Positions 1 to 64,000 of a stretch of 64,000 bases of DNA are shown one piece after another. The position numbers and the translations under genes were made by a program. The stretch's first letter is position 1. Each line of letters starts with the position of its first letter. The notes beneath the pieces are model-generated. The model did no database searches, was not told where the DNA came from, and saw only the letters and a program-made list of their open reading frames with translations. The stretch comes from Sediminimonas qiaohouensis DSM 21189 (GTDB lineage: Bacteria; Pseudomonadota; Alphaproteobacteria; Rhodobacterales; Rhodobacteraceae), in contig NZ_AUIJ01000001.1 in the NCBI RefSeq assembly GCF_000423645.1, positions 372,001 to 436,000 on the forward strand. Reading direction: 5' to 3'.

Positions 1-51
1 TCTGAGATGGTGGACGAACCCGGCCTGCGTGACATCTTGAAAAATTTGTAA
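1..51 (+). CDS. C-terminal end of an unidentified protein (partial)
   Basis: A reading frame is open from the first base and gives 16 residues ending in RDILKNL before a TAA stop at 49-51. Eighty-seven bases separate it from the phosphate transporter, in the same direction. The visible tail is too short to assign a family. It may equally be chance open frame, but the stop followed by a start region with a ribosome site fits a gene end. Confidence 0.4.
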   Translation, partial: SEMVDEPGLRDILKNL

Positions 52-138
52 CGCCCGCGTGACGGTATTGTAACGCAAGCCTTGCGTTTGCACGGTTTCC
101 CCACTACGCCCTTTCGCCGAAGATGGCAGGGGGCAGGC

Positions 139-1620
139 GTGGCCAAATCACCGCATGACACCCAGTGGAAAACACTGGACAAGGACCTGAACCGCATTTC
201 GCAGGTCGAATATGCCACCGCCCACGTCGCGCGCCCGCTGGTCGCGCCGGGCGTGGCGCTTGCGTTCATGGTGGTCGCCGGACTGGCAGCCGCCGTGTTC
301 TTCGGACAGACCCCGATGAATTTCATCGTCGTGGTGGCGGCGGTTTTCGGCGCCTACATGGCCCTGAACATCGGCGCCAACGACGTCGCCAACAACATGG
401 CCCCGGCCGTGGGTGCCAACGCGCTGACCATGGGCGGCGCCATCGCCATTGCCGCAGTATGCGAAAGCGCCGGCGCGCTTTTGGCCGGGGGAGACGTGGT
501 TTCGACCATATCCAAGGGGATCATCGACCCCGCTGGCGTCTCGGAACAAGCCACGTTCATCTGGGCAATGATGGCTGCCTTGCTCAGTGCGGCGCTCTGG
601 ATCAACCTGGCCACCTGGGTTGGCGCGCCGGTATCCACCACCCATTCCGTCGTCGGCGGCGTGATGGGCGCGGGCATCGCAGCGGCAGGGCTGGCGGCGG
701 TCAACTGGCCCACTATGGGCGCCATCGCCGCAAGCTGGGTTATCTCGCCGGTGCTGGGCGGGGCGATCGCCGCAGCGTTCCTGGCGTTCATCAAGACCTA
801 CATCATCTACCGCGACGACAAGATCGCCGCCGCGCGCCGCTGGGTGCCGGTGCTGGTGGCGATCATGGCCGGCGCGTTCGCCGCCTACCTCGCACTAAAG
901 GGGCTCAAGCGGATCGTGCATATCGACATCTCGATCGCGCTCCTGATCGGGGCGGCGGCCGGCCTTGTGACATGGGCGACCACGCGTCCCCTGATCCGGC
1001 GCCAGTCCGAGGGGATGGAGAACCGCAACAAGTCGCTCAAGACCCTCTTCAGCCTGCCGCTGATCCTGTCGGCGGCCCTGCTGAGCTTTGCGCATGGTGC
1101 CAATGACGTGGCCAACGCCGTCGGGCCCTTGGCGGCGATCGTGCACGCCGCACAGGTCGGCATGGCCAGCGCCAAGGTCGCGATCCCGTTCTGGGTCATG
1201 GTGATCGGCGCGTTCGGCATCTCCTTTGGCCTGTTCCTGTTCGGTCCCAAGCTGATCCGCATGGTCGGCAGCCAGATCACCAAGCTGAACCCGATGCGCG
1301 CCTATTGCGTGGCGCTTTCGGCGGCGATCACCGTGATCGTAGCCAGTTGGCTGGGCCTGCCCGTCAGCTCCACACATATAGCGGTCGGGGCGGTATTCGG
1401 CGTCGGGTTCTTCCGCGAATGGTACGCCGAAAGGCGGCGACGCAACGGGGCGGGGAACGGCAACAAAAGCAAGCGGATCGCCCCCGAGGAACGCCGCCGC
1501 CGCAAGCTTGTCCGGCGCAGCCACTTCATGACCATCGTCGCCGCATGGGTCATCACGGTGCCCGCGGCGGCCCTGTTGTCCGGCGGCATTTTCCTGCTGA
1601 TGAACATGATCGTTCTTTGA
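139..1620 (+). CDS. Inorganic phosphate transporter, Pit family
   Basis: Low-affinity phosphate permease of the inner membrane, usually symporting metal-phosphate or proton-phosphate. The family's duplicated signature is visible twice: GANDVANNMAPAVGAN near residues 79-94 and HGANDVANAVGP near residue 320, each in a hydrophobic half. About ten membrane segments flank a basic cytoplasmic loop (YAERRRRNGAGNGNKSK). I chose the GTG at 139, preceded by a purine-rich GGCAGGGGGC, because the protein then begins shortly before the KTLDKDLNR segment; an upstream ATG at 82 would add 19 arginine-rich residues and looks artificial. Length (493 aa) is normal for the long alphaproteobacterial form. No PhoU-like partner is adjacent. 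Confidence 0.93.
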   Translation: MAKSPHDTQWKTLDKDLNRISQVEYATAHVARPLVAPGVALAFMVVAGLAAAVFFGQTPMNFIVVVAAVFGAYMALNIGANDVANNMAPAVGANALTMGGAIAIAAVCESAGALLAGGDVVSTISKGIIDPAGVSEQATFIWAMMAALLSAALWINLATWVGAPVSTTHSVVGGVMGAGIAAAGLAAVNWPTMGAIAASWVISPVLGGAIAAAFLAFIKTYIIYRDDKIAAARRWVPVLVAIMAGAFAAYLALKGLKRIVHIDISIALLIGAAAGLVTWATTRPLIRRQSEGMENRNKSLKTLFSLPLILSAALLSFAHGANDVANAVGPLAAIVHAAQVGMASAKVAIPFWVMVIGAFGISFGLFLFGPKLIRMVGSQITKLNPMRAYCVALSAAITVIVASWLGLPVSSTHIAVGAVFGVGFFREWYAERRRRNGAGNGNKSKRIAPEERRRRKLVRRSHFMTIVAAWVITVPAAALLSGGIFLLMNMIVL

Positions 1621-2034
1621 ACGCGCTGCGCCACCGGCCGGCCGCGAGAGCCATTTGGCCGCTATTTGCAAGTAGACCATAGCGTTAGGGCCGCTTGTCC
1701 AATCACAAGCCTTTTTATGGAAACAGTATAAATTGCCTTAGAGGCCTTGCACCATTGCGCGGAATAGCGCCCGAAGGGCGCTGCGCATCGCCGCACCGCG
1801 ACCCGTCGATGCGCGCCTCCTCAACCGTTTTCTCGAAGTCCACAACAGGCCATCACCGCCAGAGACGGCCACACCCTCCACGGACAACATGGATCGCGGC
1901 TCTACACGCAGGGCAAGTCACCTGGCGCAACCTGAGCAGAAGACAGATGTCGCTTTTCACACAAGCGCGCTATCCTTAAGCAATGGGATGAGCGAGTCGA
2001 CCGCGCCGCGCTGGCGCAGTGAAAGGCAACCGGC
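1621..2034. other. Gene-free stretch with a fragment of the dispersed intergenic element
   Basis: This 414-bp gap between the Pit gene and tamA holds no convincing gene; a 94-codon frame at 1695-1979 has no recognisable family and reads through repeat sequence. The stretch 1755-1827 carries a perfect hairpin, AGCGCCC-GAA-GGGCGCT (1766-1782), then a segment ending GATGCGCGCCTCCTCAACC. Both parts resemble fragments near 53.1 kb and 55.9 kb, the hairpin in opposite orientation. The tamA promoter must lie in the last hundred bases but I cannot identify it. Confidence 0.5.
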
Positions 2035-3858
2035 ATGATCGCCACGCGTCACACAAGATGGCTAGGCGCCCTTGCGCTGACTGGAGCCCTGGCGCTGGCG
2101 GGCCCCGTGGCCGCGCTGGAACAGCTAAAGCTGTCGGTGCAACCGGGGCCGGGCACCGCCGCGGACGATCAGCCGCTGACCGCGCCGCTCAAGGCCGCCT
2201 CCGCCCTCTTTGCCGCGCGATCGGACGCACGCACCGATCCGCAGGACCTGGTCTCGGCGGCGCTGGCGGATTACGCTGGCCTACTCGAAGTGCTATATGG
2301 CGCGGGGCATTATGGCGGCGTGATCTCGATCCGCATCGACGGGCGCGAGGCCGCGCGCATCCCGCCGCTGTCTCCCCCGACCCGCATCGATACCATCGAG
2401 ATCCGAATCGATCCCGGCCCACCCTTTCGCTTTGGCGCGGTGGACATCGCCCCGCGCGCCCCCGGCAGCACCCTGCCCGACACCGCCGCGCGCGGCGGGC
2501 GCGCCCGCGCCAGCGCCCTGCGCGAGGCCACCACCGGCGCGGTGAACGACTGGCGCGGCGCTGGCCATGCCTTTGCCAAGGTGGCCGCGCAGGACGTGAC
2601 CGCCGATCACGCCAAACAGCGGCTGTCGGCCCGTATCCGCTTGGCTCCCGGCCCGCGCTTGCGCTTCGGACGCCTGCAAGTGACCCCCGGCAGCACCGTG
2701 CGCCCCGAGCGCATCCGCGCCATCGCCGGGCTGCCCACGGGGCAGGTGTTCTCGCCCGAGGCGCTTGAGACCTCCGCCAACCGACTGCGCCGCAGCGGCG
2801 CGTTCCGCTCCGTCACCCTGGCCGAGGGCAAGCAGGCCGGCGAGGGCGACACGCTGGATATCACCGCGACGGTGGTCGATGAAAAACCCCGCCGCATCGG
2901 CGCGGGGGCCGAGCTTTCGTCGATGGAGGGGCTGCGCCTGTCGGGGTACTGGCTGCATCGCAACCTTCTGGGCGGGGCCGAGCGGCTCAGGGTCGAGGCC
3001 GAAATCGCCGGCATCGCCGGGCAAAGCGGCGGCATCGACAGCGAGCTCAGCGCGCGCTTTGACAAGCCCGCGATCCTTGGCCCCGATACAGGCCTGTTCG
3101 TGCACGGCGATATCAAGGATCTCGACGAGAAAACCTTCAAATCGCGCGAGGCCCGGATCGGCGCGGGCATGTCCCACCGGTTCAGCGACGAGTTGACCGG
3201 CGAGCTGGGCGTTGACCTGAGCTATGCCGACATCACCGATGACCTTGGCCAGCGCGAGTTCACCCTGCTTAGCACCCCCGGCAGCCTGCTGTGGGACCGG
3301 CGCGATGACATCCTCTCGCCCACATCGGGCACGTTCGTGCAGTTCGAGGCCGAGCCGTTCGCGCGCCTGAACGGCAATAGCGCGGGCGCGCAACTGATTG
3401 CCGACGCCCGCGCCTACCGTGCCTTTGGCGCGGATAAGGGCGCGGTGCTGGCCGGGCGCGTGCAACTGGGCACCGTCATTGGCCCCTCGATCGCGGACAC
3501 CCCGCCGGGGATGCTGTTTTACTCGGGCGGCGGCGACACCGTGCGCGGGCACCCCTACCAATCGCTGGACGTGGCACAGGGCGGCGGCGTGCGCACCGGC
3601 GGGCGCTCTTTCGCGGGGCTGTCGGGCGAATTGCGCGTCGGAATGAGCGACAAGATCGGCGTCGTAGGCTTTGCCGACGCGGGGTTCATCGCCGCCGATG
3701 GCGGCTTCTCCGGCGCTGGCGAATGGCACGCGGGCGCGGGCGTCGGGCTGCGCTACGCGACGCCGGTCGGTCCGCTGCGGCTGGACGTTGCTGCCCCGAT
3801 CGAGGGGCGCACCGGCGACGGCGTGCAGATCTATATCGGCATAGGACAGGCATTTTGA
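2035..3858 (+). CDS. tamA: TamA, outer-membrane BamA-family subunit of the translocation and assembly module
   Basis: A 607-residue Omp85-superfamily protein. A signal peptide (residues 1-28, ending AGPVAA) precedes POTRA-type repeats over roughly residues 60-270 and a C-terminal beta-barrel ending in ...IGIGQAF, with the terminal Phe typical of outer-membrane proteins. The barrel carries GGGDTVRGHPY near residue 500, the counterpart of the conserved VRGY/F loop motif of BamA/TamA, here with His in the last position. TamA works with TamB to insert outer-membrane proteins such as autotransporters and in lipid traffic. The stop overlaps the tamB start (TGATG), so the pair is translationally coupled. 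The start has a GAAAGGCAACC ribosome site. Confidence 0.9.
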   Translation: MIATRHTRWLGALALTGALALAGPVAALEQLKLSVQPGPGTAADDQPLTAPLKAASALFAARSDARTDPQDLVSAALADYAGLLEVLYGAGHYGGVISIRIDGREAARIPPLSPPTRIDTIEIRIDPGPPFRFGAVDIAPRAPGSTLPDTAARGGRARASALREATTGAVNDWRGAGHAFAKVAAQDVTADHAKQRLSARIRLAPGPRLRFGRLQVTPGSTVRPERIRAIAGLPTGQVFSPEALETSANRLRRSGAFRSVTLAEGKQAGEGDTLDITATVVDEKPRRIGAGAELSSMEGLRLSGYWLHRNLLGGAERLRVEAEIAGIAGQSGGIDSELSARFDKPAILGPDTGLFVHGDIKDLDEKTFKSREARIGAGMSHRFSDELTGELGVDLSYADITDDLGQREFTLLSTPGSLLWDRRDDILSPTSGTFVQFEAEPFARLNGNSAGAQLIADARAYRAFGADKGAVLAGRVQLGTVIGPSIADTPPGMLFYSGGGDTVRGHPYQSLDVAQGGGVRTGGRSFAGLSGELRVGMSDKIGVVGFADAGFIAADGGFSGAGEWHAGAGVGLRYATPVGPLRLDVAAPIEGRTGDGVQIYIGIGQAF

Positions 3859-6800
3859 TGCGCAATGCCCGAATCATACCCCTGCGCGCCGCCATGCTTC
3901 TGGCGCTGGCCCTGCTGACCGCCTTGCCCGGCGGCGCGCGTGCGCAGGACGATACCACAGCGCGCGAGGGGCGCACCTTCCTCGAAGGGGTGCTGGAAGA
4001 CGCCCTTTCGGGCGAGGGGCGCGATGTGCAGGTGATCGGCTTTGCCGGGGCACTCAGTGCCCGCGCAACGGTCGAGCAGATCACCTTTTCGGACCCGCAA
4101 GGCACCTGGCTGACCATCGACGAGGCGGTGTTGGACTGGGACCGCGCCGCGCTACTGGGCGGGCGGCTGGATATCACGTCGCTCGGCGCGAAATCGATCA
4201 CGCTGACCCGTCCGCCCGCGCCTACCAAGGCGCAGGCCCCGCCGCCCGAGGCCAGCGCGCCCTTCTCCCTGCCCGAACTGCCCGTTTCGGTGAACATCGG
4301 CAGCCTTTCGGCCGAAAAGGTGACCCTCGGCAAGGCGGTCCTCGGGCAGCGCGCCGTGGTGGCGCTGTCGGGGGGCCTGTCGCTTGCGGGCGGTGAAGGC
4401 AAGGGCAACCTGTCGCTCAAGCGGATCGACGGGCGCGAGGGCGCGCTGACCCTCAAGGCCGGGTATGACAACGCAAGCCGCGTGCTTTCGCTCGACCTGA
4501 CCGCGCAAGAGGCCGCTGATGGCATCGCGGCGGGCCTGCTGAACCTGCCCGGGCGCCCCTCTATCTCGCTCAGCGCCAAGGGCACCGGCCCGATCACCGG
4601 CTACAGCGCCGATGTGTCGCTGGCCACCGACGGGCAACAACGCCTCGCCGGCACCGTGACATTGGGTGCCACCGACACGCCCCAGGACGAAAGCGCAACC
4701 GCCGCACAACGCTTCGCACTCGATATCGGCGGGGACATCGCGCCCCTGTTCGCCCCCGAGTATCGCGAGTTCTTTGGCCGCAACATCGCGCTGCAAGTGG
4801 CGGGCGAGCGCGGCGCCGATGGCGCGATGGTGCTGGAGCAACTATCATTGACCGCCAAGGCGCTAAGCCTGCAAGGCGAGGCCCGGATCGCCGCCGATGG
4901 CTGGCCCGAACGGCTGGCCCTCAACGGGCGGATCGGCGGACAGGATGGCGCGCGGGTGCTGTTGCCGGCATCGGGGCCGCGCACCTCCCTGCGCGAGGCG
5001 CAGATCGACCTGGCCTTCGACGCCGCCAAGGGTCAATCCTGGGACATGAGCCTGCGCGCCAACGGGCTGACGCGGCCCGATCTGTCGCTGGCCGAGGCCA
5101 CCGTTTCCGCCACCGGCACCCTGCAACGCGCCAGCGACGGCACGCCGGGGCACGTCACCGGCGATGTCGATGCGCGGCTATCGGGGCTGCGCCCGGACGA
5201 TCCCGCGCTGGCCAAGGCAATCGGATCGTCCCTTAGCGCCAGGACACAGGCCTATTGGACGCCCGGCGCGCCGGTGCGCCTGACGGGGCTGTCGCTGGCT
5301 GGAGCGGATTATGACCTTTCGGGCGACCTGTCCCTGAAGGGGATCGAAGACGCGCTTGAGGTCGAGCTGCGCGCCGATCTGCGCGCGCAGGCACGCGATC
5401 TGTCCCGCTTTGCCGCGCTTGCGGACCGGCCCCTGCGCGGCTCGGCGGAAATGTCCCTGCGCGGCACCGCAACCCCGGTTTCGGGTGGCTTTGACATGTC
5501 CATCGCGGGCAAGACGCGCGATCTGCACACCGGCATCGGCACGCTCGATCCATTGCTCGCGGGCAGCACGTCATTGGCCCTAGACGCGCAGCGCAGCACC
5601 GATGGCATCCGGATCAAGCGGCTGGAGCTATCCAGCGACTCGGTGCAAATTTCCGGCAACGGGCGGCTCAGCGCCGCGCAGGGCGCGGCCGAGTTTTCGG
5701 CCCGGCTGTCGGATCTGGGCCTGATCGCCGACGGCGTGCGCGGCCCCGCCAACATGACGCTGTCGGCCACCCGCGCCACCGGCCCCTGGACGATCACGCT
5801 CGATGCGGACGGCCCCGGCGGCAGCGCCGCGCAGGCAAACGGCACCATTACCCAGGATATCGCCACCGCCGATCTGTCGATCACCGGGCAGGCCCCGCTG
5901 GCGCTGGCCAACGCACAGCTCAGCCCCCGCAGCCTGTCGGGGCAGGCCCGCTTCGATCTGCGCCTCGCCGGGCCGCCGGCGCTGTCGTCGCTGTCGGGCA
6001 CCGTTGCCACCGCTGGCGCGCGCCTGACCCTGCCCGACCAACGCCTCGCGCTTGGCCAGATCGACGCGCAGGCGCGGCTGTCACAGGGGCGCGCCGATCT
6101 GAACGTGTCCTCCGCGCTGTCCTCGGGCGGGTCCGTCCGGCTTAGCGGGCCAGTGACCCTGTCGCCGCCCTTCGACGCCGATCTGGCGGTGGAGTTGCGC
6201 CGCGCGGCGCTTAGCGATCCGACCCTGTTCAAGACCACCGCCAACGGCGATTTGCGCGTCCAAGGCCCGCTTGCGGGCGGCGCCCGGATCGGCGGCACCA
6301 TCACCCTTGGCGACGTGGAGTTGCGCGTGCCCGATACCAGCGGCCCCAGTTTTGGCGACCTGCCCGGCCTGAAACACCGCTCTGAGCCCGCGGACGTGCG
6401 CCGCACCCGCAGTTGGGCCGGCGTAATCGGCACCCCCGGCGCGGGCACCGCCGCGGCCACTGGCCCGGCCTACCCGGTGGACCTGCTGGTGCGCGCCCCG
6501 GCGCGGATCTTTGTCCGCGGCAGGGGGCTGGATGCCGAACTGGGCGGTCAGATCCGCCTCACCGGCACCACCACCAACCTGGTCCCGCAGGGGCGGTTCG
6601 ACCTGATCCGCGGGCGACTCGATATCCTCGGTCGGCGCCTGACCCTGACCGAAGGGCTGGTCAACCTTCAGGGCGCGTTCGACCCCTACATCAGTTTCGT
6701 CGCCGAAACCCAAACCGACGGTACCTCGGTCCGGATCGGGCTGACCGGACAGGCATCGAACCCCGAGCTGGAGCTGACCTCCTCACCCGAGTTGCCGCGC

Positions 6801-7163
6801 GACGAGGTGCTGTCGCTTCTGCTTTTCGGGCGCGGCGTCACGGATATATCGCCATTTCAGGCACTTAGATTGGCCAACGCCCTGCGCACCCTGTCCGGAC
6901 AGGGCGGCGCCGGCATTTCCGAGCGCCTGCGCAGTGGCACCGGCCTGGACAACCTCGACGTCACCACCGACGCCAACGGCACCGCGCAGGCGCGCGCCGG
7001 CAAATATATCTCGGAAAACATCTATACCGACGTGGTGGTCGATACCCAGGGCCAGACCGAGATCAACCTCAACCTCACCGTCAGCCCGAACATCACCGCC
7101 CGCGGGCGCCTGGGATCAGAAGGCGACACAGGGCTTGGCGTGTTCTACGAGCGCGATTATTGA
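3858..7163 (+). CDS. tamB: TamB, AsmA-like inner-membrane/periplasmic subunit of TAM
   Basis: A 1101-residue protein with an N-terminal signal anchor (MRNARIIPLRAAMLLALALL) and a very long repetitive beta-strand-rich body, as expected for the AsmA-like, groove-forming TamB that spans the periplasm. The C-terminal TamB (former DUF490) domain is recognisable by GQASNPELELTSSPELPRDE, LLLFGRG and the terminal GLGVFYERDY. The ATG shares one base with the tamA stop, which fixes the start over an upstream in-frame extension. TamB is thought to guide phospholipids or outer-membrane clients between membranes with TamA. The length is somewhat short of the E. coli protein (1259 aa), within the family range. 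Confidence 0.92.
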   Translation: MRNARIIPLRAAMLLALALLTALPGGARAQDDTTAREGRTFLEGVLEDALSGEGRDVQVIGFAGALSARATVEQITFSDPQGTWLTIDEAVLDWDRAALLGGRLDITSLGAKSITLTRPPAPTKAQAPPPEASAPFSLPELPVSVNIGSLSAEKVTLGKAVLGQRAVVALSGGLSLAGGEGKGNLSLKRIDGREGALTLKAGYDNASRVLSLDLTAQEAADGIAAGLLNLPGRPSISLSAKGTGPITGYSADVSLATDGQQRLAGTVTLGATDTPQDESATAAQRFALDIGGDIAPLFAPEYREFFGRNIALQVAGERGADGAMVLEQLSLTAKALSLQGEARIAADGWPERLALNGRIGGQDGARVLLPASGPRTSLREAQIDLAFDAAKGQSWDMSLRANGLTRPDLSLAEATVSATGTLQRASDGTPGHVTGDVDARLSGLRPDDPALAKAIGSSLSARTQAYWTPGAPVRLTGLSLAGADYDLSGDLSLKGIEDALEVELRADLRAQARDLSRFAALADRPLRGSAEMSLRGTATPVSGGFDMSIAGKTRDLHTGIGTLDPLLAGSTSLALDAQRSTDGIRIKRLELSSDSVQISGNGRLSAAQGAAEFSARLSDLGLIADGVRGPANMTLSATRATGPWTITLDADGPGGSAAQANGTITQDIATADLSITGQAPLALANAQLSPRSLSGQARFDLRLAGPPALSSLSGTVATAGARLTLPDQRLALGQIDAQARLSQGRADLNVSSALSSGGSVRLSGPVTLSPPFDADLAVELRRAALSDPTLFKTTANGDLRVQGPLAGGARIGGTITLGDVELRVPDTSGPSFGDLPGLKHRSEPADVRRTRSWAGVIGTPGAGTAAATGPAYPVDLLVRAPARIFVRGRGLDAELGGQIRLTGTTTNLVPQGRFDLIRGRLDILGRRLTLTEGLVNLQGAFDPYISFVAETQTDGTSVRIGLTGQASNPELELTSSPELPRDEVLSLLLFGRGVTDISPFQALRLANALRTLSGQGGAGISERLRSGTGLDNLDVTTDANGTAQARAGKYISENIYTDVVVDTQGQTEINLNLTVSPNITARGRLGSEGDTGLGVFYERDY

Positions 7164-7263
7164 GGGGCAAAGGCCACAAATAATTGCCCGCGGTTCTTTC
7201 ATTGGCCGCGATTTTGGGCAATAGACGTGGTCCAACCACAACCCCGGACTCCGGCACACGGCA

Positions 7264-8235
7264 ATGAGCAACGGCGGCACTTCGAAAGACCCTGCGCGCA
7301 AAAACCGGCACGGCCAGCCGCGCCGCGACCTGCGCGCCATGCGCCACTGGACCGAGAACGCCGGTATTCGCGTTCTGATCTGGCTGCTGCACCTCATTCC
7401 CTATCGCTGGCGGGTGCCGTTCGGCGGCTGGCTGTTCTCGCGGCTGGTCGCGCCCGTGGCCGGTTACCGCCGCCGCATCCGTGCCAATCTCGACCTGGTC
7501 GTTCCCGACCTGGACAAGGCGGAAAAGGCGCGCCTGGTGCGCGACGTGCCCCGCAACATCGGCCGCACCGTGACCGAGCTCTACTCGCCCGACGATTTCC
7601 TTGCCGTGGCCCGGCGTACAGAAATTAGCGGCCCCGGCCTTGCCGCGCTGGAACAGGCGCAGGCGGACGGGCGCCCGGCGATCCTGGTGTCGGGGCATTT
7701 CGGCAATTACGACGCAGTGCGCGCGGGGCTCTTGCATCGCGGCCACCGCATCGGCGGGCTTTACCGGCCGATGAACAACCGCCTTTTCAACGCGCATTAC
7801 GTCGCGACAATCTCGCGTATCGGCACGCCGCTCTTCGATCGCGGGCGGCGCGGGCTGGGCCAGATGATGCGCTTTCTGCGCGGCGGAGGCACGCTGGCCA
7901 TCCTGATAGATCAGCGCATGGGCAACGGCGCGCCGCTGCGGTTTTTCGGGCACACCGCCTGGACGGCGCTTTCGGCGGCCGAGCTGGCCCTGAAATACGA
8001 CGCGGCGCTTATCCCCTGCTACGCCATCCGCCGTCCCGACGGGATGACCTTCGACGTGGTGCTCGAGGCACCCCTGCGCCACAGCGACGCGGAAACCATG
8101 ACGCAGGCCCTCAATGACAGCCTCGAGGCGCAGGTGCGCGCCCATATGGATCAGTGGTTCTGGCTTCACAAGCGCTGGAAAATGCCGGAAAGTGCGCACA
8201 AACAGGTCGCCCGGACCAAGGAACAGACGCCATGA
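7264..8235 (+). CDS. LpxL/HtrB-family lysophospholipid (lipid A) acyltransferase
   Basis: A 323-residue member of the lauroyl/myristoyl acyltransferase family that adds secondary acyl chains to lipid A or a related lipid at the cytoplasmic face of the inner membrane. The catalytic HX4D motif reads GHFGNYD near residue 141. It is followed by family motifs around LYRPMNNRLFNAHY and IDQRMGNGAPLRFFG, and the C-terminus has the usual QWFWLHKRWK. A hydrophobic patch near residues 37-70 may anchor it to the membrane. It overlaps the NeuB gene by ATGA and heads a surface-glycolipid cluster with two KdtA homologues. The exact acyl acceptor cannot be read from sequence. Confidence 0.88.
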   Translation: MSNGGTSKDPARKNRHGQPRRDLRAMRHWTENAGIRVLIWLLHLIPYRWRVPFGGWLFSRLVAPVAGYRRRIRANLDLVVPDLDKAEKARLVRDVPRNIGRTVTELYSPDDFLAVARRTEISGPGLAALEQAQADGRPAILVSGHFGNYDAVRAGLLHRGHRIGGLYRPMNNRLFNAHYVATISRIGTPLFDRGRRGLGQMMRFLRGGGTLAILIDQRMGNGAPLRFFGHTAWTALSAAELALKYDAALIPCYAIRRPDGMTFDVVLEAPLRHSDAETMTQALNDSLEAQVRAHMDQWFWLHKRWKMPESAHKQVARTKEQTP

Positions 8236-9263
8236 AAATCGCCCACCGACAGATTGGCCCCGACCACCCGCCGCTGGTCATTGCCGAGATCGGCATAAAC
8301 CACGGCGGCGATTTGGACGTGGCCCGCGACATGGTCCGCCGCGCTGCCGCCTCGGGCTGCGAATGCATCAAGCACCAGACCCACATCGTCGAAGACGAGA
8401 TGACCGAGGAGGCGAAAGAGATCTTTCCGCCCAACGCCGATGTCTCGATCTGGGAAGTGATGGAGCGCTGCGCCCTCACCCCCGAGGACGAGGCCGCGCT
8501 CAAGGCCTATACCGAATCCCTTGGCTTGATCTATATCTCGACCCCCTTCTCGCGCGCCGCCGCTGACATGCTCGATGCGCTGGATGTGCCGGCGTTCAAG
8601 ATCGGCTCGGGCGAGGCCGACAACCTGCCGCTGATCCGCCACATCGCGGCCAAGGGGCGGCCAGTGATCATGTCCACCGGCATGCAAACCATCGACAGCC
8701 TGCGCGCCAGCGTCGCGATCTTGGAACAGGCCGGCGTCGAGTATGCCCTTCTGGAATGCACCAACCTGTATCCCAGCCCGCCGGAAATCGTCTCACTCAG
8801 GGGGGTAAGCGATCTGCGTAGCGCCTTCCCGAATGCCGTGGTGGGCTTCTCCGACCACTCGATCGGCCCGGAAATGGCCCTGGCCAGCGTCGCCCTCGGC
8901 GCCTGCATACTTGAGCGCCACTATACCGACACGCGCTACCGCGCCGGCCCCGACATCGCCTGCTCGATGGACCCGGCCGAGCTGCGCTTGATGGTCGACA
9001 GATCGCGCGAGATATGGATCGCGGCGAACAACGACAAATCCCGCACCGGCCCCGAGGAAGACGTCTACCGCTTCGCACGGGCCTCCGTCGTGGCCGACGC
9101 CGACCTGCCCGCTGGCCACACCCTCACCGAGGCTGACATATGGGCCCGCCGGCCCGGATCAGGCGAGATACCCGGCTTTGATTTCGACGCCGTCCTGGGT
9201 AAACGCCTGACCCGCGCCCTGCGGCGCAACGAGCAACTCAAATGGTCCGACCTATCGGATTGA
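8232..9263 (+). CDS. neuB: NeuB-family nonulosonic (sialic-type) acid synthase
   Basis: A 343-residue enzyme that condenses phosphoenolpyruvate with a mannosamine-type sugar to form a nine-carbon acid. The NeuB barrel begins with IAEIGINHGGDLDVAR, followed by IKHQTHI, KIGSGE, STGM and FSDHSIG. The C-terminal 60 residues form the antifreeze-like SAF domain (RASVVADADLPAG...), as in two-domain NeuB, PseI and LegI proteins. I cannot tell which of the three sugars it makes. The start overlaps the acyltransferase stop (ATGA). No epimerase (NeuC) or CMP-transferase (NeuA) gene is nearby, so those steps must be encoded elsewhere or the product differs. The LPS-type neighbourhood suggests a surface-glycan sugar. 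Confidence 0.87.
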   Translation: MKIAHRQIGPDHPPLVIAEIGINHGGDLDVARDMVRRAAASGCECIKHQTHIVEDEMTEEAKEIFPPNADVSIWEVMERCALTPEDEAALKAYTESLGLIYISTPFSRAAADMLDALDVPAFKIGSGEADNLPLIRHIAAKGRPVIMSTGMQTIDSLRASVAILEQAGVEYALLECTNLYPSPPEIVSLRGVSDLRSAFPNAVVGFSDHSIGPEMALASVALGACILERHYTDTRYRAGPDIACSMDPAELRLMVDRSREIWIAANNDKSRTGPEEDVYRFARASVVADADLPAGHTLTEADIWARRPGSGEIPGFDFDAVLGKRLTRALRRNEQLKWSDLSD

Positions 9264-9314
9264 GCGGCTTGTCGCAGTCCCCGAAAGGCGCGGCGGTATT
9301 CCCCCGGTTTCCAA

Positions 9315-9479
9315 TTATGTCTCACCCCTGCGCCGATAACGCACCACCTTGTCCTCGGGCATCAGCGGCATGACGATGTCGTTGCCGCCCGCGTTGCACG
9401 ACAGGGCGATCTCGACACTGGTACCGGTCAGTTTCATGGGCTTGACAAGCAACAGCTTGCGATCGGCGAGATAGATCAT
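9315..9479 (-). pseudogene. Truncated N-terminus of a sulfotransferase-family protein
   Basis: This minus-strand frame begins with a good ribosome site (GCAGGAGGCGG) and gives 54 residues. The opening, LLLVKPMKLTGTSVEIALS, matches the phosphate-binding loop that starts one family of bacterial sulfotransferases, where K-x-x-K-T-A-G-T-S-[VI]-E is usual, followed by a DDIITP-like segment (NDIVMPLMPEDK). The frame then stops after RYRRRGET, whereas the family normally runs past 200 residues, and I find no remainder downstream. It is therefore probably a decayed gene. The rest of the 370-bp gap (9264-9633) shows nothing else I can name. An alternative is a real 54-residue protein, which I think unlikely. 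Confidence 0.55.
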
Positions 9480-9633
9480 GGCCACCGCCTCCTGCCGCGC
9501 TTGTTTCACGGGCCGCCGCGCGTGCGCAATGCGCCTGTGCCGCTTGCCCGTGGGGCGTTTTTGCGCCATGAGACCCCAATGAGCACGCGCCGTCCCATCC
9601 ATTGCGCCCTGCCGCACCCTCGCCCGATCCGGG

Positions 9634-10935
9634 GTGCGTGCGGTGGCTAGGCGTCCCAGACCAAGCGCGGCGCTGGCCGCCTACCTGGGGCTGAGCGCGG
9701 CGCTGTTGCCCGCGCTGGCGCCGCTGGTGTTACGCCGCCGGCTTGCGCGCGGCAAGGAACTGCCGGACCGCTGGCGCGAGAAGCTGGGCCATGCAACGGC
9801 CCAGCGCCCCGACGGGCCGCTGGTGTGGATGCACGCCGTGGGCTTGGGCGAGGTGCTGGCCCTGCGCGCCCTGATCGGGCAGATGCACGCGCGGCACCCC
9901 GACTTGCAGATCCTGATCACCTCAACCACCCGCGCCTCGGCCGAGGTGCTGGCGGCCAACATGCCGCCCCGCTGCCGGCATCAGTTCCTGCCCCTCGACA
10001 CCCCCGGCGCGGCGCGGCGGTTCCTGGATCACTGGCGCCCCGATCTGGCCATCTGGGCCGAGCAGGACCTGTGGCCCGGCCTTGTCTGGCGCACCGCGCG
10101 GCGCGGCATTCCGCTGGCGCTGGTGGGGGCGCGGATGAACGCGCGCGCCTACCGGGCGCGGGCCCGGGTGGCGCCGCTCTACCGCGATTTGTTCGCCCGT
10201 TTCACGCTGATCTCGGCGCAGGACACCGATACCGCCGCGCACCTGAAGCGCCTCGGCGCCGACACTGTGCGCGAGGATGGCTCGCTCAAACCCGCGGCGC
10301 CGCCCCTGAACGCCGACGCCGCTGCGCTGGCGGCCATGCGAACCGCAACAAAGGCGCGCGCCACCTGGCTGGCAGGCCCCACCCATGCCCCGGACGAGGC
10401 GCTGGCGCTGGCCGCGCACCGCGCGCGTCTGGCCAGCGATCCGAATGCCCTTCTGATCATGGCGCCGCGCGATCCCTCGCTCCGCGACCAGGTCGCACAG
10501 GCCTGCGCTGACGCCGGCCTGCGCGCCGCGCTACGTAGCACGCAGCCCCAGCCAACCCCGAAAACCCAAGTCTATATCGCTGACACCTTCGGCGAGATGG
10601 GCCTGTGGTACCGGCTGGTCGATGTCGCCTTCATCGGCGGCACCACCGGCCCCGTCGAGGGCCACAACCCGTGGGAGGCGGCACAGCTAGGCGCGGCCAT
10701 CTTGCACGGCCCGCGCACCGCCAATTTCGCCGCCGATTATGCCGCCCTGCACGCGGCGAACGCGGCCCGCAGGGTTGACGATGCCGACACCCTCGCCGCC
10801 GCCCTAGGCGCCCCGGACACCGCCGACATGGCCAGGCGCGCGCAGGGTCTGGCCACCCGCAGCATGGACCGCACGGCCGCATTGTGCCAAGAGCTGTGCC
10901 GCCTTATCCCGCCACCGCACCGGTCCCCGACATGA
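9634..10935 (+). CDS. KdtA/WaaA-family Kdo transferase homologue, first of a tandem pair
   Basis: A 433-residue glycosyltransferase of the 3-deoxy-D-manno-octulosonate transferase family (GT30 N-domain). Visible features are an N-terminal membrane-associated helix, HAVGLGEV with the conserved acidic residue proposed as catalytic base, WAEQDLWPGL, a GSLKP motif, and in the C-domain ADTFGEMGLWY, IGGTTG and GHNPWEAA, which match the nucleotide-sugar binding region of WaaA. The start is probably the GTG at 9634 (another GTG lies at 9643). The stop is shared with the next gene through ATGA. It is clearly diverged from its neighbour, so the two may add different Kdo residues or act on different acceptors. 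Confidence 0.83.
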   Translation: MRAVARRPRPSAALAAYLGLSAALLPALAPLVLRRRLARGKELPDRWREKLGHATAQRPDGPLVWMHAVGLGEVLALRALIGQMHARHPDLQILITSTTRASAEVLAANMPPRCRHQFLPLDTPGAARRFLDHWRPDLAIWAEQDLWPGLVWRTARRGIPLALVGARMNARAYRARARVAPLYRDLFARFTLISAQDTDTAAHLKRLGADTVREDGSLKPAAPPLNADAAALAAMRTATKARATWLAGPTHAPDEALALAAHRARLASDPNALLIMAPRDPSLRDQVAQACADAGLRAALRSTQPQPTPKTQVYIADTFGEMGLWYRLVDVAFIGGTTGPVEGHNPWEAAQLGAAILHGPRTANFAADYAALHAANAARRVDDADTLAAALGAPDTADMARRAQGLATRSMDRTAALCQELCRLIPPPHRSPT

Positions 10936-12275
10936 GCCAGCCGCCCTTCCCCTCGCCCCGCCTGCGCCGCGCGATGCTGGCGTATCGCGCGCTGTGGCTG
11001 CTGGGGATGCCGCTGATCCTTGGGTATCTCTTGTGGCGGGCACGACGCGACCGGCTCTATGCCGCGCACGTGGCACAGCGCTTTGGCCTGCACCGGCGCC
11101 GCACTGCGCCGCATGTCTGGGTGCACGCGGTGTCCCTGGGCGAGCTGCGCTCGGCTGTGCCGCTGATCCGGGCGCTTCTGGCGCGGGGCGAACATGTCGT
11201 GACAACCCATTTCACCCCCGCCGGCCTGCGCGAGGCGCGCAACCTCTTCGGCCCGGAGATTGAGTGCGGCACACTCAGCGCCTGCTACGTCCCCTTCGAC
11301 GATGCGCGCGCCTTTCGCCGTTTCTTTCGCGCCTTCCGCCCCAAGTACGGGCTGGTGATGGAGATCGAATTCTGGCCCGGCATGATCATGGCATCGCGCC
11401 GTTTCGGGGTGCCGCTTTTGCTGTGCAACGGGCAATATCCCACCCGCACGTTTGAGCGCGACCGCACCCGCCACCCCCTGCGTGCCGAACTGGTGCGCGG
11501 CTTTGCCGGGGTTATGGTGAAATCTGACATGCAGGCCGCCCGCTTTCGCAAGCTGGGCCAGGATAACGTCGCCATCACCGGCGAGATGCGCTTTGAACAA
11601 GCCATTCCTCCCCACCAGACCGATGCCGCCGCCCCGGTGCGCCGCTGGCTGGGCGCGGGCGGGCGGCCCGTCATCACCATCGCCAGCGCGATCGAGGGCG
11701 AGGATGCGCTTTATGCCCGCACCATCGCCGACACGCTTGCCGCGCATGATGCCGCCGGCACGGCGCGGCCCTTCTTCGTCTACGTGCCGCGCGCGCCCGA
11801 ACGCTTTGACACCGTCGCCGGGATCCTGATGGAGGCCGGACTGCGCCTCGCCCGGCGCAGCGCCGCGCTCGACGCCCACCTCGCGCCGATGACGGGCAAG
11901 GCGCCGCAGGCCGATGTGCTGCTTGGCGATTCGATGGGCGAGATGTATTTCTACCTTGCCATGGCCGACCGCGTCATCGTCGGCGGCGGGTTCCACCCCA
12001 AGGGCGCGCATAACGTGATCGAGCCATTGGCCCTGCGCAAGCCGGTGCTGGTCGGCCCGCATATCTGGACCATCGAATACCCCGCACAAGAGGCCATCGA
12101 CGCGGGCGTTCTCAGGTCGCTCGACGATGGCGATGCCCTGACCCGCGCACTGGCCCCCGGCGCCGAATGGACCGTTCCGCAAGACCGGATCGAGCGGTTC
12201 TTCGCCGCGCATGCCGGCGCGGTGGAAAAAACTCTCACCGCCCTGCCGGGCCTCCTGCGGGCGGCAAAGGAATAG
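10932..12275 (+). CDS. KdtA/WaaA-family Kdo transferase, second of a tandem pair
   Basis: A 447-residue homologue of the preceding protein with the same architecture: an N-terminal membrane helix (YRALWLLGMPLILGYLLW), HAVSLGELRSAVPLI containing the conserved Glu, EIEFWPGMI, a GEMRFE motif in place of GNLKF, then GDSMGEMYFY, VGGGFHPKGAHNVIEP and GPHIWTIEYP. Kdo transferases use CMP-Kdo to link Kdo to lipid IVA at the cytoplasmic side of the inner membrane. The ATG overlaps the previous stop, so the two are translated together. Having two full-length tandem copies is unlike the single bifunctional enzyme of E. coli. Which copy does the first transfer cannot be decided here. Confidence 0.87.
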   Translation: MSQPPFPSPRLRRAMLAYRALWLLGMPLILGYLLWRARRDRLYAAHVAQRFGLHRRRTAPHVWVHAVSLGELRSAVPLIRALLARGEHVVTTHFTPAGLREARNLFGPEIECGTLSACYVPFDDARAFRRFFRAFRPKYGLVMEIEFWPGMIMASRRFGVPLLLCNGQYPTRTFERDRTRHPLRAELVRGFAGVMVKSDMQAARFRKLGQDNVAITGEMRFEQAIPPHQTDAAAPVRRWLGAGGRPVITIASAIEGEDALYARTIADTLAAHDAAGTARPFFVYVPRAPERFDTVAGILMEAGLRLARRSAALDAHLAPMTGKAPQADVLLGDSMGEMYFYLAMADRVIVGGGFHPKGAHNVIEPLALRKPVLVGPHIWTIEYPAQEAIDAGVLRSLDDGDALTRALAPGAEWTVPQDRIERFFAAHAGAVEKTLTALPGLLRAAKE

Positions 12276-12343
12276 GCGCATCACTACACCAGCACACGAA
12301 ACCCCGCTTTCCAGAGGTGCCGCCTCGGTCTATACCCGCGCGC

Positions 12344-12592
12344 ATGGAATGGGATGAAGACATCGACGCGCGCGGCCTGCTGTGCCCCCTGCCTGTCCTG
12401 AAGGCACGCAAGCGGTTGAATTCAATGGATAACGGCGCGGTTCTGCGTCTTACCGCCACCGATCCGGCCTCGGTGGTGGACGTGCCCCATTTCTGCGCCG
12501 AAGGGGGGCATGACCTCGTGAACACGACAACGCTTCACGGTGAAACACCCGCCCCGGCGCATGTTTTCCTGATCCGCAAGGGCCCGGCCTGA
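12344..12592 (+). CDS. tusA: TusA-like sulfurtransferase (SirA/YeeD family)
   Basis: A compact 82-residue protein with the family signature DARGLLCPLPVLKARKRL near the N-terminus; the Cys in LLCPLPV carries the persulfide that is passed on in tRNA 2-thiouridine synthesis or other sulfur relays. The rest shows the expected alpha-beta pattern (VLRLTATDPASVVDVPHFC, then AHVFLIRK). The ATG at 12344 is chosen because the fold starts directly after MEWDEDI; the longer open frame upstream overlaps the end of the Kdo transferase gene and has no family character. It lies 68 bp behind that gene and converges on the anti-sigma gene, 18 bp from stop to stop. Confidence 0.88.
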   Translation: MEWDEDIDARGLLCPLPVLKARKRLNSMDNGAVLRLTATDPASVVDVPHFCAEGGHDLVNTTTLHGETPAPAHVFLIRKGPA

Positions 12593-12610
12593 CCCGCTCA
12601 GGCGTTCCCC

Positions 12611-13306
12611 TCAGGCGCCCTGCGACGGCACCTGCCCGGTCGCCAGAACATCACCCGTCGGCGCCCCCGTCGGCGACCCTCCGGGCGGCTCGTCACTGAT
12701 CGCCAGCGTCGCTCCCGGCAGCTTCTCTGCCAGCTCGGGCGCCACCTGCAGTACCCCGTCGCGCGCCTCAGGCAGCACGCCCAGGGACACCGGCGCCCCC
12801 TGCCCCGCGATCAGCCACAGCTCCAGCGCCCTGCCCGGCGCGGCCGCCCCGGCATCGCGGGTCACGCGCAGCGCTCCGTCATCGGCATCATACGCCGCCA
12901 GCACCCGCAGGCTATCATCCTGCGCCGCGATCTCTGCCCGCAGCGGCGGCACATCGCCGTCCAGGACCAGCAGATCGTTGGACACCACGAAGAACGTCAG
13001 CAAACTCGCCAGTACCGCCCCCGGTATGATCCAAGTCAGCCCCAGCCGCTGCCAAAGGCTGCGGCGCGGCGCGGCGCCGAACAGGGCGGTCTCGATCCGG
13101 GCGGGCATATCCGCGGGCGGGGCGACCTCTTCGACATCGTCGGTCAGCGCCGCCAGATCCTCGGCCCAGCCGGCGTATAGCTCGCGCAAGGCGGGCTCCG
13201 CGCTCATCCGCTCTTCAAACGCGCGCGCCTCCTCGGGAGACAGCAGGCCCAGGGCATACTCGCCCGCCAGCACGCGGTCGTCTTCGGGATCGGTTTCGCC
13301 ACTCAT
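12611..13306 (-). CDS. Anti-sigma factor, RskA-type, single-pass membrane protein
   Basis: A 231-residue protein whose N-terminal ~90 residues (EYALGLLSPEEARAFEERM) match the anti-sigma domain of RskA-like proteins. One membrane segment follows (around TWIIPGAVLASLLTFFVV), then a periplasmic RskA C-domain with LELWLIAGQGAPVSLGVLP. No HxxxCxxC zinc motif is present, so it is not a ChrR/ZAS-type zinc anti-sigma. It overlaps the ECF sigma gene by ATGA, which sets the start (a further ATG lies 12 bases upstream). By analogy it would hold the sigma factor at the membrane until regulated proteolysis. The inducing signal is unknown. Confidence 0.87.
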   Translation of the reverse strand: MSGETDPEDDRVLAGEYALGLLSPEEARAFEERMSAEPALRELYAGWAEDLAALTDDVEEVAPPADMPARIETALFGAAPRRSLWQRLGLTWIIPGAVLASLLTFFVVSNDLLVLDGDVPPLRAEIAAQDDSLRVLAAYDADDGALRVTRDAGAAAPGRALELWLIAGQGAPVSLGVLPEARDGVLQVAPELAEKLPGATLAISDEPPGGSPTGAPTGDVLATGQVPSQGA

Positions 13307-13845
13307 CGCGACAGGCACTCCCTGAGGGTCAGCAGGCTACGGCGCAGCCAGGTTCGCATCGTGTTCAGCGGCACATCGAAACGCGCCGCCAGGTCTGCAT
13401 AGGTCTCGCCCTGAAGATAGGCCAGACGCACCGCCCTTGCGCGGCCGTCGGGCAATTCATCGAGGCAATCGATCAGGCGCGCCCGCTCGGATGACTGAAT
13501 CGCGCTGGTTTCCGGGCCGGGCGCCTCGTCGGGCATCTGGTTGACCACGTCCAGATCGGCGTTCTCTGCACGGCGCGCCCGCACCCGGTCGATCGCATGG
13601 TTGCGCGCCACCGTGATCAGCCATGTCATCGGGCTGAGGCCATTGACCCGATAACGTCCGGCGTTGCGCCAGATCTTGACAAACACCTCCTGCAAGGCGT
13701 CCTCGGCCTCGGCCCTGCTGGACAAGACACGTAAGCAGATGCCAAAAAGTTTCGCCGAGGTCGTCGCATACAGCGATTGAAACGCCGCACGGTCCCCAAG
13801 CGCCACCCGCGCCATTAGCGCCTCGATTTCTTCGGGTGTCGCCAT
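13303..13845 (-). CDS. ECF-family RNA polymerase sigma factor
   Basis: A 180-residue two-domain sigma factor. Region 2 is seen in LFGICLRVLSSRAEAEDALQ and VFVKIWRNAGRYR followed by PMTWLITVARNHAIDRVRAR; region 4 is LDELPDGRARAVRLAYLQGE and the helix-turn-helix YADLAARFDVPLNTMRTWLR. The ATG at 13845 has a GGGAAGGG ribosome site; the longer open frame upstream extends into the cobS promoter region and lacks family character. It is coupled to its anti-sigma gene by ATGA and diverges from cobS across 167 bp. This resembles the SigK/RskA arrangement. No target promoter can be assigned with confidence. Confidence 0.92.
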   Translation of the reverse strand: MATPEEIEALMARVALGDRAAFQSLYATTSAKLFGICLRVLSSRAEAEDALQEVFVKIWRNAGRYRVNGLSPMTWLITVARNHAIDRVRARRAENADLDVVNQMPDEAPGPETSAIQSSERARLIDCLDELPDGRARAVRLAYLQGETYADLAARFDVPLNTMRTWLRRSLLTLRECLSR

Positions 13846-14012
13846 TGGCCCTTCCCACTGTCCTGTTCGCAGGGTCATGCTAGCCCAAGGCGCGATACTG
13901 GCCAAGCCCCGGTGGATGGCTGACGTTTCGCCCTTCCCCTTGCCCTTGATCGCAATATGTTGCACGACAGCCCAAAGGGCGAAGACGCCCTCGAGGAAAG
14001 GATAGTCAGAAG

Positions 14013-14999
14013 ATGGCGGACGGCACCATGGATAGCAATGCAAAACCCACCGAAACCATTTCGGTGCGCGACGTCTTTGGCATCGACACCGACATGACGG
14101 TCAAGGGGTTCGCCGACCGCAATGATCGCGTGCCCGATGTCGATAGCACCTACAAATTCGATCCGGACACCACGCTGGCGATTCTGGCGGGCTTCTGCCA
14201 CAACCGCCGCGTGATGATCCAAGGCTATCACGGAACCGGCAAATCCACGCATATCGAGCAGGTCGCCGCACAGCTCAACTGGCCCTGCGTGCGCGTCAAC
14301 CTCGACAGCCACATCAGCCGGATCGACCTGATCGGCAAGGACGCGATCAAGCTGCGCGACGGCAAGCAGGTGACCGAATTCCACGAGGGCATCCTGCCCT
14401 GGGCCCTGCGCAACCCGACCGCCATCGTGTTCGACGAATACGATGCCGGCCGTGCCGACGTGATGTTCGTGATCCAGCGCGTGCTTGAGGCCGACGGCAA
14501 GCTGACGCTGTTGGACCAGAACGAAATCATCACGCCGAATCCCTATTTCCGCCTGTTCGCCACCGCCAACACGGTCGGCCTGGGCGATACGACGGGCCTC
14601 TATCACGGCACGCAGCAGATCAACCAGGCACAGATGGACCGCTGGAGCCTCGTGGCGACGCTGAACTACCTCAGCCACGATGCCGAAAGCGCGATCGTCC
14701 TGGCCAAGAACCCGCATTACAATAACGAGAAGGGCCGCAAGAACATCAGCCAGATGGTCACGCTGGCCGACCTGACGCGCACCGCGTTCATGAACGGCGA
14801 TCTGTCCACGGTGATGAGCCCGCGCACGGTGATCACATGGGCCCAGAACGCCGAGATTTTCCGCAATATCGGCTATGCCTTCCGGCTGTCCTTCCTCAAC
14901 AAGTGCGACGAGCTGGAGCGGCAAACCGTGGCCGAGTTCTACCAGCGCTGCTTCGACGAGGAACTGCCCGAAAGCGCCGCAAGCGCGAGCTTGGGATGA
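14013..14999 (+). CDS. cobS: Cobaltochelatase subunit CobS (AAA+ ATPase)
   Basis: A 328-residue MoxR-like AAA+ ATPase that, with CobT and the large subunit CobN, inserts cobalt into hydrogenobyrinic acid a,c-diamide in aerobic cobalamin synthesis. Visible are the Walker A loop GYHGTGKST near residue 72, Walker [16 protein letters not shown], and [17 protein letters not shown] with sensor 1. The N-terminal [17 protein letters not shown] is typical of CobS. The start at 14013 follows a GAGGAAAGGA run; an internal ATG at 14028 is possible. No cobalamin riboswitch is seen in the 167-bp upstream gap. CobT normally follows directly, but here another gene intervenes. Confidence 0.95.
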
Positions 15000-15478
15000 A
15001 ATGTTGGAAACACAAAATAGGTGTCTTAATTTTGGTTTGGCTCGCGGCCATCCCTACCCCCACCTTGGTTTCTTCCCAGCAACTCCAGCCGATGCAGCCA
15101 ACCGATTTCACTTATTGGGAGGGAGCCGCGCGCTGCGCTGCGTTTTATCGGTTTAATTCAGAATTGTTCGAAGTCGAAATTGCCGAACGGACAGATGGAT
15201 TGGAAGAGGTTCTCCAAGTCTTAGCAGATGAGTATTCGAGGCTGTCTACGCACCTGTCTGTTATGTCTGTCGACTTAGTGCTACGAGCAGATCTAGTCAT
15301 AGAAGACCACGCGATTAGCTTAGTTCAGAACACTATCGAAAATCACAGATTTTTCTATATACGATATGCGTCTGATTATCCTCGGGAATGGCGGGCTGGC
15401 GATTTGCGGGAAAGCGATCTCAAAGTCTGTAGCAAACTTGCGGAAGTAGCCGTTGATCAAAGTTATGACCATGACTAA
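14996..15478 (+). CDS. AT-rich gene for an unknown secreted protein, inserted between cobS and cobT
   Basis: A 160-residue product of unknown function. The first ~27 residues ([20 protein letters not shown] then TPTLVSS) look like a signal peptide or lipoprotein-free export signal. The mature part includes [16 protein letters not shown] and a central helical stretch ([16 protein letters not shown]); two cysteines could pair. It shares ATGA with cobS and its last codons overlap the cobT start, so both joins are tight. Base composition and codon use are clearly more AT-rich than the flanking cob genes (for example ATTAGCTTAGTTCAG), a sign of later arrival. I do not recognise the family, and nothing ties it to cobalamin synthesis beyond position. 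Confidence 0.72.
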
Positions 15479-17342
15479 ATCCTCCGACAACCCTGCCGAT
15501 CCGTTCAAGAAGGCCCTGGCCGAAGCGACCAAGGTGATGTCGCACGACCCGGACCTGACGGTGAGTTATTCGGTCGATCCGGCCGGCCTGTCGGGCGAGG
15601 CGATGCGCCTGCCGCAGATCAGCCGCCGGATGAGCCGAGACGAGGTGTTGCAGGCGCGTGGGACCGCCGATGCGCTTGCGATGTATCGCCGCTACCACGA
15701 CGAGGGGATCGCCGCGCGCTATACCCCGCCGGGTGACATGGCGCGCGATCTCTATACCGCGATGGAAACCGCCCGCTGCGAGGCCATGGGCGCGCGCGAC
15801 ATGCCCGGCACCGCCGGCAACATCGACGCCAAGATCGGCAGCGAAGCGCAGCGCCTGGGATATGATCAGGTCACGCAGAGCGCAGATGTGCCGCTCTCAA
15901 CAGCGGCGGGCTACTTGATCCGGCACCTGGCCACGGGGCGCGAATTGCCCCCGGCGGCGGCAAACGCGATGGAGCAGTGGCGCGGTTTCATCGAGCAGGA
16001 AGCCGGCGCCACCCTTGAGCAGTTGCAGGACAAGCTGTCGGACCAGGCCGAATTCGCCCGCTTTGCCCGCCGGATCATCGAGGATCTCGGCTATGGCGAC
16101 CAGTTGGGCGAAGACCCCGATCAGCCCGAGGATCAGGAAGACGACGCCGACGACAGCGCCGAGGATCAGGAAGAGCCCGACAGCACCGGCCAGGACGACA
16201 CCGAGGAAGAGAACGAGGCCACCCCCGAACAAAGCCAGGAAGAGCAGCAGGACGCCGCGCAAGCGCAAGTCAGCGCCGACGACATGGCCGAGGAGGAGAT
16301 GGAGGAAGAGGCCGAGCTTCCCGAAGGCGACGCCCCGATGGAGCCGCCCCCGCCGCCGCCCGCCTCCGAGGCGGACCCCGATTACCGGGTGTTCGACAAC
16401 AGCCATGACGAGCAGATCCGCGCCGAGGATTTGGCCGAGCCGATCGAGCTGGAGCGGCTGCGCGCTTATCTCGACCAGCAGCTTGACCCGCTCAAGGGCG
16501 CGGTCGGGCGGCTGGCCAACAAGCTGCAGCGCCGCCTTCAGGCACAGCAGAACCGCAGTTGGCAGTTCGACATGGAAGAGGGCATTCTGGACGCCGGGCG
16601 CCTGGCGCGGGTGGTGGCGAACCCGACAACGCCGCTCAGCTTCAAGGTCGAGCAGGATACCGAGTTCAAGGACACGGTCGTGACGCTGCTGCTGGACAAT
16701 TCCGGCTCGATGCGCGGGCGGCCGATTTCGATCGCGGCGATCTGCGCAGATGTCCTGGCCCGCACGCTGGAGCGGTGCGACGTGAAGGTCGAGATCCTCG
16801 GCTTTACCACCCGCGCGTGGAAGGGCGGCCTTGCGCGCGAGAAATGGCTGGCCGAAGGGCGCCCGGCGACGCCGGGGCGCCTGAACGATCTGCGGCACAT
16901 CATCTACAAAAGCGCGGACGCCCCGTGGCGCCGCACGCGCGACAACCTTGGCCTGATGATGAAAGAGGGGCTGCTCAAGGAAAACATCGACGGCGAGGCG
17001 CTGGAATGGGCGCATCGGCGCATGGTTTCCCGGCCCGAGGCGCGCAAGGTTCTTATGGTGATCTCGGACGGCGCGCCGGTGGACGATTCGACCCTGTCGG
17101 TGAACCCGGCGAACTACCTTGAGAAACACTTGCGCGACGTGATCGACCTGGTCGAACGGCGCAAGATGGTCGAGCTGATCGCGATCGGTATCGGCCACGA
17201 CGTGACGCGCTATTACCAGCACGCGGTGACCATCACCGACGTGGATCAGCTGGCCGGCGCGATGACCGAGCAACTGGCCGGCCTGTTCGACAGCGACCCG
17301 CGCGCAAAGGCGCGGTTGCTGGGCATCAACAGGGCGCGATGA
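15471..17342 (+). CDS. cobT: Cobaltochelatase subunit CobT
   Basis: A 623-residue partner of CobS in the aerobic cobaltochelatase. The N-terminal ~215 residues are the CobT domain ([36 protein letters not shown]). A strongly acidic, low-complexity linker rich in Glu, Asp and Gln follows (about residues 220-310, ending in a proline run). The C-terminal von Willebrand A domain has a MIDAS motif [10 protein letters not shown] near residue 411, with T and D ligands further on ([10 protein letters not shown]). I chose the ATG at 15471, giving [16 protein letters not shown]; an ATG two codons earlier is equally open. The start lies within the last codons of the AT-rich gene. Neither start has a strong ribosome site, so coupling may matter. 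Confidence 0.95.
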
Positions 17343-19144
17343 TGTTCCAGACATTCGACGACACCGCCCATCCCGAACAAGGCCCCCCGCGCCTGGAGGC
17401 GCTGCGCGCGGTGATGCGCCATGACGGGTTGGCTGGCTACCTGGTGCCGCGCGCCGATGCCCACCAGGGGGAATACGTCGCGCCCCATGATGACCGGCTG
17501 GCGTGGCTGACCGGGTTCACCGGGTCGGCCGGGTTCTGCGCGGTGTTGCACGATGCGGCGGGGGTGTTCATCGACGGGCGCTATCGCACGCAGGTCAAGA
17601 ACCAGGTCGCGCTGGATCACTTCACGCCGGTGCCGTGGCCCGAGACGGCGCTGCATGACTGGCTGCGCGCCGCACTGCCCGATGGCTGTGTCGTTGGCTT
17701 CGATCCCTGGCTTCACACGGTAGAGCAGGTGCGCAAGCTCGAAGAGGGGCTATCCGGCTCGGGCATCACGCTCAGGGCGGCCCCCGGCCTGGTGGACGGA
17801 ATATGGCCCGATCAGCCGCCCCCGCCCCAAGGCGCAATCACCCCCTACCCCGAGGACATGGCAGGCGAGACACATAGCGACAAGCGCACCCGCCTTGCCG
17901 CCAGCCTGCGCAACAAGGGACAGCGCGCGGCGGTCATCACATTGCCCGATTCCATCGCGTGGCTTCTCAACATCCGGGGCAGTGATATCCCCCGCAACCC
18001 GGTGCCGCACGGCTTTGCGATCCTGCACGACAGCGGCCAGTTGTCGCTGTTCACCGATCCGGCCAAGTGCGACGATGCCCTGCGTGCCCACCTGGGCGGC
18101 GACGTGACGTTGCGTCCCGAAACCGCGTTCGGCGCCGCCCTGCGCAGCCTGCAAGGGCCGGTGCGGATCGACCCGGCCAGCTGCCCCGTGGATGTCGCCA
18201 ACCAGTTGCAAGAGGCCGGCGTGCCCGCGACCGAGGCCCGCGATCCCTGCGCCCTGCCCAAGGCATGCAAGAACCCGGCCGAAATCGCCGGCGCGCGCGC
18301 CGCGCATGTGCGCGACGGGGCGGCGGTGGTCGAGTTCCTGTGCTGGTACGACAACCAGGATGCGGCGCAATTGACCGAGATCGACCTTGTCACCGCCCTC
18401 GAAGGGTTTCGCCGCGACACCGGCGCGCTGCGCGACATCAGCTTTGAAACCATCTCCGGCAGCGGCCCAAACGGCGCCGTGATGCATTACCGCGTCACCC
18501 GCAGCAGCAACCGCACGCTGCGCGACGGCGATCTGGTAGTGCTCGATAGCGGCGGTCAGTACCTGGACGGGACCACCGACATCACCCGCACCCTGCCCGT
18601 TGGGCAACCGGGGGACGAGCCGCGCGCCTGTTTCACCCGCGTCCTGCGCAGCATGATCGCCCTGTCGCGGCTGCGCTTTCCCAAGGGGGCTGCGGGGGCG
18701 CATATCGACGCCGTCGCGCGCGCGCCCCTGTGGATGGCGGGGCAGGATTACGATCACGGCACCGGCCACGGCGTAGGCGCATACCTGTGCGTGCACGAAG
18801 GACCACAACGGATCAGCCGCGTGTCCGACCTGCCGCTACAGCCCGGGATGATCCTGTCGAACGAGCCGGGATACTACCGCGAGGGCGCCTTTGGCATCCG
18901 TATCGAGAACCTGATCACCGTGCGCGAGGCCGAGCGCCCGCAAGGCGGCGACGCGCGCGATATGCTCGATTTCGAGACGCTGACCTTTGTCCCGATCGAC
19001 CGCCGCCTGATCGTGCCCGAGATGCTGACTGAAGATGAGCGCGCGTGGCTGAACGCCTATCACGCCCAGTGCCGCGAGGTTCTGTCGCCGCTTCTGTCGG
19101 ACGCCGCCCGCGCGTGGATGCTGGACGCGACTGCGCTGGTGTGA
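17339..19144 (+). CDS. Xaa-Pro aminopeptidase (aminopeptidase P, M24B family)
   Basis: A 601-residue cytosolic peptidase that removes N-terminal residues preceding proline. It has the long three-domain form: two creatinase-like N-terminal domains (to about residue 310) and a C-terminal pita-bread catalytic domain. The dimetal ligands are visible as [17 protein letters not shown] (two Asp), [17 protein letters not shown] (His), [19 protein letters not shown] (two Glu). The first ATG overlaps the cobT stop (ATGATG at 17339-17344), so it is probably co-transcribed with the cob genes, though no functional link is evident. The length matches XPNPEP1-like proteins rather than the ~440-residue E. 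coli PepP. Confidence 0.92.
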
Positions 19145-19193
19145 CATCACTCTGTCATACGAAAATCGGAGGATCAGACGGGTGGAGGGCATC

Positions 19194-19538
19194 ATGGCAG
19201 GAAAGATCACGGTCACGAAAGCGGAGGGCACCTGGGTCGTGCGGGCCGGCGGCGCGGTTCTGGGCGAGAGCCGTGATGCGCTGGAGCTGTGCGAGGATGG
19301 CTATCCGCCGGTGATCTACTTTCCACGCGACGATATCGCCATGGCCTTTCTGGACGAGACCGATCACCGCACGCATTGCCCCCACAAGGGCGATGCCAGC
19401 TATTTCTCGATCGTGACCAAGAGCCGGACATTGGATAACGTCGTGTGGTCCTACGAGACCCCAGAGGAAGGCGTGGCGCGTATCAAGGGATATCTTGCAT
19501 TCCAACCCTCCGATTTCGTAACCGTCGAGAAGGTCTGA
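19194..19538 (+). CDS. DUF427 domain protein
   Basis: A 114-residue single-domain protein. The core contains WVVRAGGAVLGESRDAL, YPPVIYFPRDDI, a His/Cys-containing centre (THCPHKGDASYFSI) and VVWSYETPEE, which together match the DUF427 family, a small beta-tent fold of undetermined biochemical role. The ATG at 19194 is preceded by GGAGGGCATC, a better site than that of the GTG four codons upstream. It lies 49 bp behind the aminopeptidase gene and converges on the CLC gene. No neighbour suggests a specific role. Confidence 0.87.
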   Translation: MAGKITVTKAEGTWVVRAGGAVLGESRDALELCEDGYPPVIYFPRDDIAMAFLDETDHRTHCPHKGDASYFSIVTKSRTLDNVVWSYETPEEGVARIKGYLAFQPSDFVTVEKV

Positions 19539-19633
19539 AACGCGTCCGGCGTAGCCGCACGGCGATGCGCGGCTTGATCAACGACAGCAACAGGCCAGAT
19601 CACCGCGTGCCCCCTTTTGCCCTGCGGCGGTGA

Positions 19634-21322
19634 CTAGCTGTGCTCTTCCGCCGCCGTCGCGGCCAGGGCCCGGTTGTACGCCTTGAGCGCATCGACATGG
19701 AACAGCGCGCCCAGCAACTCGGGCGCATCCTCTTTTCCGCCAAGCCGCACAACGGGGATAAACTCGGCGCCGCTACGCTCGAACACCGGCAGCGCCGCCT
19801 CAAGCGTGGCGCCGGCATCCAAGTATGTGCCCGCCTCGATCATGTCCCAGCAGGCTGCCTCGGGTGCCGCGCCCGGCGCGTCCGGTGCGCGCATCACGCC
19901 GGTGCATCGGAACATCGCCAACAGGTAGGTCTGTGGCCCGGCGGCCAAGTGCAGGTTGCGCTCTTCGAGCTGCGTCAGGAAGAACGAGCGATCCACCAGG
20001 CGCGAGCTGAGCGCGGTGGAAAGCGACACCGCCACCATCACCGCCAGCCCGGTCTGCCAGTCGCCGGTCATCTCGAACACGATAAGGGTCGTCGAGATCG
20101 GCGCGCCCAGAACCGCCGCCGCAACCGCCCCCATCCCCGCCAACGCATAAAGCGTGGCCGAGCCCGACACCGAGGGCGCAAGCCCCGTCGCGATCAGCCC
20201 GAAGGCAAGCCCGGTCAGCGCCCCCACCATCAGCGAGGGCGAGAAAACCCCGCCCCCCATGCGCCCGCCAAAGGTGATCGCCACGGCAACGGTTTTCAGC
20301 ACCGCAAAAACCACCGCCTCGTGCAGGACAAGCTGCCCGGTCAGCGCCGCCGAGGTCGTCTCATACCCCACGCCGATGATGTGGGGGAATTGCGTCGCAA
20401 TCACGCCCAGAAACAGCCCCGACACCGCCGGTCGCAGCCAGCGCGGCACATGCAGGCCTATCTGGAGGTTATTACCAACACGCTCGGCCACGAAAATCGC
20501 CCGCATCAGCACCGTCGCCACCAGCCCGCACACCAGTCCCAGCAGAAGAAACGCGGGCAATTCGACATAGAATTCCAGCGCACTGGAATCGGGCAGCGTG
20601 AATTCGGTCACGTCGCCAAAGGCAAGCCGCGTGATCACCGTGCCGGCCACGCTGGCGATCACGATGGGCGCGAAGGCATGCAGCGCGAAGTGGCGCAGCA
20701 CCACCTCAAGCGCGAAAAGCGCCCCCGCGATCGGCGCGTTGAAGCTGGCCGAGACCGCCGCCGCCACCGCGCAGCCCAGCAAATCGCGCCCGGTGATGCC
20801 GTTGGCGTTGATCTTGTTGCTAACCCATGACGCGATCACGCCAGCCATGTGCACGACCGGCCCCTCCCGCCCCGAAGAGCCGCCAGTGGACAGCGTCACC
20901 AGCGAGGCGAACGCGCTGGCCACGCCCTCGCGCATCTCGATACGGCCATCATGAATCGCCGCCCCCTCGATCACGTCGGCAACCGAGCGCACCCGCCCGT
21001 CGGGCGTGAAATGGTGCAAGATCGCCCCGACGACCAACCCGCCAGCCACCGGGATTGCCACGATCCAGATCCATGGCAGCGTTTCGGCAAAGCTGTGCAG
21101 GTGGGTGGTGTCATCGGTCCCGTAAAGGGATGATTGCAACGCCGTGATCCCCTTGCGAAACAGCAGGGCGGCCACGCCCGCGCCAATGCCGATCGCCAGC
21201 GCGATCAGCCAGAATTGAAACTGGCTTGGCCCGCGGTGACGCAACAGGTGCCACATGTCCCGCGCCGCCTGTCCGGCCTGGGCCACGAGTTGCCGTATCA
21301 AGGGTGGGTCCGGCTGCGCCAT
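19634..21322 (-). CDS. CLC-family chloride channel or transporter with a C-terminal CBS segment
   Basis: A 562-residue integral membrane protein with ten or more hydrophobic segments and a cytoplasmic tail holding one CBS-like repeat (about residues 485-555). The gating-glutamate motif GSSGREGPVVH is intact near residue 148, and GGRMGGGVFSPSLMVGA is the conserved GxFxP region. In the helix that carries the internal proton glutamate of exchangers (EE in E. coli ClcA), the sequence reads LFALEVVLRHF, with Val at the second position, the state seen in CLC channels. A canonical GSGIPE is also missing. It may therefore conduct chloride passively rather than exchange protons. It faces DUF427 tail to tail and diverges from the FAD-oxidase gene. 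Confidence 0.9.
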   Translation of the reverse strand: MAQPDPPLIRQLVAQAGQAARDMWHLLRHRGPSQFQFWLIALAIGIGAGVAALLFRKGITALQSSLYGTDDTTHLHSFAETLPWIWIVAIPVAGGLVVGAILHHFTPDGRVRSVADVIEGAAIHDGRIEMREGVASAFASLVTLSTGGSSGREGPVVHMAGVIASWVSNKINANGITGRDLLGCAVAAAVSASFNAPIAGALFALEVVLRHFALHAFAPIVIASVAGTVITRLAFGDVTEFTLPDSSALEFYVELPAFLLLGLVCGLVATVLMRAIFVAERVGNNLQIGLHVPRWLRPAVSGLFLGVIATQFPHIIGVGYETTSAALTGQLVLHEAVVFAVLKTVAVAITFGGRMGGGVFSPSLMVGALTGLAFGLIATGLAPSVSGSATLYALAGMGAVAAAVLGAPISTTLIVFEMTGDWQTGLAVMVAVSLSTALSSRLVDRSFFLTQLEERNLHLAAGPQTYLLAMFRCTGVMRAPDAPGAAPEAACWDMIEAGTYLDAGATLEAALPVFERSGAEFIPVVRLGGKEDAPELLGALFHVDALKAYNRALAATAAEEHS

Positions 21323-21417
21323 TTCCTATCCACATTCCCGGGCTGCATTCATGCCCCTTTTACGGCCCGCCCGCTTGGCCTAGGGTACGCGGCAAATACC
21401 TTAGCCCAGGAAGAAAA

Positions 21418-22827
21418 ATGAGCGTCGCAAAAGCAGTTGCCGAACTTGAGACCTTCTTAGGCCAACGTTTGAGCCGGTCCAAGCCCGATCTGGAGCAACA
21501 CGGTGGCTCCGAATCCTACTTTCCGCTGTCGCCGCCCGATGCGGTGGCCTACCCCGAGGACGCGCAGGAGGTGGCGGGCATCCTGCGGATATGCGCCACG
21601 CATGGCTGCCCGGTCATCGGCTGGGGCGCGGGCACGTCCCTTGAGGGACAGGCGCAGGCCTTTGGCGGGGGCGTCAGCGTCGATTTCCGGCTGATGAACC
21701 GCGTGCTCGAGGTCAACCAGGCGGACATGGACGCGGTGGTGCAACCGGGCGTCACGCGCGAAGACCTGAACGCGCAGTTGCGCGCAACGGGGCTGTTCTT
21801 TCCGGTCGATCCGGGGGCGAATGCCACGTTGGGCGGCATGGCCTCGACCCGGGCCAGCGGCACAACGGCGGTGCGCTACGGCACGATGCGCGACAACGTG
21901 ATGGCGCTTGAAGTGGCGCTATCCGATGGCCGCGTGATCCGCACCGGCACGCGCGCGCGTAAATCATCGGCGGGCTATGACCTGACATCGCTGTTCGTCG
22001 GCGCCGAGGGCACGCTCGGCCTGATCACCGAGCTGACCTTGCGCCTGCATGGCCAGCCCGAGGCGGTTACCGCCGCGGTCTGCGCCTTTGATCAGATCGG
22101 CGACGCGGTGCAAACGGTGATCGAGACCATCCAGATGGGCATCGGCATGGCGCGGATCGAATTTGTCGATGCCGCGACCGCCGCCGCCTTCAACGCCTAC
22201 AAGGGCAGCGACCTGCCGGAATGCCCGCACCTGATGGTGGAATTCCACGGCTCGGAGACGGGCGTGCGCGAGCAGGCCGAAACCTTTGGCGAGATCGCCC
22301 GCGAGAATGGCGCGCAAGGCTTTGAATGGGCCGAACGCCCGGAAGAGCGCACCGCGCTGTGGACCATGCGCCACCATGCGCATTGGGCGATCTTGGCCTC
22401 GCGCCCCGGCGCGCGCGCGGTGGTGACCGATATCTGCGTGCCCATCTCGCGGCTGGCCGACGCGGTTGAGCAAACCCGCGCCGATATCGACGCCTCGCCG
22501 ATCACCGGCCCGATCCTTGGCCATGTGGGCGACGGCAATTTCCACTGCATCCTGCTGTTCGACGACGCCGACGCCGAGCAGGCCAAAGCGGCCAAGGAGC
22601 TGTCCGCGCGCATGGTCGAACGCGCGCTGGAGATGGGCGGCACCGCCACCGGCGAGCATGGCATCGGCATAGGCAAACTGGACTACATGGAGGCCGAACA
22701 CGGCGCCGCGTGGTCGGTGATGGGCGCGCTGAAGGCGGCGCTGGACCCGGCCGGCATCATGAACCCCGGCAAGATGGTGCCATCGGGCACGAATGCCATT
22801 GAGGCTGGAAGTTTGTCAGCGAAGTGA
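21418..22827 (+). CDS. FAD-linked D-2-hydroxyacid dehydrogenase (D-lactate/glycolate oxidase GlcD-Dld type)
   Basis: A 469-residue flavoprotein with a PCMH-type FAD-binding N-domain (YPEDAQEVAGILRICATHGC; GAGTSLEG; GANATLGGMASTRASGT) and a FAD-oxidase C-domain (ILGHVGDGNFHCILLFD; GTATGEHGIGIGKL), the hallmarks of D-lactate dehydrogenases and GlcD. It would oxidise D-lactate, glycolate or a similar acid and pass electrons to a quinone or cytochrome. The ATG at 21418 follows CAGGAAGAAAA; the longer open frame upstream overlaps the divergent CLC gene's promoter. No glcE/glcF partners follow, which favours a single-subunit Dld. nadA follows after 40 bp. Confidence 0.88.
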   Translation: MSVAKAVAELETFLGQRLSRSKPDLEQHGGSESYFPLSPPDAVAYPEDAQEVAGILRICATHGCPVIGWGAGTSLEGQAQAFGGGVSVDFRLMNRVLEVNQADMDAVVQPGVTREDLNAQLRATGLFFPVDPGANATLGGMASTRASGTTAVRYGTMRDNVMALEVALSDGRVIRTGTRARKSSAGYDLTSLFVGAEGTLGLITELTLRLHGQPEAVTAAVCAFDQIGDAVQTVIETIQMGIGMARIEFVDAATAAAFNAYKGSDLPECPHLMVEFHGSETGVREQAETFGEIARENGAQGFEWAERPEERTALWTMRHHAHWAILASRPGARAVVTDICVPISRLADAVEQTRADIDASPITGPILGHVGDGNFHCILLFDDADAEQAKAAKELSARMVERALEMGGTATGEHGIGIGKLDYMEAEHGAAWSVMGALKAALDPAGIMNPGKMVPSGTNAIEAGSLSAK

Positions 22828-22867
22828 ATACATAGTGGGCAAACGCCAACTACAGGAGAGCGTTTCG

Positions 22868-23920
22868 GTGCTTGATGTGACCCCTATCGGTTCCGTCCTG
22901 GCGGAACATTACGACCTTGCCCCTTCCGTCGACCTGGCGGAAGATACGCGCGATATCTATGCGCGCATGTCGCGGGTGGTAACGCCGGCGGACTGGGCCA
23001 TGTTTGCCCCGTATGTCATCGCCATCAACAAGCTCAAGAAAGAGCGCGGAGCGGTGATCCTGGCGCATAACTACATGACGCCCGAGATTTACCACGGCAT
23101 CGCGGACTTCATGGGCGACAGCCTGCAACTGGCGATCCGCGCGACCGAGGTCGAGCAGGACGTGATCGTGCAATGCGGCGTGCATTTCATGGCTGAGACG
23201 TCGAAAATCCTGAACCCGCAAAAGACCGTTCTGATCCCGGACATGGAAGCGGGCTGTTCGCTGGCCGAAAGCATCACCGCCGCCGGGATCGAGGACATGC
23301 GCGCCAAATTCCCCGGCGCGCCCGTGGTCAGTTACGTCAACACCACCGCCGAGGTGAAAGCGGCGTCGGACGTGTGCTGTACCTCGTCCAACGCACTCCA
23401 GATCGTCGAGGCGATGGATAGCGACACCGTCATCATGACGCCCGATCAGTACCTCGCGCAAAACGTGGCCAAGCAATCCAGCAAGAAGATCGTCTACTGG
23501 GCCGGCTCGTGCATCGTGCACGAGATGTACACCGCCGAGGAAATCCGCGCCTACCGCGAAAACGATCCCGAGATCAGGATCGTCGCCCACCCCGAATGCA
23601 CCCCCGACGTGGTCGCCGAGGCGGATTTCACCGGCTCGACCAGCGCGATGATAAACTGGGTCAAGCGCAACAAGCCCGCCAAGACGCTACTGGTGACCGA
23701 ATGCTCGATGGCGTCCAACATCGCCGACGAATTGCCCGAGGTCGAGTTCACCAAATCCTGCAACATGTGCCCGTTCATGAAAAAAATCACGCTGGAGAAG
23801 GTTCTCTATTCGCTGCACACCATGACGCAGGAAGTGACCGTCGATCCGGCCGTCGCGGAAAAGGCACGGGCGTCGGTCCAGCGCATGATCGACCTCAGCG
23901 CCGCCGCTGAAAACGCGTAA
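22868..23920 (+). CDS. nadA: Quinolinate synthase NadA
   Basis: A 350-residue [4Fe-4S] enzyme that condenses iminoaspartate with dihydroxyacetone phosphate to give quinolinate, the second step of de novo NAD synthesis. Cluster and active-site motifs are visible: ILAHNYMTPEI, DMEAGCSLAES, VCCTSSNA, AHPECTPDV, TECSMASN and SCNMCPFMKK. The GTG at 22868 has a CAGGAGAG ribosome site eight bases upstream; an in-frame ATG at 22793 would overlap the previous gene and lacks family character. It heads nadA-nadB-nadC, in pathway order apart from nadA preceding nadB. The 40-bp gap upstream suggests either read-through from the flavoprotein gene or a short promoter I cannot define. Confidence 0.95.
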   Translation: MLDVTPIGSVLAEHYDLAPSVDLAEDTRDIYARMSRVVTPADWAMFAPYVIAINKLKKERGAVILAHNYMTPEIYHGIADFMGDSLQLAIRATEVEQDVIVQCGVHFMAETSKILNPQKTVLIPDMEAGCSLAESITAAGIEDMRAKFPGAPVVSYVNTTAEVKAASDVCCTSSNALQIVEAMDSDTVIMTPDQYLAQNVAKQSSKKIVYWAGSCIVHEMYTAEEIRAYRENDPEIRIVAHPECTPDVVAEADFTGSTSAMINWVKRNKPAKTLLVTECSMASNIADELPEVEFTKSCNMCPFMKKITLEKVLYSLHTMTQEVTVDPAVAEKARASVQRMIDLSAAAENA

Positions 23921-23931
23921 CGGCAGGGCAC

Positions 23932-25518
23932 TTGGACAGCGTCGTCATCCAAACCGACCGCATCGTCATCGTGGGCGCCGGTCTGGGCGGGCTATACGCC
24001 GCGCTCAGCCTTGCGCCGCGTCCGGTGCTGATGATCTCGCCCGAGACACTGGGAACCGGGGCCAGCTCGGCCTGGGCGCAAGGCGGTGTCGCCGCCGCGA
24101 TCGAGGCCCCCGATAGCCCCGCCGCGCATGCCCGCGATACCGTGCGGGCCGGGGCGGGCACGGTTGACCCGGACGTGGCCGCGCGCGTCACCGCCGCCGC
24201 CGCCGATCACATCGCTGGGCTCAGCGCCCTTGGCACCCCGTTCGATCGCGACGCCGAAGGGCATTACGTGCTGTCGCGCGAAGCCGCGCACAGCATGGCG
24301 CGCGTCGTGCGCGTGCAGGGCGATCAGGCCGGGCACCAGATCATGCGCACGCTGATCGACACGGTCCGCGCGACCCCGTCGATCCAGGTGATCGAGGGCG
24401 CGATGGCCACCACGCTTGAGGCCTCCGGCGGCGCCGTGACCGGGGTGCGCGTGCAGTCCTCGGCGGATGGCGGCTCGGAAGAGATCTGCATCCGCGCGCC
24501 GGCGGTGCTGTTGGCGGGGGGCGGGTCCGCCGGGCTATATGCCCTGACGACAAACCCGCCGCGCGTGCGCGGGCAGGTTATCGGCATGGCCGCGCGCGCG
24601 GGCGCGATGATATCGGACGCCGAGTTCGTGCAGTTTCACCCGACCGCCATCGACACTGGCGAAGACCCCGCCCCCTTGGCCACCGAGGCCCTGCGCGGCG
24701 AGGGCGCGATCCTGGTCAACCGGCATGGCACGCGGTTCATGCTGGACGCGCACCCCGATGCCGAACTGGCCCCGCGCGACGTTGTGGCCCGCGCGATATT
24801 CGCCCAGGCGCAGGCGGGCAACCGGCCCATGCTGGATACGCGGGCGGCCCTGGGCGCGCGGATCAAGACGCAGTTCCCCGCCGTCGCCTCGGCCTGCGCG
24901 CGCGCCGGGATCGACCCGGAGGTTGACCCGATCCCGGTCTCCGCCGCCGCGCATTACCACATGGGCGGGATCGACACGGACGCACGCGGGCGCGCCTCTC
25001 TGGATGGCCTTTGGGTCTGCGGCGAGGCCAGCGCAACGGGCCTGCACGGGGCGAACCGCCTTGCCTCCAACGGGTTGCTTGAGGCGCTGGTCTACGCCCG
25101 CACCGCCGCGCAAGACATCTGCGACACCCGCCCGGCACCAGCGGGTGATGCGCCCGGCGCCGCCCCCCTCGCCATCAGCTTTGCGCCCGGCGGCGAGCTG
25201 CCCGACCCGGCCCTCGTGGCAGAGCTGCGCCGCACCATGACCGCCCATGTCGGCGTGACCCGCACCGAAAGCGGCCTGATGCAGGCGTTGCAGCGCATCG
25301 CCGCGATCGAGGCGCAGCAGCCCACCTGCGCGACGCTGTTGAACATGACGGCCACCGCCACGATCATAACCGCCTCGGCGCTGGTGCGCCGGGAATCGCG
25401 GGGCGGACATTGGCGCGAGGATTTCCCGCACGCTGATCCGGCCCTCGCGCATCGCAGCCACATGACCCTGCAAGAGGCGCTGGCGCTGCGTGCCCGCGCC
25501 GTCGAGGAGAGCCAATGA
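23932..25518 (+). CDS. nadB: L-aspartate oxidase NadB
   Basis: A 528-residue FAD enzyme that oxidises L-aspartate to iminoaspartate for NadA. The N-terminal dinucleotide fold is IVIVGAGLGGLYAAL. Family motifs follow: SSAWAQGGVAAA, the active-site region HSMARVVRVQGDQAGHQI, QFHPTAI, and YHMGGIDTDARGRASLDGLW with GEASATGLHGANRLASN. The C-terminal helical domain is present. The start is a TTG at 23932 with GGCAGGGCA upstream: no ATG or GTG lies at a sensible distance before the FAD motif. The stop overlaps the nadC start (ATGA), 11 bp separate it from nadA. Confidence 0.95.
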   Translation: MDSVVIQTDRIVIVGAGLGGLYAALSLAPRPVLMISPETLGTGASSAWAQGGVAAAIEAPDSPAAHARDTVRAGAGTVDPDVAARVTAAAADHIAGLSALGTPFDRDAEGHYVLSREAAHSMARVVRVQGDQAGHQIMRTLIDTVRATPSIQVIEGAMATTLEASGGAVTGVRVQSSADGGSEEICIRAPAVLLAGGGSAGLYALTTNPPRVRGQVIGMAARAGAMISDAEFVQFHPTAIDTGEDPAPLATEALRGEGAILVNRHGTRFMLDAHPDAELAPRDVVARAIFAQAQAGNRPMLDTRAALGARIKTQFPAVASACARAGIDPEVDPIPVSAAAHYHMGGIDTDARGRASLDGLWVCGEASATGLHGANRLASNGLLEALVYARTAAQDICDTRPAPAGDAPGAAPLAISFAPGGELPDPALVAELRRTMTAHVGVTRTESGLMQALQRIAAIEAQQPTCATLLNMTATATIITASALVRRESRGGHWREDFPHADPALAHRSHMTLQEALALRARAVEESQ

Positions 25519-26372
25519 CCAAACCCGCCCTGCCCCCGCTACCCGACCTGATCCTTGAGCCGATCCTGCGCAACGCGCTGATGGAGGATCTGGGCACGTC
25601 GGGCGATGTGACCACACGCACCGTTATCCCCGCCGCCACGCGCTATACCGCGCGGCTGAACGCGCGCGCCGCGGGCCGCGTCTCGGGGATGCAGGCGGCG
25701 CGCATGGCGTTTTGCATGATCGATTCCATGCTGGACGTGGAAACCGTCTTGGGCGACGGCAATCCCTGCGCCCCGGGTGATACGCTGATGACGATATCGG
25801 GCAGCGCCGCCTCGATCCTGTCGGCCGAGCGGGTAGCCCTCAACATGGCCGGGCGTCTGTCGGGAATCGCCACGCTGACCGCGCAATTCGTCGAGCACAC
25901 GGCGGGCACCTGCGCGCGCATCACCTGCACCCGCAAGACAACGCCGGGCCTGCGCGTTCTGGAAAAACAGGCGGTGCTGCATGGCGGTGGGTTCAACCAC
26001 CGCTTCAACCTGTCCGACGCGATCCTGATCAAGGACAACCACATCGCCGCCGCCGGTGGCATCCGCCCGGTTCTGGAGGCGACCAAGGCCGCGCGGTCGC
26101 ACATGATCCGTGTCGAGATCGAGGTGGATAGCCTCGATCAGCTTGACGAGGTGCTCAGGGTCGGCGGCGCCGACGTGGTGCTGCTGGATAACATGGACAC
26201 GGACACCCTGATCCGCGCGGTGGCGATGGCAAAGGGCCAGTTGGTGACCGAGGCATCGGGCACCATGACGCTGGAGCGCATCGCCGAGGTCGCCGCGACC
26301 GGCGTCGATTACATCTCGTCCGGCGCGCTGACGCATTCCGCCGGCACACTGGACCTGGGGCTGGATTTTTAG
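25515..26372 (+). CDS. nadC: Nicotinate-nucleotide pyrophosphorylase (carboxylating) NadC
   Basis: A 285-residue enzyme that converts quinolinate and PRPP to nicotinate mononucleotide, the branch point into NAD salvage. Motifs seen: EDLGTSGDVTTRTVIP, ERVALNMAGRLSGIAT, the substrate-binding ITCTRKTTPGLRVLEKQAV with HGGGFNHRFNLSDAILIKDNHI, VDSLDQLDEVL and EASGTMTLERIAEVAATGVDYIS. The start shares ATGA with nadB. It ends the operon, and the dispersed intergenic element fills the space to the convergent oxidoreductase gene. Confidence 0.96.
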   Translation: MTKPALPPLPDLILEPILRNALMEDLGTSGDVTTRTVIPAATRYTARLNARAAGRVSGMQAARMAFCMIDSMLDVETVLGDGNPCAPGDTLMTISGSAASILSAERVALNMAGRLSGIATLTAQFVEHTAGTCARITCTRKTTPGLRVLEKQAVLHGGGFNHRFNLSDAILIKDNHIAAAGGIRPVLEATKAARSHMIRVEIEVDSLDQLDEVLRVGGADVVLLDNMDTDTLIRAVAMAKGQLVTEASGTMTLERIAEVAATGVDYISSGALTHSAGTLDLGLDF

Positions 26373-26385
26373 CGGACCTGCCGAT

Positions 26386-26615
26386 GAGCCGCGCAGTGCC
26401 CGACCGCGGGGTGGGCGCAGCAACGCTTGTGGATCTCGCTTTATGCCAGCCAAATACCTCCTCGCTATCAATCATTTGATACGCCCGCAAAAGCGCCCGC
26501 CCGTCACGCCGAAGGCGTGCCGAGGATAAACGGCGCACCTCTGGTGCGACGGGGGCGGTCGGGCGCTGCGCGGCGGCGCGTACCACGCCTTGATCCCGCG
26601 CAGGGCACTATATCG
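26386..26615. repeat. Dispersed intergenic element, copy A
   Basis: A gene-free block between the convergent ends of nadC and the FAD-GcvT gene, found again near 42.5, 45.9 and 55.9 kb. Shared landmarks, in order on the plus strand: GCAGTGCCCG..GGGTGGGCGC, CTTTATGCCAGCCAAATACC (from 26439), a long inverted repeat, then CGCGCAGGGCACTATAT. The inverted repeat AGCGCCCGCCC (26492) / GGTCGGGCGCT (26557) encloses two hairpins, CACGCC-GAA-GGCGTG (26505-26519) and CGCACC-TCT-GGTGCG (26534-26548), giving a three-way branched stem. A 144-codon minus-strand frame through it is shared with copy B but is broken in copies C and D, so I do not call it a protein. Confidence 0.75.
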
Positions 26616-26682
26616 AAGCGTCGCAAAGTATCCGCAAGTCAACCGATTGGGCGCGCCACCCAAAGGTCAGCGCGCCCCATGA

Positions 26683-29187
26683 TCACCCATCCTTGCGGAT
26701 GGTCTCGTTCTTGGGGTCATAGGGGCTATCGACCGCCACCTCCGCCGGCCATAGCTGATCAAACATCCTGACCTGCAATTTCGTGCCCGGCTCGGCCATC
26801 TCTGGCGAGACATAGCCCATGCCGATGGATTTCCCGAACGCCACGGAAAAGCCGCCGGACGTCAGGCGCCCGACGCGGGTGCCGTCCTGATCGTAGATCG
26901 CCTCGTGCCCCCAGGGATCGGCATCCTCGGGTCCGTCCACCAGCAGGGTGCAGCACTTGGAGCGCACGCCAAGCGCCTCCATCGCGGATTTGCCCTGGAA
27001 CTCCTTGGACATATCCACGAAGCGCGGCAAATCCGCCTCCAGAGGGGTCGCGTCGCGGCCCAGCTCATGGCCGAACGCGCGATAGGATTTCTCCTGCCGC
27101 AGCCAGTTCTGCGCACGCGCTCCCACCAGCTTGAGGCCATATTCCTCGCCGGCCTTCTCCAGCAGGTCAAAGAGGTAGTTCTGCATCTCGATCGGGTGAT
27201 GCAATTCCCAGCCCAGCTCGCCGGTATAGGCGACGCGCACCGCGTTGACCGGGCACATGCCCAGCTCGATCTGCCGCGCGCTCAGCCACGGAAAGCGCTT
27301 GTTGGAAAGCGCGGTATCGGGGTCGGCGTCCTTGATCACCGCGCGCAGCAAATCGCGCGACTTGGGGCCGGCCACGGCGAAAACGCCGTATTGCGTGGTC
27401 ACGTCCTGCACCGCGATATAGCCGAATTCGCCGGCCTTATCCGCCGCCGCCTTGCGCAGGAAATCGCCGTCGTAATCAGTCAGCGCCCCCGACGAGACGA
27501 GGTAATACTCGTCCTCGCCCAACCGAACGATGGTGTATTCGGTGCGCGTGGTGCCCTGCTCCGTCAGCGCATAGGTCAGGTTGATGCGACCCACCTTGGG
27601 CAATTTGTTGCAGGTGAACCAGTCAAGGAACGCCGTGGCGCCCGGCCCACTCACACGGTGCTTGGTAAAGGCGCTGGCGTCGATCATGCCCACGCCCTCG
27701 CGGATCGCCCTGGCCTCGGCCTCGGCGTATTGCCACCAATCACCCCGGCGGAAGCTGCGCGCGTTGTGGTCGAACTCGGCAGGCGCATCCAGCGGGCCGA
27801 AATAGTTGGGCCGTTCGAACCCGTTCACGACGCCGAACTGCGCGCCGCGCGCTTTCAACCTGTCATAGCTGGGCGCGGTGCGCAGCGGCCGGCAGGCCCG
27901 GCGCTCCTCGTCGGGGTGATGCAGGATATAGACGTGCTCATACGCCTCCTCGTTCTTGCGGCAGGCGTATTCGGTTGTCATCCAGGCGCCAAACCGCTTG
28001 GGATCAAGGCTGGCCATGTCGATCTCGGCCTCGCCATCGACCATCATCTGCGCCAGGTAATACCCGGCGCCGCCCGCCGCGGTGATGCCAAAGCTGAACC
28101 CCTCTGCCAGCCACATGTTGCGCAGCCCCGGCGCCGGACCGACCAGCGGATTACCGTCGGGGGTATAGCAGATCGGACCGTTGAAATCGTCCTTCAGGCC
28201 CACCTCCTCGGTCGAGGGGATGCGGTGGATCATCGACATGTATTCTTCCTCGATCCGCTCCAGGTCGAGGGGGAACAGATCGGCGCGGAAGCTGTCCGGC
28301 ACACCGTAGGGGAACCGCGCGGGCGCGCCCCGCTCATACGGGCCGAGGATCCAGCCGCCGCGCTCTTCACGCACGTACCACTTGGCGTCGGCGTCGCGCA
28401 GCACCGGATGTTCGGCGCCGCCCTCCTTGCGGTAGGCCACCAGCGCCGGATCGGGCTCGGTCACGATGAACTGATGCTCGACCGGGATCGCGGGCATCTT
28501 GATGCCCAGCAGGCGCGCGGTGCGCTGCGCATGGTTGCCGGTGGCGGTGACGACATGCTCGGCGGTGACGACCGTCTGCTCGTCCGACGGCACAAGGTTG
28601 CCGCCCTTCTCGACCATCTTGGTCAGGGTCACGCGCCATTCGCTGCCGGTCCATTCATAGGCGTCGGCCTGCCACTTGCGCTCGATCGTGACGCCGCGCT
28701 GACGGGCGCCCTTGGCCATCGCCATGGTCACATCGGCCGGGTTTATGTAGCCATCCTCGGGGTGATAGATCGCGCCTTTCAGGTCATCGGTATTGACCAG
28801 CGGCCAGCGCTCCTTGATCTGCGCGGGGCTCATCCACTCGTAATGAACGCCGCAGGTTTCGGCCGTCGCGGCATAAAGCATGTATTCATCCATGCGCGCG
28901 TCGCTCTGCGCCATCCGCAGGTTGCCCACCACCGAGAACCCTGCGTTGAGGCCGGTTTCCTCCTCCAGCGTCTTGTAGAAATCGACGGAGTACTGGTGAA
29001 TATGCGTGACCGCGTAGCTCATGTTGAACAGCGGCAAAAGCCCGGCCGCGTGCCAGGTCGATCCCGAGGTCAGCTCGTCGCGTTCCAGCAGCATCACATC
29101 ACTCCAGCCCGCACGGGCCAGGTGATAGGCGATCGAGGTGCCGATGGCGCCGCCACCGACCACCAAAGCTTTGACATGGGTTTTCAT
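26683..29187 (-). CDS. FAD-dependent oxidoreductase fused to a GcvT domain (dimethylglycine/sarcosine dehydrogenase type)
   Basis: An 834-residue enzyme with an N-terminal DAO domain (VVGGGAIGTSIAYHLARAG) and, from about residue 430, an aminomethyltransferase (GcvT) domain with its C-terminal barrel. The segment STWHAAGLLP carries the His that binds FAD covalently in dimethylglycine dehydrogenase. Such enzymes remove methyl groups from dimethylglycine or sarcosine and capture the one-carbon unit on tetrahydrofolate, in glycine betaine breakdown. The ATG at 29187 sits in front of the FAD fold and has an AGGGAG site; an ATG eight codons upstream is possible. The exact N-methyl substrate cannot be read from sequence. 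It diverges from panC. Confidence 0.88.
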   Translation of the reverse strand: MKTHVKALVVGGGAIGTSIAYHLARAGWSDVMLLERDELTSGSTWHAAGLLPLFNMSYAVTHIHQYSVDFYKTLEEETGLNAGFSVVGNLRMAQSDARMDEYMLYAATAETCGVHYEWMSPAQIKERWPLVNTDDLKGAIYHPEDGYINPADVTMAMAKGARQRGVTIERKWQADAYEWTGSEWRVTLTKMVEKGGNLVPSDEQTVVTAEHVVTATGNHAQRTARLLGIKMPAIPVEHQFIVTEPDPALVAYRKEGGAEHPVLRDADAKWYVREERGGWILGPYERGAPARFPYGVPDSFRADLFPLDLERIEEEYMSMIHRIPSTEEVGLKDDFNGPICYTPDGNPLVGPAPGLRNMWLAEGFSFGITAAGGAGYYLAQMMVDGEAEIDMASLDPKRFGAWMTTEYACRKNEEAYEHVYILHHPDEERRACRPLRTAPSYDRLKARGAQFGVVNGFERPNYFGPLDAPAEFDHNARSFRRGDWWQYAEAEARAIREGVGMIDASAFTKHRVSGPGATAFLDWFTCNKLPKVGRINLTYALTEQGTTRTEYTIVRLGEDEYYLVSSGALTDYDGDFLRKAAADKAGEFGYIAVQDVTTQYGVFAVAGPKSRDLLRAVIKDADPDTALSNKRFPWLSARQIELGMCPVNAVRVAYTGELGWELHHPIEMQNYLFDLLEKAGEEYGLKLVGARAQNWLRQEKSYRAFGHELGRDATPLEADLPRFVDMSKEFQGKSAMEALGVRSKCCTLLVDGPEDADPWGHEAIYDQDGTRVGRLTSGGFSVAFGKSIGMGYVSPEMAEPGTKLQVRMFDQLWPAEVAVDSPYDPKNETIRKDG

Positions 29188-29303
29188 TGCGCAACCGACT
29201 CCCTTGGCCATGTGTTGCCCTTATCTCTAACGAAAGCGGCAAATTTCTCAGGGCTGAGCCGACACAACATCACGCGAAAGCGACGTAGCGGCGGGGAAAA
29301 ACC

Positions 29304-29332
29304 TTGCTGCACCGCAGCGCCGCGGCTAGAAC
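29304..29332 (+). promoter_or_regulatory. Candidate sigma-70 promoter for panC-panB
   Basis: TTGCTG (29304-29309) and TAGAAC (29327-29332) are separated by 17 bases and lie about 35 bases before the panC ATG. The spacing is ideal and both boxes are fair matches to the vegetative consensus. This is a pattern match only. Confidence 0.4.
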
Positions 29333-29363
29333 ACCGCCCACGCCACAATCAGGGGACCCTTTG

Positions 29364-30212
29364 ATGATCGTCTGCCGTGACATAGCGGACTGCCGCACCG
29401 CGATCGCCGCCCTGCGCCGCGATGGGTGCAGCATCGGCTTTGTTCCGACGATGGGTTTTTTGCATGACGGGCACATGTCGCTGATCGCGCGGGCGCAGGC
29501 GGATTGCGATGCCGTCGCGGTGTCGATCTTCGTCAACCCCTCGCAATTCGGGCAGGCCGCGGACCTCGCCAGCTACCCGCGCGACGAGGCGCGCGATCTT
29601 GCCCTTCTGGAAGGGGCCGGCGTCGATGTGGTGTTTATGCCGGAAACCGATACCGTCTATCCCCCAGGCGACGAGACAATCGTGGAAACCACCCGCATGG
29701 CCAACACCCTGCACGGCGCGGTGCGGCCGGGGCATTTTCGCGGCGTAAGCACCGTCGTCACACGCCTGTTCAATATCGTGCAGCCCGATCTGGCCGTGTT
29801 CGGCGAAAAGGATTTCCAGCAGTTGCAGGTGATCCGCCGCATGGTCCGCGACCTGCATGTGCCCGTGCGCATCGTTGGTGCCCCCACCGTGCGCGAGGCG
29901 GATGGCCTCGCCCTGTCGTCGCGCAACGTGCGCCTGACCCCCGAAGACCGCGCCGCCGCGCCCGTCCTGCACCGCGCGCTGGAGGCCGGTCAGACCCGGA
30001 TGCAGCAGGAATGCGCAACCGTAGCCGCACTGCGCAGCGCGATCGAAACCACCATCGCGCAAGAGCCGCGCGCCGCATTGGCCGGGCTGGACCTAGTACA
30101 CCCCGACACTCTTGAGGCGCTTGAGGGCCCCGTCACCGGCCCCGTCGCGGTGATGGTCGCCGCGCAGTTTGGCGAGGTCCTCCTGATAGATCAGAAAGTG
30201 ATGACACCATGA
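29364..30212 (+). CDS. panC: Pantothenate synthetase PanC
   Basis: A 282-residue ATP-dependent ligase joining pantoate to beta-alanine, the last step of pantothenate (vitamin B5) synthesis. The class I tRNA-synthetase-like fold shows [15 protein letters not shown] (HxGH-type ATP site), [42 protein letters not shown] and the KMSK-like LSSRNVRL. The ATG at 29364 follows AGGGGACCC. The gene is coupled to panB by ATGA and runs divergently from the FAD-GcvT gene. Confidence 0.96.
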
Positions 30213-31030
30213 GCCGCCATGCCGACATTCGCCGCACCACGGTGCCCCAGATCACCGCGCGCAAGGGCGGCGAGCCGATCGTCGCGCTGACCGCCTATCA
30301 CGCCCATACCGCCGCCATCGTGGACCGGCACGCCGACGTGATCCTTGTGGGCGACAGCCTCGGCATGGTCATTCACGGCATGGACAGCACCCTTGGCGTG
30401 ACCATGGACATGATGATCCTGCACGGGCAATCCGTGATGCGCGGGGCGCAGCGCGCGCTGGTGGTGGTGGACATGCCCTTTGGCAGCTACGAGCAAAGCC
30501 CCGAGCAAGCGTTCAACAACGCCGCGCGCCTGATGGCCGAATCCGGCTGCGGCGCGGTCAAGCTGGAAGGCGGGGCGCGCATGGCGCCGACGATCCGCTT
30601 TCTGGCCGAGCGGGGCATCCCGGTGATGGCGCATATCGGCCTGACCCCGCAATCCAGCCACACAATGGGCGGGTTCCGCACCCAAGGCCGCGACGAGGAG
30701 AGCTGGCCCGCGCATGAACGCGACGCGCAGGCCGTGGCCGACGCGGGGGCGTTCGCGGTGGTGCTCGAAGGGATGGTCGAGCCGCTGGCCGCACGCATCA
30801 CGCAGCAGCTAACGATCCCCACGATCGGCATCGGCGCCAGCGCCCGCTGCGACGGGCAGATCCTGGTGCTGGAGGATATGCTGGGGCTGAACGACTGGAC
30901 CCCGAAATTCGTCAAGACCTATGGCACGCTGGGCGAGCAGATCGACCGCGCCGTATCGGACTACGCCCGTGAGGTCCGCGCCCGCAGCTTCCCGGCGGCC
31001 GAGCATACCTATGGAGGCAAATCGGGCTGA
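30209..31030 (+). CDS. panB: Ketopantoate hydroxymethyltransferase PanB
   Basis: A 273-residue TIM-barrel enzyme that adds a hydroxymethyl group from methylene-tetrahydrofolate to 2-oxoisovalerate, the committed step to pantoate. Seen are [18 protein letters not shown], the metal/substrate region [48 protein letters not shown] and [20 protein letters not shown]. It overlaps panC by ATGA and ends four bases before the convergent gamma-glutamyltransferase stop. Ketopantoate reductase (panE) is not in the window. Confidence 0.96.
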
Positions 31031-31034
31031 CGCG

Positions 31035-32831
31035 CTACTGCCCCAGGGCCACCCCCTCGCGGCGCGGATCGGCGCCGCCGCGCAAGCCATCGGGCGTCAG
31101 CGCGATCAGGTGCAGGCCCGATGTCATCGCGCGCGGCTCCACCTCGTAGCCAAGATCGGCCAGCGGCGCGGCCAATGCCTCGGCCCGCGTGCCGCGCTCA
31201 ATATCAAAGGTGCCGAAACGGTTGACGAGATGCCCCATTGCGGCGGCCTGCTGCACATCCATACCCCAATCCAGTTGCGCGATCAGCGCCTGCGCGACAT
31301 AGCCGATGATGCGGCTGCCGCCGGGACTACCCAGCACGAGAACCGGCGCGCCGCCGCGCATCACGATGGTCGGCGCCATGGACGAGCGCGGCCGCTTGCC
31401 CGGCGCCACCGCATTGGCCACCGGCCGCCCATCGCGGTGCGTGCGAAACGAGAAATCGGTCAGCTCATTGTTAAGCAGCATGCCGCGCACCATCACCCGG
31501 CTGCCAAAGGCGTTCTCGATGGTCGTGGTCATCGACAGGGCGTTGCCGTAGCCATCAACGATCGAGATATGCGATGTAGCAGGCTGCGACAGCGTCCCGC
31601 CCGGCCCCCAAAGGCCCGCATGATCGAATTCCGGCATGCCAGGCGCGACATCCCGAAGCGCGGCATCGCCCTCTAGCGCCTCGGCGCGCCGGGCAAGGTA
31701 ATCGGGCGCCAGCAGCCCCTTGGCCGGCACCGGCACGAAATCGCTATCGGCCATGTAGCGGCCCCTGTCGGCAAACGCCAGGCGGCTGGCATCCCCGATC
31801 AGGCGCCACGCCCGCGCGCTACGCGGGCCGAGGGCAGTAAGGTCGTACCCCTCCAGAAGGCCAAGGATCTGCCCCACCGTCAGGCCCCCCGACGACGGCG
31901 GCCCCATGCCGCACACGTCATGCCCGCGATAGGGCGCGCAAACCGGCGCGCGCTCCTTGACCGCATAGCCCTCAAGATCCCGCAGGCTCAAAAGCCCCGG
32001 CCGCGCGGCGCCGTGCACCGCCGCGACGATATCCTCGGCCAGCGCGCCGGTATAAAACGCCTCCGCGCCCTGCCGCCCGATAAGGCGCAGGACATCGGCA
32101 TAGGCAGGGTTGCGCAGCATATCCCCCTCGGCCAGCGGCGCGCCGCCCGGCAGGAAATAGCGCGCGGTCTCAGGGTGCACCGCCAACCGCGCGGCATCGC
32201 GGTCCACCAGGCCAGCCAAGCGCGGGCTGACGTCAAAGCCATCCTCGGCCAGCGTGATCGCGTCCTTGAACAGCCCCGGCCAAGGCAACCGCCCCCACCT
32301 TTCATGCGCCGCCTGCATCAGCGCGGGCGTGCCCGGCGTGCCCACCGACAAGCCGCCCACGACCGCCTCGAAAAAGCCAAGCGGCGCGCCATCTTCGTCC
32401 TGAAACAACGTCGGCGTGGCCACCATCGGCGCGGTTTCGCGCCCGTCCAGCGTGGTTAGCGCGCCGGCCTGCGCGTCATACCACAGCAGGAACGCGCCAC
32501 CGCCAAGGCCCGAGCTTTGCGGCTCCACCAGCCCCAGAACGGCCTGTACCGCGACCATCGCATCGGCCGCCGTGCCACCCGCGCGCAGCACCCGCGCGCC
32601 GGCCATTGCAGCGTGCGGATTGGCCACCGCCACCATCCACTCGCGCGCCTTGACCGAACGCCCGGCCGCCTTGGCCTCTTGCGCCGCCGCAACCTCGGGG
32701 GTGAGCGCCAGCGCCCCGGCGCCCGCCGCCTCGGGGCTGACGGCATCGGCGGCCTGCTGCGCCGCGCTAGGGCCACCCGGCCACGCCAATAGCGCCGCAA
32801 GCGCAACACCCATCCATCCACCGCGTGTCAT
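31035..32831 (-). CDS. ggt: Gamma-glutamyltransferase, periplasmic (Ntn hydrolase)
   Basis: A 598-residue precursor with a signal peptide (MGVALAALLAWPGGPSAAQQ region) that would be exported and self-cleaved into large and small subunits. The small subunit should begin at the Thr of ATSHISIVDGYGNALSM near residue 420, the counterpart of the catalytic threonine. Further motifs are LLNNELTDFSF, the RPRSSMAPTIV substrate loop, and GSPGGSRIIGYV. It cleaves glutathione and other gamma-glutamyl compounds. Two adjacent ATGs follow GGAGGGG; the second (32831) has the better spacing. It converges on panB. Confidence 0.92.
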   Translation of the reverse strand: MTRGGWMGVALAALLAWPGGPSAAQQAADAVSPEAAGAGALALTPEVAAAQEAKAAGRSVKAREWMVAVANPHAAMAGARVLRAGGTAADAMVAVQAVLGLVEPQSSGLGGGAFLLWYDAQAGALTTLDGRETAPMVATPTLFQDEDGAPLGFFEAVVGGLSVGTPGTPALMQAAHERWGRLPWPGLFKDAITLAEDGFDVSPRLAGLVDRDAARLAVHPETARYFLPGGAPLAEGDMLRNPAYADVLRLIGRQGAEAFYTGALAEDIVAAVHGAARPGLLSLRDLEGYAVKERAPVCAPYRGHDVCGMGPPSSGGLTVGQILGLLEGYDLTALGPRSARAWRLIGDASRLAFADRGRYMADSDFVPVPAKGLLAPDYLARRAEALEGDAALRDVAPGMPEFDHAGLWGPGGTLSQPATSHISIVDGYGNALSMTTTIENAFGSRVMVRGMLLNNELTDFSFRTHRDGRPVANAVAPGKRPRSSMAPTIVMRGGAPVLVLGSPGGSRIIGYVAQALIAQLDWGMDVQQAAAMGHLVNRFGTFDIERGTRAEALAAPLADLGYEVEPRAMTSGLHLIALTPDGLRGGADPRREGVALGQ

Positions 32832-32900
32832 CATGGCCCCTCCGATCACTGTATCATCGCACCCACTGTGCACGGGCAATGGGGCATGCGGCAAGGGATA

Positions 32901-32959
32901 GGGGGCTCTGCCCCCGTCGCCTGCGGCGCCTCCCCCGGGATATTTAGAGCCAGAAGAAA
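32901..32959. repeat. GC hairpin plus short Rhodobacteraceae-type intergenic motif
   Basis: A perfect hairpin, GGGGGC-TCT-GCCCCC (32901-32915), is followed after 21 bases by GGGATATTTAGAGCCAGAAG with AAA (32937-32959). The second part resembles a short motif also present in the long element copies (on the minus strand) and at 56913-56936. It lies 14 bases downstream of the hydroxyacid dehydrogenase stop, where it might serve as a 3' processing or termination signal. Confidence 0.5.
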
Positions 32960-32973
32960 CCCGTTCGGGGGCG

Positions 32974-33960
32974 TTACAGCATCGAGGGGACGACCTGATC
33001 GGGGGGGCGGTGGCCGTCGTGGAAGGTCTTGATGTTGATGATCACCTTTTCACCCATCTCCATCCGCCCCTCGCGCGTGGCCGATCCCATATGCGGCAGC
33101 AGCACCACGTTCTTCAGCTCGCGCAGGCGCGGGTTGATCGAATGGCCGCGCTCATAGACATCCAGACCGGCGCCGGCGATCTCGCCCGCGCGCAGCATCC
33201 GGGTCAGCGCGTTCTCGTCGATGACCTCGCCGCGCGAGGTGTTGACGATCACCGCCTCGGGTTTCATCAGCTTGAGCCGCCGCGCGTTCATCAAGTGGAA
33301 GGTCGAGGGCGTGTGCGGGCAGTTGATCGAGATCACGTCCATCCGCGCGACCATCTGGTCGAGGCTTTCCCAATAAGTCGCCTCAAGTTCATCCTCGATC
33401 TCTTCGCGCAAGGGGTTTCGGTTGTGGTAGTGGATCTGCATGCCGAACGCCCGGGCGCGCCGCGCCACCGCCTGCCCGATGCGGCCCATCCCCAGGATAC
33501 CCAAACGCCGCCCGCCGACGCGCCCGCCCAGTAGGGCCGTGGGCGACCAGCCCTGCCAATCGTGCGATTGCATCACGGCCAGCCCCTCGGGAATGCGGCG
33601 CGTCACCGCGAGGATCAGCGCCATCGTCATGTCCGCGGTGTCATCGGTCAGCACGCCGGGCGTGTTGGAGACAAGGATGCCACGCTGCCGGGCGGTGGAG
33701 ACATCGATATGGTCGACCCCCGCGCCGTAATTCGCAATCAGCTTGAGCTGCGGCCCCGCCTGCCCCAGCAGCCCCGCGTCGATATCATCGGTCAGCGTCG
33801 GCACCAGAACGTCGGCCTGCCTGACCGCATCGACCAGTTCCTCGCGCGTCATCGGCGTATCGTCGTCGCGCAGCCTGACGTTGAACAATTCCTTCATGCG
33901 GGTTTCAACCGCTTCCGGCAAGCGTCGTGTAACGACAACACTCAAACGTCCCGTTGGCAT
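32974..33960 (-). CDS. NAD(P)-dependent D-2-hydroxyacid dehydrogenase (glyoxylate/hydroxypyruvate reductase type)
   Basis: A 328-residue enzyme. The Rossmann motif is LGILGMGRIGQAVARRARAFG near residue 150, and the catalytic triad is visible as VNTSRGEVIDE (Arg), the Glu in AGAGLDVYE, and LLPHMGSAT (His). IANYGAGVDHID is the typical substrate-domain segment. These features match GyaR-type reductases that interconvert glyoxylate and glycolate or hydroxypyruvate and glycerate; FDH-like activity is an alternative. The ATG at 33960 follows AGGGAGAGC. The gene starts 114 bp from the divergent SH3-protein gene. Confidence 0.88.
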   Translation of the reverse strand: MPTGRLSVVVTRRLPEAVETRMKELFNVRLRDDDTPMTREELVDAVRQADVLVPTLTDDIDAGLLGQAGPQLKLIANYGAGVDHIDVSTARQRGILVSNTPGVLTDDTADMTMALILAVTRRIPEGLAVMQSHDWQGWSPTALLGGRVGGRRLGILGMGRIGQAVARRARAFGMQIHYHNRNPLREEIEDELEATYWESLDQMVARMDVISINCPHTPSTFHLMNARRLKLMKPEAVIVNTSRGEVIDENALTRMLRAGEIAGAGLDVYERGHSINPRLRELKNVVLLPHMGSATREGRMEMGEKVIINIKTFHDGHRPPDQVVPSML

Positions 33961-34074
33961 GGCTGCTCTCCCTTCGTGCTTTTCAAACCGCCGCTCCGGT
34001 GTCAGAGTGGCGCACGAGCAGCGGCGGCACAAGAACCGACGTCGACATTTCAAGAACTACGTACAGGCCCTGCA

Positions 34075-34581
34075 ATGATTTTGTGCGCGAAACGGCTTGC
34101 CTTTCTGGTGGTCCTGCTTCTGTCGGCCCCCGCCACCGCGACCCTTGCGCAAGAGCGCGGGCCGGTCACCAACCTGCCGCTGCCGCGGTTCGTGTCGGTC
34201 AAGGCGTCCGAGGCCAACGTGCGGCGCGGGCCCTCGCTGACCCACAGGATCGACTGGGTGTTCAAGCGGCGCGACATCCCTGTTGAGATCACCGCCGAGC
34301 ATGGCCATTGGCGCCGCGTACGTGACCGCGATGGCGCCGGCGGCTGGGTGCATTACTCGTTGCTATCAGGCACGCGCACCGTAATCGTGACGCGCGACAT
34401 GCTGGCGCTGAACTCCCGGCCGGTGTCCGACACGCCGGTCGTTGCACGGCTGGAACTGGGCGTGATCGCCCATGTTGAAAGCTGCGACAAGACCTGGTGC
34501 GCGCTGTCGGTCGATGGGTATGACGGCTGGGCCCTGAAAGAGGGGCTATGGGGCGTGCGCGCGGACGAAATCATCGAGTGA
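34075..34581 (+). CDS. Secreted SH3-domain (bacterial SH3, DUF1058-like) protein
   Basis: A 168-residue exported protein. A signal peptide (AKRLAFLVVLLLSAPATATLAQ) is followed by two SH3-like repeats: SVKASEANVRRGPSLTHRID with WVHYSLLSGTRT, then a second set ending GYDGWALKEGLWGV. Such domains bind peptidoglycan or act as stand-alone periplasmic domains; no catalytic part is present. The ATG at 34075 has no strong ribosome site. It lies upstream of the molybdate operon but with a separate gap of 126 bp, so a link to molybdate is not indicated. Confidence 0.82.
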   Translation: MILCAKRLAFLVVLLLSAPATATLAQERGPVTNLPLPRFVSVKASEANVRRGPSLTHRIDWVFKRRDIPVEITAEHGHWRRVRDRDGAGGWVHYSLLSGTRTVIVTRDMLALNSRPVSDTPVVARLELGVIAHVESCDKTWCALSVDGYDGWALKEGLWGVRADEIIE

Positions 34582-34670
34582 CGAGGCGGGCACTGGCGGG
34601 CACGGCCCCGGGCGGGGTCCGATGGGCGTTATGTTTGACGGAAAATATGGCTTGTAGTCACTTGCGCTCC

Positions 34671-34698
34671 CTGCAATATTTCCCATAAAATATAACGG
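34671..34698 (+). promoter_or_regulatory. Candidate Mo-responsive (ModE/Mop-type) operator over the modABC promoter
   Basis: The inverted repeat ATATTT-CCCATA-AAATAT (34676-34693) is followed directly by AACG, so its right half, AAATATAACG, resembles the TATATAACG half-site of ModE-type boxes. The left half (CTGCAATATTT) is a weaker match. A possible promoter, TTGCGC-N18-TAAAAT, ends inside the repeat, and the ribosome site GGAGAGG follows at once, a position suited to repression. A further CGTTAT lies at 34627. Confidence 0.4.
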
Positions 34699-34707
34699 AG
34701 AGGCCCC

Positions 34708-35514
34708 ATGCCCCATACCCCCACGGCGCAGCGCCCCCGCGCGACCAGAATCCTTGCGCTGATCGGCCTGTCGCTGTCCCTGCTCGCGCCGGTGCCGCGC
34801 ATGGCCGCGGCCGAAAGCGCGCTGATCGCCGTAGCGGCGAATTTTGCCGAGACGGCCCAATCGCTGGCGCCTGCGTTCAACGCCGAGACCGGCCATGAAC
34901 TGACGCTGACCATCGGCTCCACCGGTAAGCTATACGCGCAGATCACCAAGGGGGCGCCGTTCGATGCGCTGCTGGCCGCCGATCAGGAGCGGCCCCGCCG
35001 CCTGCTGGAGGAAGGCCACGCCGTCCCCGGCACCCGCCGCACCTACGCCACCGGGCAACTGGTACTATGGAGCCCGGACCCCGACCGCATCGGCCAGAAC
35101 GGCGAAGAAACCCTTGCCAATGGCGATTTCGAGCACCTCGCCATGGCCAACCCCGATCTGGCGCCCTATGGTCTGGCGGCAGCGCAGGCGTTGGATCACA
35201 TGGGGCTGCGCGACAGGCTGAGCGACAGGATCGTGATGGGACAGAACATCGGCCAGACGTTTTCGATGGTGGCCACGGGCAACGCCGCGCTCGGGCTGGT
35301 GGCCGGGTCATACGCCGCGTCCCCGCGCAACACCGCCCCCGGTAGCGTATGGCCCGTCCCCACCGCGTATCACGACCCGATCCGCCAGGACGCGGTGCTC
35401 CTAGCCGTTGGTGCGGACAACGCCGCCGCGCGCGCGTTTCTGGACTACCTGCACAGCGATGCCGCCCGCGAGGTGATCACGCGGTTCGGCTACGGCGTGG
35501 AAGACCCGCAGTGA
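34708..35514 (+). CDS. modA: ModA, molybdate ABC transporter substrate-binding protein
   Basis: A 268-residue periplasmic binding protein with a signal peptide ending near PRMAAAES. The family motifs ALIAVAANFAETAQSLAPAF, TIGSTGKLYAQITKGAPFDALLAAD (oxyanion site), LANPDLAPYGLAAAQAL and GQTFSMVATGNAALGLVAGS are clear. It captures molybdate or tungstate for ModBC. The ATG at 34708 follows GGAGAGGCCCC. It overlaps modB (GTGA). A Mo-type operator candidate lies just upstream. Confidence 0.95.
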   Translation: MPHTPTAQRPRATRILALIGLSLSLLAPVPRMAAAESALIAVAANFAETAQSLAPAFNAETGHELTLTIGSTGKLYAQITKGAPFDALLAADQERPRRLLEEGHAVPGTRRTYATGQLVLWSPDPDRIGQNGEETLANGDFEHLAMANPDLAPYGLAAAQALDHMGLRDRLSDRIVMGQNIGQTFSMVATGNAALGLVAGSYAASPRNTAPGSVWPVPTAYHDPIRQDAVLLAVGADNAAARAFLDYLHSDAAREVITRFGYGVEDPQ

Positions 35515-36194
35515 CCCTGCCCGATCTCGCCCCCCTCTTGCTCAGCTTGCGGTTGGCGGGCTGGGCGACGGTGATCCTGCTGATCCTGGGCACGCCGCTG
35601 GCGTGGTGGCTGGCCCATACCCGTAGCCGCGCCAAGCCGGTGATCGAGGCAATCACCGCGCTGCCGCTGGTGCTGCCGCCCACGGTTCTGGGCTTTTACC
35701 TGCTGGTCGCGCTCAGCCCCAGCAGCCCACTGGGCGGGATGTGGCGCGACGCGACCGGCAACGCGCTGACGTTTTCCTTCGCGGGGCTGGTGGTGGCCTC
35801 GGTGCTCTATTCGCTGCCGTTCACCGTTCAGCCCCTGCAATCGGCGTTCGAGACGGTCGGGCGCGCGCCTCTTGAGGCGGCGGCGATGCTGCGCGCCTCG
35901 CCGCTCGACAGGTTCCTGAGCGTCGCGTCGCCACTGGCCCTGCGCGGATACCTGACCGCGATTGTCCTCAGCTTTGCCCACACCATCGGCGAGTTCGGCG
36001 TGGTGCTGATGGTCGGCGGCAACATTCCCGGCCGCACGCAGGTCATCTCGATCGCCATCTATGAGCATGTCGAGACCCTGAACTACGCGCAGGCGCATAC
36101 GTTGTCGGCGATCCTTCTGGTGTTTTCCTTTGTCGTGCTGGTGGGGGTCTATGCCACCAACCGCCGCTTTCCGATCCACGCGGGCGGCTGGTGA
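35511..36194 (+). CDS. modB: ModB, molybdate ABC transporter permease
   Basis: A 227-residue inner-membrane permease with five to six hydrophobic segments (RLAGWATVILLILGTPLAWW; VLPPTVLGFYLLVAL; GLVVASVLYSLPF). The EAA-type loop that contacts ModC reads EAAAMLRASPLDRFLSVASP, and ALRGYLTAIVLSFAHTIGEF with GVVLMVGGNIPG is typical of ModB. The GTG at 35511 overlaps the modA stop; the upstream extension of the frame lies inside modA. The stop overlaps the modC GTG. Confidence 0.94.
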   Translation: MTLPDLAPLLLSLRLAGWATVILLILGTPLAWWLAHTRSRAKPVIEAITALPLVLPPTVLGFYLLVALSPSSPLGGMWRDATGNALTFSFAGLVVASVLYSLPFTVQPLQSAFETVGRAPLEAAAMLRASPLDRFLSVASPLALRGYLTAIVLSFAHTIGEFGVVLMVGGNIPGRTQVISIAIYEHVETLNYAQAHTLSAILLVFSFVVLVGVYATNRRFPIHAGGW

Positions 36195-37297
36195 CGCGGA
36201 TGACGATGCTTTCGCTCGATATCCGGCTGGATTATCCCGATTTCACGCTGGACTTTTCCCATGACCTCCCCGCGCGCGGCCTGACGGCGGTGTTCGGGCC
36301 GTCGGGCTGCGGCAAATCCACCCTGCTGCGGGTGATCGCGGGGCTTGAGCGCGGCGCGCGCGGCACCGTGCGCTTTGACGGGACACAATGGCAGGGCACA
36401 TCCCGCACAACCCCGCCGCACAAGCGCGGCATCGGATACGTGTTTCAGGATGCGCGCCTCTTTGGCCACCTTAGCGTCGCGGGAAACCTGCGCTTTGCCG
36501 CGCGCCGTGCCCGGCGGGCGGGCGCACAGCCGGACGAGGCACAAGCCATCGCCGCGCTCGATCTGCACGATCTGCTGGACCGCCGCCCCGATACCCTCTC
36601 GGGCGGCCAGCGACAGCGCGTCGCCATCGCCCGTGCCCTCCTGACGGCGCCGCGGCTCCTGCTGATGGACGAGCCGCTGGCGGCGCTGGACGCGGGCCGC
36701 AAGGCCGCGATCATGCCCTATATCGAGCGCCTGCGCGATCACGCCACGATCCCCATCGTCTATGTCAGCCACGACCTGTCCGAGGTGGCACGCCTTGCCG
36801 ATCACATGGTCATGATGCGCGCGGGCCGCGTGCTCAGGGCCGGGCCCGTGGCCGAGCTGCTCTCGGATCCCGGCATGGCCGACGCCATCGGTGTGCGCGA
36901 AATGGGCGCGCTGATGCCCGCGCGCGTGACGCGCCATCACGATGACGGGTTGACCGAACTGGGGGTATCGGGCGGGCAGCTGTTCCTGCCGCGCGTGCAG
37001 GCCGCCCCGGGCACGGCCCTGCGCCTGCGCATCGCCGCGCACGAGGTGATTCTGTCGCGCACCCGCCCTGCGGGGCTGTCGGCGCTGAACATCCTGCCCG
37101 GCACCATCACCGAGGTCCGGCGCGGCGACGGTCCCGGCGTGATCGTCAAGCTGCGCGTCGGCGATGACGACCTGCTGGCGCGAATCACGCGCCGCTCGGC
37201 CGACGAGATGGGGCTGCACCCCGGCGTCGCCTGTCACGCAATCGTGAAATCGGTGTCCATCGCGCAAACCGATGTCGGCACCAACGGCACGCAATAA
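36191..37297 (+). CDS. modC: ModC, molybdate ABC transporter ATPase
   Basis: A 368-residue ATPase: Walker A FGPSGCGKST, Q-loop FQDARLFGHL, signature LSGGQRQRVAIARAL, Walker B LLLMDEPLAALD, switch His in VYVSHDLSE. The C-terminal third is a TOBE/molybdopterin-binding domain (around LNILPGTITEVR and VIVKLRVGDDDLLARITRRS) that senses cytoplasmic molybdate in related ModC proteins. The GTG at 36191 overlaps the modB stop, with an ATG three codons later. It converges on ubiK, 13 bp apart. Confidence 0.95.
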   Translation: MTRMTMLSLDIRLDYPDFTLDFSHDLPARGLTAVFGPSGCGKSTLLRVIAGLERGARGTVRFDGTQWQGTSRTTPPHKRGIGYVFQDARLFGHLSVAGNLRFAARRARRAGAQPDEAQAIAALDLHDLLDRRPDTLSGGQRQRVAIARALLTAPRLLLMDEPLAALDAGRKAAIMPYIERLRDHATIPIVYVSHDLSEVARLADHMVMMRAGRVLRAGPVAELLSDPGMADAIGVREMGALMPARVTRHHDDGLTELGVSGGQLFLPRVQAAPGTALRLRIAAHEVILSRTRPAGLSALNILPGTITEVRRGDGPGVIVKLRVGDDDLLARITRRSADEMGLHPGVACHAIVKSVSIAQTDVGTNGTQ

Positions 37298-37310
37298 CCC
37301 CGCGCGCCGC

Positions 37311-37601
37311 CTATTTCTTGGCGGCGGCCTTGGCCGGTTTGCTGGCCTTGGCCGGGGCATTCGCCTTCGCCTCAAGCGCATCGAGCCGCGCCTTCAACGC
37401 CTCGTTTTCCTCGCGCGCCTTTTGCGCCATGGCGCGCACGGCGTCGAATTCCTCGCGCGTGACGAAATCGCGATCCGCCAGCCAACGGTCGATCATGGAT
37501 TTCATCGCCGTCTCGGCCTCGGTGCGCGCGCCCTGCGCCACGCCCATGGCATTGGTCATCAATTGCGACATGTCGTCGAGTATCTTGTTGCGGGTCTGCA
37601 T
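37311..37601 (-). CDS. ubiK: UbiK-family accessory protein (BMFP domain)
   Basis: A 96-residue protein with an N-terminal amphipathic helix ([20 protein letters not shown]), a coiled coil ([20 protein letters not shown]) and a lysine/alanine-rich tail ([15 protein letters not shown]). This matches the BMFP/UbiK family, trimeric membrane-associated factors that assist the ubiquinone assembly complex under aerobic growth. It diverges from lgt across 95 bp. A role in ubiquinone synthesis is inferred from the family. Confidence 0.85.
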
Positions 37602-37696
37602 TGCGGGTCTCCAGCTTTGCCTTTACCCCCTATATGGAGCGCGGGCCGCCGCACCACAAGCGCGACATCGCCCCACCCGACCGCACGGAGCATCAA

Positions 37697-38590
37697 ATGC
37701 AGGCCATGATCGAGTTTCCAGATATCTCGCCCGAGATTTTCACGCTCCCCCTCTTCGGGATGGAGTTCGCCCTGCGCTGGTACGCGCTGGCCTATATCGT
37801 GGGCATCCTTGTCGCATGGCGCATTTCGCTGGCGGCGCTGCGGCGCCCCGCGCTGTGGCGCGCGCAGATCCCGCCAATGACCGCCCGGCAGCTTGAGGAT
37901 TTGCTGACATGGATCGTGCTGGGCATCATCCTTGGCGGGCGGCTTGGATTCGTGCTGTTCTACCAACCCGGCTATTACCTGCAAAACCCGCTGGAGATCC
38001 TGCGCATATGGCAAGGTGGCATGTCGTTTCACGGCGGCTTCCTTGGCGTGGTGATCGCCACGCTGGTCTATTGCGCGCGGCACCGTATCCCGATCCTGTC
38101 CGCCGGGGACACCATCGTTTTGGGCGCGCCGGTTGGCCTGCTGCTGGGACGGATCGCCAACTTCATCAACGCCGAGCTGTGGGGCCGCCCGACCGACCTG
38201 CCGTGGGGCGTGGCCTTTCCCGGCGCCGCCGCGCAGGCCTGCGGTCAGCCATTGGGCGAGATCTGCGCCCGCCACCCCTCGCAACTCTACGAGGCGGCGC
38301 TGGAGGGCGCGCTGCTGCTGGCGGTGCTGCTGTGGCTGGCATTCCGTCGCGGCGCGCTGCACGTGCCCGGCCGCATCTTCGGCGTGTTCCTCGCGGGCTA
38401 CGGCGCCGCGCGCGTCATTGTCGAGCATTTCCGCCAGGCCGACGCGCAATTCATCACGCCGGACAACCCGCTTGGTCATGTCCTGCGCCTGGGCGACTGG
38501 GGGCTGAGCATGGGGCAGCTTCTGTCGCTGCCTATGCTGCTGGTGGGGCTGGCCCTGATCGTGGCGGCGAACCGGCTGGCGCGGGCATGA
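37697..38590 (+). CDS. lgt: Prolipoprotein diacylglyceryl transferase Lgt
   Basis: A 297-residue inner-membrane enzyme that moves diacylglyceryl from phosphatidylglycerol to the lipobox cysteine of prelipoproteins, the first step of lipoprotein maturation. Seven hydrophobic stretches are visible. The Lgt signature [17 protein letters not shown] is intact, as are [15 protein letters not shown] and [12 protein letters not shown]. The ATG at 37697 has a GGAG site. It overlaps the methyltransferase gene by ATGA. Lnt, the last enzyme of the same pathway, is encoded at 58.2-59.8 kb. Confidence 0.96.
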
Positions 38591-39654
38591 CCGGGCTGCA
38601 CGCGCATCTTGTGGCCCGCATCAACGCCGATGGCCCGCTCAGCATCGCCGATTACATGGCCGATTGCCTGCTGCATCCCGATTGGGGCTATTACGCCACG
38701 CGCGACCCGCTTGGCGCGGCGGGGGATTTCACGACCGCCCCGGAAATCAGCCAGATGTTCGGCGAGTTGATCGGCCTCGCGCTCGCACAATCATGGATGG
38801 ATCAGGGGGGGGGCACGCCCTTTGCCCTGGCCGAGCTGGGACCGGGGCGCGGCACGCTGATGGCCGACATCCTGCGCGCCACGCGCGCGGTTCCCGGGTT
38901 TCACGCCGCCATGCGCCTTTGCCTGGTCGAGGCGTCGCAGCCCCTGCGCGATGCGCAGGCGCAGGCCCTACAGGGCCACGATGCCACGTGGTACGACAAT
39001 GTCGCGGACCTGCCCGATTTACCCCTGTTCCTTGTCGCGAACGAGTTTTTCGACGCGCTACCAATTCGCCAGTTCATCCGCGACGGGGACGGCTGGCGCG
39101 AGCGCCGCATCGGCGCGGACGAGGACGGCGCGCTTGCCTTCGGCCTGACCGATGCCACGCCGCAGCCCGCGCTGGCCCACCGGATCGCGGATACCCGCGA
39201 CGGCGACCTGATAGAAACCTGCGTGCCCGGCACCGCCATCGCCGCCACCATCGGCGCACGGATCGCCGCGCGGGGCGGCGCGGCGCTGATCATCGATTAC
39301 GGCGAATGGCGTAGTCTTGGCGACACGTTCCAGGCCCTGCGCGGCCACGCCCACGCCGACCCGCTAGAGGCGCCGGGAACAGCGGACCTCACCGCGCATG
39401 TGGATTTCGAATCGCTGGCCAGTGCCGCCGCGCCCGCGGCCCATACCCGCCTGACGCCCCAAGGTGTATTCCTGGAACGTCTCGGCATCACCACGCGGGC
39501 GCAGGCACTGGCCGCGCACCTGTCGGGCGAGGCGCTGGATGCGCATGTCGCTGCACATCGGCGCTTGACGCACCCCGATGAAATGGGGACGCTCTTCAAG
39601 GTGATAGCCTTGCGTCCCGCCAATACAGACCCTCCGCCCGGATTAAGCCAATGA
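38587..39654 (+). CDS. MidA/NDUFAF7-family SAM-dependent methyltransferase
   Basis: A 355-residue class I methyltransferase of the former DUF185 family. [20 protein letters not shown] and QMFGELIGL form the N-terminal signature, the SAM motif is [17 protein letters not shown], and [13 protein letters not shown] and AALIIDYGE follow. The mitochondrial homologue NDUFAF7 dimethylates an arginine of the complex I subunit NDUFS2 during assembly; a bacterial role in complex I is plausible but unproven. It is coupled to lgt (ATGA) and to pgeF (ATGA). Confidence 0.88.
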
Positions 39655-40406
39655 CCCTGGAAATCCTCACCTCCGACGCCCTCGCCCCCATGCGCCACGG
39701 GTTCTTTACACGGCGCGGCGGGGCCTCGTCGGGGGTATTTGCCGGGCTCAACTGCGGCCCCGGCTCATCAGATCAATCCGAGATCGTGTCGATCAACCGC
39801 GCCCGCGTGGCCAGCGCGATGGAATTGCCCGACACCCACCTCGTCAGCGTGAACCAGGTCCATTCGGCCGACGTGATCACCATCGCCGAGCCACCCTCGG
39901 ACCGGCCGCGGGCCGATGCCATGGTCACCGCGACACCCGGTCTTGCGCTGGCGGTGCTGACCGCCGATTGCCAGCCGGTTCTTTTCGCGGACCCGGACGC
40001 GGGCGTGATCGGCGCGGCGCATGCGGGGTGGCGCGGGACGCTCGATGGTGTGCTCGAGGCGACGCTGGATGCGATGGTGGCATTGGGCGCCAGCCGCGCA
40101 GGCATCACCGCCGTGATCGGCCCCACCATCAGCCAGGGCGCCTACGAGGTCGGCCCCGAGTTCATGGAAGATTTCATGGCCGACGACCCCGAAAACGGCC
40201 GCTTTTTCGCGCAAGGGGACGGCGACAGGCTGCTGTTCGACCTGCCTGCGTTCGGCCTGCACCGGATGCGCAGCGCCGGCATCGGGCACGCCGAATGGAC
40301 GCGCCATTGCACCTATTCCGACCCCGAGCGGTTCTATTCCTACCGGCGCGCCACGCACCAGGGGCAGGCCGATTACGGGCGGCTGATCTCAACGATCCGG
40401 CTGTGA
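39651..40406 (+). CDS. pgeF: Peptidoglycan editing factor PgeF (YfiH/laccase-domain)
   Basis: A 251-residue protein of the multicopper-polyphenol-oxidase-like YfiH family. Metal-site residues are seen in VNQVHSADV, LTADCQPVLFAD and GAAHAGWRGTLDGVLE. Family members include PgeF of E. coli, which prevents misincorporation of L-Ser into the peptidoglycan stem, and FAMIN-like purine nucleoside phosphorylases. The start shares ATGA with the methyltransferase gene, completing an lgt-midA-pgeF operon. Confidence 0.9.
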   Translation: MTLEILTSDALAPMRHGFFTRRGGASSGVFAGLNCGPGSSDQSEIVSINRARVASAMELPDTHLVSVNQVHSADVITIAEPPSDRPRADAMVTATPGLALAVLTADCQPVLFADPDAGVIGAAHAGWRGTLDGVLEATLDAMVALGASRAGITAVIGPTISQGAYEVGPEFMEDFMADDPENGRFFAQGDGDRLLFDLPAFGLHRMRSAGIGHAEWTRHCTYSDPERFYSYRRATHQGQADYGRLISTIRL

Positions 40407-40547
40407 AATCTGGCGTTTACGTGTTCCCGGGCCACATGGTTCCTGCAAAATCACCGCGATCTTGCCCCATCCCCGCCGCATTGCCCGCCGATATTGGTTA
40501 GCAACAAGTTACAGCCCGAAAAGGGCATACAGGCAGGAGATCAAGAC

Positions 40548-40691
40548 ATGCGCAAGCAACCCCGCTGGATGAAGTCGGCCATTGAGACCGCCAAGACCGA
40601 AACCACCGCCCTGCCGTGGCAACGCGGCGCCCGCCGGGCCGAAATGATCGCACGGCGCGACGCCCCCAAAGCCAAGGTGCGCTGCGCCTGA
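40548..40691 (+). CDS. 47-residue conserved-looking basic protein of unknown function
   Basis: A short gene with a clear ribosome site (CAGGAGATCAAGAC) before ATG. The product, starting MRKQPRWMKSAIETAKTETT, continues with ALPWQRGARRAEMIARR and is rich in Arg/Lys. I recall similar ~45-50 residue proteins with a central ALPWxRGxRR segment in Rhodobacteraceae, but cannot verify this here. It has no membrane segment and no known domain. The preceding 141 bp separate it from pgeF; it converges on the Lrp gene 69 bp away. Confidence 0.62.
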   Translation: MRKQPRWMKSAIETAKTETTALPWQRGARRAEMIARRDAPKAKVRCA

Positions 40692-40760
40692 TAGAAGGGC
40701 CGCGCAGGGCACTACGACCTACGGGCATCAACCGCCGCCCCGGCCTGCCGCGCCTAACCC

Positions 40761-41261
40761 TCACGCCATACGGCTCAGCCGGTCCTCCAGAACCTCGAAC
40801 GGCACGCCCGGATCGTCCTTGGCGCCGCGGATCACCAGCGATGTCTTGACGCTGGCCACGTTATCGGCCGCCGTCAGCTCCTCGGTCAGGAAACTCTGGA
40901 ACGTGCTCAGGTCCGGCGCCACGCATTTCAAGATGAAATCCACCTCACCGTTGAGCATATGACACTCCCGCACCAGCGGCCAGTCGCGGCAGCGCGCCTC
41001 GAACGCGCTCAGGTCCGCCTCGGCCTGGCTTTGCAGGCCCACCATTGCGAACACCTGTACCTCGAAGCCCAACTCGCGCGCATCCACCTGCGCGTGGTAG
41101 CCGCGGATGAACCCTGCATCCTCAAGCGTACGCACCCGGCGCAGGCACGGCGGCGCCGAGATCCCGACGCGGCGGGCAAGCTCGACATTGGTCATGCGCC
41201 CATCGGCCTGCAACTCGGCCAGAATCTTGCGGTCAATCGGGTCAAGCCGGGACACGGGCAT
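40761..41261 (-). CDS. Lrp/AsnC-family transcriptional regulator
   Basis: A 166-residue regulator: N-terminal winged helix-turn-helix (LDPIDRKILAELQADGRMTN then VELARRVGISAPPCLRRVRT) and a C-terminal RAM/effector domain (FEVQVFAMVGLQSQAEADLS; VRECHMLNGEVDFILKCVAPD). Such proteins form octamers that sense amino acids. It diverges from trxB across 220 bp, so it may control itself and trxB. The effector is unknown; Trp/Leu-type sensing residues cannot be judged. Confidence 0.92.
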   Translation of the reverse strand: MPVSRLDPIDRKILAELQADGRMTNVELARRVGISAPPCLRRVRTLEDAGFIRGYHAQVDARELGFEVQVFAMVGLQSQAEADLSAFEARCRDWPLVRECHMLNGEVDFILKCVAPDLSTFQSFLTEELTAADNVASVKTSLVIRGAKDDPGVPFEVLEDRLSRMA

Positions 41262-41290
41262 CGTCTGTCATCTCCTATTGGAATGGAATT

Positions 41291-41318
41291 CTTATAACAC
41301 CGCGCGGGGCACACGCAA
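41291..41318 (-). promoter_or_regulatory. Candidate promoter for the Lrp-family gene
   Basis: On the minus strand TTGCGT and TATAAG are 16 bases apart and lie about 30 bases before the regulator's ATG. The surrounding GAATTCTTATAAC is AT-rich against a GC-rich background, as expected for a promoter or Lrp site. Confidence 0.33.
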
Positions 41319-41397
41319 TATTCTTTCGCCATGACGCAAGATCATTTCACAATTACGCCGGCATGCGACGGAATCGCCACTTGCCTGCAACGGGGGG

Positions 41398-41426
41398 TTT
41401 CAGCGCGGCACTGGCGGGGTTATATC
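41398..41426 (+). promoter_or_regulatory. Weak candidate promoter for trxB
   Basis: TTTCAG and TATATC are 17 bases apart, about 56 bases before the trxB ATG. The -35 is poor; the -10 is reasonable in a GC-rich region. Confidence 0.28.
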
Positions 41427-41481
41427 CGCTCGAACGACCGACAACGCAACCCGATTGCCGCAATTTCCCGGAGGGCCCGAC

Positions 41482-42453
41482 ATGGCCGAAACACGTCACA
41501 CCAAGGTTCTGATCATCGGCTCCGGCCCGGCCGGATACACCGCCGCCGTCTATGCCAGCCGCGCCATGCTGGAGCCGATCCTTGTGCAGGGGATCGAACC
41601 GGGCGGTCAGCTTACCACCACAACCGAGGTCGAAAACTGGCCCGGCGATACCGAGGTGCAAGGCCCCGACCTGATGCTCAGGATGGAGGCCCACGCCAAG
41701 GCCGTAGGCTGTGACGTGGTCACCGACATCATCACCGACCTGGACCTCGACAAACGCCCCTTCACCGCCACCGGCGATAGCGGCACCATCTATACCGCCG
41801 ACGCGGTGATCCTCGCCACCGGCGCCCGCGCCAAGTGGCTGGGCCTGCCATCCGAGGAGGCGTTCAAGGGCTTTGGCGTCTCGGCCTGCGCCACATGCGA
41901 CGGGTTCTTCTACCGGGGCGAGGAAATCGTCGTGGTCGGCGGCGGCAACACCGCCGTGGAAGAGGCGCTGTTCCTGACCAACTTCGCCTCCAAGGTCACG
42001 CTGATCCACCGCCGCGACGAGTTGCGCGCCGAGAAGATCCTGCAAGACCGCCTGTTGAAGAACCCCAAGATCGAGCCGCTCTGGTTTCACCAGCTCGACG
42101 AGGTGCTGGGCGATGACACCCCCAAGGGCGTCACCGGCGTGCGCGTACGTCATACCAAGACCGGCGAGACGCGGGAAATCCCCTGCAAGGGCGTGTTCAT
42201 CGCGATCGGCCACGCCCCCGCGAACGAGCTGGTCAAGGACAAGCTGGAGATGCACAGCAACGGCTACGTCAAGGTGCAGCCCGGCAGCACCCGAACCTCG
42301 GTGCCGGGCGTTTTTGCCGCCGGCGACCTGACCGACGACCACTACCGGCAGGCCGTCACCTCGGCCGGGATGGGCTGCATGGCAGCGCTCGACGCCGAAC
42401 AGTTCATCGCCGCGCTGGAGGACGAAGAAGCCCCGGCCGAACAAAGCGCCTGA
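41482..42453 (+). CDS. trxB: Thioredoxin reductase (NADPH) TrxB
   Basis: A 323-residue flavoprotein that reduces thioredoxin with NADPH. The FAD motif [18 protein letters not shown], the redox-active CATC in [14 protein letters not shown], the NADPH motif [16 protein letters not shown] and the C-terminal FAD motif [20 protein letters not shown] are all intact. The ATG at 41482 follows GGAGGGCCCGAC. The last codon and stop are inside a perfect palindrome. The fused Sat-CysC gene follows on the same strand after 565 bp; thioredoxin supplies electrons to PAPS reductase in assimilatory sulfate reduction, a possible functional tie. Confidence 0.96.
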
Positions 42454-42470
42454 CTGCACGTGCAGTCAGG
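42449..42470. terminator. Perfect 22-bp palindrome containing the trxB stop codon
   Basis: CCTGACTGCAC is followed directly by its reverse complement, GTGCAGTCAGG. The TGA stop of trxB (42451-42453) lies in the left arm. There is no T-run after it, so it is not a textbook terminator; it could protect the 3' end, pause transcription, or be a protein site. Confidence 0.4.
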
Positions 42471-42474
42471 GCAC

Positions 42475-42706
42475 GGTTGAGGGGCCGCGCTGTGCCCGGC
42501 CACCGGGTGGGCGCGGATACGGGTATGTTACGCACTTTATGCCCGCCAAATACTTCTTCGTTCTCAGCGGCGTGATACGCCCGCCAAAGCCCCCGCCCGT
42601 CACGCCGGAGGCATGCCGACGATAAGCGGCGCACCTCTGGTGCGACGGGGGCGGCCGGGCGCTGCGCGGCGGCGCGCAAGCGCGCCTCGATTCCGCGCAT
42701 TGGTGC
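42475..42706. repeat. Dispersed intergenic element, copy B
   Basis: The closest relative of copy A. It has the same landmarks: GCCGGGTGGGCGC-like start, CTTTATGCCCGCCAAATACT (from 42535), the outer inverted repeat, and the two inner hairpins CACGCC-GGA-GGCATG (42601-42615) and CGCACC-TCT-GGTGCG (42630-42644). One change in the first hairpin turns a pair into a wobble on the minus strand, so the fold is kept. It fills the first part of the trxB to sat-cysC gap; 42707-42944 shows no gene. Confidence 0.75.
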
Positions 42707-42944
42707 CAAACCCCAAAGTCACAGCGCCCTCACCTGAACTTGCACCCCGAAATGCAAAGGACCGCCCGATAGGATCGCCTTGCGCAGCGCCCGCGCCCCT
42801 GACCTCCCCGACCGGGAAGGCAGGGCGCGAACACTGACTTGCTTGCGGCGTCTACCGCGCAAAAATGTCCCCCAAAGGGGCAAAAAGGCGCCACATTCGT
42901 CCGAAATACGCGGTATCGGCAAAGACAGCTTGAATTTGCCCCCT

Positions 42945-42973
42945 CCCGGGGTCTAGGTCGCGCTGACCCCGGG
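42945..42973 (+). promoter_or_regulatory. Leader hairpin ahead of sat-cysC
   Basis: A perfect 9-bp inverted repeat, CCCGGGGTC ... GACCCCGGG, with an 11-base loop ends 45 bases before the sat-cysC ATG. It is too GC-rich and lacks a T-run for a simple terminator; it may be a leader RNA structure or operator. No known riboswitch class is recognised. Confidence 0.35.
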
Positions 42974-43018
42974 TCCCCGCCCCGGCACCGTCCCGATTGA
43001 AAACCGAGAGAATACAAA

Positions 43019-44725
43019 ATGTCACTGTCCAATTTGACGCCGATCCCCGAGCTTTATGTCTCCTACGATTCCGCCCAGAAGCTCAAGCACGAGGCCGGCA
43101 ACCTGACCAGCTGGGATCTGTCGCCGCGCCAGATCTGCGATCTAGAACTGCTGATGAACGGCGGCTTCAACCCGCTCAAGGGGTTCCTGACCGAAGCCGA
43201 CTACAACAGCGTCGTGGACAACATGCGCCTTGCCAACGGCACGCTGTGGCCAATGCCCATCACCCTTGATGTGAGCGAGGACTTCGCCGAGGGCATCGAG
43301 CCGGGCCAGGACATCGCCCTGCGCGACCAGGAGGGCGTGATCCTTGCCACCATGACCGTGACCGACCGCTGGCAGCCCGACAAATCCCACGAGGCCGCAA
43401 AGGTGTTCGGTGCCGACGATAGCGCGCACCCGGCTGTGAACTACCTGCACAACCAGGCCGGCAAGATCTATCTCGGCGGCCCCGTCACCGGCATCCAGCA
43501 GCCCGTGCACTATGATTTCAAATCGCGCCGCGACACCCCCAACGAATTGCGCGCCATGTTCCGCAAACTGGGCTGGCGCCGCGTCGTCGCCTTCCAGACG
43601 CGCAACCCGCTGCACCGCGCGCACCAGGAACTGACGTTCCGCGCCGCCAAGGAGGCGCAGGCAAACCTGCTGATCCACCCCGTCGTGGGCATGACCAAAC
43701 CCGGCGACGTGGACCATTTCACGCGCGTGCGCTGCTACGAGGCGGTGATCGACAAGTATCCCGGCTCCACCACCTCGATGAGTTTGCTGAACCTCGCCAT
43801 GCGCATGGCTGGCCCGCGCGAGGCGGTGTGGCACGGCCTGATCCGCGCCAACCACGGCTGCACCCACTTCATCGTGGGCCGCGACCACGCCGGGCCGGGC
43901 AAGAACTCGGCCGGCGATGATTTCTACGGCCCCTACGACGCACAGGACCTGTTCCGTCAGCACCAGGACGAAATCGGCGTCGAAATGGTGGACTTCAAAC
44001 ATATGGTCTACGTGCAGGAACGCGCCCAGTACGAGCCTGCCGACGAGATCGAAGAGGGCGTGACCGTCCTCAACATCTCGGGCACCGAGCTGCGCCGCCG
44101 CCTGCGCGAGGGGCTCGAGATCCCCGAATGGTTCTCGTTCCCCGAGGTGGTCAAGGAACTGCGCCGCACCTCGCCGGCCCGCGCGAAACAAGGGTTTACC
44201 GTGTTTTTCACCGGGCTGTCGGGCTCGGGCAAATCCACCATCGCCAACGCGCTGATGGTCAAGCTGATGGAGATGGGCGGCCGGCCCGTCACCCTTCTGG
44301 ATGGCGACGTGGTGCGCAAAAACCTCAGCTCCGAGCTGGGCTTTTCCAAGGAACATCGCGATCTGAATATTCAGCGCATCGGCTATGTCGCCTCCGAGAT
44401 CACCAAGAACGGTGGTATCGCCATCTGCGCCCCGATCGCGCCCTACACCGCGACGCGGCGGGCCGTGCGCGAGATGATCGAATCCTATGGCGCCTTCGTC
44501 GAGGTGCACGTCGCCACCTCGCTCGAGGAATGCGAGCGGCGCGACCGCAAGGGTCTCTACAAGCTCGCGCGCGAGGGCAAGATCAAGGAATTCACCGGCA
44601 TTTCCGACCCCTACGAGGCCCCCACCCAGGCCGAGCTGGTCGTCGACACCGAAGGCGTCGAGGTGGACCACTGCGCGCACCAGGTGGTGCTCAAGCTCGA
44701 ACAACTGGGCCTGATCGCGCACTGA
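43019..44725 (+). CDS. Bifunctional sulfate adenylyltransferase / adenylylsulfate kinase
   Basis: A 568-residue fusion that activates sulfate to APS and then phosphorylates it to PAPS. The N-terminal ATP sulfurylase (residues 1-385) shows AFQTRNPLHRAHQELTFRAA (QxRNP and HxxH) and LIRANHGCTHFIVGRDHAGPG. The C-terminal kinase (from about 395) has the P-loop FFTGLSGSGKSTIANAL, DGDVVRKNLSSELGFSKEHR and the lid region IKEFTGISDPYEAP. It matches the single-chain Sat-CysC form of alphaproteobacteria. PAPS feeds cysteine synthesis and would be the donor for the sulfotransferase at 48.7 kb. A strong terminator follows. Confidence 0.95.
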   Translation: MSLSNLTPIPELYVSYDSAQKLKHEAGNLTSWDLSPRQICDLELLMNGGFNPLKGFLTEADYNSVVDNMRLANGTLWPMPITLDVSEDFAEGIEPGQDIALRDQEGVILATMTVTDRWQPDKSHEAAKVFGADDSAHPAVNYLHNQAGKIYLGGPVTGIQQPVHYDFKSRRDTPNELRAMFRKLGWRRVVAFQTRNPLHRAHQELTFRAAKEAQANLLIHPVVGMTKPGDVDHFTRVRCYEAVIDKYPGSTTSMSLLNLAMRMAGPREAVWHGLIRANHGCTHFIVGRDHAGPGKNSAGDDFYGPYDAQDLFRQHQDEIGVEMVDFKHMVYVQERAQYEPADEIEEGVTVLNISGTELRRRLREGLEIPEWFSFPEVVKELRRTSPARAKQGFTVFFTGLSGSGKSTIANALMVKLMEMGGRPVTLLDGDVVRKNLSSELGFSKEHRDLNIQRIGYVASEITKNGGIAICAPIAPYTATRRAVREMIESYGAFVEVHVATSLEECERRDRKGLYKLAREGKIKEFTGISDPYEAPTQAELVVDTEGVEVDHCAHQVVLKLEQLGLIAH

Positions 44726-44756
44726 TCGTAAGGCCCGCGCGGGTATCACAGCACGA

Positions 44757-44782
44757 AAACGCCCCGTCCCGGCGGGGCGTTT
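44757..44782 (+). terminator. Intrinsic terminator of sat-cysC
   Basis: AAACGCCCCG-TCCCGG-CGGGGCGTTT: a perfect 10-bp stem with a 6-base loop whose right arm ends in TTT, 31 bases after the stop. Confidence 0.8.
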
Positions 44783-44887
44783 GCACATATATCGGCCATC
44801 TCGGCACAAATGCGCGCGCCGCCCCTTTCGTTTGCCCGCGCCATGCCCCATCTACAAGCCGCAGACCATGAGACCGGACCGGCCCAG

Positions 44888-45751
44888 ATGCACAACACCA
44901 GACAGACCACCACCAACGACACCCCCGACCTGCGCCGCATTCCGCCGCGGCAAACCGGCCTGATCGGCCGCCTGCAGGACGTGCTGGAATCGGCGCGCTT
45001 CCAGAACGCGATCATCGTGCTGATCGCGCTCAACGCGGTCACGCTGGGACTAGAGACCAGTCAATCGGTCATGGCCGCCGCCGGGCCTCTGCTGGTCGTG
45101 ATCGACAAGGTGTTCCTGTCGATTTTCGTGGCCGAGATCCTGGCCAAGCTGCTGGTTTACCGCACCCGGTTTCACCGCGACCCGTGGAACCTGTTTGACA
45201 CGGCGGTGGTTGCCATCGCCCTGATCCCGGCCACCGGTAGCCTCTCGGCGCTGCGCGCGCTGCGTATCCTGCGGGTGCTGCGGCTGGTCTCTGCCGTGCC
45301 GTCGATGCGCCGCGTGGTGGGCGCACTGGTCGCGTCGATCCCGGGGATCGGTTCGATCATAGGGCTGCTTTTGCTGGTGTTTTATATCTTCGCGGTGATC
45401 GCGACCAAGATGTTTGGCGCCGCGTTCCCCGAATGGTTCGGCACCATCGGCGCGTCGCTCTACAGCCTGTTCCAGATCATGACGCTGGAAAGCTGGTCAA
45501 TGGGCATCGTGCGCCCGGTGATGGAAGTGTACCCACTGGCCTGGGCGTATTTCCTGCCCTTCATCCTGCTGACCTCGTTCACCGTTCTGAACCTGTTCAT
45601 CGGTATCGTGGTGGACGCCATCCAGCGCCAGCACGAGGCCGAAGCCGCCGAAGAGGCCGAGCACATAATCGACGAAAGCCAGGGCCACCACGACGAGATC
45701 ATAACCGAGCTGCGCGCCCTGCGCCGCGAAGTCGAGACGTTGAAGCGGTAG
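44888..45751 (+). CDS. NavBac-type voltage-gated sodium channel (single-domain, six-TM)
   Basis: A 287-residue channel of the ion-transport family. S1-S4 form a voltage sensor: the S4 segment SALRALRILRVLRLV has arginine every third residue. The pore loop reads FQIMTLESWSMGIVRPVME, whose TLESWSM selectivity filter is the one seen in the sodium-selective NavAb channel. S6 (TSFTVLNLFIGIVVDAIQ) leads into an acidic neck and a coiled coil (IITELRALRREVETLKR) that should hold a tetramer together. The start is uncertain: ATGs at 44810, 44843 and 44888 all lack a good ribosome site; I chose the last, giving a length usual for NavBac. It follows the sat-cysC terminator and stands alone. Confidence 0.9.
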   Translation: MHNTRQTTTNDTPDLRRIPPRQTGLIGRLQDVLESARFQNAIIVLIALNAVTLGLETSQSVMAAAGPLLVVIDKVFLSIFVAEILAKLLVYRTRFHRDPWNLFDTAVVAIALIPATGSLSALRALRILRVLRLVSAVPSMRRVVGALVASIPGIGSIIGLLLLVFYIFAVIATKMFGAAFPEWFGTIGASLYSLFQIMTLESWSMGIVRPVMEVYPLAWAYFLPFILLTSFTVLNLFIGIVVDAIQRQHEAEAAEEAEHIIDESQGHHDEIITELRALRREVETLKR

Positions 45752-45810
45752 AGAAGGGCCGATGCTCAAAGCGTGGATGGGACTGGCCTTGAACGCACAT
45801 CGCGCGACCG

Positions 45811-45994
45811 GCTGAGAAGCCGCGCATAGTCGGGCAGCGGTGCGGCGATCCTCCGCTGGTGCGGGGGGCACTTTATTCCAGCCAAATCCGAATAAGATCA
45901 GAGCCGTGCGCAGGTGTCAGCCCGATCGCCGTGCCGGGGGGCGGCCCGGCGCTACGCGCCTTTACTCCGCGCAGGGCGTTATATGAGATGTCTG
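45811..45994. repeat. Dispersed intergenic element, copy C (diverged)
   Basis: Lies between the convergent ends of the sodium-channel and DUF1150 genes. It keeps GCCGCGCATAGTCGGGC, CTTTATTCCAGCCAAATCCG (from 45871), GGCGGCCCGGCGCTACGCGC and CTCCGCGCAGGGCGTTATAT, in the same order as copies A, B and D, but the inner hairpins are gone. No gene is seen in the 279-bp gap. Confidence 0.65.
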
Positions 45995-46030
45995 CAACAG
46001 GCCACACGCCACCCGAACGCAAGCGCCCTC

Positions 46031-46261
46031 TTAATGCACCGTCACCGGCGCCAGGTCGTTCTGCCGCGCCAGCACGAAGGCCATCTGCCGATCGCCCACC
46101 AGCGCCAGTTGCTGACCGTTGCTGTCATGCACGGCATAGAGCGTCTCCGCCCCTTCCTCGACCTGCTCGCGGACTTCCTCGGGCAGGTCGGCTACCTTGA
46201 CCGGGCGCACATACACAATGCGATCCTCGCGGTTCGTGTCAAATTCGTACCTGGTATCCAT
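46031..46261 (-). CDS. DUF1150 family protein, partner gene of Hsp20
   Basis: A 76-residue protein with the family pattern RIVYVRPVKVADLPEEVREQ and LYAVHDSNGQQLALVGDRQM then AFVLARQNDLAPVTVH. The role of DUF1150 is not known; it regularly sits beside small heat-shock genes in alphaproteobacteria. The ATG at 46261 has a GGAAGGGG site, which lies within the end of the Hsp20 gene; the Hsp20 stop is six bases before it, so the two are coupled and probably share heat-shock control. Confidence 0.85.
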   Translation of the reverse strand: MDTRYEFDTNREDRIVYVRPVKVADLPEEVREQVEEGAETLYAVHDSNGQQLALVGDRQMAFVLARQNDLAPVTVH

Positions 46262-46266
46262 GTCTA

Positions 46267-46680
46267 TCACCCCTTCCTGATCTGGATCGTCTGAACAACC
46301 GTGTCGGGCCGCGCGCGCGACAGATCAACATGCAGCAGGCCGTTCTCCATGACCGCCTGCCCCACTTCGACGCCGTCGGCCAACACGAAGGACCGCTGGA
46401 ATTGCCGCGCCGCGATGCCGCGATGCAGGAACACCCGGTCCTCGCCATCGTCGCGTTGCCGGCCCCGGATCACCAGTTGCCGGTCCTCGACGGTGATCGA
46501 CAGATCCTCTTCGGCAAAGCCCGCCACCGCCAGCGTGATGCGGTAGGTATCATCGGATGTCTGTTCGATATTGAAGGGCGGATAGCCCTCGTTGCCGGAT
46601 TTCGCGTTCCGTTCCAGCAACCGCTCTAGCTGCTCGAACCCCAGCAGATAGGGGTGCGACCCCAGGGAAAGTTTGCTCAT
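46267..46680 (-). CDS. Small heat-shock protein, Hsp20/IbpA-like
   Basis: A 137-residue holdase chaperone. The N-terminal PYLLGFEQLERLLERNAKS and YPPFNIEQTSDDTYRITLAV, FAEEDLSITVEDRQLVIRG and FLHRGIAARQFQRSFVLADG are classic IbpA alpha-crystallin features; the C-terminal tail is short and the usual I-x-I anchor appears as QTIQIRKG. It binds unfolding proteins and hands them to DnaK/ClpB. The ATG at 46680 follows AAGGA; a TTG 18 bases upstream is less likely. A heat-shock-type promoter candidate lies about 60 bases upstream. Confidence 0.93.
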   Translation of the reverse strand: MSKLSLGSHPYLLGFEQLERLLERNAKSGNEGYPPFNIEQTSDDTYRITLAVAGFAEEDLSITVEDRQLVIRGRQRDDGEDRVFLHRGIAARQFQRSFVLADGVEVGQAVMENGLLHVDLSRARPDTVVQTIQIRKG

Positions 46681-46743
46681 CGACACGTCCTTGTTCAAGC
46701 GACAGTCCTAAATCGGGCCCCGTTGCGGCGACCCACACGGTAA

Positions 46744-46772
46744 ATATGGGCACATGACCCCGCCCGTGCAAG
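46744..46772 (-). promoter_or_regulatory. Candidate RpoH (sigma-32) promoter for hsp20-DUF1150
   Basis: On the minus strand CTTG (46772-46769) and CCCATAT (46750-46744) are 18 bases apart, which fits the CTTG ... CYYATNT pattern of alphaproteobacterial heat-shock promoters. The predicted start leaves a leader of about 57 bases before the Hsp20 ATG. Gene function supports the match. Confidence 0.42.
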
Positions 46773-46837
46773 GCCTTTGCCTACGCGCCGGTTTTCAGTA
46801 TCCTTGGGCACCCGCCTGACAAATGGAATCACCGTTC

Positions 46838-47062
46838 ATGAATGCCCAAACCGACATTTCCATGAAATCCGACGACGTGTTGCGCGTCGAGCTGGAGGTA
46901 TTCCGCCGCGAGCATCGCGACCTCGACGAGGCGATTCAAGCCCTCACCGAAAAGGGCACCGGCGATCAACTGACCGTGCAGCGCCTCAAGAAGAAAAAGC
47001 TGCAACTCAAGGACCTGATCGCCCGGATCGAGGATCGTTTGCTGCCCGACATCATTGCGTAA
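46838..47062 (+). CDS. YdcH/DUF465 family small helical protein
   Basis: A 74-residue all-helical, highly charged protein: LRVELEVFRREHRDLDEAIQ, then QRLKKKKLQLKDLIARIEDR and a terminal LLPDIIA, which is the DUF465 pattern. No function is established. Its start is uncertain between ATGs at 46823, 46838 and 46865; none has a strong ribosome site. It diverges from hsp20, and the purEK promoter overlaps its last codons. Confidence 0.8.
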   Translation: MNAQTDISMKSDDVLRVELEVFRREHRDLDEAIQALTEKGTGDQLTVQRLKKKKLQLKDLIARIEDRLLPDIIA

Positions 47063-47082
47063 CCCCCGCCCTTGGGTATAGT
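47055..47082 (+). promoter_or_regulatory. Candidate sigma-70 promoter for purE-purK
   Basis: TTGCGT (47055-47060, inside the last codons of ydcH) and TATAGT (47077-47082) are 16 bases apart, placing a start near 47089 and a ~30-base leader. CCTTGG/CCAAGG (47070-47092) flank the -10. Confidence 0.45.
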
Positions 47083-47117
47083 GCGCGCCAAGGAAACATG
47101 GGGCGCGCGCACGCGAT

Positions 47118-47618
47118 ATGACACAGGCACACACACAGGTTCAGGTCGGCATCATCATGGGCAGTCAATCCGACTGGGCCACCATGCGCGAGGCCGCCGA
47201 AATCCTTGATACCCTCGGCATCGCGCATGAGGCGCGCATCGTCTCGGCGCACCGCACCCCCGACCGCCTTTGGGAATACGGCCGCACCGCGGTTGACCGG
47301 GGCCTGCGGGTAATCATCGCCGGCGCGGGCGGCGCGGCGCACCTGCCAGGCATGATGGCGTCGAAAACCCGCGTGCCGGTGATCGGCGTGCCGGTGCAGA
47401 CCCGCGCGCTTTCGGGGGTGGATAGCCTCTATTCCATCGTGCAAATGCCGCGCGGCTTCCCGGTGGCCACGATGGCGATCGGCGCGGCGGGCGCGGCCAA
47501 TGCCGGGCTGATGGCGGCGCAGATCCTTGCGCTGGACGATGCAGACCTGGCCGCGCGCCTCGATACGTGGCGCGCCGATCTTTCCGCCTCTATCCCGCAG
47601 GAGCCAACCGATGACTGA
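47118..47618 (+). CDS. purE: N5-carboxyaminoimidazole ribonucleotide mutase PurE
   Basis: A 166-residue purine enzyme that converts N5-CAIR to [64 protein letters not shown] and [20 protein letters not shown] with [13 protein letters not shown] are the family signatures of class I PurE. The ribosome site is weak. Its last codons overlap the purK start by eight bases, so the pair is coupled. Confidence 0.96.
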
Positions 47619-48684
47619 GCCCCTCGCCCCCGGTAGCACCATCGGCATTCTTGGCGGCGGACAGTTGGGCCGCATGCTCTCGGTTGCGGCCGCGCGCCTT
47701 GGCTACCGCACCCATATATTCGAGCCGGGCGCACAGCCCCCCGCCGCCGATGTCGCCCATTCCCTGACGACCGCCCGCTATGACGACGACGCGGCCCTGC
47801 GCGCCTTTGCCGAAGCGGTCGATGTCATCACCTACGAGTTCGAGAATATCCCGACCGAGGCGCTGAACCTGCTGGAGACGCTGCGCCCCATACACCCCGG
47901 CCGCCGCGCCCTCGCGATCAGCCAGGACCGCCTGACCGAAAAGGCGTTCCTGTCCGAGCACGGGCTGCGCACCGCCCCCTTCGCCGCCGTCGACGACGAA
48001 GAGGACCTCGCCGAAGCTCTGGTCGAGATCGGCACGCCCGCGATCCTCAAGACCCGCCGCTTTGGCTATGACGGCAAGGGGCAGGCCCGCATCAACGCCC
48101 TGACCGACGCCGATCAGGCCCTCGCGGACATGGCCGGCGCCCCCGCCATCCTGGAAGGGGTCATTGATTTCAGCCACGAGGTATCGGTCATTGCCGCGCG
48201 CGGGCTGGACGGGTCGGTGGCCTGTTTCGACCCGGGCGAAAACGTGCACGAGAGCGGCATTCTGCGCACCACCACCGTGCCCGCCCGCCTCAGCGCCGCA
48301 CAGCGCAGCGATGCGGTGCTCCTATCCGCCAACATCCTGAACGCATTGCATTATGTTGGCGTTCTGGGGGTCGAACTGTTCGTCACGACGGATGGCCTCG
48401 TGGTCAATGAAATCGCCCCGCGCGTGCACAATTCCGGCCACTGGACGCAACAAGGCTGCGCCGTTGACCAGTTCGAGCAGCACATCCGCGCCGTCGCCGG
48501 CTGGCCGCTGGCCGATGGCGCCCGCCACTGCGACGTGGTGATGGAAAACCTGATCGGCGATGACGTGGACCGCGTGCCGCAGATCGCACAAGAGACGCGC
48601 GCCGCCCTCCACCTTTACGGCAAGTCCGAGTCCCGCCCCGGTCGCAAGATGGGCCACGTCAACCGGATCATAAACACACAATGA
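47611..48684 (+). CDS. purK: N5-carboxyaminoimidazole ribonucleotide synthase PurK
   Basis: A 357-residue ATP-grasp enzyme that makes N5-CAIR from AIR, bicarbonate and ATP, the substrate of Pur[21 protein letters not shown] is the N-terminal nucleotide-binding loop; [44 protein letters not shown] and [19 protein letters not shown] are characteristic. The ATG at 47611 follows CAGGAGCCAACC. The stop overlaps the start of the AT-rich sulfotransferase gene (ATGA). Confidence 0.96.
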
Positions 48685-49409
48685 GGCAATGTGTCGAAAC
48701 AAACAGGAAACTTCCTCCGCAGCTAAGAAGAAATCCCATTGGTAAATGTATTTATTTCGCAACGAAACGCATTTACAAGTACCTGAACATTATTCCCACC
48801 CCCTACAAGACACAGTATTTCGTCAACGGATACCCGGTAATACTGATTCATAATCCAAAGTGTGGCGGCACATCTCTCAAATCCATGCTCGGAAATTCCG
48901 GAACCACCCATTCGATGCCGCGCCACGTTATGCGGGAATCAAAATGGCTCAGAACCTACTCTATTGTAGCAGCACGAGATCCATTCGATCGATTTGTGTC
49001 GGGTTACTCATTTTTTGTGAACGGCCCGTACAAGGGAGCTCTCTATAACCACTATGGAGACGCGTTAAAGAAAATGGATGCATTCACATTTTTTGAATTC
49101 ATCAAGCAGCATCCAGAAAACCTTGGCCATCAGGTAGATTGGGCAACCTTTCCATCCAGCCAGAAGCCACAGGCCGATCTTATATTGAAAACCGAACTTT
49201 CAGAATTCTGGTGGAAAACCCTGAAAGATCACGGCATCACCACGAGTCAAAACAATCTTCCCAAGAAAAACTCATCACGCAAGTCAGGATATTCAGACGC
49301 CGATATCCTGAAAGTTTCAAACAGCGAGCTGAAAAAACTGAAATCCATGGTCGCGGAATACTACAGGCGTGACTATGAGTTCTTCGGCTACCCTTTCCCA
49401 AAGACATAA
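48681..49409 (+). CDS. Sulfotransferase-family protein, AT-rich accessory gene
   Basis: A 242-residue protein. ILIHNPKCGGTSLKSMLG is the 5'-phosphosulfate (PAPS) loop, and VAARDPFDRFVSGYSFF is the 3'-phosphate-binding segment of membrane-type carbohydrate sulfotransferases (sulfotransferase family 2 fold). The C-terminal part is lysine-rich and ends YYRRDYEFFGYPF, a segment typical of the family. A basic N-terminus has no clear membrane anchor. Base composition is markedly lower in GC than purK before it and trpF after it, pointing to horizontal arrival. It is coupled to purK by ATGA and would depend on PAPS, which Sat-CysC (43-44.7 kb) can make. The acceptor, perhaps a surface glycan, is unknown. 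Confidence 0.8.
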   Translation: MRQCVETNRKLPPQLRRNPIGKCIYFATKRIYKYLNIIPTPYKTQYFVNGYPVILIHNPKCGGTSLKSMLGNSGTTHSMPRHVMRESKWLRTYSIVAARDPFDRFVSGYSFFVNGPYKGALYNHYGDALKKMDAFTFFEFIKQHPENLGHQVDWATFPSSQKPQADLILKTELSEFWWKTLKDHGITTSQNNLPKKNSSRKSGYSDADILKVSNSELKKLKSMVAEYYRRDYEFFGYPFPKT

Positions 49410-49504
49410 ACGATAGCCAAGCAACGTCCGGGCAATAACGCGCGCCCCGCCCGAATAGCGCCAAAGGCGCCGGACGGCGCCACCCCACGGGCAGGCGCGC
49501 GCCC

Positions 49505-50164
49505 TCAGCCGCCCTGCACAGCCCCTTTCGCCGCCGCGACAAATGCGCGGATCAGGGCCTCGTCCTTCTGCCCCGGCGCGCTTTCAACGCCCGATGACAC
49601 GTCTACCTGCCGCGCCCCCGTCAGGCGGATCGCCGCTGCCACGTTCCCGGGCGTCAGCCCCCCGGCCAGCATCCACGGCACCGGCCAGCGCCGCCCCGAA
49701 ATCAGCCGCCAATCAAACGACAGCCCATTGCCCCCCGGCAGCGCGGCCCCCTCGGCCGGTTTGGCATCGACCAGCAACTGATCGGCGACGCGGCCGTATT
49801 CCTCCAGCGCGGGCAGATCGTCCTCGGTGGCCACGCCCACGGCCTTCATCACCGGCAGGCCGTACCGTGCGCGCAGTTCCGCAACCCGCTGCGGCGTCTC
49901 GCGGCCATGCAGTTGCAACATGTCCAGCGGCACCTGCGCTGTGATCTCGTCCAGGTCCGCATCGCTCGCGTTGACCACAAGCGCCACCTTGGCCAGCCCC
50001 GGCGGCGCCTCCAGCGCCAGCGCGCGCGCCTGCGCGGGCGTCAGGTGCCGCGGTGATTTCTCGAAGAACACGAACCCGCCATAGGTCGCGCCCGCCGCCG
50101 CCGCCGCGCGCACGTGCTCGGGCCGCGTCAGGCCGCAGATCTTGACCGCAATGTCGGATGTCAT
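49505..50164 (-). CDS. trpF: Phosphoribosylanthranilate isomerase TrpF
   Basis: A 219-residue TIM-barrel enzyme of tryptophan synthesis (PRA to CdRP). [20 protein letters not shown] with [69 protein letters not shown] and [20 protein letters not shown] are complete, including the catalytic Cys and Asp. The 60-bp gap to the LapA-like gene holds a GC hairpin. TrpB, often the next gene, is not in the visible downstream region, which is instead occupied by element fragments and the sulfotransferase gene. Confidence 0.96.
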
Positions 50165-50199
50165 ACCAAACCGCCCAAACCGCCTGTCTTGCCCGGCAG

Positions 50200-50220
50200 G
50201 CCCCGCCGCGCGGGCGGGGC
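50200..50220 (-). terminator. GC hairpin between the LapA-like gene and trpF
   Basis: GCCCCGCC-GCGCG-GGCGGGGC: a perfect 8-bp stem six bases after the LapA-like stop and 36 bases before the trpF ATG. There is no T-run; it may attenuate or separate the two transcripts. Confidence 0.35.
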
Positions 50221-50225
50221 GCGCC

Positions 50226-50576
50226 TCAGCTCACCTCGTCCAGAAGCGCCAGAACCTCGTCCTTGCCCTCGTCGCGCTGGCCTTTCACGCGCGACAGCTC
50301 GCGCTTCATCGCGGACACCTCGCGCGCCTTGCGGGCCGCATCGGCGCGGTGCTTGTGCTCGCGCAGCCATTCCCACACGAACCCGATCAGCAGCCCTGCC
50401 ACGATCCCGGCGAATATCACGATATACAGCGGCACGTCGATGGCCAGCGGCGCCCCGACAAACCCCGCCAACGCGTCGGGCAGCAGCCGTAGCGTGACGA
50501 TACCGCGATTGGCCAATGCCACGGTAATCAGGATCACCGCCAGCGCGGCAATCAGGGCATAGCGAATGTATCGCAT
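50226..50576 (-). CDS. LapA-domain (DUF1049) inner-membrane protein
   Basis: A 116-residue protein with two membrane segments ([20 protein letters not shown] and [20 protein letters not shown]) and a charged coiled-coil tail ([19 protein letters not shown]). This is the LapA pattern; in E. coli LapA acts with LapB in controlling LPS synthesis through LpxC turnover. No lapB follows here, so the exact role is uncertain. It lies 10 bp behind ihfB, as part of the rpsA-ihfB-lapA-trpF run. Confidence 0.85.
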
Positions 50577-50586
50577 CGGCTCGGGC

Positions 50587-50868
50587 TCACTTTCCGTTCA
50601 GGCGATCGCGCAGCAGCTTGCCGGTCTTGAAGAACGGCACATGCTTTTCCTCAACATGCACCGATTCCCCGGTTCGCGGGTTGCGGCCAATCCGCGCGTC
50701 CCGCTTCTTGACCGAGAACGCGCCGAACCCGCGAAGCTCCACCCGGTCGCCGCGCGCCATCGCGTTGGTGATCTCTTCAAAGATCGTGTTCACGATCTTC
50801 TCGACATCGCGTTGGTACAAGTGCGGGTTTTCATCCGCGATCTGCTGGATCAATTCAGATCTGATCAT
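50587..50868 (-). CDS. ihfB: Integration host factor subunit beta
   Basis: A 93-residue DNA-bending protein of the HU/IHF family: [20 protein letters not shown] with [40 protein letters not shown] and [20 protein letters not shown], including the intercalating proline (RNPRTGE). The ELRGFGAF and HVEEK variants identify it as the beta subunit. The partner ihfA is not in the window. The 262-bp region upstream holds the rpsA terminator and two dyad repeats. Confidence 0.95.
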
Positions 50869-50960
50869 CGACCATCCCCCCGATCGTTCTTATGGACGCC
50901 ATTCGCGCTAACCATAGGAACAATAAACGTGATCGGAAACCGGAACGAAGCACGAAATCG

Positions 50961-50991
50961 ACCGATTGTCGGTTTCTTGCCGATTATCGGC
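50961..50991. promoter_or_regulatory. Tandem dyads CCGATTRTCGG upstream of ihfB
   Basis: ACCGATTGTCGGT (50961-50973) and GCCGATTATCGGC (50979-50991) are two near-identical dyads with centres 18 bp apart. They sit about 95-120 bp before ihfB and behind the rpsA terminator. The repeated half-sites suggest a dimeric regulator bound side by side, though the sequence could also form RNA hairpins. The rest of the 262-bp gap shows no gene. Confidence 0.35.
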
Positions 50992-51080
50992 CGGATTTTT
51001 GCCTGCCGCGCGCGCCGGATGGCGCCATCGGCGCGCGCGGAGCGCGGCACGGCCGGCTGCCGATTCGCGGCAAATGCGAA

Positions 51081-51107
51081 CGGCCCCGCCCTTTCGGGAC
51101 GGGGCCG
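51081..51107 (-). terminator. Terminator hairpin after rpsA
   Basis: CGGCCCCG ... CGGGGCCG with an inner CCC-TTTC-GGG extension forms a strong stem 24 bases beyond the rpsA stop. The T-run after it is poor (TTCGCATTTG). Confidence 0.5.
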
Positions 51108-51130
51108 CCGCGTCTTCCCGCTGTGGGGAT

Positions 51131-52819
51131 TTACTTCTCGTCTTCGTCGCCCTTGAGGGCCGCGCCAAGGATATCGCCCAGCGATGCGCCGGAATCCGAG
51201 CTGCCGTACTGTTCCACGGCCTCTTTTTCCTCGGCGATCTCGCGCGCCTTGATCGACAGGCCCAGACGGCGGGACTTGGCATCGACATTGGTCACGCGCA
51301 CGTCAACCTTATCGCCGACCGAGAACCGCTCGGGGCGCTGCTCGGCACGGTCGCGGCTCAGGTCGGAGCGACGGATGAAGCTCTTCATCCCTTCGTATTC
51401 CACCTCGATGCCGCCATCCTCGATCGCGGTGACTTCCACCGTGATGACCGAGCCGCGCTTCACGCCGCCCACGACCTCGGCGAACTTGTCGCCGCCCATG
51501 GCCTTGATCGACAGGGAAATGCGCTCTTTCTCGACATCCACATCCAGCACGACCGCCTGAACGACGTCGCCCTTGTGGTAGTTCTGGATCGCATCCTCGC
51601 CACGCTCGTCCCAGCTCAGATCGCTGAGGTGAACCATGCCGTCGATGTCGCCTTCCAGGCCGATGAACAGGCCGAACTCGGTGATGTTCTTGACCTCACC
51701 TTCAACCTGCGTTCCCTCGGGATGGGTCTCTGCGAACACTTCCCACGGGTTGCGCTGCGTCTGCTTCAGGCCAAGGCTGACACGGCGCTTGGCCGGGTCG
51801 ATATCCAGAACCATGACCTCGACTTCCTGGCTGGTCGAAACGATCTTGCCGGGATGCACGTTCTTCTTGGTCCAGGACATCTCGCTGACGTGAACCAGCC
51901 CCTCGATCCCCGGCTCCAGCTCCACGAAGGCGCCGTAATCGGTGATGTTGGTGACGCGGCCGGTGTGCACGCTGTCCAGCGGATACTTGGTTGCCACCAG
52001 GTCCCAGGGATCTTCCTGAAGCTGCTTCATGCCCAGGCTGATACGGTGGGTTTCCTTGTTGATCTTGATGACCTGCACGTTGATCGTCTCGCCGATCGAC
52101 ACGATCTCGGACGGGTGGTTGACCCGGCGCCATGCCATGTCGGTGACGTGCAGAAGGCCGTCAACACCGCCCAGATCGACGAAGGCGCCGTACTCGGTGA
52201 TGTTCTTGACAACACCTTCGACGGTCTGACCCTCGGTCAGGTTGGCGATGACCTCGGCGCGCTGTTCGGCGCGGCTTTCTTCCAGGATGGCGCGGCGCGA
52301 CACGACGATGTTGCCACGGCGGCGGTCCATCTTGAGGATCTGGAACGGCTGCTTGAGACCCATCAGGGGGCCGGCGTCGCGTACGGGGCGCACGTCCACC
52401 TGGCTGCCGGGCAGGAACGCCACGGCGCCGCCCAGATCGACCGTAAAGCCGCCCTTCACGCGGCCAAAGATCGCGCCTTCGACGCGTTCCTCGGCGGCAT
52501 AGGCTTTCTCCAGGCGGTCCCACGCGGCTTCGCGGCGGGCCATCTCACGGCTGATGACCGCTTCGCCGCGGGCATTCTCGACCTGGCGAAGGAACACCTC
52601 CACCTCGTCGCCCACGCTGATTTCGGGGTCTTCTCCGGGATTTGCGAATTCCTTGAGCTCGACGCGGCCTTCCATCTTGTAGCCGACATCGATGATGGCT
52701 TGTCCCGCCTCGATGGCGATGACTTTGCCGGTCACGACACTGCCCTCTTCGGGGGTGTCCATTTCGAAGCTTTCGTTCAGGAGGGCTTCGAATTCCTCCA
52801 TGGATGCGTTTTGAGCCAT
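51131..52819 (-). CDS. rpsA: 30S ribosomal protein S1
   Basis: A 562-residue protein with six S1 RNA-binding repeats; each shows the FVDLGG/GLVHVSEM pattern (for example ITEYGAFVDLGGVDGLLHVT and TDYGAFVELEPGIEGLVHVS). It delivers mRNA to the 30S subunit during initiation. The N-terminus (MEEFEALLNESFEMDTPEEG) is the ribosome-binding end and the acidic tail ends in KGDEDEK. It is followed by ihfB, LapA-like and trpF. The 180-base leader contains a promoter-terminator pair described separately, which may be an attenuator. Confidence 0.97.
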   Translation of the reverse strand: MAQNASMEEFEALLNESFEMDTPEEGSVVTGKVIAIEAGQAIIDVGYKMEGRVELKEFANPGEDPEISVGDEVEVFLRQVENARGEAVISREMARREAAWDRLEKAYAAEERVEGAIFGRVKGGFTVDLGGAVAFLPGSQVDVRPVRDAGPLMGLKQPFQILKMDRRRGNIVVSRRAILEESRAEQRAEVIANLTEGQTVEGVVKNITEYGAFVDLGGVDGLLHVTDMAWRRVNHPSEIVSIGETINVQVIKINKETHRISLGMKQLQEDPWDLVATKYPLDSVHTGRVTNITDYGAFVELEPGIEGLVHVSEMSWTKKNVHPGKIVSTSQEVEVMVLDIDPAKRRVSLGLKQTQRNPWEVFAETHPEGTQVEGEVKNITEFGLFIGLEGDIDGMVHLSDLSWDERGEDAIQNYHKGDVVQAVVLDVDVEKERISLSIKAMGGDKFAEVVGGVKRGSVITVEVTAIEDGGIEVEYEGMKSFIRRSDLSRDRAEQRPERFSVGDKVDVRVTNVDAKSRRLGLSIKAREIAEEKEAVEQYGSSDSGASLGDILGAALKGDEDEK

Positions 52820-52921
52820 GTGGTCTTACGGTTTCCTATTCTACAACTGTTTCCGGCCGTGCGGTTGTCTCCGCCGGTCTTGGGGTTTGGTCACTTGACG
52901 CCACACACATAAGGCCGCCAC

Positions 52922-52997
52922 AAAAACGAAAGAGGGCCGGTTGCATCCCGACCCTGCCTGTATGCTTCGGTCTTGTGGCTTTGGCGCCCTTCTCGAC
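52922..52997 (-). ncRNA. Candidate ~75-nt small RNA or attenuated rpsA leader
   Basis: A promoter (53004-53032) would start transcription near 52997. About 43 bases on, GGGTCGG-ATGCAA-CCGGCCC forms a 7-bp stem (52954-52934, one G-U pair) followed by TCTTTCGTTTTTG, a good intrinsic terminator on the minus strand. Promoter and terminator together define a short transcript between cmk and rpsA. If termination is partial, the RNA is the rpsA leader with attenuation; if complete, it is a free small RNA. No protein frame is convincing in 52820-53186. Confidence 0.42.
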
Positions 52998-53003
52998 GGG
53001 GGG

Positions 53004-53032
53004 TCTATACTGTGCATGCACACATCAATCAA
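53004..53032 (-). promoter_or_regulatory. Sigma-70 promoter upstream of rpsA
   Basis: On the minus strand TTGATT and TATAGA are exactly 17 bases apart, a near-consensus vegetative promoter rare in this GC-rich background. It points toward rpsA, whose ATG is about 178 bases downstream of the predicted start. Confidence 0.6.
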
Positions 53033-53108
53033 GCCTAACCTTTGATTTATACTCCGCCACGCGGGAGTTGGCCGGGGCATTGCCGGTTATGACCTGGAAC
53101 TGCTGAGA

Positions 53109-53184
53109 CAATCGGCGGCCCGCGGCCGCTATTTCGCGCGGGGCACTGTATGAGAGGCCATCACCAACCCGCCGATGCGCGCCC
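53109..53184. repeat. Fragment of the dispersed intergenic element
   Basis: GGCCGCTATTTCGCGCGGGG followed by CACTGTAT corresponds to the right end of copy D (GGCCGCTATTTCGCGCAGGG, CGCTATAT). The next part ends GATGCGCGCCCCCTCAACC, shared with the fragment at 1809-1827. It abuts the cmk stop. Confidence 0.5.
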
Positions 53185-53186
53185 CC

Positions 53187-53807
53187 TCAACCGGGCGCCG
53201 CGTCGCGCGCGGCGTTCACCGCCGCGACGGCCTGCGCCACCGCTTCCTCGATGCTCAGGTCCGAGGTATCCAGCACCACCGCGTCATCCGCCGGGCGCAG
53301 CGGCGCCTCGCTGCGCTCCGTGTCGCGGGCGTCGCGCTCGTGCACATCGGCCAGGACCGCCTCAAGCTCCACGTCGCTGCCCGCCTCGCGCAGCTCCAGC
53401 CACCGGCGCCGCGCGCGCACCTCGGCGCTGGCGGTGACAAACAGCTTGGCCTCCGCCTCGGGGCAGATCACCGTGCCGATGTCGCGCCCGTCCAGAACCG
53501 CGCCGCCCGCGCGCCGGGCAAAGGCGCGCTGAAAATCCACCAGCGCCGCGCGCACCTCGGGGATGGCGGCGACACGGCTGGCCGCCTGCGCCACATCGGC
53601 GCCGCGCAGCCCCTCGGCGCGCAAATCCTCGGCCACCAGGCCCTGCGCGGCCTCGACCGGCTCGACCCCGTCCAGCACCTTGCGACCCACCACGCGATAC
53701 AGCAGCCCGGTATCGAGGTAGGCCAGCCCGAAATGCCCCGCCACGGCGCGGCTTACCGTGCCCTTGCCGGCCGCTGCCGGCCCGTCGATCGCGATTGTGA
53801 AACTCAC
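53187..53807 (-). CDS. cmk: Cytidylate kinase Cmk
   Basis: A 206-residue kinase phosphorylating CMP and dCMP. P-loop [20 protein letters not shown] near the N-terminus, YLDTGLLYR, the [20 protein letters not shown] region and RRRWLELR are all typical. The GTG at 53807 is chosen because it overlaps the stop of the upstream gene (GTGA) and has an AAAGGAGCA ribosome site. The cmk-rpsA order is common in proteobacteria. Fragments of the dispersed element follow its stop. Confidence 0.95.
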
Positions 53808-54328
53808 TTCATGCTCCTTTTCCACCGGTGCCAAAGCGCCGCGATCGCGGCGGCGAGGGCGACCGTCATCACCGCGCCCGTTGCCGCCGATTTCGCCACC
53901 GTCCACGCGCTGGCCCATGCAACCATGCCCTGCGTGACACCCTCGGCGCCCGCGCGCAACAGGGCCGCAACCGCCGCGTTTTCCACATAATCAGCCACCG
54001 CGCCCAGCACCGCAACCACGCTGCCCGCCCGCGCCAGCCACACCCCGCGCGCGCCCAACAGCAAATGCAGCGCCAGGATCAGCGACAGCGCCAAAAGCGC
54101 CGGGTACGTGGTATCCAACCAATGCTGCGCAGTCAGGTACAGATCGCGCGCCTCCCCCGGCAGCGCCCCAAGATACCCGCGCGCCTGCGACAAGTCATAG
54201 CCAAGCGGTCGCAAATCGAACGGGCGCAGCCCGCCGGCGGCCTCGATCAGCGCCGGCAAGGTCCATAGCAGCATCGCCAGGTAATTGATCAGCGTCAGCG
54301 CCAGCGTGGCCACGAACACCCGCCGCAT
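53804..54328 (-). CDS. Unknown four-TM membrane protein between aroA and cmk
   Basis: A 174-residue protein with about four hydrophobic segments ([80 protein letters not shown]) and a basic tail. I recognise no family. The charged loop ([20 protein letters not shown]) between the first two helices would be periplasmic or cytoplasmic depending on topology. It is coupled to cmk through GTGA and lies three bases downstream of aroA, so all three probably share a transcript. Its high GC matches the neighbours. Confidence 0.7.
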
Positions 54329-54331
54329 GGC

Positions 54332-55684
54332 CTAGGCCCCGCTGCGGCGGATATCGGCGCCCAGCCCGGTCATCAACGGCTCGAACACCGGGAACGAGGT
54401 GGCGATCGGCGCGCCGTCATCGACGCGCATCGGCCGCTCGCTGGCCAGTCCCATCACCAGGAATGACATCGCGATCCGGTGGTCCAGGTGGCTGGCCGCC
54501 TGCGCGCCGCCGGGCACATTGCCCGCGCCACAGCCGTGCACGATCCACCAATCGGGGCCATCCTCGACCTCGACACCGGCGGCGCGCAGGCCCGTTGCCA
54601 TCGCCGCGATCCGGTCGCTTTCCTTGACCCGCAGCTCGGCCACCCCGCGCATCACCGTCGCCCCCGTGGCATTGGCCGCGACCACCGACAGGACCGGGTA
54701 TTCGTCGATCATGCTGGCGGCGCGCTCGGGCGGCACCTCGATGCCGTGCATGTCGGGCGAATATTTCGCCCGCAGGTCCGCCACCGGCTCGCCGCCCTCC
54801 TCGCGCATGTTCTCGAACGTCAGGTCCGCGCCCATGTCCTGCAAGGTGTAGAACAGTCCCGCCCGCGTCGGGTTCAGCCCGATATTCGGCACCAGCACGT
54901 CCGAGCCCGGCACGATCAGCGCCGCGCAGACCGGGAACGCCGCGCTGGAGGGATCGCGCGGCACGACGATGTCCTGCGGCCGCAGCTCGGGCCGGCCCGT
55001 CAGGGTGATCTCGCGGCCCTCGGCCACGTCGCGCACGGCGATCTCGGCGCCAAAGCCCGCCAGCATCCGCTCGGTATGATCGCGCGTCGCCGCGGCCTCG
55101 ATCACGACCGTCTCGCCCGGCGCGTTCAGCCCCGCCAGCAGCACCGCCGATTTCACCTGCGCCGACGGCACCGGCACGGTATAACGCACCGGCACTGGAT
55201 CGGCCGCGCCCACCACCGTCATCGGCAGGCGCCCGCCCGCGCGGCCATACGTGCACGCGCCAAACTGCGCCAGCGGATCGGTTACCCGCGCCATCGGCCG
55301 CGCGTTCAGACTGGCATCGCCGGTGAAGGTGGCGGTGATCGGCGAGGTCGCCATCGCCCCCATGATCAGCCGCACGCCGGTGCCCGAATTGCCGCAATCG
55401 ATGACGCCGCCGGGCTCGGCAAAGCCGCCCACGCCGACGCCGTGCACGTGCCACGTGCCATCCTCGTCCCGGGCCACCTCGGCGCCGAAGGCGCGCATCG
55501 CGCGGCCGGTATCCAGAACGTCCTCGCCCTCAAGCAGGCCGGTGATCCGCGTCTCGCCCACCGACAGCGCCCCCAGGATCAGCGTCCGGTGGCTGATCGA
55601 CTTGTCGCCGGGCACATGCGCCAGCCCCGTCAGCGGCCCTTGCGCGGTCGAGATCATCGGAACGGGGGCGGCATGGCCGGACAT
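54332..55684 (-). CDS. aroA: 3-phosphoshikimate 1-carboxyvinyltransferase (EPSP synthase), class II-like
   Basis: A 450-residue shikimate-pathway enzyme joining shikimate-3-phosphate and [23 protein letters not shown] with [79 protein letters not shown] and [20 protein letters not shown] follow the class II (CP4-like) pattern closely. The PEP/glyphosate loop reads [10 protein letters not shown], with Gly where CP4 has Ala100 (GNAAT), the state of glyphosate-sensitive enzymes. The ATG at 55684 has an AAGGATG site. The element copy D occupies the upstream gap, so the promoter must lie between 55685 and about 55790. Confidence 0.95.
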
Positions 55685-55790
55685 GGGGCATCCTTTCGGG
55701 GGGAAACGCTTTGCGCCGGGTGATAGCAAGGCCGCGCGCCCGCGTCCATCACAAGCGGCGCCGGTGTTTGATACCTGACGCCGGGGGCGT

Positions 55791-55976
55791 GGTTGAGGTG
55801 CTGCGCAGTGCCCGGCCGCCGGGTGGGCGCTGCAACCCTCGTGTAGCGCGCTTTATGCCAGCCAAATACCTCCTCGTTTTCGTCGGCATGATACGCCGCA
55901 AAAGCGCCCGCCCGAGGGGGCGGTCGGGCGCTGCGCGGCGCCCTTCGGCCGCTATTTCGCGCAGGGCGCTATATCG
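55791..55976. repeat. Dispersed intergenic element, copy D (inner hairpins absent)
   Basis: Between the aroA start and the trmB stop. It keeps GGTTGAGG, GCAGTGCCCGGCCGCCGGGTG, CTTTATGCCAGCCAAATACC (from 55851), the outer inverted repeat AGCGCCCGCCC / GGTCGGGCGCT (55903-55932), and the end CGCGCAGGGCGCTATAT. The two inner hairpins of copies A and B are cleanly missing, which leaves a plain hairpin. The rest of the 348-bp gap shows no gene. Confidence 0.75.
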
Positions 55977-56032
55977 ATCGGAAACAACGGCCCATTCCTA
56001 CACCCCAGAACCATAATATCCAGCGTTAAACC

Positions 56033-56749
56033 CTACCCGCTCCGCCGAAAGGTCAGGTAATGCGGCACCCGCCCCTCGCGCAACGCCTTTTGTTCGTAGC
56101 GGGTCGAGATCCAATCATCCCACGGCTCGCGCCAATCGCCGGGCCGCTCGGCCAGCCACTCGAACCCGTGGCGCGGAACCTGCTCAAGCGTCTGGCGCAC
56201 GTAATCGGGAATATCCGTCGCCACCCGGAACTCCGCCCCCGGCCTCAGCACCCGCGCCAGCGGTTCAAGATGCTCGGGCGTGACGAAACGGCGGCGATGG
56301 TGGCGCGCCTTGGGCCACGGATCGGGATAGAGCAGGAACGCCCGCGCGATGCTGGCATCGGGGAGCACGTCGAAAAGATCGCGCACATCGCCGGGGTGCA
56401 CGCGGATGTTGTCCACCCCCGCCGCCCGGATCTTGCCCAGCAGCATCGCCACCCCGTTGATGTACGGCTCGCACCCGATCAGCCCCACCTCGGGCGTGCG
56501 GGCGGCCTGGTGCACCATGTGCTCACCGCCGCCAAACCCCACCTCAAGCCAAACATCGCGCCCCCCGAACAGCGCCTGCAGGTCCAAAGGCCTGCGCTCG
56601 GGGTTCACGTCCCAGCCAACCGGGCCGGGCGACAGCGCAGCGAGGTCCTCGTCCAGATACGCCTCTTGCGACGGCTTGAGCGGCTTGCCCTTGAACCGGC
56701 CGTAGAAATTGCGCCACGGGGCGCCAGTGGGATGCTTGCCTTGCGTCAT
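56033..56749 (-). CDS. trmB: tRNA (guanine-N7-)-methyltransferase TrmB
   Basis: A 238-residue enzyme that makes m7G46 in tRNA variable loops. SAM motif VWLEVGFGGGEHMVHQAA, IGCEPYINGVAMLLGKI, NIRVHPGDVRDLFDVLP, the catalytic FLLYPDPWPKARHHRRRFV and the C-terminal YEQKAL...YLTFRR are all typical. It follows metK on the same strand after about 200 bp that contain the short intergenic motif. A GC-rich N-terminus (QGKHPTGAPWRNFYGR) is normal for alphaproteobacteria. Confidence 0.95.
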   Translation of the reverse strand: MTQGKHPTGAPWRNFYGRFKGKPLKPSQEAYLDEDLAALSPGPVGWDVNPERRPLDLQALFGGRDVWLEVGFGGGEHMVHQAARTPEVGLIGCEPYINGVAMLLGKIRAAGVDNIRVHPGDVRDLFDVLPDASIARAFLLYPDPWPKARHHRRRFVTPEHLEPLARVLRPGAEFRVATDIPDYVRQTLEQVPRHGFEWLAERPGDWREPWDDWISTRYEQKALREGRVPHYLTFRRSG

Positions 56750-56912
56750 GCCGGTCCCTTAGCGCCTCGCCCCGGCCGGATCAATCCCGGCAGGGGGCGC
56801 GAGGTGCGATGCGGTCTATGGAACAAATGACCTGTTGCCGTCGTTGGGCGACCGGCCTGGGTGCCGCCCGCCCCCCGGCAACGCGGTCACCGGCATGCCG
56901 GGCCGCGCCGCC

Positions 56913-56936
56913 GAGAGTATTTTGGGCAAGATGAAG
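56913..56936. repeat. Short intergenic motif near the metK 3' end
   Basis: GAGAGTATTTTGGGCAAGAT with GAAG, 17 bases beyond the metK stop. It resembles the motif at 32937-32959 and the reverse complement of the conserved block in the long element copies. The other 56750-56950 sequence shows only GC-rich inverted repeats. Confidence 0.45.
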
Positions 56937-56952
56937 CCAGCCTGCTGCGCGC

Positions 56953-58131
56953 TCAGACCTCTTTTTCCAGCGCGCCGGCCAGGTCCGTCCGCTCCCAGCT
57001 AAAGCCGCCATCGGCGTCCGGGGCGCGGCCGAAATGGCCGTAGGCGGCGGTGCGGGCATAGATCGGCCGGTCCAGCGACAGATGCTCGCGGATGCCGCGC
57101 GGGGTCAGGTCCATCACCTTGGGGATCGCCACCTCGATCCTTTCGGGCGGCACCGCGCCGGTGCCGTGCGTGTCGGCATAGATCGACAGCGGCCGCGCCA
57201 CACCGATGGCATAACTGAGCTGAATCGTGCACCGCTCGGCCATGCCGGCGGCGACCACGTTCTTGGCCAGGTAGCGCGCGGCATAGGCCGCCGAGCGGTC
57301 CACCTTGGTCGGGTCCTTGCCCGAGAACGCGCCGCCACCATGCGGGGCCGCGCCGCCATAGGTATCGACGATGATCTTGCGCCCCGTCAGCCCTGCGTCG
57401 CCATCGGGGCCGCCGATCACGAAGGTGCCGGTGGGGTTCACCCACCATTCGGTGCGATCGGTCAGCCATTCCGCCGGCAGCACGTCGCGGATATGCGGCT
57501 CAACGATGCGGCGGATGTCGGCGCTGCTGAGGTCCTCGCCCGCGTGCTGCGTGGACAGAACCACCTGCAGCACCTCGACCGGCTTGCCATTCTCGTAGCG
57601 CAGGGTGAGCTGGCTCTTGGCATCAGGGCGCAGCATCGGCTCGGCCCCCGATTTGCGCACCTCGGCCAAGCGGCGCAGGATGGCGTGGGAAAACTGGATC
57701 GGCGCGGGCATCAGCGCGTCGGTCTCATCGGTGGCATAACCGAACATGATGCCCTGATCGCCCGCCCCCTCGTCGCCGCGCTCGCCCGTCACGCCCTGCG
57801 CGATATGGGCGGATTGCTCGTGCAGCAGGTTGGTGATCTCGACCGTCTGGTGGTGGAACTTGTCCTGCTCATAGCCGATATCGCGGATGCAGTCGCGCAC
57901 GATCGGATCGATCCGGTCCATGAACGCATGCAACCTGCCCTGGTCCGACAGGCCTATCTCGCCGCCGATGACAACCCGGTTGGTGGTTGCAAATGCCTCG
58001 CACGCGACCCGCGCCAAGGGCTCTTCAGTCAGCAGCGCATCGAGAACCGCGTCGGAAATGCGGTCGCACACCTTGTCGGGGTGCCCTTCCGAGACGGACT
58101 CGGAGGTGAAAAGATAGTTCTGTCGTGTCAT
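56953..58131 (-). CDS. metK: S-adenosylmethionine synthase MetK
   Basis: A 392-residue tetrameric enzyme that makes SAM from methionine and [23 protein letters not shown] opens the protein; [33 protein letters not shown]-like [19 protein letters not shown] and [20 protein letters not shown] are the signatures of the ATP and methionine sites. The ATG at 58131 has its GGAG ribosome site inside a SAM/SAH riboswitch, so translation should fall when SAM is high. A dedicated promoter overlaps the end of lnt. TrmB, a SAM-using enzyme, follows. Confidence 0.97.
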
Positions 58132-58134
58132 GAA

Positions 58135-58182
58135 AGTGCTCCGTTATGATCTGCCCGTCACGCCAGGAAGCCGTTGTGACAG
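58135..58182 (-). promoter_or_regulatory. SAM/SAH riboswitch controlling metK
   Basis: On the minus strand the sequence runs GTCACAACGGCTTCCTGGCG, TGAC, then a short linker and AACGGAGCACT just before the metK ATG. The stem GTCAC/GTGAC, the CAACGGCTTCCTGGC loop and the distal GGAGCA segment match the SAM/SAH riboswitch class, known upstream of metK in Rhodobacterales. The GGAG is the ribosome site and can pair with CTTCC to form the pseudoknot, giving translational repression. Identification is by consensus recall; the match is nearly exact. Confidence 0.88.
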
Positions 58183-58192
58183 GGTGCGCAAC

Positions 58193-58221
58193 TGCCTACG
58201 CCGCGCCTTGTGCGGGGTCAA
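58193..58221 (-). promoter_or_regulatory. Promoter for metK, overlapping the lnt stop codon
   Basis: On the minus strand TTGACC and TAGGCA are 17 bases apart. The predicted start (near 58186) falls just before the riboswitch stem at 58181, as expected for a leader that begins with the aptamer. The -35 includes the lnt stop. Confidence 0.5.
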
Positions 58222-59792
58222 CCGCTATTCGCGTTGTGGCTGCGCCGCCGCGCGGCCCGGCCGCCCAAACCCAGAAGCAGCAGCGCCAGCACCGCAGCCG
58301 GCCCATCGCCCAGCATGGCATATCCCGTCGGCGGCGCCGGCGCGGGTAGCGGCGCATCGCGCCAGCCCGCCTGCCCCAGTGGAATCATCGCGGTGACGCG
58401 CCCGCGCGCGTCGATCATCGCCGAGACGCCTGTATTGGCCACGCGCACCATCGGCAGCCCCTGCTCGATCGCGCGCATCCGCGCCTGCGCCAGGTGCTGC
58501 CACGGGCCCGATACCTGCCCAAACCACGCGTCGTTGGTGATCTGAAGCAGGAAATCGGGGCGCTCGGGCGCGGCGCGCACGTCGCGCGGAAACACCGCCT
58601 CGTAGCAGATCAGCGGCAGCGCCCGGCCCAACCCCTCGCCCAGGTCCAGCAGTTGCGCACCGGGGCCGGCGGAAAACCCCTGCCCCGCGTTGGCGGCCAG
58701 GCCGTAGATCCCCCACCGCGCCAGCAAATCGCCAAACGGCACGTATTCCCCGAACGGCACGAGGTGATGCTTGTCATAGACCTCCGTCGCGGTGCCGCCC
58801 GGCCCCACCACCACGGCCGAATTATAGACGCGCGGCCCCTCGTCGCGCAGCAGGCCCAGCACGACAGGCGCACCGCCCGCCGCCTGCGCGATACGCGCCA
58901 GAACCCCGCCCGCATCGTTCAGGCGCACCGGCACGGCCGTTTCCGGCCACACCACCAGGTCGGGGCGCGGCGCGCCCGCGTCGGGCGCGGCGGCGGTATA
59001 GCGCAACTGCCGCTGGTAGAATTCTGGCGCATGATCGGGGTGCCACTTCAGGCGCTGCGGCGCGTTTGGCTGCACCAATCGCAGCACCGGGCGGTCGCCC
59101 GCGACGGGCGCCCCCTCCGGCACCGGCACGAGGCATAGCACCCCGCCCCCCAGCAAAACCGCCGCGCGCATCGCCATGGCCCGCCGCGCGCGCCCCGCCC
59201 ACGGCCCCGCCGCCAGCGCCGCCAGCCCCATGATGCCCAGCGTCAGCAACCCCACGCCGCCCCACGCCGCCGCCTGCCCCGCCTGCGCATCAACCAGCAT
59301 GTGACCGGGGCTTGCCCATGGAAACCCGGTAAAGGCCCGCGCGCGCAGCAATTCGGCCAGTGTCATCGCCGGGGCCAAAAGGGCCGCCGCCCACGCCCCC
59401 GCGCCCGCCGCCGCGCGCGCCACGGCAAACGCACCCGCCCAGAAAAGCGCCATACCCCCCGCCATGAACACGAGCGCAAAGGGCGCCATCCACCCGTGGC
59501 GCGCGATATCCACCATGAACGGCTCGATGAGCCAGCTAAGCGCGAGAAGGAAATAAGCGGTGCCGAACACCTGCCCGATCAGCGCCGCGCGCCGCCACCC
59601 TTGCGCGGCAACCAGCAACACCGCCCCGCCGGCAAACCCGGCCAGCGCGGGCAATACCCATCCCAGCGGCGCCTGCCCCGTCGCGGCCAGCACCCCGGCC
59701 AGCGCCGCGATGCACAGCACCACCCAGCGCGGACGCCGACGCAGCCATGTCGCGGGATCGGGCCGCGCCGCGCCGCGCCCGTCCTCAGCCAT
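58218..59792 (-). CDS. lnt: Apolipoprotein N-acyltransferase Lnt
   Basis: A 524-residue inner-membrane enzyme that N-acylates the lipid-modified cysteine of apolipoproteins. An N-terminal part with about six to seven hydrophobic segments leads to a nitrilase-fold domain with the Glu-Lys-Cys triad: VVWPETAVPVRL (Glu), YDKHHLVPFGEYVPF (Lys) and LPLICYEAVFP (Cys). ITNDAWFG is also typical. The start overlaps the corC-like stop by one base (TGATG). The last codon region overlaps the metK promoter. Confidence 0.95.
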   Translation of the reverse strand: MAEDGRGAARPDPATWLRRRPRWVVLCIAALAGVLAATGQAPLGWVLPALAGFAGGAVLLVAAQGWRRAALIGQVFGTAYFLLALSWLIEPFMVDIARHGWMAPFALVFMAGGMALFWAGAFAVARAAAGAGAWAAALLAPAMTLAELLRARAFTGFPWASPGHMLVDAQAGQAAAWGGVGLLTLGIMGLAALAAGPWAGRARRAMAMRAAVLLGGGVLCLVPVPEGAPVAGDRPVLRLVQPNAPQRLKWHPDHAPEFYQRQLRYTAAAPDAGAPRPDLVVWPETAVPVRLNDAGGVLARIAQAAGGAPVVLGLLRDEGPRVYNSAVVVGPGGTATEVYDKHHLVPFGEYVPFGDLLARWGIYGLAANAGQGFSAGPGAQLLDLGEGLGRALPLICYEAVFPRDVRAAPERPDFLLQITNDAWFGQVSGPWQHLAQARMRAIEQGLPMVRVANTGVSAMIDARGRVTAMIPLGQAGWRDAPLPAPAPPTGYAMLGDGPAAVLALLLLGLGGRAARRRSHNANSG

Positions 59793-60709
59793 CAGCCATC
59801 CGCCGATCCGCTCAGGCGCACGCGCAGCCGCTTGATCCGGCGCAGATCGCCGTCGACCACCTCGAATTCCGGGCCCGAGGGGTGCTGCACCACCTCGCCG
59901 CGCACCGGCACGCGCCCCGACAGCATGAACACCAACCCGCCCAACGTGTCGATCTCTTCGGGGTCGATATCCTCGGCATCGGTCAGCGACACGCCGGTTT
60001 CGGCCTCGAACTCCTCCACCGGCGTCTTGGCCAGCGCCAGGTACTGGCCCGGCTGCTCCAGCGTCCAGTAATCCTCGTCCTCGGTGTCGTGCTCGTCCTC
60101 GATCTCGCCGATGACCTGCTCGATCAGGTCCTCGATGGTGACAAGGCCATCGACACCGCCATACTCGTCGATCACCAGCGCCATGTGCTTGCGCTCGCTC
60201 TGCATCTTTTGCAGCAGCACGCCGATCGACATCGACGGCGGCACATACAGCAGCGGGCGCAGCATCTCGCTTAGCGCGAATTCCTGTTGCGCATCGTCTT
60301 GCGGCGCGCAGAACCCGTGGCGCAGCGCGAAATCCTTCAGGTGCACCATCCCCACCGGCGAATCCAGCGTCTCGGAATAGACCGGCAGGCGGCTGAACCC
60401 GGTATCGCGGAATTGCTCCACCAGCCCCTCGCGGGTCACGGTGTCGGGCACCGCCACGATATCGGCCTTGGGAATTGCCACATCCTCGACCCGCATGCGC
60501 CGCAGGTTCAAGATGTCGTGCGACTGTGCCTGGTTGGCGTGGCGCGGCGCGCTGTTCATATCCGCCTCGGCGCTGTCATCCGGCCCGTGCCGACGGAACG
60601 GGCGGATCACCCGTTCGAAAAAACCCGCCTCGGCAGGGTCGTCTTCTGTTTGGCTATACTGCCGCGCGCTGTGCGCGGCGGTAGATGACTCTTCGCTGCT
60701 CTCGCCCAT
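59792..60709 (-). CDS. CorC/HlyC-type CBS-domain protein (transporter-associated)
   Basis: A 305-residue protein. After a charged N-terminal ~60 residues come a CBS pair ([60 protein letters not shown]) and a C-terminal CorC_HlyC domain ([20 protein letters not shown]). No transmembrane DUF21 domain precedes it, as in E. coli CorC/YbeX. The family is tied to Mg/Co efflux and, near ybeY, to ribosome and envelope stress. It couples to lnt (TGATG) and sits 25 bp behind ybeY, the usual ybeZ-ybeY-ybeX-lnt order. Confidence 0.92.
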
Positions 60710-60734
60710 GTCTCTTTCCAGTTAACCGGGGCAC

Positions 60735-61253
60735 CTACGCCCCCTTCGCCCTATTATATGGGTCAGGCAGGCCCAGTTTGCCAAGTATCCGCACCTCAAG
60801 ACCCTCCATCAAAGTGGCATCCTTGTCACGGATATGGTCATACCCCAGCAGATGCAGCACCGCATGCACCACCAAATGCGTGGCATGATCGGCCAGCGGC
60901 GTGCCCGCCTCGCCCGCTTCGCGCGCGCAGGTGTCGTAGGCGATCGCGATATCGCCCAATTCCTGCGTCTCCCCGGCAAACGGGTCCGGCGCGGGGGCGG
61001 GCGGCGGCGCGCCCTCAGACTGCGGCGCGATCTCCTGCGCCGGCCAGCTCAGCACATTGGTCGCCGCGCGCTTGTCCCGAAACTCGGCGTTCAGCACGGC
61101 AATGCGCGCATCGTCGCAGGCCAGAACGCTGATCTCGTACGCCGCCGGATCGTGGCCCAACTCCGCCAGCGCCGCGCGCGCCGCGCGCTCGGCCAAGTCT
61201 GGCAACCCCACCGCGGTCCAGCGCTCGTCCTCGATCACCACGTCGGTTAGCAT
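60735..61253 (-). CDS. ybeY: Endoribonuclease YbeY
   Basis: A 172-residue metalloenzyme that takes part in 16S rRNA 3'-end maturation and ribosome quality control. The zinc motif HLVVHAVLHLLGYDHIRD has the three histidines of H-x3-H-x5-H. RDKRAATNVLSWPAQEI and GDIAIAYDTCAREA are family segments, with an alphaproteobacterial proline/alanine insert between them (APPPAPAPDPF). It lies 21 bp after phoH. Confidence 0.94.
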   Translation of the reverse strand: MLTDVVIEDERWTAVGLPDLAERAARAALAELGHDPAAYEISVLACDDARIAVLNAEFRDKRAATNVLSWPAQEIAPQSEGAPPPAPAPDPFAGETQELGDIAIAYDTCAREAGEAGTPLADHATHLVVHAVLHLLGYDHIRDKDATLMEGLEVRILGKLGLPDPYNRAKGA

Positions 61254-61274
61254 ACCCGCCCCCGCCGCGCGGCC

Positions 61275-62282
61275 TCATGTATCTGCGTTATAGGCGTCGA
61301 TGATCGCCGCCACCAACGGGTGGCGCACCACGTCGCGCGCGGTGAAATAGGTAAAGCTGATCTGATCGATCGGCTTGAGAAGCCGTTCCGCGTCATGCAG
61401 GCCCGATGTCACCCCGCGCGGCAGGTCCACCTGGCTACGGTCGCCGGTGATCACCATGCGGCTGCCCTCGCCCAGGCGGGTCAGGAACATCTTCATCTGC
61501 ATCGACGTGGCGTTCTGCGCCTCGTCCAGCACCACGAACGCATTGCTCAGCGTACGGCCCCGCATGAACGCCAGCGGCGCGATCTCGATCCGCTTTTCCT
61601 CCATCAGCTTGGCCGCCTGCTTGCCCGGCAGGAAATCGTTCAGCGCATCATAAAGCGGCTGCATGTAGGGATCGACCTTTTCCTTCATGTCGCCGGGTAA
61701 GAAACCCAGCCGCTCGCCTGCCTCCACCGCCGGACGCGACAGGATGATGCGATCCACCTCGCCGGCCAGGAACATCGACACCCCCGCCGCCACCGCAAGA
61801 TAGGTCTTGCCGGTGCCCGCCGGCCCGATCCCGAACGCCAGGTCATGAGTGAACAGGCTGGTGACATAGCTTTTCTGCGCCTCGGTGCGCGGCTCGACCA
61901 GCTTCTTGCGAGTCTTGATTTCGACCCGGCCGCCCTTGAACATCTCAAGCTGATCGCCATCGCAGGTGCCCTCATCCTCCTGCGCGGGGCCCATGCGGAT
62001 CTGCCTGTCGATATCCCCCTGCTCCAGGTCCCTGCCCGCCTCAAGGCGCTCATAAAGCCCGGTCAGCACCTCGATCGCCTCGTTTGTCGCGACCGTCTCG
62101 CCGATCACCGCCAACTGGTTGCCGCGGCGCAGGATCTGCACGCCCAGCTTGTCCTCGATATCGGCAAGGTTGCGATCGTATTCGCCGCACAAATCGATCA
62201 GCAAACGGTTGTCGGGAAACTCCACCAGACGTTCGGCGGGAAGGTCAGAGCCGGGATGCGGGGGCTGAACGCTGGTGGTCAA
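61275..62282 (-). CDS. PhoH family ATPase (YbeZ)
   Basis: A 335-residue P-loop ATPase. An N-terminal KH-like part (FPDNRLLIDLCGEYDRNLAD with LGVQILRRGNQLAVIGE) leads to the PhoH domain: Walker A FGIGPAGTGKTYLAVA, LSRPAVEAGERLGFLPGD, EIAPLAFMRGRTLSNAFVVL and DEAQNATSMQMKMFLTRLGE with GDRSQVDLPRG. It is thought to act with YbeY in RNA metabolism. The start is a TTG at 62282 with CGGAG six bases upstream, in line with the family N-terminus; the open frame continues to 62366 without family character. Confidence 0.9.
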   Translation of the reverse strand: MTTSVQPPHPGSDLPAERLVEFPDNRLLIDLCGEYDRNLADIEDKLGVQILRRGNQLAVIGETVATNEAIEVLTGLYERLEAGRDLEQGDIDRQIRMGPAQEDEGTCDGDQLEMFKGGRVEIKTRKKLVEPRTEAQKSYVTSLFTHDLAFGIGPAGTGKTYLAVAAGVSMFLAGEVDRIILSRPAVEAGERLGFLPGDMKEKVDPYMQPLYDALNDFLPGKQAAKLMEEKRIEIAPLAFMRGRTLSNAFVVLDEAQNATSMQMKMFLTRLGEGSRMVITGDRSQVDLPRGVTSGLHDAERLLKPIDQISFTYFTARDVVRHPLVAAIIDAYNADT

Positions 62283-62395
62283 TCGGATCTCCGTATTGGC
62301 AAGATGGGCAGCGGCGGCGCCTAACCGTGCCAAGCCGCGCGCCCGTGTGCAAGGGACTGGCGGCAATTGTCACGGGATTGAGATAAAATTCGCCA

Positions 62396-62428
62396 CAAAA
62401 AAAACCGCGGGCCGGTCAGGCCCACGGT
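62396..62428 (-). terminator. Intrinsic terminator after the small lipoprotein gene
   Basis: On the minus strand ACCGTGGGCC-TGACC-GGCCCGCGGT forms a 10-bp stem (one G-U pair) followed by eight T residues. It lies 28 bases past the lipoprotein stop and separates that gene from phoH. Confidence 0.85.
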
Positions 62429-62455
62429 ATTTGACGCGAAATGGATGGTTTTCGG

Positions 62456-62755
62456 TCACAGCGTGTCTGCAACCTCCGAACCGCCCTTGAACGGCCCGGT
62501 GGCGACATTCGGCGGCGCCGCACCGGAACAAACCGGCGATCCGTCGGGTTGCTTGCGCTCGCTCAGGTAGCCCTCAAGCCCGTCATCTATGATCCAGTGG
62601 TCGCACCCGTTCGGGTCCACCCACACACCGGCGACGAGGTTGCTCAGATGTTTGGCATCGACACCGCGATCGCGCGTTTTGTCGGGGCCGACGGTCTGGC
62701 ACCCGGCCACGAGGGCCGCCGCGCCAAGGAACAAGGTCAATTTCTTGATGTTCAT
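62456..62755 (-). CDS. Small lipoprotein sharing a two-cysteine motif with its neighbour
   Basis: A 99-residue protein with a lipoprotein signal (lipobox LVAGC, Cys19). The mature part holds VWVDPNGCDHWIIDDGLEGY then LSERKQPDGSPVC, a motif shared with the upstream OmpA-domain protein and with the same 24-residue spacing between its cysteines. No further domain follows. A strong ribosome site (GAGGAGAACC) and 12 bp from the OmpA-domain stop indicate co-transcription, and a strong terminator ends the pair. Function unknown; presumably a periplasmic or outer-membrane lipoprotein. Confidence 0.85.
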   Translation of the reverse strand: MNIKKLTLFLGAAALVAGCQTVGPDKTRDRGVDAKHLSNLVAGVWVDPNGCDHWIIDDGLEGYLSERKQPDGSPVCSGAAPPNVATGPFKGGSEVADTL

Positions 62756-62767
62756 TTCTGGTTCTCC

Positions 62768-63337
62768 TCAGCGCAGGCAGGTGATTTCGACACGGCGATT
62801 CTCGGCCATGCCCTGCGCGGTGGCGTTGCTGGCGCGCGGCATCCGCTCGCCAAAGCCCCGCACATCGACCACGCTGGCCCCCACGGATTGGGCAACCTGA
62901 GCAACCGCGTTGGCGCGGCGCAGGCTCAGCCCCATGTTGTATTCATCGGACGCGCGGGCATCGGTATGCCCGTGGATCAGGAACGCGCGCGCATTGGCCT
63001 GCTGAAAGAACTCCTGCAGCCGCGCCCGTCCGGCGGAGGTGATGGTATGCCGGTCGGTCGCGAACAACTGGTCTGTCGGCACGATGCCGCAGATATTCCC
63101 CCGGTGACACACCGGCGTTCCGTCGCGGCGCGTGTGCGGCGTCATGTAGCCCTCCGCCCCGTCATCCATGACCCAGTGCTCGCACCCGTCCGGATCGATC
63201 CAGATCGTCGGCTCGTATCGCTCGCCCACCACGGTTGGCTTGCCGGCGCTTTGCGCCTGCGCCCCCGTCGCGACCGCCAGCAGCAGCGCCGCCGCGGCCA
63301 TGAGTGATGGCACGGCATTGTAATTGAACTTAGCCAC
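62768..63337 (-). CDS. OmpA-domain envelope protein with an N-terminal two-cysteine motif
   Basis: A 189-residue exported protein. A signal peptide (SLMAAAALLLAVATGAQAQ) is followed by the motif IWIDPDGCEHWVMDDGAEGY (residues 45-64) to PVC (Cys77), then an OmpA C-terminal domain (LFATDRHTITSAGRARLQEF; IHGHTDARASDEYNMGLSLR; MAENRRVEITCLR) with the peptidoglycan-binding Asp/Arg pattern. There is no lipobox and no beta-barrel, so it is presumably periplasmic and wall-bound. I take the GTG at 63337 (AGGGGCT upstream) because it gives a normal signal peptide n-region; an ATG at 63301 is possible. It diverges in purpose from miaB behind it. Confidence 0.85.
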   Translation of the reverse strand: MAKFNYNAVPSLMAAAALLLAVATGAQAQSAGKPTVVGERYEPTIWIDPDGCEHWVMDDGAEGYMTPHTRRDGTPVCHRGNICGIVPTDQLFATDRHTITSAGRARLQEFFQQANARAFLIHGHTDARASDEYNMGLSLRRANAVAQVAQSVGASVVDVRGFGERMPRASNATAQGMAENRRVEITCLR

Positions 63338-63479
63338 AGCCCCTGTCCCTTTTTTTCTATTCCCCCAGAAGGGGCACGCGGCACTTGTACCGTGCCAGCC
63401 GCCCCAGCTTTAATACCAGCACTCTAGCAAAGATGCGCCGCATGTGAAGGGAATTTCGCGCCGCTCTACAACCATTGCG

Positions 63480-63513
63480 GAAACAACGCCGCTATCTCAG
63501 GGCGTTTGTTGTT
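63480..63513 (-). terminator. Imperfect hairpin after miaB
   Basis: On the minus strand AACAAACGCC-CTGAGATAGC-GGCGTTGTTT pairs with one bulged A and ends in TTT, about 31 bases past the miaB stop. Confidence 0.5.
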
Positions 63514-63543
63514 CCCTTGGATGCAATCGCGGCTGCCGCTAGC

Positions 63544-64000
63544 TCAGACCAGGACACCCGCCAGCGAATTGGGCCCGCTTTCGGTGATACGCACGCGCCG
63601 CAGCTCTCCGGCCTCGGCCGGGCAATCGGCCACGTGCACCGCGTGCAGGTAGTCGGACTTGCCCACCATCTGCCCCGGCATGCGGCCCGGCTTCTCGAAC
63701 AGAACGCCCAGCTCACGGCCCACCATCGCGTCCTGAACGCTGCGCTGTTGCTCGGTGATCAGTGCCTGCAACCGCGACAGCCGCTCGGATGCCACATCCG
63801 GATCCACCTGCGCGCGCTCCGCCGCCGGGGTGCCGGGGCGTGTGGAATACTTGAACGAGAACGCCTGCCCGTAGCCCACTTCGCGGATCAGGGCCATCGT
63901 GTCCTCGAAATCGCGCTCGGTCTCTTCGGGAAATCCGACGATGAAATCGCCCGAAATCAGGATATCGGGCCGCGCCGCGCGGATCCGTTCGATCAGGCGC
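63544..64000 (-). CDS. miaB: tRNA-2-methylthio-N6-dimethylallyladenosine synthase MiaB, C-terminal part
   Basis: The 3' end of a gene whose start lies beyond the window. The visible 152 residues begin within the radical-SAM domain (RPDILISGDFIVGFPEETER) and continue FEDTMALIREVGYGQAFSFK, YSTRPGTPAAE, then the C-terminal TRAM domain (LFEKPGRMPGQMVGKSDYLH; VRITESGPNSLAGVLV). MiaB adds a methylthio group to i6A37 of tRNAs with two iron-sulfur clusters. FIVGFPEET and YSxRPGTPA distinguish it from MtaB/RimO relatives. It is followed by the OmpA-domain gene. Confidence 0.95.
   Translation of the reverse strand, partial: RLIERIRAARPDILISGDFIVGFPEETERDFEDTMALIREVGYGQAFSFKYSTRPGTPAAERAQVDPDVASERLSRLQALITEQQRSVQDAMVGRELGVLFEKPGRMPGQMVGKSDYLHAVHVADCPAEAGELRRVRITESGPNSLAGVLV

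Follow-up and report, generated by a model that had tools for sequence, protein, structure and literature searches.

RUP of Streptococcus pneumoniae, a 107-bp IS630-Spn1 MITE, resembles the element described here in being short, intergenic and high in copy number, with IS630-like TIRs and a TA-containing target (PMC2229807). It belongs to one species, however, and is without a conserved branched core, whereas the core of our element covaries, is modular and is found family-wide. Correia/NEMIS elements, which have a folded transcript, are likewise TIR-bounded MITEs with TA ends, and their size classes differ by an internal segment of ~50 bp; they nonetheless have another host, other TIRs and another transposase, and are without a cloverleaf-like core or a CTTTAT loop (PMC2229807). 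The CIR of Caulobacter and Brucella, likewise an intergenic repeat of Alphaproteobacteria, has two structured arms and is conserved between genera, but it carries a GANTC motif and no known TIR (PMC2229807), and a search for our element in 141 other alphaproteobacterial genomes gave no match. MRSC-65-2, a candidate mobile sequence with dozens of copies per genome, also has a covarying structure, but this is one long stem with UYCCGG repeats rather than a multi-arm fold, and it occurs in diverse phyla rather than in one family (PMC11109978). Mobile insertion cassettes are transposase-less DNA between IS ends, and some of the ends described below flank passenger genes in this manner; such cassettes need no structured core, whereas the majority of the present units have the core and are gene-free (PMC3281130). 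We consider the IS630 MITEs (RUP) and the modular Correia/NEMIS elements closest in kind. BOX elements are modular repeats whose internal segments may be present or absent, as in the element, but their sequence is unrelated, and the modules of the element are helical arms of one fold. We class the element with the MITEs, as ones whose modular core covaries and occurs family-wide.

Copies in the window and in the genome

The window, a 64,000-nucleotide stretch of Sediminimonas qiaohouensis DSM 21189 (the home genome), contains at 26.4 kb a gap that holds one copy, copy A, of a scattered, folded, non-coding repeat with at least 50 copies in the genome. BLAST of the copy A interval against the whole genome gave 52 matches on both strands; within the window it found copy B at 81.9% identity over 216 bp, copy D in two halves and some short stretches at other places, and a repeat finder independently placed copies A, B and D in one group. 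Covariance model R1, built from 31 sequences of several genera, scored at least 65 copies in the home genome. It recovered all six places singled out by an earlier, sequence-only reading of the window (near 26.5, 42.6, 45.9, 55.9, 1.8 and 53.1 kb) as four full copies, all on the plus strand, and two fragments. Copy A (26380-26611, 109.7 bits), a member of the BLAST family, and copy B (42476-42708, 93.6 bits) are full structured cores with P1, H1, H2, H3 and H4; copy C (45811-45982, 90.8 bits) is a type II core without H2/H3, and copy D (55792-55972, 142.8 bits) a type I core of the subfamily that lacks H2 and H3. The fragments are a collapsed type II core on the minus strand (1747-1825, 34.3 bits, E 2.4e-5) and a marginal plus-strand match to H4 and the 3' tail (53074-53149, 20.8 bits, E 0.015), an 85% repeat of the copy D tail. 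A seventh place had been missed: alignment with locus L122 of the sister species Sediminimonas sp. LH_M13 (G002) revealed at 19554-19637, on the minus strand, the collapsed relic of a whole MITE (CTAGTCACCGCC ... GGCCTGTTGC ... AAGCCGCGCATCGCCGTGC) that is intact at the orthologous place in that species. The home genome also holds a third subfamily at L078 2062-2244, which resembles the type of genome G012 (P1 with GCCCGG, trailing CCGGGCA).

Comparison with the sister species showed insertions that are present in one species and absent from another. The site of copy A is empty in G002, where the gap is 119 bp against 309 bp in the home genome, and the site of copy B is empty in both sister species (G001 and G002), the orthologous gap in G002 measuring 88 bp. 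Loci L120 and L129 of G002 have relatives in the same gaps of the home genome, and at other sites the two genomes share insertions that have decayed. Because the species do not share conserved intergenic sequence, the comparison yielded no empty site resolved to a single nucleotide. At one junction (L129 440-460 against L304 ~1375), the upstream gene in G002 takes its stop codon TAG from the CTAG junction of the MITE, whereas in the home genome it stops with TGA at a slightly different end.

Anatomy of the fold

In oriented copies, P1, a helix of 20 bp, encloses H1, H2 and H3, and its 3' arm is followed by H4 and a trailing CCGCGCA. The outer inverted repeat proposed for copy A is present as P1, in which GCCGCGCAGTGCCCGACCGC (26388-26407) pairs with GCGGTCGGGCGCTGCGCGGC (26555-26574), an arm supported by both BLAST and alignment A2; the helix is 95% paired in that alignment, with three pairs changed on both sides. 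The largest arm, H1, had been overlooked. Its 10-bp stem pairs GGGTGGGCGC (26409-26418) with GCGCCCGCCC (26493-26502), five of the ten pairs changing on both sides in alignment A3, and its loop of ~75 nt contains a conserved CTTTATGCCAGCCAAA; in copy A the conserved loop reads CTTTATGCCAGCCAAATAC (26439-26457). Among 100 aligned copies from several genera, 92 have TTTAT and 83 have CTTTAT, against 1 in shuffles. An IHF-like site in this loop, TATCAATCATTTG, was discarded as a candidate, being confined to part of one subfamily.

Both small hairpins described earlier are present in copy A, namely H2 (CACGCC-GAA-GGCGTG, 26505-26519) and H3 (CGCACC-TCT-GGTGCG, 26534-26548), each with 97% of cells paired; H3 changes from A-T to C-G on both sides in six sequences. 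A single long arm, which the minimum-energy fold of one sequence makes of H2 and H3, was rejected, as pairing then fell to 79% from the 97% of two hairpins and one position never paired. H4 (GGCG..CGCC here, 26575-26589; GCGCGC..GCGCGC, GGCCtgcGGCC and others in other copies) has 97.9% of cells paired and two-sided changes. The trailing CCGCGCA (26596-26602) can pair with TGCGCGG (26567-26573) to form an alternative stem around H4, paired in 98.9% of cells across genera, with a CG/GC two-sided change in ten sequences and a CCGGGCA/TGCCCGG pair in G012; since this TGCGCGG belongs to the 3' arm of P1, the alternative stem and P1 are mutually exclusive. All of these copy A features lie on the plus strand. 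Fold stability alone was not taken as proof, because z was -4.1 for copy A and +0.2 for a type II copy.

Every combination of arm losses occurs: copies lack H2 and H3 (L008-L012, L016-L018, L021), H1 (L013-L015, L020, L027), or H1 together with H2 and H3 (L079, L081). The earlier proposal that copy D had itself lost both inner hairpins as a unit needs correction. They are absent as a unit, but the junction GCCCGAGGGGGCGG is common to at least nine home-genome copies and most sister-species copies, so copy D is a member of a subfamily and not an individual loss. Short direct repeats mark the ends of the H1 deletions (AGTGCCCG/AGCGCCCG in type I, ATCG/ATCG in type II), a pattern that slippage across the hairpin would leave.

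Covariation and strand

In an alignment of 21 home-genome sequences, 94% of cells pair and two-sided changes number 28, where shuffles give 10. The covariation test that the earlier reading had proposed, run on an alignment of the 31 sequences from several genera, found two-sided changes in 11 of 35 pairs; these amounted to 90 cells, compared with 33.7 after shuffling, and none of 500 shuffles scored as high. Because shuffles ignore shared ancestry, we place most weight on the number of two-sided pairs and on a control in which partners were slid by 1-3 columns, which gave 5-14 cells in the same alignment. Within each genome, moreover, paired positions are better conserved than the H1 loop and the flanks. 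One instance had been misread: copy B was said to keep its CACGCC hairpin through a G-U pair, but the change of GGCGTG to GGCATG leaves a C.A mismatch on this strand, and the real compensatory change in copy B lies in P1 (A-T to G-C, columns 18/175).

These substitutions bear on whether the repeat is decayed protein-coding sequence, a reading to which we attach next to no probability. GC-rich copies are often free of stops in one frame, as it would predict, but the lengths of the copies are distributed evenly among the three frames, whole arms of ~47 nt are present in some copies and missing from others, and substitutions on one side of a helix are matched on the other, in keeping with the sequence-only reading.

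Wobble states allowed the two strands to be compared. G.T outnumbered A.C by 12:1 at subfamily founders and by 44:18 among minority states, with p-values that are optimistic given related groups and an alignment made to fit the model. The excess of G.T on the CTTTAT strand favours selection on one folded strand, either RNA or single-stranded DNA. Folding energy was better on this plus strand in 49 of 56 Sediminimonas copies and 8 of 9 in G012, but in only 1 of 16 in G020, where the opposite strand folds better. We do not claim an RNA role, because the bias in folding energy reverses in G020 despite the wobble counts. We find it rather improbable that the copies are a dispersed family of small-RNA genes with their own promoter: the constrained fold, the near-invariant CTTTAT loop and the strand bias in Sediminimonas and G012 would suit such a family, but the plus strand is the less stable one in G020, Rfam holds no relative, and dozens of copies are decayed.

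Carrier MITEs and IS630

The flanks of better-preserved copies share GTGTTCRCCACCTGACA ends; searched for as a pattern, these turned up 27 times in G002 and 9 times in the home genome. Complete copies in G002 sit inside ~500-bp MITEs that end in GTGTTCRCCACCTGACA with CTA..TAG outside, and TIRs are present at both ends in units L119 440-937, L120 361-860 and L121 118-614; in the home genome the TIRs are mostly decayed. The MITE units measure 300-520 bp and contain no ORF and no transposase. A test for target-site duplication found CTA to the left and TAG to the right at most ends, without a clean empty site. A scan of named genomes located GTGTTCRCCACCTGACA ends in many Rhodobacteraceae, with core-bearing units of 300-400 bp in Roseinatronobacter, Rhabdonatronobacter and Maritimibacter. 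In Histidinibacterium lentulum, of a related genus, ends and flanks of this type bound a 1171-bp IS630-family element whose transposase matches NF033545 at 278 bits (cut-off 100), and in G002 an intact IS630 is flanked by TAG and has ends related to these; the core is not derived from the IS630 element. Since only decayed TIRs and IS630 fragments remain in the home genome, current IS630 mobilisation there is not supported.

The same IS630-type ends also flank single passenger genes, with no transposase, at L184 898-2861, L174 4260-6134, L202 1898-3133, L167 1508-2531 and L175 4980-5758. Most of these genes are without Pfam domains; that of L174 encodes a T5orf172/MUG113 domain and resembles the candidate defence proteins PDC-S57 and PD-Lambda-1. 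IS ends around passenger genes, the arrangement of a mobile insertion cassette, were found for L184, L174 and L175 and not for the window copies. In G002, L129 453-3149 carries within a MITE arm a segment of ~2.1 kb with a MATE-family efflux gene, lying between copies of GGGACGAAG that resemble a 9-bp duplication.

Between the same outer arms the core can point either way, with GGCCTGTTGCGGAC inverted repeats as its borders. Loci L119, L121, L123 and L126 of G002 include MITEs with the core inverted relative to the outer arms, so that the segment between the GGCCTGTTGC repeats either flips or was independently inserted. Other genera depart further from the Sediminimonas pattern. Copies in G012 have an outer CTTTTTCGTCAGAAG-type repeat in place of IS630-type ends, and cores in G020 form head-to-tail pairs and tandem arrays at ~262 bp; IS630 is weak or absent in these two copy-rich genomes, none being found in G020. 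The G020 pairs (L261, L262, L266, L267, L269) have a GTAGGGTGGG..CCCACC palindrome in the spacer, though this genome is without a Y1 transposase.

Distribution

The covariance model matched 16 of 41 genomes of relatives, all of one family. An order-level sample gave matches in 143 of 197 genomes and 74 of 89 genera, all in the Rhodobacteraceae, and a class-level sample in none of 141 genomes outside the family; copy counts per genome are lower bounds. Searches of Rfam, including HEARO/omega RNA, returned no match at the element at the gathering score or at E up to 10, a phage collection contained no match, and no description was found in the open-access literature searched. The element may be a sizeable one that was previously unrecorded: about three quarters of the sampled Rhodobacterales genomes carry it, often in many copies, yet it has no Rfam model. 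Giving it a name would account for much of the repetitive DNA between genes in a major group of marine bacteria.

Proposed mobilisation and genomic context

The sequence-only reading had offered a non-coding mobile or RNA-level element. The non-coding mobile part is borne out by dispersal, by presence and absence between sister species, by location inside TIR-bounded MITEs with IS630-type ends, by strong covariation and by lengths and indels that are out of frame; an RNA-level function is not established, as copies lie in either orientation relative to tandem genes and the strand bias in folding energy is reversed in one genus. The analysis establishes a clade-specific, high-copy non-coding repeat family with a covarying branched fold, TIR-bounded units that carry it, and a gene for an IS630 transposase whose element has similar ends. 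We regard it as probable that in Sediminimonas and its haloalkaliphilic relatives the repeat travels as the core of MITEs mobilised by IS630 in trans. An IS630-family transposase supplied in trans would recognise the GTGTTCRCCACCTGACA ends and insert at CTAG/TA sites, presumably duplicating the target. Insertions just past stop codons would survive and those in promoters would be lost; H1 and H2+H3 would be deleted whole through slippage between short flanking repeats, some of the deletion variants being re-amplified afterwards. That the same core with its CTTTAT loop recurs in genera with different outer ends suggests that the core is kept because something recognises the folded single strand. 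What recognises the folded strand inside a bacterial MITE becomes a testable question, given a constrained fold shared by different transposon carriers.

IS630 is not the whole story, because in other genera the outer ends of the core differ or the core lies in tandem arrays; either different transposons captured the core repeatedly or it spreads by its own means. As the core can be inverted with respect to the MITE ends, it is possibly a separate nested element, and a less probable reading makes it a mobile or amplifying unit of its own, lodged in unrelated MITEs and moved by an enzyme that recognises the folded strand. The different ends in G012, the arrays in G020, the two orientations within otherwise identical MITEs and the founder wobble states all speak for this, but the core ends have no consistent boundary or target duplication, and in several genera the core, whole or as a remnant, is a regular component of MITEs. 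We consider it unlikely, to a similar degree, that a Rhodobacteraceae-wide structured element with a strand-specific partner of its own hitchhikes on unrelated transposon ends and multiplies in tandem in some genera; if true, it would be a parasite of parasites, selected for its fold and not for coding or transposon ends. A self-mobile core is also disfavoured by the absence of IS200/RAYT-type transposases: PF01797 (Y1 transposase) was absent from G000, G002, G012, G020, G011 and other copy-rich genomes. On this result we reject RAYT/IS200 mobilisation and hold it highly improbable that the copies are REP/BIME-like palindromes spread by RAYT (Y1 HUH) transposases, despite their extragenic position, palindromes, modularity, high copy number and BIME-like pairs in G020; units of 180-500 bp with TIRs also argue against that origin.

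Returning to MITEs mobilised in trans, the gene context of 54 copies, mapped by means of a gene caller that had learned codon usage from the window, matches the survival of insertions that spare promoters. All 54 are intergenic, with 24 in convergent, 27 in tandem and 3 in divergent gaps; divergent gaps are avoided (7 of 15 element-free window gaps are divergent, p=0.0005), and 23 of the 27 tandem-gap copies are nearer the 3' end. The convergent gaps, and the proximity of most copies to stop codons, would equally suit a host-selected cis-acting 3'-UTR element, such as an mRNA stabiliser or a bidirectional terminator. This we judge quite unlikely, because orientation in tandem gaps is neutral (12 same, 15 opposite, p=0.70), and also since copies are missing from orthologous gaps of the sister species and no regular T-tract follows H4. 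A terminator scan, too crude to decide the matter, found a hairpin with a T-tract at 9 of 54 cores, and past H4 the consensus reads TTGATTCC rather than a run of T. Elsewhere in the window, a SAM/SAH riboswitch (58137-58185, minus strand, 58.2 bits), a known and ordinary element, lies just upstream of the gene at 56953-58131.
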